Shown: piece by piece, positions 1 through 23,071 of the stretch
How the letters are laid out: each line of letters starts with the position of its first letter
Numbering within the stretch: position 1 is the stretch's first letter
DNA from: a virus
Virus record (IMG/VR): IMGVR_UViG_3300020159_001113
Span: 1-23,071 of that record
Reading direction: 5' to 3' (one strand)
DNA length: 23,071 nucleotides
Notes under the pieces: generated by a model
What the model saw: only the letters and a program-made list of their open reading frames with translations
The model's database searches: none
What the model was told of the DNA's origin: nothing
Position numbers and translations under genes: made by a program

Positions 1-729
1 GGCGGTGCTATTCCAATGACACCAGAGGAGAAAACTGCTATCCAAAAGGACTGGTACAACCGTTCAAAAGACGAATTATTGATCACTGAATCGCAAGTGA
101 ATTGGACTCCAATGTCTTACCCGACACGTGACTTGCTTTTATTCGAAGAACTAACTGCCGATAAGTTAGCCATTATTGATGCATACGGATTGAATTACAA
201 CCTATTCTCAAGTGAAAGCGGTTCGACGTTTAGTAACGTTCGCGATTCGATTCGAATGGTCTACACGGACACAATCATTCCTGAAACGCAACAGATGTAC
301 GACACTATGGCGCACCAATTGGGACTTGCAAAAGACGGTTACTACATCAAAGCGGACTTCTCACACCTTCCGGTACTACAAGACGACGAGCAAACTAAAG
401 CCGCAGCAGACAAAACCAGAGCTGAAACGTACAACATACTGCTACGTGATGGTGTAATTACTACGGAACAATACGCAATGGATTTTGGTTACCAATTAGA
501 AACACAGAGCCAAACAGATGCCAAAGCAGCAGCACTTGCACAAGCACAAACGGAATTAAAAGGTACAGTCGGCGGTTTAAGTGGTATTATCGAACTCAAC
601 ACTGCGGTTACTAGTGGACTTGACCGAACAACGGCGGTTAATATACTTGTTAATTACTACGGTTACGATGCCGCAACGGCAAATTCAATGATTACAACGA
701 CACAAATATTACCAAATGAAGGATTATAA
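1..729 (+). CDS. Phage portal protein, HK97 type (C-terminal part; 5' end outside window)
   Basis: The reading frame is open from base 1 (GGAIP before the first in-window Met at base 16), so this is the 3' part of a longer gene. The visible 242 residues look like the end of an HK97-family portal: a segment on recognition of early-loaded subunits and conformers (FEELTADKLAIIDAYGLNY, then SGSTFSNVRDSIRMVYTD) and a helical region with IIPETQQMYDTMAHQLGL. An Ala/Gln-rich helical tail follows. Portals form the dodecameric ring at the packaging vertex through which DNA enters and leaves the head. The gene overlaps the prohead protease start by 14 bases, and the downstream order protease then capsid is the canonical HK97 head module. 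Family assignment is inferred from sequence feel and strong synteny; the terminase genes are presumably upstream of the window. Confidence 0.85.
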   Translation, partial: GGAIPMTPEEKTAIQKDWYNRSKDELLITESQVNWTPMSYPTRDLLLFEELTADKLAIIDAYGLNYNLFSSESGSTFSNVRDSIRMVYTDTIIPETQQMYDTMAHQLGLAKDGYYIKADFSHLPVLQDDEQTKAAADKTRAETYNILLRDGVITTEQYAMDFGYQLETQSQTDAKAAALAQAQTELKGTVGGLSGIIELNTAVTSGLDRTTAVNILVNYYGYDAATANSMITTTQILPNEGL

Positions 730-1471
730 CCTATACAGAATAAAAGCATCCTCCGACATAAAGGATATGGACAGTGAAAAACGTCAAGTTGCGGTCTATT
801 TGTCACGGTTTGATAACATCGATGCCGACAATGATATGATCAAGAAAGGCGCGTTCGCCAAATCTATCCAAGAACGTGGTCCAGAAAGCGAATCTAACCG
901 TAAAATTGCCTATTTACGTCACCACGAATGGGACAAACAGATTGGTAAATGGTTAAAACTTGAAGAGGACGAGAAAGGACTCTTTGCGATTGGTCAATTA
1001 GGGCGTTCATCTGACGGTGAAGATGCTTGGTTAGACTACGAAGATGGTATTATCCGTGAACATTCAATCGGGTTTCAGTACATACAAGACAAATTAAGAT
1101 GGATTGATGATTCAAACGCTGCAAATGGTGGGTATTGGATGGTATCGGAAGTGAAATTGTATGAAGGTAGTGCGGTTACGTTCGGAGCAAACGACTTAAC
1201 AGAAGTAGTTGACGTAATGAAGTCCGAAAATCGTGTCGAATATGCCGACAAAATTGCACAAGAAGTTGAAGCGGTCATTAAAGGACTAACCAACGGAAAA
1301 GGTACGGACGAACGACTGTACGAAATGGAAATGAAATTAAAATTTTTGAATGCCAAGTTACTGACACTTGCAAAACACGAACCGCTTGACCTGAAGCATT
1401 CGAATGTAAGCGAGCCGGTTAAAGTAATAGAGGCATTTGATTGGAATAGAGTAGTAAATAACTTAAAGTAA
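716..1471 (+). CDS. Prohead maturation protease, HK97 family (peptidase S78/U35)
   Basis: This 251-aa serine protease processes the capsid and scaffold region during prohead maturation. The N-terminal half has the family pattern: a beta-rich start (EKRQVAVYLSRFDNIDADND), then the His-containing segment LRHHEWDKQIGKW (His70 best aligned with the catalytic His), then EHSIGF with Ser117, then KLYEGSAVTFGAN with Glu150. His, Ser and an acidic residue at this spacing are the expected catalytic set for S78. The C-terminal ~85 residues are charged and helical, as in prohead proteases that carry an assembly tail. The ATG lies inside the portal gene's last codons (14-base overlap), which suggests translational coupling. 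The gene sits immediately before the capsid gene, as in HK97-like phages. Confidence 0.9.
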   Translation: MKDYNLYRIKASSDIKDMDSEKRQVAVYLSRFDNIDADNDMIKKGAFAKSIQERGPESESNRKIAYLRHHEWDKQIGKWLKLEEDEKGLFAIGQLGRSSDGEDAWLDYEDGIIREHSIGFQYIQDKLRWIDDSNAANGGYWMVSEVKLYEGSAVTFGANDLTEVVDVMKSENRVEYADKIAQEVEAVIKGLTNGKGTDERLYEMEMKLKFLNAKLLTLAKHEPLDLKHSNVSEPVKVIEAFDWNRVVNNLK

Positions 1472-1483
1472 ACAAACAAACAA

Positions 1484-2677
1484 ATGGAAAATTTAACTCC
1501 TGAGCAAGTTGTTGAAAAAATCAACGGCTTAATCGACGAAAAAATGTCCACTTCTGCAACAAAAAGCGAAGTAGAAGGACTAAAAAGTGACCTTGAAGGT
1601 TACAAAAACTTGGAAGTAAAGAGCCAAGAAATTGAAAAAGCAATCGCAAGAATGGAAGGACGATTAGAAGCAATGGCTGAAAAAGCGGTTGATCACAAAT
1701 TCGTACCTAAAAACTTGGCGGAAGCAATCACTAACGCGTATGTTTCTAACATCGAAAAGATCAAAGAAACGGCTGCTAAAGGTGGAATGTTGCAATTAGA
1801 AGTGAAAGGCGATACTACAATTGACGCTGATTACGACGGTAATATTGCATTGTCTACACTTGAGAGCGGTGTTGATAACATCCAACGTCCGGTTATCAAA
1901 GTTCGTAACGTAGTTAACACTGGTACAACTGGTTCAAAGTACGTTGTATACATCTCTCAAGATGCAAATACTTCTGCTGATTGGACAAACGAAGCGGGTA
2001 CTAAAGCGCAATCCAACCCAGCGTATTTAGAGGTATCTGTTGAGGTTAAGAAAGTTGCTTCAACTGTGAAGGTTTCTAAAGAAATGTTGGCAGATCTTGC
2101 TTTCGTTCGTTCTGAAATCAACTCTGATTTGATGGCTGGACTTGACCAAGCAATTGAATTCTCTTTGATTAACGGTACTGGTGGTCTTGACTTGGATGGT
2201 TTATTGTCATTCGCTCAAACATTCTCTGCTGGTTCATTCGCAGCATCAATTCCAAGCGCTAACATTTCTGACGTTATCCGAGTGGCTAAAGCACAAATCC
2301 AAGCGGCTAACTTTGAGCCAACACACGTTCTTTTAAATCCTGAAGATGCGGCTAAAATTGAATTGACTAAAACTCAAAGTGGTGAATATACTTACCCTGC
2401 GTTTTGGGATATGAATATGCGTGTTGCTGGACTTATCGTTGTGACTTCAACTAACATCGCACCTGGAACATTCCTTGTTGGTGATATGAGCAAGTCAAAC
2501 GTGAGAATCCGTGAGAATATGAGCCTACAAGTTGGTTATGTAAATGACGATTTCCAACGAAATATGGTTACTATACTTGCTGAGATGCGTTTGTGTCACT
2601 ATGTGAAAAACAACCAAGTAAACGCTTTCGTTGCTGGTGATGTTGCAACTGCAATCGCTGCAATCGATTTGCCATAA
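1484..2677 (+). CDS. Major capsid protein, HK97 fold, with N-terminal delta (scaffold) domain
   Basis: This 397-aa protein has the two-part organisation of HK97 gp5-type capsid proteins. Residues 1-70 are a charged coiled coil (delta/scaffold domain). After a linker, the shell domain begins about residue 110-120 (TTIDADYDGNIALSTLESGV, then IKVRNVVNTGTTGSKYVVYI), the usual entry to the E-loop/P-domain. A plausible cleavage zone for the upstream protease is residues 100-120. Later segments such as LDQAIEFSLINGTGG, THVLLNPEDAAKIE and FWDMNMRVAGLIVVTS are typical of the A- and P-domains. The start is preceded by an AACAAACAAACAA leader with no Shine-Dalgarno, as usual for highly translated Bacteroidetes genes. 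A GC-rich hairpin follows the stop codon. Confidence 0.93.
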   Translation: MENLTPEQVVEKINGLIDEKMSTSATKSEVEGLKSDLEGYKNLEVKSQEIEKAIARMEGRLEAMAEKAVDHKFVPKNLAEAITNAYVSNIEKIKETAAKGGMLQLEVKGDTTIDADYDGNIALSTLESGVDNIQRPVIKVRNVVNTGTTGSKYVVYISQDANTSADWTNEAGTKAQSNPAYLEVSVEVKKVASTVKVSKEMLADLAFVRSEINSDLMAGLDQAIEFSLINGTGGLDLDGLLSFAQTFSAGSFAASIPSANISDVIRVAKAQIQAANFEPTHVLLNPEDAAKIELTKTQSGEYTYPAFWDMNMRVAGLIVVTSTNIAPGTFLVGDMSKSNVRIRENMSLQVGYVNDDFQRNMVTILAEMRLCHYVKNNQVNAFVAGDVATAIAAIDLP

Positions 2678-2686
2678 TGAATTAAC

Positions 2687-2713
2687 GGGGTGGATGTAAT
2701 GTTCACCCCTCTT
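2687..2713 (+). terminator. GC-rich hairpin after the capsid gene (weak terminator or mRNA-stabilising stem)
   Basis: GGGGTGGA (2687-2694) pairs with TTCACCCC (2702-2709), 8 bp including one G-T pair, around a 7-base loop. It is followed by TCTT rather than a long T-run, so readthrough into the next gene is expected. It lies 10 bases after the capsid stop codon. It could reduce downstream transcription or protect the 3' end of the capsid mRNA. A near-identical stem recurs at 5588-5609 with a full T-run. Confidence 0.55.
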
Positions 2714-2724
2714 AAACTTGCACA

Positions 2725-3027
2725 ATGGAACGTAAGAAACGAAAAAAGAAAATAGACGTAACGCTCGACACAAAGAACGTTGATGTGACATTCAAGCGTG
2801 AGGAGGACGGCGATTTAGAAATCACGCTGGACACGCCGAAAGTGGATGCGAAGTTCATCAAAAACGAAGATGGAATAAGCCTTGACGTTGATGTGAATGA
2901 TAACGATTTCTATGAGTTCGAGAGCAACGGAAAATCGAAACACCTGCCTAAAGGTACTGTGTGGAGAATCACCGGTGCAATGCTTAAACTATTTTTACAA
3001 CAAAAGTTTGGTAAACTAAAAAAGTGA
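2725..3027 (+). CDS. Small charged protein with internal 21-residue beta repeat, unknown function
   Basis: I do not recognise this 100-aa protein. After a very basic start (MERKKRKKK) it has two tandem related units: VTLDTKNVDVTFKREEDGD from residue 12 and ITLDTPKVDAKFIKNEDG from residue 33, a period of 21. This suggests a short regular beta structure. A mixed C-terminal part ends in KLFLQQKFGKLKK. It sits directly between the major capsid gene and the head-tail connector genes, where other phages may carry a head decoration or stabilisation protein. That role is only a positional inference. The stop is 7 bases before the next start, so the genes are probably co-transcribed. Confidence 0.7.
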   Translation: MERKKRKKKIDVTLDTKNVDVTFKREEDGDLEITLDTPKVDAKFIKNEDGISLDVDVNDNDFYEFESNGKSKHLPKGTVWRITGAMLKLFLQQKFGKLKK

Positions 3028-3034
3028 ATTAAGG

Positions 3035-3787
3035 ATGTTTTTGGTAATAGACGATTTCGAGGGTAAATATGAGTTGCATACGGGAATGTATGACCAAGCA
3101 AAGATATTGGAGTACATCCAAATATACGAGGAACGCTATTTGTTAGAGTTACTTGGTGCTAAATTGTACGACGAATTCATTGATGATTTGGACGTAAACA
3201 ACTATCCTGAGTCGCCTAATTTCCAAGCAATCTTTAATCCATTCCACGAGGATGCGGTTAATCACGGTATTGTTATTTCTCAGGGTATACTTGAAATGCT
3301 CAAAGGCTTTATATACTTCGAGTACATCAAAGATACTGCCAACCAAATGACGATTAACGGACAAGTAATCCCACAGAACGAAAACAGTCTAACGGCAACT
3401 ACTCTGTACAATATGATGTACACGCGTTATTGGGAAGCGTTAAGAACGTATCGCGCAATTCAATGGTATATCTGTATCAACAATGACTTGAAAATTGGAG
3501 AAGTATTAAACTATTCTGTATTGAATTTCGGTAATGGTTACACTGGTTCAAATATAACTGCAACAGTAATTGGTGGTTCGGGAACGGGTTTTTCACTGAA
3601 TTATTTCACCGATATGGGATCAATAATTGACTTAGAAGTTGTTGACACGGGACAGAATTACCAAGCTGGTGATGAAGTTGAAATCCCAGGCGGAACGTTT
3701 AACGCAAAGTTATTAATTGTCAAAGTAAGTAAAGGTGACTTCAAGAAGTGGAACGGTGTACGTAAACAAATGGCTTACTGGTTATGA
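3035..3787 (+). CDS. Putative head-tail connector/adaptor protein with inserted Gly-rich beta unit
   Basis: This 250-aa protein follows the capsid genes where head-tail connectors (HK97 gp6-like) normally lie. Residues 1-150 are mostly helical with many aromatic and acidic residues (YLLELLGAKLYDEFIDDL, MLKGFIYFEYIKDTANQM), typical of adaptor proteins that bind the portal. Residues about 165-235 are quite different: a Gly-rich beta segment with NFGNGYTGSNITATVIGGSG and VVDTGQNYQAGDEVEIPGG. This is the 'G-x-GY ... V.I.GG.GSG' repeat type common in phage tail and surface proteins. The helical character returns at the end (KKWNGVRKQMAYWL), so the beta unit looks like an insertion before the last helix. 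The stop overlaps the next start by 4 bases (ATGA). Confidence 0.65.
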   Translation: MFLVIDDFEGKYELHTGMYDQAKILEYIQIYEERYLLELLGAKLYDEFIDDLDVNNYPESPNFQAIFNPFHEDAVNHGIVISQGILEMLKGFIYFEYIKDTANQMTINGQVIPQNENSLTATTLYNMMYTRYWEALRTYRAIQWYICINNDLKIGEVLNYSVLNFGNGYTGSNITATVIGGSGTGFSLNYFTDMGSIIDLEVVDTGQNYQAGDEVEIPGGTFNAKLLIVKVSKGDFKKWNGVRKQMAYWL

Positions 3788-4467
3788 CGCAAGAGATAAC
3801 TAATATAGTAGGTCAATTGGTTAGCCAGGTTAATGGCGAAATAAACGGTGAGTACAACGTCATTGACTCGGCTTTCTATACTTGCGATACAAAGTGGGCG
3901 CGGGTTGGTAAAATAGTCTTTGATGAGTCAGTAAATCAATACCAAATTACGAAAGTAGAGGTTGACATATCAATAACATTGTCGCCAATAGGTCACACAA
4001 ACGAACCAACTGACATTCTTTATTTGCCGACACCATTTTGGATTACTGGTACTAAATTAGCCACTAACGCGGAATGGTCAAAAGCCGAAAAGAGCCTGAT
4101 GAAAAAGACACCGTTGGCTTGGTTACTTGAGGTGATTCGATTACGTAAGTACGGGCGTGATAGTGTAATTGAGTTTGAAAGCGACTTGAGAATGTTTTTT
4201 CTTGACGAAACAAACGCGACACAATACTATACGTCAGACCATCGCGAGAACGTCGTATTTCCAATGGAACGGTTGGCTTTAGAGTTTATCAAACAAATAG
4301 AAAACAATAGAAATTTTCAGACCATTGACCAATACGACATTGTTACCTTTTCACGCTTCGGAGTTGAACGTGAGAATGGAATGTTTCAAAATGTTTTAGA
4401 TGCAAATTTAAGTGGGGTTGAACTACGGATTACACTCACGAAATTCAAAGAAAATTGTAAATGTTAA
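3784..4467 (+). CDS. Putative head-tail completion or tail terminator protein
   Basis: This 227-aa protein is translationally coupled to the preceding connector (ATGA overlap) and lies just before the probable tail tube gene. That is the usual slot for stopper, neck or tail-completion proteins. Alternating hydrophobic strands (QYQITKVEVDISITLSP, GVELRITLTKF at the C-terminus) and a central helical part (LAWLLEVIRLRKYGRD) fit a mixed alpha/beta protein, but I see no diagnostic motif. It ends in NCKC, a CxC close to the GCNC at the start of the next protein. The assignment rests on gene order only. Confidence 0.55.
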   Translation: MTQEITNIVGQLVSQVNGEINGEYNVIDSAFYTCDTKWARVGKIVFDESVNQYQITKVEVDISITLSPIGHTNEPTDILYLPTPFWITGTKLATNAEWSKAEKSLMKKTPLAWLLEVIRLRKYGRDSVIEFESDLRMFFLDETNATQYYTSDHRENVVFPMERLALEFIKQIENNRNFQTIDQYDIVTFSRFGVERENGMFQNVLDANLSGVELRITLTKFKENCKC

Positions 4468-4485
4468 ACTTAATAACAAATTAAA

Positions 4486-5376
4486 ATGTTAGGATGTAAT
4501 TGTAACGCTGGCTTAGCAAACACGGGAAGACCGAACTGTTTACCTATTCAGTCAGTAACGAGTAAATTAATTATGGTTCCGTTATATGCCAACGATGGAA
4601 CTGCAAACTATTTAGATTTAACTGCACCACTTCCAACGTGGTCGGATCTAATTAACGAAGCGGATGCATCTAAACGATGGTTCCCTTTACCAAACTTTGA
4701 GAATGTTGAACTACCTAAAGCGGATAGCCAATTCGAAGAAGCATCTTCAGGTCGAATGGTTTTCTTACGTCAAGGTAAGCGTTCATTCTCAGGTGAATTA
4801 TGGGCTGAAGATTCATCGCCTACATTGTTGAGCAAATTGCAAAACAACAGATGTGTTGACTTCGGTGTGTATATTGTAGATGTAAACGGTAACTTAGTTG
4901 GTTCGAAACAAAACGACGGTCTTTACCCTATTCCGGTTGATAACCCTTCTTTTGATCCGAAGTATATGTTCGCAACAGATTCAACCACTTCTAAGATTAT
5001 GGTTGCATTTGATTTCGACCGTCTATTCGACGAAGGAACAATGTATATGATCACACCAACTGAAGCGGGTGTAAACTTCAACGACTTAACCGGATTGATT
5101 GATGTAAACTTCAACAACAAAGTTATCACTGCTGGTCAGTTAGTTGCTGATTTAGCACTTGATTACGGAACTGCGTTGAATCCAATCAAATTCATCGGTG
5201 CGGTTGGTGGTGACTTCTTGTTAACAGTAAACGGTGTATCCACTCCATTAGGTGGTGCGCTTGAAGGTCCTGACGGAACGTATACATTCACGTTTACCGC
5301 AACAACTGGTGACGATATCGTAATTACGATTGATAAATTAGGTTACGACGGTGAGGCTTCATTCGTTGCCGCATAA
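4486..5376 (+). CDS. Probable major tail tube protein with C-terminal Ig-like extension
   Basis: This 296-aa protein occupies the tail tube position, after the neck genes and before the chaperone and tape-measure genes. Features seen: an unusual N-terminus MLGCNCNAG with a third Cys at residue 18; a beta-rich body with RMVFLRQGKRSFSGELWAED (residues 90-109) and ITPTEAGVNFNDLTGLIDV (189-207). Residues about 205-296 form a separate domain (LTVNGVSTPLGG, TYTFTFTATTGDDIVITID) resembling an immunoglobulin-like or cadherin-like surface extension, known from many tail tube proteins. The GC-rich terminator shortly downstream resembles the hairpin behind the capsid gene, which fits a highly expressed virion protein. 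An abundant structural role is inferred. Confidence 0.65.
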   Translation: MLGCNCNAGLANTGRPNCLPIQSVTSKLIMVPLYANDGTANYLDLTAPLPTWSDLINEADASKRWFPLPNFENVELPKADSQFEEASSGRMVFLRQGKRSFSGELWAEDSSPTLLSKLQNNRCVDFGVYIVDVNGNLVGSKQNDGLYPIPVDNPSFDPKYMFATDSTTSKIMVAFDFDRLFDEGTMYMITPTEAGVNFNDLTGLIDVNFNNKVITAGQLVADLALDYGTALNPIKFIGAVGGDFLLTVNGVSTPLGGALEGPDGTYTFTFTATTGDDIVITIDKLGYDGEASFVAA

Positions 5377-5386
5377 TCTTTGAGTT

Positions 5387-5566
5387 ATGGATTTCGTAAT
5401 AGTAGGTCGGTGTAGCTTGAATAAACAGATACTTGCGGAAGTAAGCCTATCTGAAGCATACGAAACGTTTTCACATATGCCACAAAACGTCGTAAAATAC
5501 GCGTTTGAGCAAGTGAACGGTAAGACCAAAAAGAAAGCGAATAAAAAACCAAAGGTTGATGAGTAA
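5387..5566 (+). CDS. 59-aa protein in the tail tube operon, unknown function
   Basis: This short gene starts at ATG 5387, 10 bases after the tail tube stop, and ends with TAA at 5564-5566. The product begins MDFVIVGRCSLNKQILAEV. It has an amphipathic helix in the middle (SEAYETFSHMPQNVVKYAFE) and a Lys-rich tail (KTKKKANKKPKVDE). The reading frame fills the gap between the tail tube gene and the terminator exactly. The size and position are compatible with a small tail-assembly helper, but no family is recognised. Confidence 0.65.
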   Translation: MDFVIVGRCSLNKQILAEVSLSEAYETFSHMPQNVVKYAFEQVNGKTKKKANKKPKVDE

Positions 5567-5587
5567 TTCAAATTGACTTGAACAGAG

Positions 5588-5615
5588 AGGGGTGGGTAAA
5601 ATCACCCCTTTTTTT
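5588..5615 (+). terminator. Strong intrinsic terminator closing the head/tail-tube transcript
   Basis: AGGGGTGG (5588-5595) pairs with TCACCCCT (5602-5609) around the 6-base loop GTAAAA, with one G-T pair at the loop end. A seven-base T-run (5609-5615) follows. This is a textbook rho-independent terminator located 21 bases after a stop codon. Confidence 0.9.
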
Positions 5616-5618
5616 GCT

Positions 5619-5626
5619 TAATTTTG
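5619..5626 (+). promoter_or_regulatory. Bacteroidetes -7 promoter box (TAATTTTG) for the tape-measure unit
   Basis: TAATTTTG matches the Bacteroidetes sigma-factor consensus TAnnTTTG and lies directly after the terminator T-run. I see no convincing -33 TTG at the usual distance, because that stretch is the terminator stem. Transcription would begin around 5631-5633, at or after the ATG at 5630. This would favour translation from the in-frame ATG at 5642 or a leaderless message. Confidence 0.5.
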
Positions 5627-5629
5627 TAT

Positions 5630-6100
5630 ATGTTTGATTTGATGGATACAGTTCTTGGTGATGTAATTAAAAAAGTGCAAAGCATTACATTTGAAGATGT
5701 ATGGCAAGAGGTATTTAAAGACGAACAATTTAAAGAAGAAATACTTGATTGGATTCGATGGGAGCAGTTATATGCAGAAGGAGTTGACGAGTTAGGGCAA
5801 ATTATCGGTACGTATTCACGCTATACAGAGATACTCAACCCTGAAAAAGCAGAAGGATCACCGTACACATTGAACGACACGGGCGATTTTTACAACTCAC
5901 TTATCATAACAGTGCTACCGGATTCAATAGAAATAGACGGAGACGGATTAAAGACAGATGAATTTGGACAAACAACAGACCTATTCGCGGAATATGGTTA
6001 CGAAATTATTGGACTTACTGACGAAAGTAAAGCGAAACTTGCGGACAAACTCGTCACAAGATTCCAAACAGAATACGGACGATTATTATCTGAATATTGA
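5630..6100 (+). CDS. Conserved-type phage protein before the tape measure (possible tail assembly/completion)
   Basis: This 156-aa acidic protein begins MFDLMDTVLGD. The frame can be extended to TTG at 5624, but ATG 5630, or ATG 5642 which fits the promoter box better, is a more likely start. The C-terminal half has the pattern EGSPYTLNDTGDFYNSL, then IDGDGLKTDEFGQTTDLFAEYG and IIGLTDESKAKL. I associate this with a widespread phage protein family of unproven function, and it also faintly recalls HK97 gp10-like tail-completion proteins. It lies in the slot usually held by tail assembly chaperones and shares a long out-of-frame overlap with the following gene, so a chaperone role is an alternative. 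Confidence 0.65.
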   Translation: MFDLMDTVLGDVIKKVQSITFEDVWQEVFKDEQFKEEILDWIRWEQLYAEGVDELGQIIGTYSRYTEILNPEKAEGSPYTLNDTGDFYNSLIITVLPDSIEIDGDGLKTDEFGQTTDLFAEYGYEIIGLTDESKAKLADKLVTRFQTEYGRLLSEY

Positions 6101-6518
6101 TGAATTGCCGTTACATAATTGGATTAAATGTTCGGAAGGAAAACTTGAATTTGTCAGGAAAGGAAACAAAGGAACACAAGAAAAAGACGAACATTACTGG
6201 ACTTTGATATACGATTCATATATAGAGGAGTTCGGACTTAGTGAAATGTACAAAAAAATGCTTGAAGCAATGAAACGCAAAGCATTAATAGAATTGGATT
6301 ACGTATTGACTGGTGATAGGTTTAAGTTAACAGAAGCCGAAATTGAAAGTTCAAAACTGAATTCAATGATGGCAAACGGTGGTAACGGAATGACGATTGA
6401 ACAGTCATTAATACATATAAGCAAATGGATTGGTCAATGGATTAATCCAAAAACGATAACGGCACGAGAGTATTTTAATTTATTGAAGGAGTATGGCAAA
6501 GCAAATAAAGGCATCTGA
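5958..6518 (+). CDS. Putative tail assembly chaperone-like protein (start uncertain)
   Basis: The conserved-looking part begins about base 6078 (DDYYLNIDELPLHNWIKC) and continues to WINPKTITAREYFNLLKEYG. It is a mostly helical protein of about 145 aa just before the tape measure gene, and it overlaps the tape-measure start by 26 bases. The given start (ATG 5958) and the next ATG (5994) lie deep in the preceding gene. The upstream residues they add (MNLDKQQTYSRN onward) look like out-of-frame shadow. No ATG or GTG lies near 6078; only ACG (6075) and TTG (6105) are close. The true product may use a non-ATG start near 6075, or arise by a +1 frameshift from the preceding gene, as with chaperone pairs in some siphophages. 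The stop is certain; the start is not. Confidence 0.65.
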   Translation: MNLDKQQTYSRNMVTKLLDLLTKVKRNLRTNSSQDSKQNTDDYYLNIDELPLHNWIKCSEGKLEFVRKGNKGTQEKDEHYWTLIYDSYIEEFGLSEMYKKMLEAMKRKALIELDYVLTGDRFKLTEAEIESSKLNSMMANGGNGMTIEQSLIHISKWIGQWINPKTITAREYFNLLKEYGKANKGI

Positions 6519-9366
6519 TATATTTGAAAAAGAAGACATTTTCGCGGGTATTAGACAATCAGCAGAAGATGCAATTGATACGCTTGGTAATTTCAAAATT
6601 AAACTTAAAGAAACCGCTGACGACCTAAAAAAGACTATCGGAGGTGCTTCAATGGGTGACACTAAAGGCATCAACGAACTAATTGCCGCTACAAATAAAG
6701 CAAACGACGTCAAGGAAAAGACGATTAAAATAGACCAAGAACAAGAACGATTGCGCAAGTTAGCGGCACAAGCGGAAAAAGAAGAAATCCGAGTAAAGAA
6801 AGAAGCGTTAACACTTGCCGAAAAAGAACAACGAGCAAAGGATAAAGAACTCAAACAAGCACAACAACAAGAAAGCATTTACGCGCAACAATCAAAGCGT
6901 TTAACAGAACTTCGACGGGCGTATAAAGATTTAGCATTCCAGAACAAAGAAAACACCGCAGAAGCGCAGAAATTACTATCTGAATTAACAGATTTAGACA
7001 CCAAAATTAAAAAGGTTGATGCAACAGTTGGACAACACCAACGCAACGTAGGTAATTACGAAGGCGCTACGATGTCATTACGTACAGAGTTAAGAAAGTT
7101 AACGCAAGAATTAGCCAACTTAGACGAATCAGATCCGCGATTTAACCAAATGGCGCAACGCGCGGGTGAACTACGCGACAGAATGCAAGACACTCAGGGC
7201 GTAATCAAAGCGACTGCTGGTACTGGACTTGAAAATTTTGCGGGTGCAATGGCTAACGTTGGTCAGGTTGGTATCGCCGCGTTCCAAGGTATCGAGAGCG
7301 CAATGGTATTAATGGGTGTTGAGAACGAGAACCTAATGAAAGCAATGGTTCGACTTCAAGCACTTGCGGGTTTAGCGGATGCAATGCGTACACTCGGCGG
7401 ATTGGGTGATATGATGACACAGATTAAAGCGGGGTTTATTGCTGCGGCTGAAAAACTCGGTGTGTTGGTTGTCGTCAAAGATGCTGACGTTGTGGCAACA
7501 GAAGCGCAAACTGCGGCGTTAACTCAACAAGAAGTAGCAACAAATAAAGTAGATGCGGCAACGGGCAAAATGCAATTAACAATGAAAGCATTACCAGTGG
7601 CATTGATTGCAACGGCAATAATCGCATTGATTGCAAATTTCGATAAGATAGCAGCGTTGTTTGACCGTGTTTCTATGAAAAACAAAGTGTTGAATGAAAC
7701 GATGGGAGCGTATGCGGATGCCGCAAAGAACGTAATCAAAGAAACAACAGAAGTAAAAGCATCTTTTGAGTTAGCCCGTCAGGGTGTAATAAGCAAAGAA
7801 GAGGCTTTGGATAAATACAATACAGTGCTTGGCGATACATTCGGAACGGCAAAGAATCTAAACGAAGCGGAAAAACTATACGCTGAAAAGACTGCCGCAT
7901 ATGTTCAAGCAACATCGTTACGCGCCCAAGCTGATGCCATATTCCAAAAGGTAGCGGAAGAACGAGTAAAAGCGTTAATGGCACACAGAGTAGCATCGAA
8001 AACGGCAAAAATTGAAAGTGACGACTTTTTAAGCATTACCAATGGATTATCTAAAGGATTAAAAGAATCCGGATATAGAGCGAATCAAAACGCTAACGAA
8101 CTTGAAAAGTTGGCAATGTCACTATTAAAAAGCGCTGAAGTATTGGAAAACGAAAATAAGATACGAAGTGAATATGATCAGAAGGTTACAAAGTCATCAG
8201 AAAAGAAAAAGAAAGCGGCAAAGCAAGAGAAAATCGATTTAGATATAATTGTAGCGGCATTTAGAAAAGCAACTCAAGCGCGACTTGAATTGTTGAATGT
8301 CGAAAGAAAAGCACTTGATCCAAAAGAAGTTGAAAAAATGATGATATTGGATGAAGAACGCGCGGTACAAATTGCAGACCTTGCAGTAATAGAGGCAGAA
8401 ATTGCTTTAAAAAGAGCGCAAAATACTGGCAATACAAAGCAAATTCAAGCGGCTGAAAAAGCTTTATTTGATGCCCGTAAAAAACAAATCGAAGAACAAT
8501 TAAAACTTCAACTTGCTCAAACAGACGATGTAAATGAGCAAGAAAGATTGCGTAAAGAAGCGCAGTTAAAAATAATGAACCTACAAAAAGAGGAAACAAA
8601 AGACCTACAAAAACAAGCCGAAATAAGGAATTCTTGGGCGAAATACACTGCGGACTATTTTATCGAACAATCGAACAGAAAGATTGCACAGATTGATAAA
8701 GAGATTGCAGCAGCAGAGAACCAACAAAACATATTGCAAGAACTTGCCGCCAATGGAAATATAAACGCTAAAGAATCACTTGCTGAACAACAGAAAATAA
8801 TAGACCAAGCTAATCGTCGTAAAGAGCAAGAGCAACGCAGACAACAAATGATTGAATTGATTAGCGGAGTTTATCAAACATACAACAGTAAAGTTGCCGA
8901 AGGAGCAGAACATCCACTTATGGAAACGATACGCGACACGGTTATGCTTCAACAGTTCGCCAATACTTTGCTTGGTCAGATGCCTGCGTTCTTGGAAGGT
9001 ACAGAGGACACCGGTACGAATGGTTACGGCGTAGACGGTAAAGGCGGGTTTCACGCAATACTTCACCCAAATGAACGCGTTGTGCCTAAGTCATTAAATG
9101 AGCAAATCGGTTCGATGTCTAATGAACAATTAGCGCGACTTGCCCAGGAATATCAAAACGGTAAATTGATTCGCGGAAGTCAAGCGGGTTCATCTATGGA
9201 GTTGGCGGTCTTGGTTAACGAAATGAAAGACCTGAAAGAAACGATTCGACAAAAACCCGAAACCAATATTGAACTTGGAGAGATTACTTCGTCAGTAATG
9301 GAAATAGTCAAGTCTACAAAACAAGGGAATACGTTAAAAACTAACCGTTATAAAATAAGAAAATGA
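6493..9366 (+). CDS. Tail tape measure protein
   Basis: This 957-aa protein is the largest in the window and follows the chaperone-slot genes. It starts with helical, Lys/Glu/Gln-rich coiled coil (about residues 50-230). Then come hydrophobic Ala/Gly/Met-rich segments at about 245-340 and a strong membrane-type helix at about 364-390 (MKALPVALIATAIIALIANF). Long coiled coil covers 560-800. The C-terminal region contains Gly-rich loops and GGFHAILHPNERVVPKSLNE (about 851-870), a motif typical of tape measure C-termini. The protein sets tail length and is released during DNA entry. At roughly 1.5 angstrom per residue it would specify a tail near 140 nm. The final codons overlap the next gene by 4 bases (ATGA). 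Confidence 0.92.
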   Translation: MAKQIKASDIFEKEDIFAGIRQSAEDAIDTLGNFKIKLKETADDLKKTIGGASMGDTKGINELIAATNKANDVKEKTIKIDQEQERLRKLAAQAEKEEIRVKKEALTLAEKEQRAKDKELKQAQQQESIYAQQSKRLTELRRAYKDLAFQNKENTAEAQKLLSELTDLDTKIKKVDATVGQHQRNVGNYEGATMSLRTELRKLTQELANLDESDPRFNQMAQRAGELRDRMQDTQGVIKATAGTGLENFAGAMANVGQVGIAAFQGIESAMVLMGVENENLMKAMVRLQALAGLADAMRTLGGLGDMMTQIKAGFIAAAEKLGVLVVVKDADVVATEAQTAALTQQEVATNKVDAATGKMQLTMKALPVALIATAIIALIANFDKIAALFDRVSMKNKVLNETMGAYADAAKNVIKETTEVKASFELARQGVISKEEALDKYNTVLGDTFGTAKNLNEAEKLYAEKTAAYVQATSLRAQADAIFQKVAEERVKALMAHRVASKTAKIESDDFLSITNGLSKGLKESGYRANQNANELEKLAMSLLKSAEVLENENKIRSEYDQKVTKSSEKKKKAAKQEKIDLDIIVAAFRKATQARLELLNVERKALDPKEVEKMMILDEERAVQIADLAVIEAEIALKRAQNTGNTKQIQAAEKALFDARKKQIEEQLKLQLAQTDDVNEQERLRKEAQLKIMNLQKEETKDLQKQAEIRNSWAKYTADYFIEQSNRKIAQIDKEIAAAENQQNILQELAANGNINAKESLAEQQKIIDQANRRKEQEQRRQQMIELISGVYQTYNSKVAEGAEHPLMETIRDTVMLQQFANTLLGQMPAFLEGTEDTGTNGYGVDGKGGFHAILHPNERVVPKSLNEQIGSMSNEQLARLAQEYQNGKLIRGSQAGSSMELAVLVNEMKDLKETIRQKPETNIELGEITSSVMEIVKSTKQGNTLKTNRYKIRK

Positions 9367-11084
9367 AGCACATATTAAACGGTGTAACTATTTCACCACG
9401 TAACGCGGATTCGATTGGGTTAGTTAGTGATTTTACGGGCAATCCTGACGTACTTTCGTTAAACATAGACACGTTAATACTTACGCGTGAAGGTTATGAC
9501 GTAGTAAAGCAACACATTGCATCGGTTGGACTGTTTGAAGGTATCCCATATACTTGCGTTTTAAGCCCCAATACAAGCATTGAGTACTACGTAGACCTGA
9601 CCGATCCTTCAAACACGTTTACAACGCACGATTGCGAGGTTAAAATCAAGCGTAGAAAGTCTTTGGATTCCTTTTTTGACAATGCCAACGGTACGACGTT
9701 TGAATTGATGCGTAAAAAGAACATCCAATTCAGTTCTTTTCCGGTTCCTTACATAATTGTAAAGGACAATCAAATAGAGTTGGCAATTTCTTTAGGTATT
9801 TCGTTATTCGTAATGACAAAAGAGTTGATTCAATCAATTCAAGCGCTCTCAACTACTATATCTGATGGGGTTCAAGGTAGCACACCAAACACGGGTGTAC
9901 CACCATCATTCCCAACTGGTGCGTTAATTGCCTACATTCTTAAAATATTGGCGCAAGTTGTCTACGTTGCTGCTATTTTAGTGGCAGTTGTTGACCTGAC
10001 AACACAGTTATTTGCGTTGATATTCCCGCCGGTTCGTTATTTAGGCGGTATCAAGATACAAGAATTGATGAAAAAAGGATGTCAATACTTGGGTTATGAT
10101 TTCGAATCTACGCTTTTGGATCAATATCCGAACTATACAATCCTTCCAGTGCCACTTATTCCCAACAGAAAGTCGATATTCGAGTTCTTACCGTCAGAAT
10201 TAAACCAACCATTCAATAAAGGCATACCTTCAGCGAGTGATTCGGTTAGTACGTTAGGTTCATTATTTACTGCGTGTGAGCAAATGTTCAACGCGCGTAC
10301 GAGAGTTATTAATGGAGTGGTTAGATTTGAACGAAGGGATTACGGACAAAACCAAGTCAATTTACAAATCAACCCCGCGTTAGTATTGCAAACAGACCGT
10401 GACGACCAATTCAGTTACAACACAGATGATATTTGGAAACGTTACTACATACATTACCAAATTGATCCGAGCGATTCTCACACGTTAGATAAGATATACG
10501 ATTATCACCAATGCGAATTTAGTACAGAACCGACTTCATTTACTAATTGGGATTTAGTTTCTATTAAAGGACTGAACGATGTTTCAATTCCGTTTTCTTT
10601 AGGTCAGCGCAAAAGTTCTTTGAATTGGTTGGAGAAACAAGCTAAAAGTTTTTTTGAAGTAGTTGACGGTTTAACAAGTGCATTTGGAGGTAGCACTAAT
10701 TTCGCGGCACAGATTCAAAATAGAATAGGCGTATTAACTATCTCGCAGAACTTCTTTACATCAACAAAACTACTCTATACAGTCGGCGGTAAACAACAAC
10801 AAGACTTTATGAACTACGTTAGCGCGTTGTCCCTATGGAATAAATTCCACTACATCGAACAAATACAATTGAATGACTTTCAAATCAAAACAGATGCGCG
10901 ACTTCGCTTAACAAACGAACAATTCGTATCTTTGTTGGATAATAACTACGCAGAAATTGAAGGCGAGACGTGTGAGATACTTCGGATGGAGTGGATAGAC
11001 GAAAAAAGTCAGGCATTAATAACCTACAAAAAGCCGAACGATTATGCGAATGGTAGGGTGTACACATTAACAATTAACGACTAA
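9363..11084 (+). CDS. Distal tail / baseplate protein with hydrophobic central segment
   Basis: This 573-aa protein comes directly after the tape measure (ATGA overlap), where distal tail and hub proteins lie in siphophages. The first ~130 residues are beta-rich (LSLNIDTLILTREGYDVV, IEYYVDLTDPSNTF). Two hydrophobic stretches follow, at about 138-155 and, more strongly, 187-222 (ALIAYILKILAQVVYVAAIL then VVDLTTQLFALIFPP). The rest is mixed alpha/beta with many aromatics and ends in CEILRMEWIDEKSQALITYK. Membrane-type helices are unusual in a baseplate hub and may act at the host envelope during DNA delivery. I recognise the type from Bacteroidetes phages but not a named domain. Confidence 0.6.
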   Translation: MKHILNGVTISPRNADSIGLVSDFTGNPDVLSLNIDTLILTREGYDVVKQHIASVGLFEGIPYTCVLSPNTSIEYYVDLTDPSNTFTTHDCEVKIKRRKSLDSFFDNANGTTFELMRKKNIQFSSFPVPYIIVKDNQIELAISLGISLFVMTKELIQSIQALSTTISDGVQGSTPNTGVPPSFPTGALIAYILKILAQVVYVAAILVAVVDLTTQLFALIFPPVRYLGGIKIQELMKKGCQYLGYDFESTLLDQYPNYTILPVPLIPNRKSIFEFLPSELNQPFNKGIPSASDSVSTLGSLFTACEQMFNARTRVINGVVRFERRDYGQNQVNLQINPALVLQTDRDDQFSYNTDDIWKRYYIHYQIDPSDSHTLDKIYDYHQCEFSTEPTSFTNWDLVSIKGLNDVSIPFSLGQRKSSLNWLEKQAKSFFEVVDGLTSAFGGSTNFAAQIQNRIGVLTISQNFFTSTKLLYTVGGKQQQDFMNYVSALSLWNKFHYIEQIQLNDFQIKTDARLRLTNEQFVSLLDNNYAEIEGETCEILRMEWIDEKSQALITYKKPNDYANGRVYTLTIND

Positions 11085-11302
11085 TGATTGACGTACAAGA
11101 ATTAACCAAGCAAATAAACGACTCAATGAATAAGTTGATGCAGATTAACGACCAGTTGATTAACAACTTACCCGTTGAGCAAATGGAAAAATTAGCGCCA
11201 ATTCAAGCCGACATTCACCAAATTTTGAGGTTAGCCAAGAAAGGCGATATAAATAAGATTAACGAAATTAAAGAAAAATATGCCGATCCAAATTCAATAT
11301 AA
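11084..11302 (+). CDS. Small helical protein between tail genes, unknown function
   Basis: This 72-aa, all-helical, coiled-coil-like protein (LTKQINDSMNKLMQINDQLI, then PIQADIHQILRLAKKGD) overlaps the previous gene by one base and the next by 23 bases. Its place inside the tail cluster suggests a tail assembly factor or minor component. No domain is recognised. The N-terminal half shows hydrophobic residues every three to four positions, compatible with a homo-oligomeric bundle. Confidence 0.65.
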   Translation: MIDVQELTKQINDSMNKLMQINDQLINNLPVEQMEKLAPIQADIHQILRLAKKGDINKINEIKEKYADPNSI

Positions 11303-13550
11303 AAACTACACGGACATTTTCGGCAACACGTTGGGTTATTACCAAGCGAATGCGGGTGATAAAATGACGATGGAAATGGAAATCCAATCCGTAATTAGGA
11401 TTACTTCTTTAGATTCGCCGCTTCAATTAAATATGTCGGTCAGTCCTTACGAAATTACTTCGCCGTCCGTTAGTTGGATTGAGGAGGGTTTTCGATTAGG
11501 CGATTATTTGGCAATTGCTATATACGACCAATTCGCGACAAGTCCGTTGATTGCTTATAACGCTAACGTTGTTTATATTGATGATCAGGTTCTTGGCGTT
11601 GATAACATAGGCGGTTGGTACAACGTATCTAATCAGCAAATAGTACGCGTACAAGTATTAAATAGAGACCGTGACACCTTAGAAATACTATCGAATCACG
11701 TTTTAAATAGTACGGCTGGAACTGAATTTTCGTTAATTGATGGCGAGGTTACACGGTTAAAGTTCTCGAACATAAACACGATGTCAATAGGCGCTACGCT
11801 TACTGGCGTTCAAACTGGTTTACCAAGTGGGCAATTCGAAACAAGCGCAACACTTGAAAGGTTAGCCAACCCAACGGGTGGAGAACGCGCATATTTGCTA
11901 ACAATGGATTTAATCCAGTCAGGAGTTTATGACGATAATTGGTTCTTTGCTTCTAACTGTTTAAAGCATTTCATTAAGTTTGAGTGGGCATCCTTAGCCA
12001 ATGAACCATTTGGAAAAACGGTCAGAATATTCAACGAAGCTGGTAACACGGGTTGGTTCGACGAAGCGTATAACACTTCCGTAATTGATGCTACACTTGT
12101 TCAGGGAATAACATTCTTGGATTACCAATACCCAACGACGGGGCAGTTTGTAGTTGATTCGGCATCAACTGATTTTGGGTTTGGTTCGTGTTATATTTCA
12201 ATAGACGACACTTATTACAAGAACAGACCATATAACCAAAACGAAATAACCATTGCGATACCTTCAACTGACTTCACAGTAGGCACTCCGGTAACGTCAG
12301 CAATGAACGAATTCGGCGCCGCTTACGACTTTGAAATCACGAACATAACAACAGTTGGAACCATTCATACTGTTGATTTTACGTTCACTCCAAACACTGC
12401 AATGGGCAATTGGTTCGATATGTTGGAGTTAGGCAACAGACAATTTTACATTTGGGCGAAATGGGGTAACGTTAACTTGCTTGTATTTAGCGGACAGATG
12501 GAAACACAACCCCCAATTGGAGGTTTTTTAGTCCCTGAAGAAGCGCAATTCTTTGACCATTCAGAACAGTTAGTTGATCCAGTTACAACAATCGCGGGTT
12601 TTGCGGGTAATATTGAAGATGATGTTGCTTTTGCGGGTACTTTTTTACTTGACAACGACGTTGTTTACGAGTCAATGACGGCACGTATAGAAGCATTCAA
12701 CACCACAACGTTAGAAAAGTTCACATTGAACAGTGTATTTTTTGACTTTACAAGCGTACCATACAGTGGCGGGCAACATCTTTTGAACTTAACTATTCCC
12801 GTACAGACACAACTACCTACAACGTCTGTTAAAAGAGATGCAAGTTTGTTCTTATATCCTTCCATAAACACGGGCAGTCAATACGGAATCAATTTGTATT
12901 TTCCTTTCTTGTATCGTTGGGAATATTGGTTAGCGCAATCTAACGCGGATGCTGATTTTTACCCCAACCTACAAACTAAAAATTGGTATCCTTACGACTC
13001 AACTGGTGATTGGACGGTACGACTTCACGTTGAACTAATAAAAGACGGACTTGCCTACATATTTGACGATCCGGTAACTATCAAAAATTACGATTCAGAT
13101 CCAACAATAGACCAAACAATTGAGATTTACAGAGTCAATCCTAACCAATTGGTTAACGTAATTATTGAAGGCGAAATGCACAGAATAGTTGCAAAACATA
13201 CATTAAACGATGGAACGGCTTGGAATCCAAATGATGTTTGGGGAATGATTACGGTTGAACCAACAGAATCATCACCGCGTTACATTGTGTCAACGGTTGT
13301 TCCTTACGACTACAACCCATCGAATCCGTTAGAGCCGATTTCGGGAACGTTAGTTAATATCACTTATCCAACACCTGACGTTGCCGTGATGGAATGTTAT
13401 TTCAATGCCAATATGTTAGACTTATCTAACGGTGTTAAATTCACAACTAAAATCAAAGGTTGCGCTGGAACGGAGTATTTAAGTCAAAAAATAACTACTA
13501 CATTAATAGATAAAGAAACCACTTTTGGTGAAAATAAATCAATAGCATAA
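11280..13550 (+). CDS. Large beta-rich tail/baseplate protein
   Basis: This 756-aa protein is almost wholly beta-strand and loop (for example QLNMSVSPYEITSPSVSW, YDFEITNITTVGTIHTVDFT). It has frequent Asn, Thr and aromatic residues, no signal peptide and no membrane segment. The composition and position after the hub-like gene point to a minor tail, baseplate or fibre-attachment protein. Segments resembling repeated beta-sandwich domains occur around residues 300-450 and 480-620. The start at 11280 lies inside the end of the preceding small gene, and the stop is 2 bases before the next ATG. No enzymatic motif is visible. Confidence 0.65.
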   Translation: MPIQIQYKNYTDIFGNTLGYYQANAGDKMTMEMEIQSVIRITSLDSPLQLNMSVSPYEITSPSVSWIEEGFRLGDYLAIAIYDQFATSPLIAYNANVVYIDDQVLGVDNIGGWYNVSNQQIVRVQVLNRDRDTLEILSNHVLNSTAGTEFSLIDGEVTRLKFSNINTMSIGATLTGVQTGLPSGQFETSATLERLANPTGGERAYLLTMDLIQSGVYDDNWFFASNCLKHFIKFEWASLANEPFGKTVRIFNEAGNTGWFDEAYNTSVIDATLVQGITFLDYQYPTTGQFVVDSASTDFGFGSCYISIDDTYYKNRPYNQNEITIAIPSTDFTVGTPVTSAMNEFGAAYDFEITNITTVGTIHTVDFTFTPNTAMGNWFDMLELGNRQFYIWAKWGNVNLLVFSGQMETQPPIGGFLVPEEAQFFDHSEQLVDPVTTIAGFAGNIEDDVAFAGTFLLDNDVVYESMTARIEAFNTTTLEKFTLNSVFFDFTSVPYSGGQHLLNLTIPVQTQLPTTSVKRDASLFLYPSINTGSQYGINLYFPFLYRWEYWLAQSNADADFYPNLQTKNWYPYDSTGDWTVRLHVELIKDGLAYIFDDPVTIKNYDSDPTIDQTIEIYRVNPNQLVNVIIEGEMHRIVAKHTLNDGTAWNPNDVWGMITVEPTESSPRYIVSTVVPYDYNPSNPLEPISGTLVNITYPTPDVAVMECYFNANMLDLSNGVKFTTKIKGCAGTEYLSQKITTTLIDKETTFGENKSIA

Positions 13551-13552
13551 TT

Positions 13553-14197
13553 ATGGGAATACAAATCAATCAATATCCGCTACAAGCCACAGACGTAAAT
13601 AACGAAGATTTTTACGATGTTGACCAATGGAACGGCTCAGATTACGAGAGTAAAAAGATTAGCGGAGCGACGTTAAAGAACATTATCACGGGCGGACTAT
13701 TCGCGCAGACGGGTAATTCAACACCAGTAACCGCAACAACGGCAACGCAAACATTAATCGATGGCGGGGTTGGTAGTTTAACTGTACCGGCAAACGGTTT
13801 CAAAGTAGGTGATTCCTTCCGTGTTGATATGGGCGGTGTTATGTCAGCAAAGAACAACGATACCTTGCGAATAGGTTTAATGAGTGGAGCGGTTGACCTT
13901 TCACAGTCGGCGTTAATGGTGATGCCAGGAATAACCAATCAAGTTTGGCATATGTCCGTGAATTTCACAGTTCGCGCAATTGGTGCTGCGGGTACTGCTG
14001 AACTTGTCACGTTGGCACAATTCCACATTCTTAAACTTGCTTCAGGAACTCAAGAAGGTTTCGCTTGGAATACCGTTAACAATACAACCTTTGACACTAC
14101 AACAATGAACACTTTAGACATCGTTGGTAAATGGTCGTCAAATAGTGCGTTAAATTCAATTTACAGCGACATTTTTGTGCTAAATAAAATCTATTAA
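13553..14197 (+). CDS. Putative tail fibre / receptor-binding-associated protein
   Basis: This 214-aa protein has an N-terminal attachment-like region (MGIQINQYPLQATDVNNEDF, then YDVDQWNGSDYESKKISGAT). This type of opening is common in phage fibre proteins and resembles a short trimer-forming adaptor. Residues from about 50 onward form a beta domain rich in Thr, Ala, Gly and Asn (TGNSTPVTATTATQTLIDGG, then LTVPANGFKVGDSFRVDMGG) like the head domain of small trimeric fibres. The spacing of 2 bases from the preceding stop and 1 base to the next start indicates co-translation. Receptor binding is inferred from the fold type and position. Confidence 0.6.
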   Translation: MGIQINQYPLQATDVNNEDFYDVDQWNGSDYESKKISGATLKNIITGGLFAQTGNSTPVTATTATQTLIDGGVGSLTVPANGFKVGDSFRVDMGGVMSAKNNDTLRIGLMSGAVDLSQSALMVMPGITNQVWHMSVNFTVRAIGAAGTAELVTLAQFHILKLASGTQEGFAWNTVNNTTFDTTTMNTLDIVGKWSSNSALNSIYSDIFVLNKIY

Positions 14198-14198
14198 T

Positions 14199-15635
14199 AT
14201 GTGCGATTGCCTATTAGTTACCTTTCAAGTTGCAGACGAAACAACTACACAAAGCATTGAAGCGAATGTAAGTGGTACATACGGAGGTTTGAACGTTTAC
14301 CAATTTGTTTGGAACGAAGTAACCTATACCATTTGGAATGATGGAAGTTGGGAAGTAACAACCGACGGTGTAGAGGGTGTAAACTTGGTTACGTTTTGGG
14401 AAAATGGAGATCCTTGCCCGACCGCATCAATGCCAACTTGGACTGATCAAGGTTATTTTTCTACATTCACAACGGCACCGTGTACATTTGGATGTAATTG
14501 CGTAAAGGTTGAATGGACAATAGGCGAGACAACGCAATATTTTAACGCGGAACAAGCGGGAATATACGACGGGTTTTACTTTTATCAGTTTGTCTATTTG
14601 GCGGAAACGTACACTATTTACTACTCATCAATAGATTCGTGTTGGTATTTTGTTAAAGGTGAAGAAGGTACAACACTTGATATTATCGCACAGTTGTTTT
14701 TAGATTCAGATTGCCCAATCGCACCAGTTTGGGACGTGTTCGGCGACTACACAGTTGTGACTCGTTCGTGTGGATGTGATAAACGCGAAGATCGTATTTA
14801 CCGCGAGGTTGGTTCGATTAAATTACCTGAAGTATTCATTGAACAAAACAGAGGGTTGAAAGATTGCTGCTGCAAATATTACGTTCTTGCATCGGCTGAA
14901 AATGACGGTTGGAAAAACGACGTTACTTCTGCGTGGGTTAAGTTGAGCGGACTCAGTGATAGTTACTCATTCAAACTATATAAAGATGGGCAACCAACTG
15001 TATACGGATGTCCTGAATACACTTTTATAAACGAACCATATGCGTATTACACAACCATAGAATGGGCAGATGTTTTAGCAAGTGACGGTATTGGATGTTA
15101 TGCTTTAGTAGTTGAATTTGAAATATCCGGAATTACCGGACAGTTCACCTGGGGTAAATATGATCTAAAAGAATACAGTATTCAGAACGCTTTAAAAACG
15201 GCAAGAATTAAAGCAATATTCAACGGTTACCAACAAACAGACGGTATAGACTTTACCGCATCGAATGTAGTTAGTACTCACAGATTCTTTGGATTCATAG
15301 GAAACCGTCAACCGAACTCCGAAATAGACAATATTATTTACGAGAACCGCGAAATGAAGCGCGTAATTAGAGAGAATCTAAACGATTACGAAATAATAAC
15401 AGAACCTTCTGATGAGTGTATAATCAAACCAATGATTGATTTGTATTTACTTTCTGAAAATCAACTGTACATTTCAGATTACAACGCGCATAACCACAGT
15501 TACAGATACTTTGATGTTCCGGTAATCGTTGCAGAGTCGCCAAGCATCGAATACAAAGACTATTCACGCAAGGCAACGTTGACGTGTAAGGTAAGCGACA
15601 AATTCAAAACCAACAGAACCTACTACAATGGATAA
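14199..15635 (+). CDS. Cys-rich tail protein with duplicated N-terminal ~93-residue domain
   Basis: This 478-aa protein starts MCDCLLVTFQ. Residues 2-95 and 99-193 are two copies of one domain: CDC...GTYGGLNVYQFVWNEVTYTI...DPCP...WTDQGYFSTF and CNC...GIYDGFYFYQFVYLAETYTI...DCPI...WDVFGDYTVV. The pattern of CxC, YQFV, TYTI, D-CP and W..G.Y is shared. Each copy has Cys pairs, and the second is followed by SCGCD and DCCCKY. The C-terminal half (200-478) is a different beta-rich part with charged segments (IIYENREMKRVIRENLNDYE). The domain type suggests an exposed adhesive or carbohydrate-contacting module in the fibre cluster. I do not recognise the family. Confidence 0.6.
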   Translation: MCDCLLVTFQVADETTTQSIEANVSGTYGGLNVYQFVWNEVTYTIWNDGSWEVTTDGVEGVNLVTFWENGDPCPTASMPTWTDQGYFSTFTTAPCTFGCNCVKVEWTIGETTQYFNAEQAGIYDGFYFYQFVYLAETYTIYYSSIDSCWYFVKGEEGTTLDIIAQLFLDSDCPIAPVWDVFGDYTVVTRSCGCDKREDRIYREVGSIKLPEVFIEQNRGLKDCCCKYYVLASAENDGWKNDVTSAWVKLSGLSDSYSFKLYKDGQPTVYGCPEYTFINEPYAYYTTIEWADVLASDGIGCYALVVEFEISGITGQFTWGKYDLKEYSIQNALKTARIKAIFNGYQQTDGIDFTASNVVSTHRFFGFIGNRQPNSEIDNIIYENREMKRVIRENLNDYEIITEPSDECIIKPMIDLYLLSENQLYISDYNAHNHSYRYFDVPVIVAESPSIEYKDYSRKATLTCKVSDKFKTNRTYYNG

Positions 15636-15885
15636 GATATACGCAAAAGGGAATTATTTAGTAATTGAGCAAGGGGGAATTAGTTTTTTCTTTGCTCAAA
15701 ATACTTCCATTTTTTACATCAGTGGAACGGATATAATAATAAGCACAATTACATCTTTAAATTCTGGTCGTAACGTAGTAATTCAAGCGCGTAATATCAG
15801 CAGTTTTTACGACGAAAAGGGAACTGTTCCATACAACTACACGACACTCATTGAATTATTGACTACATATACGTCAAAATTTTAG
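15628..15885 (+). CDS. Small protein paralogous to the N-terminal domain of the next gene
   Basis: This 85-aa protein (MDKIYAKGNYLVIEQGGISF...) aligns end to end with residues 4-83 of the following protein. IYAKGNYLVIEQ matches VYTSDNYIIVEE, the next aromatic/Gly strand in both proteins is followed by similar strands, and YNYTTLIELLTTYTSKF matches YTEESFKTFLRQNTGF. It is therefore a stand-alone copy of an adaptor module that in the next gene is fused to a lectin-like tip. It overlaps the previous gene by 8 bases and ends 25 bases before the next start. A promoter-like box begins at the last base of its TAG stop-codon region. It probably sits at the fibre attachment site. Confidence 0.65.
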   Translation: MDKIYAKGNYLVIEQGGISFFFAQNTSIFYISGTDIIISTITSLNSGRNVVIQARNISSFYDEKGTVPYNYTTLIELLTTYTSKF

Positions 15886-15893
15886 TAATTTTG
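15886..15893 (+). promoter_or_regulatory. Bacteroidetes -7 box (TAATTTTG) upstream of the fibre-tip gene
   Basis: TAATTTTG matches TAnnTTTG exactly and is the same octamer as at 5619-5626. A TTG at 15859-15861 (within TTGAC) lies 24 bases upstream, slightly beyond the usual spacing. The box ends 17 bases before the ATG at 15911, leaving room for a short leader. Confidence 0.5.
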
Positions 15894-15910
15894 ATTAAAT
15901 TTTAAGCAAA

Positions 15911-16747
15911 ATGGCAGCAGTAAAAGTATATACATCGGATAATTATATAATTGTTGAGGAAGATTCAAAGGTTTTTGAGTATGCAAAAGGCTATACATAT
16001 TACACTTTTGTAGGTTCAACCTACACAATCAAAGAAACTGTAGGTGGTGAGTACAAATTTACACAAGCGCAAATAACTGCGGGAGATGTAAGAAAAGAAG
16101 ATAATTCTTCATACACTGAGGAATCATTTAAGACTTTCCTTCGACAAAACACGGGTTTTAAGACGGCTGCGGGAGGTAGCGCAGCGACTCCAATAGGAGC
16201 ATTACTAACACAAACTGGACAAACAACTTCTTATCGAACCGGCGACAATCCAACTGCTGGTCGAGCAACTTCATTTGGTGTATTACTTGGAAACAATCCA
16301 TTTGGAAACGATAAACGATTTACCGATGAATTAGGCGGACAAACATATACTAAAAATATAGTAATTGATTGGTCAACTTATGACGGCACAAATGTACTTG
16401 GATATAAAAGAACGAATACAAATGTAGTGTCAGGTGGTTGGAATAATGCAATAGACACGTGTTTAGCAATAAGCATAGCATCATACACTACGGGTTGGAG
16501 GTTGGCAAATGTTAACGAATGGAATTCGATAATGAATAGAGAACTTTCAAATCCGTTAGGTTATTCACCTTTTACATCATTTACATTTACTTTTAGTTCA
16601 CATACTTCTACAACATACAAACCAGCAAGTGCTGCATATTGTTGGGGGGTTAATAGTTTAGGAAATATATTCGCTAAAGACAAGAACGAAAACTCTTCTT
16701 GTTTGGCAGTACGTACATTCACAGTAACCGGAACAACTTTATCATAA
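15911..16747 (+). CDS. Fibre tip / adhesin with DUF1566 (Lcl, C-type-lectin-like) C-terminal domain
   Basis: This 278-aa protein has three parts. Residues 1-83 are an adaptor domain paralogous to the preceding 85-aa protein. Residues about 84-125 form a Gly/Thr/Ala linker (AAGGSAATPIGALLTQTGQT). Residues about 125-270 form a DUF1566-like domain: FGNDKRFTDELGG, IDWSTYDGTNVLGYKR, the signature TGWRLANVNEWNSIM (194-208), AYCWGVNSLGNIFAKD and the terminal CLAVRTF. DUF1566 has an FGE/C-type-lectin-like fold and is frequent in adhesive tips of Bacteroidetes phages. Receptor recognition at the host surface is the likely role. A promoter-like box lies just upstream, so this gene may also be transcribed independently of the tail operon. 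Confidence 0.75.
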   Translation: MAAVKVYTSDNYIIVEEDSKVFEYAKGYTYYTFVGSTYTIKETVGGEYKFTQAQITAGDVRKEDNSSYTEESFKTFLRQNTGFKTAAGGSAATPIGALLTQTGQTTSYRTGDNPTAGRATSFGVLLGNNPFGNDKRFTDELGGQTYTKNIVIDWSTYDGTNVLGYKRTNTNVVSGGWNNAIDTCLAISIASYTTGWRLANVNEWNSIMNRELSNPLGYSPFTSFTFTFSSHTSTTYKPASAAYCWGVNSLGNIFAKDKNENSSCLAVRTFTVTGTTLS

Positions 16748-16749
16748 TT

Positions 16750-16980
16750 ATGGCAACTTATAAATTTCCCCAATTCAACGTTGAAATTGTTAACCCAACA
16801 ATCGAAGTGTTGATTATTCACGACACAATAGCGGCAAAAACGTGTAGCGTTGACGTTCTTTTATCAACCGATAGCGCAAACTTTGGTGTGACCTTAGAAG
16901 GGTTCACCTACGTTTCAGATTGGAACGATGCCGAAGTTGAAGTTTGGACAATGGTCGAACTATCCAAATACGAGATATGA
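16750..16980 (+). CDS. Small beta-rich phage protein, unknown function
   Basis: This 76-aa protein begins MATYKFPQFNVEIVNPTIEV. ATG 16750, two bases after the previous stop, is preferred over an in-frame ATG at 16699 because the latter overlaps the fibre gene and adds residues of poor coding character. It has alternating beta strands (TCSVDVLLSTDSANFGVTLE) and an acidic, Trp-containing end (WNDAEVEVWTMVELSKYEI). The type looks familiar from flavobacterial phages, where it lies between the fibre and lysis genes, but I know of no function. Its stop overlaps the next ATG (ATGA). Confidence 0.65.
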   Translation: MATYKFPQFNVEIVNPTIEVLIIHDTIAAKTCSVDVLLSTDSANFGVTLEGFTYVSDWNDAEVEVWTMVELSKYEI

Positions 16981-17210
16981 CACCTACTGCAATTGTTCAA
17001 TTGGCAAAGAAACACGGCGCATTAGGGGTTCTCGCTTGTTGGTTGGCGTACACAAATATGCGTTTAGATGCTGTTGAAGGTGAGTTGTATAAGTGTTACG
17101 ACAAATTCACACCTAAAATACAAGCGATTACAGAGCGTTTTGATCATCAACCTATACGATACGCCATCTTGACCAAAGAAACAACGTTAAAACGAAGAAA
17201 ACAAGCATAA
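16977..17210 (+). CDS. Holin-like small membrane protein
   Basis: This 77-aa protein begins MTPTAIVQLAKKHG. The start at 16977 is chosen for its ATGA overlap with the previous stop; an in-frame ATG at 16944 would add 11 residues. One predicted membrane helix is visible (HGALGVLACWLAYTNMRL, about residues 13-30), followed by a charged helical cytoplasmic or periplasmic tail with a basic C-terminus (KRRKQA). The size, the single membrane segment and the position directly before the cell-wall hydrolase gene suggest a holin or spanin-like lysis protein. Single-helix holins are known, but the sequence alone does not prove this. Confidence 0.55.
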   Translation: MTPTAIVQLAKKHGALGVLACWLAYTNMRLDAVEGELYKCYDKFTPKIQAITERFDHQPIRYAILTKETTLKRRKQA

Positions 17211-17213
17211 AAA

Positions 17214-17786
17214 ATGGTACGGAGTTACACAGATAATCAGTTAATTTCACGAGTTGAAGCATTGCCAACGTTTAAAGGTTGGAAAAAAGGCGTTTATGAT
17301 GTATGGGTTAGGTCGAATGAAGACCTATTTAACCAGTTTGACGACAAGGTATATACGTTTGAATGTGTTGAGGACGGTAAACAACCTAATTTTATTATGG
17401 TTTGTAGTGGAACTTCTAACGCGGGAGCGCAAGGATTGAAATCATTCGAGAGTTACAACAGTAAAGGTTGTGCCATTCTAAAGGCGGACACAATAGTGTA
17501 CGGTTCACATACGTACGGATTACATCGCGGTAAATATCCGGCATATCGCCAGGCAAAAGGATTCCCTTATTTTAGAGATAACGATAAAGACGAAAAGTCG
17601 GAAGAAATAGGAAAAGAATACAACGACATTATAGGCGCAAATTGCCACAAAGCGGGTTGGTTCAGTAAACAAATAGATGGTTGGTCGTTGGCTTGTTTAG
17701 TTCGTAATCAACAAGCGCAGTTCGATAAGTGGATGTCCTTTATAAATAAACGACCGTTAACCGTTGCCATTATAAATGAGTTCTAA
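17214..17786 (+). CDS. Putative endolysin / cell-wall peptidase with H...SxxC motif
   Basis: This 190-aa protein has no signal peptide. It shows a pattern seen in phage-encoded cell-wall enzymes: CSGTSNAGAQGLKSFESYN (64-82), YGLHRGKYPAYRQAKG (101-116), FRDNDKDEKSEEIG (120-133), and then IIGANCHKAGWF with His145 and IDGWSLACLVRNQ with Ser158 and Cys161. An H followed by SxxC resembles the active site of L,D-transpeptidase/carboxypeptidase-like enzymes (usually SxGC). Here the residue before Cys is Ala rather than Gly. Placement after a holin-like gene supports a lysis role. The exact bond cleaved is unknown, and an inactive or structural homologue cannot be excluded. Confidence 0.6.
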   Translation: MVRSYTDNQLISRVEALPTFKGWKKGVYDVWVRSNEDLFNQFDDKVYTFECVEDGKQPNFIMVCSGTSNAGAQGLKSFESYNSKGCAILKADTIVYGSHTYGLHRGKYPAYRQAKGFPYFRDNDKDEKSEEIGKEYNDIIGANCHKAGWFSKQIDGWSLACLVRNQQAQFDKWMSFINKRPLTVAIINEF

Positions 17787-18789
17787 GAAAAAAGGAAATT
17801 GTGAAATGACTATCAAGGGAGAAATAGTCCTTGATTATTTGAGCCGTTTTCCAAAAGCACCAACGCTTACAATTTCAAAATTATTGGTTACTGATCACCC
17901 TGAACTATTTTTGACCGTAGATAATGCGCGCTCATTAGTTCGATGGCATCGCGGTGAACATAACCAATCAAAAAAAGAACCTATGAGAACAGAAGAAGAA
18001 AGAAGAAATGCTAACGCTTGGCGTAAGTTGCCCGAATCCGACTACGAAAAAACGTCTGAATTCATTTTACCTAAAGGAAACAACAGAGTCCTTATCCTAT
18101 CCGATATACATTTTCCTTATCAAGACAACGAAGCGTTAAGCATTGCGCTTAATTACGGGCGTGAGAATAAATGCAACGCGATACTTTTGAATGGTGATAT
18201 AATGGACTGCTACCAAACATCACGCTTTATAAAAGATCCGCGACTACGCGATATGGCTGGCGAGATTGAAATGATTCGCGAGTTCTTAGAATTACTATAC
18301 ACAGAGTTTAACTGCCCAATCTATTATAAGATAGGTAACCACGAAGACCGTTGGGAGAACTACTTAAAAACGAACGCTCCCGCATTAATAGGAATAGATG
18401 ACTTTGAACTTCAACACGTATTGCGTTTCGGTCAATTCGGGGTTCAACTAATCAAATCAAAGCAACTTATCCGCATAGGCAAATTAAGAGTACTACACGG
18501 TCACGAATTTGGTATGTCTGTCTTTTCACCGGTAAACGTTGCAAGAGGTCTTTACACACGCGCTAAAGCATCGTCAGCAATAGGACACCACCACGCGACA
18601 AGTGAGCATTCAGAAAAAGACCTTGACGGTGAGGTCGTTACTACTTGGTCAATTGGTTGTTTATGTGGGTTGTCACCCGATTATTTACCTTTTAACAAAT
18701 GGAATCACGGGTTCGCGTTTGTGACGTTAGACGAAGAAGGCGGTTACGAATTCCGAAACTTGAGAATAATTGACGGTAAAGTCAGATAA
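17776..18789 (+). CDS. Calcineurin-like metallophosphoesterase
   Basis: This 337-aa protein carries the full metal-binding set of the calcineurin-like superfamily: DIHFPY (Asp110, His112), NGDIMD (Asp141), GNHED (Asn188, His189), HGHEFG (His241, His243) and GHHH (270-273). Residues 13-65 are a separate small helical domain (GEIVLDYLSRFPKAPTLTIS) that looks like a winged-helix or HTH-type unit, followed by a charged linker. Phage members may be nucleases, phosphodiesterases or RNA-end processing enzymes; substrate cannot be read from the sequence. The start lies within the end of the putative endolysin gene (11-base overlap). It is the last gene before the late/early boundary, and a promoter-like box begins 7 bases after its stop. 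Confidence 0.85.
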   Translation: MSSKKKGNCEMTIKGEIVLDYLSRFPKAPTLTISKLLVTDHPELFLTVDNARSLVRWHRGEHNQSKKEPMRTEEERRNANAWRKLPESDYEKTSEFILPKGNNRVLILSDIHFPYQDNEALSIALNYGRENKCNAILLNGDIMDCYQTSRFIKDPRLRDMAGEIEMIREFLELLYTEFNCPIYYKIGNHEDRWENYLKTNAPALIGIDDFELQHVLRFGQFGVQLIKSKQLIRIGKLRVLHGHEFGMSVFSPVNVARGLYTRAKASSAIGHHHATSEHSEKDLDGEVVTTWSIGCLCGLSPDYLPFNKWNHGFAFVTLDEEGGYEFRNLRIIDGKVR

Positions 18790-18795
18790 TATAGT

Positions 18796-18803
18796 TAACT
18801 TTG
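18796..18803 (+). promoter_or_regulatory. Bacteroidetes -7 box (TAACTTTG) at the late/early boundary
   Basis: TAACTTTG matches TAnnTTTG. A TTG at 18770-18772 (within TTGAC) lies 23 bases upstream, within the reported range for the -33 element. Transcription would start around 18809 and run through the hairpin at 18836-18860 towards the early small-gene operon. Confidence 0.55.
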
Positions 18804-18835
18804 TATATCTGATTTTTTCTTGTTTTCTTCGGTAG

Positions 18836-18860
18836 AAGCGGCTTTTTATAGGTCGCTTTT
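18836..18860 (+). terminator. Terminator-like hairpin in the boundary region
   Basis: AAGCGGC (18836-18842) pairs with GTCGCTT (18852-18858), 7 bp with one G-T pair, around a 9-base loop. It is followed by a short T-run. An overlapping alternative hairpin is CTTC-GGTA-GAAG (18827-18838), so two folds compete for the same bases. The structure could end late transcription from upstream or attenuate the promoter at 18796. Confidence 0.5.
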
Positions 18861-19026
18861 ACTATTTCTAAAAAATATTTTCAATTATTTTTCTCAATGT
18901 TTACGCGGGTTTCAGCGATATTTGCAAAAGTTCTTACCTTTTTTTTCACATAAATAGTTGTTATATTAAAATAAATTTCTAATTTCACAATGTCAATGAG
19001 ACACAAAACAAGAAAAACAAGAACAG
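18861..19026 (+). promoter_or_regulatory. AT-rich intergenic leader of the early small-gene operon
   Basis: This stretch has no convincing gene. It is very A+T-rich, with T-runs at 18890s and 18939-18948. A weak promoter candidate is TTG at 18958-18960, 19 bases before TAATTTCA (18980-18987), two mismatches from the consensus. Next is an A-rich leader (CAAGAAAAACAAGAACAG) before ATG 19027. Confidence 0.35.
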
Positions 19027-19191
19027 ATGAATCCTTACAAATTCCAATTTTTAGACAAGAATGGCTACGTAATCGAAGAGAAGATTAAGTGGTGTACTTC
19101 AAAACAAGATGCCGTTAAAATGGCAAATAACTATCTTGCAGAATGTCGCGACGGTGACGTAGTTAAAGTAAAAAATTTCAGAGCGTATTAA
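19027..19191 (+). CDS. 54-aa protein, first gene of the early operon, unknown function
   Basis: The product begins MNPYKFQFLDKNGYVIEEKI and ends VVKVKNFRAY. It looks like a small alpha/beta protein: two strands, a helix (SKQDAVKMANNYLAEC), then strands. The start is preceded by an A-rich leader typical of this genome, and the stop is 2 bases before the next ATG. No family is recognised. Small proteins of this kind head early operons in many Bacteroidetes phages. Confidence 0.6.
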   Translation: MNPYKFQFLDKNGYVIEEKIKWCTSKQDAVKMANNYLAECRDGDVVKVKNFRAY

Positions 19192-19193
19192 TT

Positions 19194-19286
19194 ATGGAAC
19201 AGAAATCAGACAAGCAAATGTTTTGGGAAGGCATATTATTTTTCCTTCCGGCAGTATTCATTTTAATATTCTTTTTAATAATCTAA
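19194..19286 (+). CDS. 30-aa single-helix membrane peptide
   Basis: The gene is 31 codons including the stop. The product starts MEQKSDKQMFWEG and continues with one membrane helix (ILFFLPAVFILIFFLII) that runs to the C-terminus, so a short charged N-terminal tail would lie in the cytoplasm. The spacing of 2 bases to the genes on both sides argues that it is translated. Function is unknown; tiny early membrane peptides in phages can act on host membrane proteins or exclude other phages, but nothing here shows that. Confidence 0.5.
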   Translation: MEQKSDKQMFWEGILFFLPAVFILIFFLII

Positions 19287-19288
19287 TT

Positions 19289-19654
19289 ATGAAACTAACA
19301 ACCAATTATAAGATACTTTATTTGGACAGTGAATTCGAGAATTTTACCGTTCAAAACATCAACACCAAACGCATCTTTGATATTTATTTTTCTAATTTAG
19401 AGTTTGACACTTGGACTGAGCAAGGCGGATATGAAGACGAAACAACCGAAGAAGGATTTGTACAGATTACAACGCTTGGATTATGGCGTTACGTTGAGTC
19501 TAATAAGCAACCGTACGTTGAAGTAAAGCACAACGTTTCAGCGACAAAAGAATTCGTTGAAATGCTTTCTTTACGAATAGCCGAGCAATACGACTGGAAC
19601 GATCACGCAGAACGAGAAAGAGATTACGCAATTTCACTAAATCACGAACACTAA
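19289..19654 (+). CDS. Hypothetical acidic early protein (121 aa)
   Basis: The product begins MKLTTNYKILYLDSEFENFT. ATG 19289, two bases after the previous stop, is preferred over an in-frame ATG at 19223 that would run through the membrane peptide gene. The protein is acidic, with a beta-rich N-terminal half (FTVQNINTKRIFDIYFSNLE) and a helical C-terminal end (ATKEFVEMLSLRIAEQYDWN, then HAERERDYAISLNHEH). I do not recognise a family. The stop overlaps the next start by one base. Confidence 0.65.
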   Translation: MKLTTNYKILYLDSEFENFTVQNINTKRIFDIYFSNLEFDTWTEQGGYEDETTEEGFVQITTLGLWRYVESNKQPYVEVKHNVSATKEFVEMLSLRIAEQYDWNDHAERERDYAISLNHEH

Positions 19655-19881
19655 TGGACAAGAACGAATTAGTAAAGAACTTGCTTTTTATGACTTCCGA
19701 CACTATTGTGCAAGATGTTTTAAAGCGATTTAACGCACGTTCACTTGCTGGAATAGAGAAGTACAACACAACGTTAGAGAGAAACGATTTAACGGGCAAA
19801 GAATGGCTGCAACACCTTCAGGACGAATTGATGGACGCGGTGCTTTATATTGAAAAACTAAAAACATTAAAGGATGAGTGA
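19654..19881 (+). CDS. Small helical protein resembling MazG-like nucleotide pyrophosphohydrolases
   Basis: This 75-aa all-helical protein has the pattern RSLAGIEKYNTTLERNDLTG (29-48) followed by EWLQHLQDELMDAVLYIEKL (50-69). The second part contains ELMD (residues 58-61), an ExxD of the type that binds Mg in MazG-like all-alpha NTP pyrophosphatases. Similar small phage proteins with 'WLQH..EEL.DA..Y' are often grouped with that fold. The N-terminal half of a full metal site is not obvious, so enzymatic activity is uncertain. If active, it might remove unwanted dNTPs during phage replication. It overlaps the next gene by 8 bases. Confidence 0.5.
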   Translation: MDKNELVKNLLFMTSDTIVQDVLKRFNARSLAGIEKYNTTLERNDLTGKEWLQHLQDELMDAVLYIEKLKTLKDE

Positions 19882-19969
19882 TGCGGCATTATGGTTCGGC
19901 GGGTTTCTTTTAGGAATCAGCGTTGGAATGGCAATAGGTTATTATTATTTCACAAACATAGAAGAATGA
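19874..19969 (+). CDS. 31-aa single-helix membrane peptide with small-residue (GxxxG-like) face
   Basis: The product starts MSDAALWFGGFLLGISVGMA and ends IGYYYFTNIEE. Nearly the whole peptide is one membrane helix with Gly and Ser spaced like a glycine zipper (GG...G.S.G..IG), suggesting self-association. It overlaps the preceding gene by 8 bases and the following one by 4 (ATGA), which is strong evidence that it is a real, coupled gene. Function is unknown. Confidence 0.55.
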   Translation: MSDAALWFGGFLLGISVGMAIGYYYFTNIEE

Positions 19970-20205
19970 AACAGACGGCAATAGATTGGTTTGAATATCA
20001 ACTTAAAGATAATTTAGGTAACATTGTTATCAATCAAAACTGGCAATTGTTAGAAGATTTAATTGAACAAGCCAAAGAATTAGAAAGAAAGCAGATAATT
20101 AAAGCACACGGAGATAAGAAAAGAACAAAGAGTAATCCAGGCAGTTGCGTTACATATGCTTACACTTTTACGGGTGAAATGTACTACAACGAAACATTCA
20201 AATAA
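19966..20205 (+). CDS. Conserved-type small early phage protein (79 aa)
   Basis: The product begins MKQTAIDWFEYQLKDNLGNI. ATG 19966 is chosen for the ATGA overlap with the preceding membrane peptide; the frame could be extended upstream to ATG 19891, but that stretch encodes basic shadow sequence (MVRRVSFRNQRWNGNRLLLF). The pattern 'M+.TA.DW...QL' followed by LIEQAKELERKQIIKAHGD is one I associate with small proteins repeated in many Bacteroidetes phages. Their role is unknown. The C-terminal part has a mixed polar, aromatic segment (CVTYAYTFTGEMYYNETF). Confidence 0.65.
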   Translation: MKQTAIDWFEYQLKDNLGNIVINQNWQLLEDLIEQAKELERKQIIKAHGDKKRTKSNPGSCVTYAYTFTGEMYYNETFK

Positions 20206-20211
20206 AAACAA

Positions 20212-20373
20212 ATGAAACAGAAAAAAGAAAAACAGATTAAGCCAATGATTCCATTGATGAAAATAATGGATTACTGGAAAAAAGGACATACTTGCGAAGG
20301 TGACAAAGGCGGATCGTTCAACCTGAATCTATACTTGGATTATTGCAAAGTAAAGGAGATGAACAATGCCTAA
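20212..20373 (+). CDS. 53-aa basic protein upstream of the DnaA-like gene, unknown function
   Basis: The product begins MKQKKEKQIKPMIPLMKIMD and ends YCKVKEMNNA. It contains a conserved-looking middle (DYWKKGHTCEGDKGGSFNLN) with two Cys. The 6-base gap to the preceding gene and the 8-base overlap with the following start suggest coupling. No family is recognised. Confidence 0.55.
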   Translation: MKQKKEKQIKPMIPLMKIMDYWKKGHTCEGDKGGSFNLNLYLDYCKVKEMNNA

Positions 20374-20782
20374 AAAATTAGAAAGAACACGCGGTGAATT
20401 GATTAAAGTAATTAACGTACACCATTTTGAAATGTCCGACTTTTGGAGCGTTTGTCCATACACATTTGAAGGCGTTGAAAAGCGCACACGTAAACGCGAG
20501 ATAGTACACTGGCGGAACGTTGGAATGTTGTGGGCGTTTATGTCGGGAATGAGCCTACAAAAAGCCGGTGAAATATTCGACCGTGACCACGCAACAGTAA
20601 TTCACGGAATAGAAAACATCCTAACGGCTTACGAGGGTTACGGACACGTTGAATTGGTTGACATCATAAACACGATTAACGACAATCGACTAACGACAAT
20701 ATTTAAGTCCGACGATTCAAACATCAACTACGCAATTAGTCAAGTAATTTTAGACTCGCGATACAGTGAATTGAATTTTTAG
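20366..20782 (+). CDS. Orphan DnaA domain IV-like DNA-binding protein
   Basis: This 138-aa protein contains the C-terminal DNA-binding domain of DnaA without the ATPase part. Residues 42-85 read RKREIVHWRNVGMLWAFMSG, then MSLQKAGEIFDRDHATVIHG, then IENI. They follow the DnaA domain IV order: basic loop (RKREIV), helix, 'LSL..IG..F' turn, and the signature DHATVIHGIENI (74-85) that resembles RDHTTVIHACRKI. In DnaA this part recognises DnaA boxes. Here it may recruit the host replication machinery, compete with host DnaA or regulate the adjacent replication genes. The remaining residues 86-138 are helical and unrelated. The stop is at the edge of the promoter-like box for the RNA element. Confidence 0.8.
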   Translation: MPKKLERTRGELIKVINVHHFEMSDFWSVCPYTFEGVEKRTRKREIVHWRNVGMLWAFMSGMSLQKAGEIFDRDHATVIHGIENILTAYEGYGHVELVDIINTINDNRLTTIFKSDDSNINYAISQVILDSRYSELNF

Positions 20783-20790
20783 TATATTTG
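20783..20790 (+). promoter_or_regulatory. Bacteroidetes -7 box (TATATTTG) driving the structured RNA element
   Basis: TATATTTG matches TAnnTTTG and lies immediately after the stop of the DnaA-like gene. No good -33 TTG is visible at 17-23 bases; the nearest TTG (20771-20773) is only 9 bases away. Initiation about 5 bases after the box would place the 5' end near G20796, the first base of the first RNA hairpin. Confidence 0.55.
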
Positions 20791-20794
20791 TAAA

Positions 20795-20886
20795 CGGTCT
20801 CCTTCGACATTATAAGACCATAGGAATTATTTACCCTTGTTTTGGATGTAGAGGTCGAAGGCTACTGAAGAAGCGAGGGTTTTTTT
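20795..20886 (+). ncRNA. Candidate structured RNA (~90 nt) with loop-loop pseudoknot and terminator; attenuator or small RNA
   Basis: Three helices can be read directly. P1 is GGTCT (20796-20800) with AGACC (20815-20819), enclosing a 14-base loop that contains CCTTCGAC (20801-20808). P2 is GTAG (20848-20851) with CTAC (20862-20865), enclosing the loop AGGTCGAAGG. P3 is ACCCTTG (20833-20839) with CGAGGGT (20874-20880), one G-T pair, and it encloses P2. CCTTCGAC in loop 1 is the exact reverse complement of GTCGAAGG (20854-20861) in loop 2, giving an 8-bp pseudoknot. P3 is followed by a seven-T run (20880-20886) ending at the ATG of the next gene. With the promoter-like box in front, the unit looks like a complete small transcript or an attenuator for the replication genes. 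I recognise no known RNA family. Confidence 0.6.
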
Positions 20887-21102
20887 ATGCCTAATTTTTA
20901 CAATATGGATTATGTTAATTTAAAATGTAAGTCAAAAGAAAATGATCAGATGTTCGTTGCGATTGGACAATATGTTTCGTTTGAAGTAATTGAAAATAAT
21001 TATTCGTCTCAAATTCTAATTGATCGAAACGACTTGGAAAAGTTATTGCCTTTATTGATCAAGTATTATTACAAACTGCACGAATATGATTGGATGGATT
21101 AA
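20887..21102 (+). CDS. 71-aa protein downstream of the RNA element, unknown function
   Basis: The product begins MPNFYNMDYVNLKCKSKEND and ends YKLHEYDWMD. The first ATG (20887) abuts the terminator T-run of the RNA element; the in-frame ATG at 20905, with an A-rich context, is an alternative that would give MDYVNLKCK. The protein has a beta-rich first half (FVAIGQYVSFEVIENN) and a helical end (DRNDLEKLLPLLIKYYYKLH). It overlaps the initiator gene by 17 bases. No family is recognised. Its expression would depend on readthrough past the RNA element. Confidence 0.6.
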   Translation: MPNFYNMDYVNLKCKSKENDQMFVAIGQYVSFEVIENNYSSQILIDRNDLEKLLPLLIKYYYKLHEYDWMD

Positions 21103-21781
21103 ATTGCACAGACAGTTTTTAAACTGGGAATGGTTCAATAAAAGCGAAGCGGTTCATTTGTTTATGTATCTATTGCTTAAAGCAAATCACAAAGATGGAA
21201 CGTGGCAAGGTATAGACATAAAAAAAGGTCAGTTTATAACATCCTATGGTAAAATTTCAAGTGATACTGGCATTAGTTTACAGACGATTAGAACGCTTTT
21301 AAAAAAGTTGGAAAACACTAACGAAATTAACACGCAAACAACAAACAAATATACTGTGATAACTATCTGTAAATATGCAGATTACCAATCAGAAGAAAGT
21401 GAAACTAACACACAACTAACAAACAATCAACAAACAACTAACAATCAACTAACAACAAACAATAATAATAAGAATAATAAAGAAGATATTATAGACTTTG
21501 AATCGTTGCTTCAATATGTAAATAATGCTTTTGACAGAAAATTTAAAGTAGTAAACAAAGAGGTAAAAGCAAAGTACAAAACATTATTGAAAAGTGGTTA
21601 CGAAAAATCGGATATATTCAAAGCAATAAATAACTGTAAAAAAGATAAATGGCATAAAGAAAATAATTACCAATATTGCACACCTGAATATTTTAGTCGA
21701 TCAACCACTATTGATAAATTTTCAGATACTACCGAAAACCATACTAAAGGAATAATGTCACACCCTACAATAATTGACTGA
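21086..21781 (+). CDS. DnaD-like phage replication initiator / replisome organiser
   Basis: This 231-aa protein has the two-domain layout of phage replisome organisers. Residues 1-95 begin MIGWIKLHRQFLNWEWFNKS and continue with a winged-helix DNA-binding domain containing ISSDTGISLQTIRTLLKKLE (57-76). Residues 101-133 are a Thr/Asn/Gln linker. Residues 137-207 form the phage C-terminal domain (FESLLQYVNNAFDRKFKVVN, YKTLLKSGYEKSDIFKAINN, DKWHKENNYQYCTPEYFSRS), matching the TIGR02220-type pattern '..GY...DI..AI.....W.......Y.TPE.....'. Such proteins bind the origin and load the helicase. The linker DNA carries tandem 11-bp repeats. The last base is shared with the next ATG. Confidence 0.85.
   Translation: MIGWIKLHRQFLNWEWFNKSEAVHLFMYLLLKANHKDGTWQGIDIKKGQFITSYGKISSDTGISLQTIRTLLKKLENTNEINTQTTNKYTVITICKYADYQSEESETNTQLTNNQQTTNNQLTTNNNNKNNKEDIIDFESLLQYVNNAFDRKFKVVNKEVKAKYKTLLKSGYEKSDIFKAINNCKKDKWHKENNYQYCTPEYFSRSTTIDKFSDTTENHTKGIMSHPTIID
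21403..21457 (+). repeat. Five tandem 11-bp repeats (iteron-like, candidate replication origin)
   Basis: Consensus AACTAACAAAC. Copies start at 21403 (AACTAACACAC), 21414 (AACTAACAAAC), 21425 (AATCAACAAAC), 21436 (AACTAACAATC) and 21447 (AACTAACAACA). The period is exactly 11 bases, about one helical turn and not a multiple of three, so it is not explained by a repeated peptide. An A+T-rich tract (21458-21500) follows directly. The repeats lie inside the initiator gene, as origins do in lambda-like phages. Confidence 0.6.
21458..21500. other. A+T-rich tract next to the 11-bp repeats (possible DNA unwinding element)
   Basis: The tract contains repeated AATAATAATAAGAATAATAA followed by AGAAGATATTATAGA. 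It is almost free of G and C and lies immediately 3' of the repeat array. It encodes part of the initiator's Asn/Lys linker. An unwinding role is inferred from its position only. Confidence 0.4.
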
Positions 21782-22791
21782 TGTACAAAAGACTTTCAGA
21801 GGTTAATAGCCAAATGCACGACATCCGACACGTAAAGAATGTTAAAGGTAAATCTATTGGTTGGGATTGGGATTTACTGCCATACACAATTAAAGAAGGT
21901 TGCACGACGTATATAGGTGCTGCTCCAGCATCGGGTAAAACAGAACTTTGGTTTGAATTTTTAATCAATCTTTCGTGTTTACACGGTTGGAATCACGTAG
22001 TATTTTCACCTGAAACGGGTAATTCAGCCGAGATATATGCAGAGTTATGCTACAAATACATAGGCAAACCATATACAATTGGTGATAATTCAATGACTCA
22101 GGGCGAACAGATTCGAGCAGAGATGTTTATAGACAAGCATTTCATTGTAATTGATCCGATTGACGAGGATTTAACGCTTCCGATGTATTACAAATTGGTT
22201 GATGAAATCGAACGAAAACACAATATAAAAATTCACACAACAACAATTGATCCTTGGAACGAATTAACAGAAGAGTATATTCAAAGTGATTTAGGACGTG
22301 AGGATAAATACTTATCGCGAATACTTGGAATGGCACGAAAGAACGCACGAAAAACGGGACGACACAATTGCATAATAAACCACGTCAGAGATCAAACACC
22401 AGTAACGCGTGAATTGTTTTCAGGTGAAACGATTACTTATTTCCCTCCGCCAAGTGCGCGAGATTTTGCTGGTGGTCAAGTTTGGTTTAGAAAAGGATTA
22501 TCTGTATTGATACCTTGGCGACCGCCTACCGGATTAAAGAATAGCGACAATACTATTTGTATGGAAAATGAAGTACATTTGAAAGTTGCCAAAAGCAAAC
22601 CTAAAGGAGTAAGTAAAAACGGAACGTACAAAATGTATTTAGATGTCGAACGATATCAATACTATATGATTGATTGGAAAGGCAACCGAGTATATGCCAA
22701 CAGAAACGCGGAACCGCCAAAACAAACAACACTAAACATAGAATCAAGCAACAGTTTAAACTACATTAAGCCGGACGATTGTCCATTTTAA
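21781..22791 (+). CDS. RecA-fold ATPase / DnaB-like replicative helicase domain, no primase domain
   Basis: This 336-aa protein has a Walker A motif GAAPASGKTE (46-55), a following strand with VVFSPETGNSAEIYAELC (73-90; Glu78 at the place of the catalytic base), a Walker B region TTTIDPWNEL (153-162), IINHVRD (198-204) and GGQVWFRKGLSVLIPWRPP (231-249). 'IDPWN' and 'H.RD...A.GGQ.W.RK...V' are typical of the helicase half of phage primase-helicases and related RecA-type ATPases. No zinc finger or TOPRIM primase domain is present, so a separate primase or host primase would be needed. It follows the initiator gene with a one-base overlap, as expected for initiator-helicase pairs. Residues 250-336 are a lower-complexity tail. 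Confidence 0.8.
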   Translation: MYKRLSEVNSQMHDIRHVKNVKGKSIGWDWDLLPYTIKEGCTTYIGAAPASGKTELWFEFLINLSCLHGWNHVVFSPETGNSAEIYAELCYKYIGKPYTIGDNSMTQGEQIRAEMFIDKHFIVIDPIDEDLTLPMYYKLVDEIERKHNIKIHTTTIDPWNELTEEYIQSDLGREDKYLSRILGMARKNARKTGRHNCIINHVRDQTPVTRELFSGETITYFPPPSARDFAGGQVWFRKGLSVLIPWRPPTGLKNSDNTICMENEVHLKVAKSKPKGVSKNGTYKMYLDVERYQYYMIDWKGNRVYANRNAEPPKQTTLNIESSNSLNYIKPDDCPF

Positions 22792-22803
22792 AAACAAGAA
22801 ACA

Positions 22804-23071
22804 ATGATAAACGATTTAGATCACCTACTCGCACAAACACAAGTCAGCGCAATAATAACATCGTTAGACACCGAGTTGAGCCGTATTAAACAACTGAACG
22901 AACCAAAGCACGAACCGTTCAAAGTAGGCACAGAAAAACATCTGAAATCTATGCAGCACGTATTAACTCATTTGATAGTAACAGAAAAAGAATTACGCAC
23001 GTTACTAAGCGTTAATTTCAACCTACATAAGCAAGTAATGGAGCTTATGAATGAGAATGAAAAAATGAAAC
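22804..23071 (+). CDS. Helical phage protein, unknown function (3' end outside window)
   Basis: The gene starts at ATG 22804 after an A-rich leader (AAAAACAAGAAACA) and stays open to the window end. The visible 89 residues begin MINDLDHLLAQTQVSAIITS and contain two long helices (LDTELSRIKQLNEPKHEPFK; MQHVLTHLIVTEKELRTLLS) ending NEKMK. No domain is recognised. It probably belongs to the replication operon. Confidence 0.6.
   Translation, partial: MINDLDHLLAQTQVSAIITSLDTELSRIKQLNEPKHEPFKVGTEKHLKSMQHVLTHLIVTEKELRTLLSVNFNLHKQVMELMNENEKMK

Follow-up and report, generated by a model that had tools for sequence, protein, structure and literature searches.

The window analysed here, that is, the whole stretch of DNA constituting one virus record of 23,071 bases from IMG/VR, carries portal and capsid genes and, at its right end, a set of replication genes; among the latter, a short intergenic RNA element comes after an ORF that encodes a DnaA C-terminal domain (DnaA_C) and ends at the promoter box of the element, and before a small ORF followed by the genes of a DnaD-like loader and of a probable ATPase (Table 1). 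The small ORF is without Pfam match and finds only a weak PHROG of unknown function. An earlier note, made from the letters of this DNA, had placed its start at the ATG at 20887, touching the T-run; this ATG is probably not the true start and the one at 20905 is likelier, since the homologous gene in a related locus (L026) lacks an ATG at the T-run and begins at the ATG matching 20905, a position which also fits the 18-nt spacing typical of the RNA family.

Table 1. Features of the RNA element and of the neighbouring genes in the window
Feature	Position	Strand	Remarks
Upstream ORF	20366..20782	+	DnaA C-terminal DNA-binding domain, PF08299, E 6.4e-10, above curated cut-off
TATATTTG, Bacteroidota-type -7 promoter box	20783..20790	+	Matches TAnnTTTG
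Spacer with presumed transcription start	20791..20795	+	Start placed by the Bacteroidota box-to-start distance
P1 hairpin, 14-nt loop	20796..20819	+	Stem GGTCT 20796-20800 / AGACC 20815-20819
Kissing strand 1, CCTTCGAC	20801..20808	+	Pairs with 20854-20861
Loop tail ATTATA (family AYUAUA), conserved unpaired	20809..20814	+	ATTATA/ACTATA in 54/64 parsed RNAs
Linker J, 13 nt, A-rich then TTATT(T)	20820..20832	+	12-14 nt in 52/64 parsed RNAs
Terminator rod with 10-nt tip loop	20833..20880	+	P3, 4x4 internal loop, P4
P3 stem	20833-20843/20870-20880	+	11 bp, some G-U; register set by homologs
4x4 internal loop	GGAU 20844-20847 / UGAA 20866-20869	+	Divides P3 from P4
P4 inner stem	GTAG 20848-20851 / CTAC 20862-20865	+	
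Kissing strand 2, GTCGAAGG, at rod tip	20854..20861	+	
T-run (T7) of terminator-like 3' end	20880..20886	+	4-9 T in 78/78 RNAs counted
First ORF after the RNA	20905..21102	+	65 aa from likely start 20905
DnaD-like helicase loader	21086..21781	+	phrog_2514, E 4.7e-32
Probable replicative helicase-type ATPase	21781..22791	+	phrog_5482 (unknown function) and phrog_239 DNA primase/helicase, E 9.9e-10

The TAnnTTTG box, P1, the complementarity of the two loops, the GTAG/CTAC and ACCCTTG/CGAGGGT stems and the T7 run all lie in the window where the earlier note had read them, and its description of a self-contained structured RNA with a promoter box and a terminator-like 3' end, ahead of the DnaD-like/ATPase operon, holds; the ACCCTTG/CGAGGGT stem is present but its actual extent, as judged from homologs, is longer (P3 in Table 1). 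CCTTCGAC, in the loop of P1, is the exact reverse complement of GTCGAAGG, and the 8-bp helix that they form has, taken as a free duplex, an energy of about -11.6 kcal/mol (family median -11.7). This loop-loop helix is a kissing contact of the 5' hairpin with the tip of the terminator rod, and both helices can coexist; of the two possibilities previously offered, a compact pseudoknot or a competition between helices, the compact kissing fold is favoured and the competition is not, because tip-to-tip kissing leaves the terminator hairpin intact. The folding energy in the window is by itself weak (z -1.36, 19 of 200 shuffles being equally good), and it is conservation, not folding energy, that decides that the element is beyond chance.

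A search with the DnaD-like protein yielded 59 viral loci, in which the stretches upstream of the gene show the same element in other letters, and a protein-independent DNA pattern derived from the conserved unpaired letters retrieved 88 IMG/VR stretches, many of them true members; a first count gave 82 distinct RNAs with the element, IMG/VR viral contigs supplying nearly all of them. A covariance model (R1), built on 42 seed sequences, gave 93 matches in 99 sources and scores the window copy at 91 bits (E 5e-16), the window being one of the 42 seed rows, which match by construction; box, P1, kissing helix, linker, rod with internal loop and T-run are all present in the window, which places it in the new family. 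The covariance model was used in place of a home-made structure search, which returned many A+T-rich false positives beneath its best-scoring matches; a pattern scan of genome contigs gave, among the matches listed, apparent chance matches. In whole-record searches, copies were found in 38 of 40 records, mostly one or two per phage contig.

Among cultured phages, where copies were located by protein-guided fetches together with the covariance model (the nearest blastn matches to the RNA being spurious), Cellulophaga phi18:3 has two copies on opposite strands, at 3075-3183 and, as a weak match, at 23584-23687, both of which keep the loop complementarity; Flavobacterium FL-1 has one at 18920-19026, and FCV-1 and morran9-1 carry divergent, related forms. 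Two annotated hypothetical proteins, gp058 of phi18:3 (NC_021794.1 23539-23640) and gp42 of morran9-1 (NC_048836.1 14157-14300), coincide in part with the leader RNA and are probably spurious gene calls. In phi46:3, phi13:2 and phi19:3 (L322-L324), relatives of phi18:3, the leader in the same gap has diverged further: it shows CTCTCAC/GTGAGAG, its P1 is ill defined, and it may represent a fourth class. One of 397 genomes of the Flavobacterium family carries the RNA, beside a replication-type gene, and this copy is probably a prophage. The RNA is not bound to the DnaD-like family, since Riemerella phage PT03, whose DnaD-like protein has a related C-terminus, gives no RNA match, and the element was not seen directly upstream of the gene in five further DnaD relatives (L028-L032).

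All four predicted helices (P1, P3, P4 and the kissing helix) covary, and P1, P3 and the loop-loop helix abound in the compensatory changes that the earlier note had named as a test. Over 36 distinct fixed-register rows, 99.6% of cells pair and 23 of 26 pairs change on both sides, with a covariation score of 0.812 against 0.237 for shuffled rows and 0.07-0.15 for slid partners; since these rows were assembled from helix segments and admitted only with 7 or more of the 8 kissing pairs, the percentages lean towards structure. With the same proviso, P1 is 99.4% paired, all five of its pairs showing both-side changes in the family, double changes affect 9 of 10 counted pairs in P3 and 3 of 3 in P4, and the kissing helix is 100% paired in the 36 class I rows, with double changes in six of its eight pairs, both-side changes in 96 cells where shuffling predicts 38, and a covariation score of 0.813 against 0.288. 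A selection-free control gives the same picture: a fully complementary 8-mer is found in the 5' and 3' parts of 66 of the 82 distinct RNAs, as compared with 56 of 1,859 combinations (3%) of 5' and 3' parts taken from RNAs with different kissing sequences. About 28 different sequences occur in the 8-bp loop-loop helix; in class I, strand 1 has only U or C at its three middle positions (A or G in strand 2), the outermost pair is invariably G-C or C-G, and A-U and C-G make up the last two pairs almost without exception. To judge from these letters, the class I kissing helix is constrained beyond simple pairing.

The plan of class I, as parsed in 64 RNAs, comprises TATATTTG, about 5 nt, the 5-bp P1 with a loop made of the 8 kissing bases and AYUAUA, P1', a linker mostly of 12-14 nt with TTATT near its end, P3 of 10-13 bp, the internal loop, P4 of 4-5 bp, and a tip loop in which A and one further base of any kind precede the 8 complementary bases, the T-run closing the RNA. 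The internal loop is a 4x4 UGAA/GGAU in most members; in the window and in phi18:3, a rotation through 180 degrees puts GGAU on the 5' side and UGAA on the 3' side and yields the same facing bases, namely U-U and then G-A type mismatches, and the latter suggest tandem sheared pairs. In class II (e.g. L050-L052, L296-L316), the loops are 7 nt long and completely paired (GUUGCAG/CUGCAAC), and GAGUA stands opposite GAAA, an arrangement which we take to resemble the bulged-G (loop E) motif. Class III (L330, L332-L336, FCV-1 and morran9-1) has the kissing strands exchanged between the hairpins, so that AA-GUGAGACG lies in P1 and CGUCUCAC, with AACA or AAUACU after it, at the rod tip; its loops are parts of the class I loops swapped from one hairpin to the other. 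Rearrangements of this kind say that the loops and the internal loop would act as three-dimensional parts; indeed, modules kept though their position shifts, as in the rotated internal loop and the swapped strands, are what a specific three-dimensional object would lead one to expect.

At many class II loci (L050-L052, L296-L316), GTTGCAG, a third copy of the P1 loop sequence, follows the T-run directly before the ATG; by pairing with the rod tip it might prevent translation, or it may be a coincidence. Translational control by this route was set aside, being limited to a subgroup, and a similar TTGCAG-ATG accompanies a class I RNA with another loop sequence (L049).

Each base of the TATATTTG box is 96-100% conserved in 78 upstream regions, among which no conserved -33 element was found; a sigma-70 and terminator pattern scan gave nothing useful, its loop limit of 8 missing the hairpin and Bacteroidota promoters lying outside its coverage. 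Over 81 RNAs, the median distance from the T-run to the first start codon is 18 nt, and a single one of them has another TAnnTTTG box within that interval; no second promoter fits, and the downstream operon thus depends on transcription through the terminator-like stem, which may come from the RNA's own promoter or from further upstream. Some members have poor T-runs (T4; TTTACG in L078; CTTAAC in FCV-1), given which termination may be weak or not the main role; structure is more strongly conserved than termination strength.

The RNA nearly always precedes a co-oriented ORF, although co-orientation is partly expected from the long co-directional operons of phages. Among the 45 RNAs that the DNA pattern retrieved on its own, DnaD-like genes lie downstream of 28 and the ATPase family likewise of 28, and the DnaA_C family is near only 10; other RNAs precede ParB/methyltransferase, primase-like, HNH, SPFH or MazG-like genes, all these names resting on the reading of sequences and being only partly library-tested. 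In four loci (L112, L115, L118, L140), a ParB/methyltransferase-type pair and the DnaD-type operon each have an RNA at their head, and the two copies can carry different loops (L112). Second, diverged copies stand ahead of HNH-endonuclease-like genes at L286 2463-2570 and L021 6752-6847, as if mobile genes brought or needed their own leader; that second copies head HNH and other units speaks against a role as replication primer.

The analysis shows the structure and conservation of the RNA, its promoter box, its terminator-like 3' end and its position, whereas termination, regulated readthrough and the identity of any partner are inferred. The interpretation that we prefer, with a probability of about 0.5, is that of a cis-acting, promoter-proximal leader which sets readthrough and yields a short stable RNA on termination. 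Transcription would start at the TATATTTG promoter and produce a phage leader RNA of about 85-90 nt, in which P1 would fold first and the terminator rod next, the tips then kissing through 8 bp; the compact RNA would end at the T-run, and the operon would be expressed only on readthrough by the polymerase, given that only about 18 nt lie between the T-run and the first start codon. The kissing complex and the conserved unpaired bases would set the ratio of termination to readthrough in cis, the latter bases suggesting a bound protein or polymerase; the partner, probably bound, would be a phage or host protein or RNA polymerase itself. A more specific version, in which these RNAs would form a widespread class of Bacteroidota-phage leaders and the kissing complex itself would be recognised by RNA polymerase or a phage factor and would license transcription of replication and other operons, as an RNA-based timing switch with interchangeable tertiary modules, is put forward tentatively, the odds being rather against it.

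As the leader accompanies transcription units of unrelated content, control of transcription itself is indicated, not the sensing of a product of one pathway. A gene-specific ligand sensor for the DnaD-like/helicase operon, as previously suggested, is unlikely because the first gene differs widely between phages; leader riboswitches and attenuators likewise combine a conserved structured leader with a terminator-like hairpin before the start codon, but here the downstream genes share no pathway, the first genes being unrelated, and no conserved antiterminator fold or alternative pairing was seen in the family. For the same reason, and because kissing and terminator are compatible, the competition-based switch of the earlier note is not supported.

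The closest parallel to the proposed cis-acting leader is lambda pR'-tR', in which a promoter and a short terminated RNA (lambda 6S RNA) are likewise followed by an operon needing readthrough, a likeness that holds here at the sequence level, and in which a gene for a DNA-binding domain ends at the promoter (Q in lambda, a DnaA_C-like one here, in some phages). However, lambda 6S RNA is about 194 nt long and without kissing structure, Q acts through DNA, and no antiterminator is known for the present family, no dedicated antiterminator gene having been identified. The likeness to IsrK of a Salmonella prophage, described as a small RNA with two isoforms from one region (PMC4825925), is less close.

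The first rival, doubtful but deserving attention, is a stand-alone small RNA, also entertained by the earlier note: the terminated 90-nt product would itself be active in trans, its target being either a protein of host or phage, such as RNA polymerase, a nuclease or a defence protein, or else host RNAs, and readthrough would merely feed the operon. The unit is indeed self-contained, both ends being closed by structure, with a strongly conserved promoter box, conserved unpaired AYUAUA and UGAA/GGAU and a kissing structure kept even where the T-run is weak; against trans action stands its placement right before an operon without second promoter. Moreover, loop targets in phage DNA are not enriched, the kissing 8-mer having 2 further copies against 3.4 expected (66 loci, partial genomes), which disfavours an antisense target inside the phage.

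An RNA antiterminator like put of phage HK022, a structured leader located immediately behind an early promoter and affecting termination in cis, would modify RNA polymerase so that the enzyme passes the terminator of the leader and later ones; the position directly downstream of the promoter, the conservation of structure and not of sequence, and the operons of unrelated genes are all in accord with it. Put, however, consists of two hairpins without loop-loop pairing and does not itself end in a terminator, whereas almost every member of the present family has the terminator-like stem built into its fold, and we regard this explanation as unlikely.

Slightly less credit is due to cross-regulation between phages, in which kissing in trans between leaders of phages with the same loop sequence would halt transcription of the replication operon and so confer a loop-specific immunity, in the manner of P4 CI or P1/P7 c4, phage leader RNAs which, by complementarity, prevent an early operon from being transcribed or expressed. 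The roughly 28 loop specificities, and the two copies of one phage that may differ in loop, would suit such a scheme; but those RNAs pair in antisense with separate target stretches, whereas here every RNA contains the partner strand and has its own loops already satisfied, carriage by a single one of the 397 host-family genomes argues against immunity, and the carriers FL-1 and FCV-1 are cultured phages that we presume to be virulent. Pairing between molecules is the least probable explanation: rings or dimers would resemble the packaging RNA of phi29, whose loops are likewise complementary, and covariation is blind to whether a contact lies within one molecule or between identical ones, but linker J has the near-constant length that a contact within the molecule would need, and the RNA precedes replication and other operons, not packaging genes. 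ColE1 RNA I/RNA II and HIV-1 DIS share with class II the fully paired hairpin loops (6-8 nt; 7 nt in class II), and DIS shares with class I the purines 5' of the paired loop, but their contacts are between molecules.

In line with the earlier note, which knew of no described family with this layout, Rfam release 15 (including 6S-Flavo RF01685, c4 RF01695 and Flavo-1 RF01705) gives no match to the window at the gathering threshold, and 14 related loci searched to E 5 gave none at the RNA, with chance matches elsewhere. The one above-threshold match of that search, to the DUF805b RNA (RF02914, 52 bits), lies elsewhere in morran9-1 (L326 1057-1091, NC_048836.1), shortly before a ParB-like gene and in the same phage as a class III leader. 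No description was found in the literature searched, which covered few of the subscription journals. The RNA family is new; its general kind, the structured leader of a phage operon, is already known.

A covarying RNA family absent from Rfam 15 thus occurs in Flavobacterium and Cellulophaga phages and in many metagenomic viromes, phages in which little is known of gene control. In the swapped loops and the rotated internal loop, nature itself offers evidence for the evolution of a kissing complex as a rigid module, and the cultured carriers phi18:3, FL-1, FCV-1 and morran9-1 make its function directly testable; the family would supply a regulatory logic, and parts for synthetic biology, to a phylum with few RNA tools.

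Follow-up and report, generated by a model that had tools for sequence, protein, structure and literature searches.

The question raised by this locus is whether the phased short repeats that lie inside a predicted phage initiator gene mark the origin from which the phage replicates its DNA. The window (the whole stretch of DNA analyzed, 23,071 nucleotides) is a linear virus record of about 23 kb; head and packaging genes occupy its left part, and replication genes its right. The initiator gene (21086..21781, + strand) was assigned from a match to the phrog_2514 profile. Its predicted product of 231 aa can be divided approximately into a winged-helix N-domain (residues 1-101), a linker rich in N, Q and T (residues 102-135) and a C-terminal domain (residues 136-231). 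Comparison with relatives indicates that the repeats are very probably helically phased iterons for the N-domain, located in the linker-coding DNA, and that together with an adjoining A+T-rich tract they would constitute the phage replication origin.

The array consists of five imperfect 11-bp direct repeats at 21401-21455 in the linker-coding DNA of the initiator gene. Tandem Repeats Finder (TRF) delimited it as 21403-21455, with a period of 11, 4.8 copies and 85% matches. The repeat starts given in the first-pass annotation (21403, 21414, 21425, 21436 and 21447) are exact. The copies read in that phase (AACTAACACAC, AACTAACAAAC, AATCAACAAAC, AACTAACAATC and AACTAACAACA) are imperfect, with 0-2 mismatches to the consensus, and an exact-pattern search for two perfect repeat copies found none. 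Our units begin two bases further to the left and are, all on the + strand, iteron copy 1, GAAACTAACAC (21401..21411); copy 2, ACAACTAACAA (21412..21422); copy 3, the variant ACAATCAACAA (21423..21433); copy 4, again ACAACTAACAA (21434..21444); and copy 5, TCAACTAACAA (21445..21455). The adjoining 40 bases, described earlier as A+T-rich, do have that composition: the tract at 21461..21500 (+ strand), a candidate DNA unwinding element, contains 6 G/C in 40 positions (15% G+C). Both parts of an origin-in-initiator layout are present, namely direct repeats within the initiator coding sequence and an A+T-rich element adjoining them.

At a lag of 11, the array gives 36 matches out of 44. This score was reached in 2 of 5000 synonymous recodings of the initiator gene made with the codon usage of the record, and in 0/5000 codon-order shuffles and 0/5000 first-order Markov linkers. 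No other 11-bp array in the record scores as high as this 36/44; a site within the initiator gene, some 100 bases further upstream, reaches 25/44, and the remainder of the record 22/44. An in-frame period of 18 bp (NTQLTN/NQQTTN/NQLTTN) fits the array equally well, with the same TRF score. The frame-shift argument, from which the first-pass annotation had taken selection on the DNA as the simpler explanation, is therefore indecisive from a single sequence and weak when taken alone, so that relatives are needed; the explanation itself was upheld by them.

Viral contigs and the genomes of bacteria and archaea supplied the relatives, which were reduced to 71 lineages with less than 70% N-domain identity. 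Autocorrelation was measured on the 84 nt that follow the N-domain, using as the null synonymous recoding with each lineage's own codons. In the 71 lineages the mean at lag 11 was 0.527, against 0.415 after synonymous recoding (z 20.7) and 0.338 after codon shuffling, and further peaks over synonymous recoding were found at lags 22 (z 17.2) and 33. The preceding N-domain DNA of these lineages had a lag-11 mean of 0.297 and no signal at 11, 22 or 33. A hold-out set was assembled from 52 new lineages, found with two other alignments and having less than 70% identity to all earlier ones; here the lag-11 value was 0.547 against 0.429 for recoded sequences (z 18.6), with a z of 15.2 at lag 22. When five named phages were added to the 71 lineages, the best local lag was 11 in 47 of 76, and most of the others had 12, 22, 23 or 24. 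Lags of 11-12 and 22-24 correspond to about one helical turn or its double; 12-bp or irregular spacing occurs in some lineages. Among 11 records of 23-40 kb (10 longer phage records and this one), the linker was the strongest 11-bp array in all 11.

The letters of the repeat vary among these sequences, being AAGGGCAAGCA in Cellulophaga phage phi18:3, NGCAAACGAAT in a Vibrio phage, ACAAATCAACA in Staphylococcus phage SAP33 and ATCAACCAACG in lineage L189. Different letters at the same 11-bp spacing are what the first-pass annotation had proposed to look for in related phages, and the spacing recurred in the hold-out lineages; conserved linker amino acids lacking the DNA periodicity, which it had named as contrary evidence, did not appear among the relatives. 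The commonest repeated 6-mer was located in each of 118 lineages, and in 106 of them its copies are spread over two or three frames. Between the record and its near relatives, identity at third codon positions reaches 0.83 across the linker as against 0.62 across the N-domain, the linker value being the higher in 43/43 comparisons. These results support selection for an 11-bp DNA period beyond protein coding. A single stretch of DNA would here obey two codes, since each 11-bp step falls out of register with the triplet reading frame. Three circular plasmid-form records, of Pediococcus, Subdoligranulum and Bacillus (L401, L402 and L403), also carry such an initiator with a best linker lag of 11 and are likely phage-plasmids. 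Two public records look mislabelled: OQ791282.1, "Shigella phage Henu10", has the same match coordinates and identity as Riemerella phage vB_RanS_PT15, and PP511318.1, "Dulem virus 31", is filed under Microviridae, yet is 35.8 kb long with tailed-phage-like replication genes.

The initiator had been called DnaD-like, a description that holds for one half of the protein. Residues 1-134, the N-terminal half, match the phrog_2514 profile "DnaD-like helicase loader" with an E value of 4.7e-32, but the DnaD C-terminal domain (TIGR01446), which is present in the SAP33 and TP901-1 initiators, was not found in this protein. Its C-terminal part has weak matches to PF09524 (E 4e-4) and TIGR02220 (E 4e-5). 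There was no match to the RepA_N domain (PF06970), and a sequence search of the PDB gave weak winged-helix look-alikes, the best with an E value of 0.026. The next gene (21781..22791, + strand), whose start shares one base with the initiator stop codon, has a P-loop (GAAPASGKTE) and is RecA/DnaB-like; from its matches to phrog_5482 (E 1.5e-38) and to the phrog_239 DNA primase/helicase profile (E 1e-9), its product is probably the replicative helicase. Upstream of the initiator, 20366-20782 encodes a 138-aa protein with the DNA-binding DnaA domain IV (PF08299, E 6e-10), and a similar DnaA-like gene (508-975 of L219) lies upstream of the initiator of Cellulophaga phage phi18:3. Near-matches to host DnaA boxes number 5 across the record, no more than in shuffled sequences, and thus no DnaA-box origin is seen.

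Each lineage was assigned to a repeat class by the commonest of AAC, GAC and GGC before [AC]A; the classes were chosen after the first set had been viewed, and the rule was fixed before the hold-out test. Among 99 variable N-domain columns, residue 66, in the recognition helix (S-x-66-x-x-R-T), ranked top for repeat class in both sets. In the first set Q66 occurs with AAC in 31 of 32 cases, K66 with GGC in 5 of 6 and R66 with GAC in 8 of 11; the z value for the column was 10.6, which 0/2000 permutations equaled, the largest family-wise null value being 8.0. In the hold-out set the z value was 9.7 (0/2000), with a family-wise 99% null of 6.5 and one rare-residue permutation at 13.6. On the best tree, made with the helix columns left out, 17 independent pairs contrasting Q with K or R changed in the same direction, 0 in the opposite direction and 5 showed no difference; the tree is poorly resolved, and its well-supported (starred) branches leave 3 independent pairs. 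Contacts between Gln and adenine and between Arg or Lys and guanine are common in DNA-binding helices, so the direction of the association is the expected one. The covariation supports a reading in which residue 66 of the N-domain recognizes the variable iteron bases (Q-AAC, R-GAC, K-GGC). In the record this predicted base-reading residue is Gln66 (codon at 21281..21283, + strand), in the helix S-L-Q-T-I-R-T. Two Asp66 lineages show TCC. The linkers of L172 and L180 associate Asp66 with TCC or TTC before the C[AC]A core, and Ser66 with TGA or TCG; both residues may be further letters of the code, in few cases.

Two further features concern the DNA beyond the array. The 40 nt that follow it have 25.5% G+C compared with 38.1% in the part coding for the C-domain, the value being the lower one in 97 of 106 relatives. 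The N-domain cluster to which the initiator belongs has 44 further non-identical members, none of which carries the C-domain of the record, and relatives of this C-domain sit behind other N-termini. Eight initiators that share the C-domain alone were examined, and these have in-frame repeats of 6 or 12 bp and no 11-bp period, which indicates that the array travels with the DNA-binding domain. The comparisons place the apparent point of domain exchange just after the A+T tract. In L031, L032, L034, L035, L036 and L041, which have the shared C-domain and other N-termini, the in-frame 6/12-bp micro-repeats code for VNVNDN or DSVSVS.

From the 11-bp step in relatives, the covariation with residue 66 and the conserved A+T neighbor, we infer binding, melting, helicase recruitment and the start of replication at the array, and the earlier proposal of an origin inside the initiator gene gains support to that extent. 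Several initiator N-domains would bind next to one another along a single face of the helix, one per approximately 11 bp; the adjoining A+T tract would then open, and the C-domain would recruit the helicase that the next gene encodes. A minimum of GC skew at the array, which had been proposed as a check, was not seen in the 23-kb record. In ten longer relatives the mean relative distance from the skew minimum to the linker was 0.28, against 0.5 expected (p 0.007, uniform null); this trend is weak as evidence for an origin, being confounded by gene direction and by possible incompleteness of the records.

Of the other explanations, the one that survives best, though we regard it as unlikely, is that the array is a true N-domain site with a mainly regulatory role (autorepression, road-block or handcuffing) and that the origin lies elsewhere, for example in the 430-bp gap at 18790-19222. 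The covariation speaks to binding specificity and not to origin function, the record has no skew minimum at the array, and the record does have a non-coding gap that contains repeats and inverted arms of 13 bp; however, the array is separated from the start codon upstream by about 320 bp, which would be unusual for an operator, its A+T-rich neighbor is conserved and, by analogy, proven systems use such arrays as origins. The gap itself, of about 430 non-coding bp, has its inverted arms at 18814-18826 and 19005-19017, 178 nt apart, and is a possible regulatory region or alternative origin. It is decidedly improbable that the repeats reflect neutral slippage expansion, or serve as a joint at which N- and C-domain modules recombine, with no protein bound: such a joint would agree with the swapping of C-terminal domains just past the array, but neither process predicts the residue-66 covariation, a step held at 11 bp across many lineages or the high conservation at synonymous sites. 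Least credible is selection on an N/Q/T-rich flexible peptide linker alone, the DNA period being a by-product of six-residue peptide repeats, which fits the equally scoring in-frame 18-bp period of the record and the conserved linker residues of near relatives but is already contradicted by the excess over synonymous recoding at lags 11, 22 and 33 in two sets, by repeat copies in two or three frames, by distant lineages that differ in residues while keeping the DNA rhythm, and by the covariation with the recognition residue.

The origin reading of the array can be set beside several known systems. Origins inside initiator genes are already known for lambda, TP901-1, Tuc2009 and pSK41. In lambda, ori-lambda lies inside the initiator gene O, with iterons beside an A+T-rich element. 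The lambda iterons are longer, dyad-symmetric and about two turns apart, whereas the units here are of 11 bp and have no dyad; the initiator of the record has a partial O-like match to phrog_345 (E 6e-8). In the lactococcal phages TP901-1 and Tuc2009, the replisome organisers (ORF13 and ORF16, respectively) are reported to bind repeats that lie within the genes encoding them and act as the origin (PMC8965321). Like the gene studied here, both are annotated as DnaD-like initiators and have direct repeats in the linker of their own gene, and TP901-1 Rep shares phrog_186/428 matches with the initiator of the record. Their repeat periods differ, however, being 15/22 in TP901-1 and 15/10/20 in Tuc2009 as against 11 here, and their N-domains lie outside this family, undetected by the N-domain profile used.

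In the Rep of pSK41-type plasmids, a RepA_N protein, the target of the N-domain is a set of four Rep boxes midway along the gene, and the linker encoded there is dispensable as protein (PMC5703833). A phage-like N-domain and origin region have replaced those of pSK41 in the pPR9 chimera, which replicates on its own; N-domain and origin were thus exchanged as a block, giving a new specificity (PMC5703833). The placement of the boxes centrally in the gene, where the linker is encoded, is a shared feature, and the initiator of the record would work alike without being a member of that group: it lacks the RepA_N domain, and its C-domain and host group differ. A search of plasmids returned no match of the staphylococcal pPR9 type. 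The phrog_2514 loaders, among them those of Cellulophaga phage phi18:3, Vibrio phage 1.182.O and Staphylococcus phage SAP33, have the same N-domain family and an 11-bp linker array in other letters, but differ in their C-domains. No mapped origin was found for these loaders in the literature searched.

No paper on 11-bp repeats in phage initiator genes was found in the searchable literature, and older subscription papers could hold parts of the account. The residue-66 code looks new, as does the family-wide, out-of-frame 11-bp array, which recurs in phages from many phyla. We think it likely that helically phased 11-bp origin arrays, out of frame with the linker codons, are a feature of a large family of initiators from phages and phage-plasmids of Bacteroidota, Bacillota, Pseudomonadota, Chlorobiota and other groups, and that one recognition-helix residue sets the variable iteron bases (Q-AAC, R-GAC, K-GGC and perhaps D-TCCC). 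The family offers a natural series for the co-evolution of initiators and origins, and direct tests become possible of the N-domain/origin module and of how phages exchange it. In uncultivated phages origins are almost never known; here one gene gives a candidate location to the base and a predicted specificity. If the proposal is true, origins and their specificity would be readable from sequence in very many uncultivated phages.
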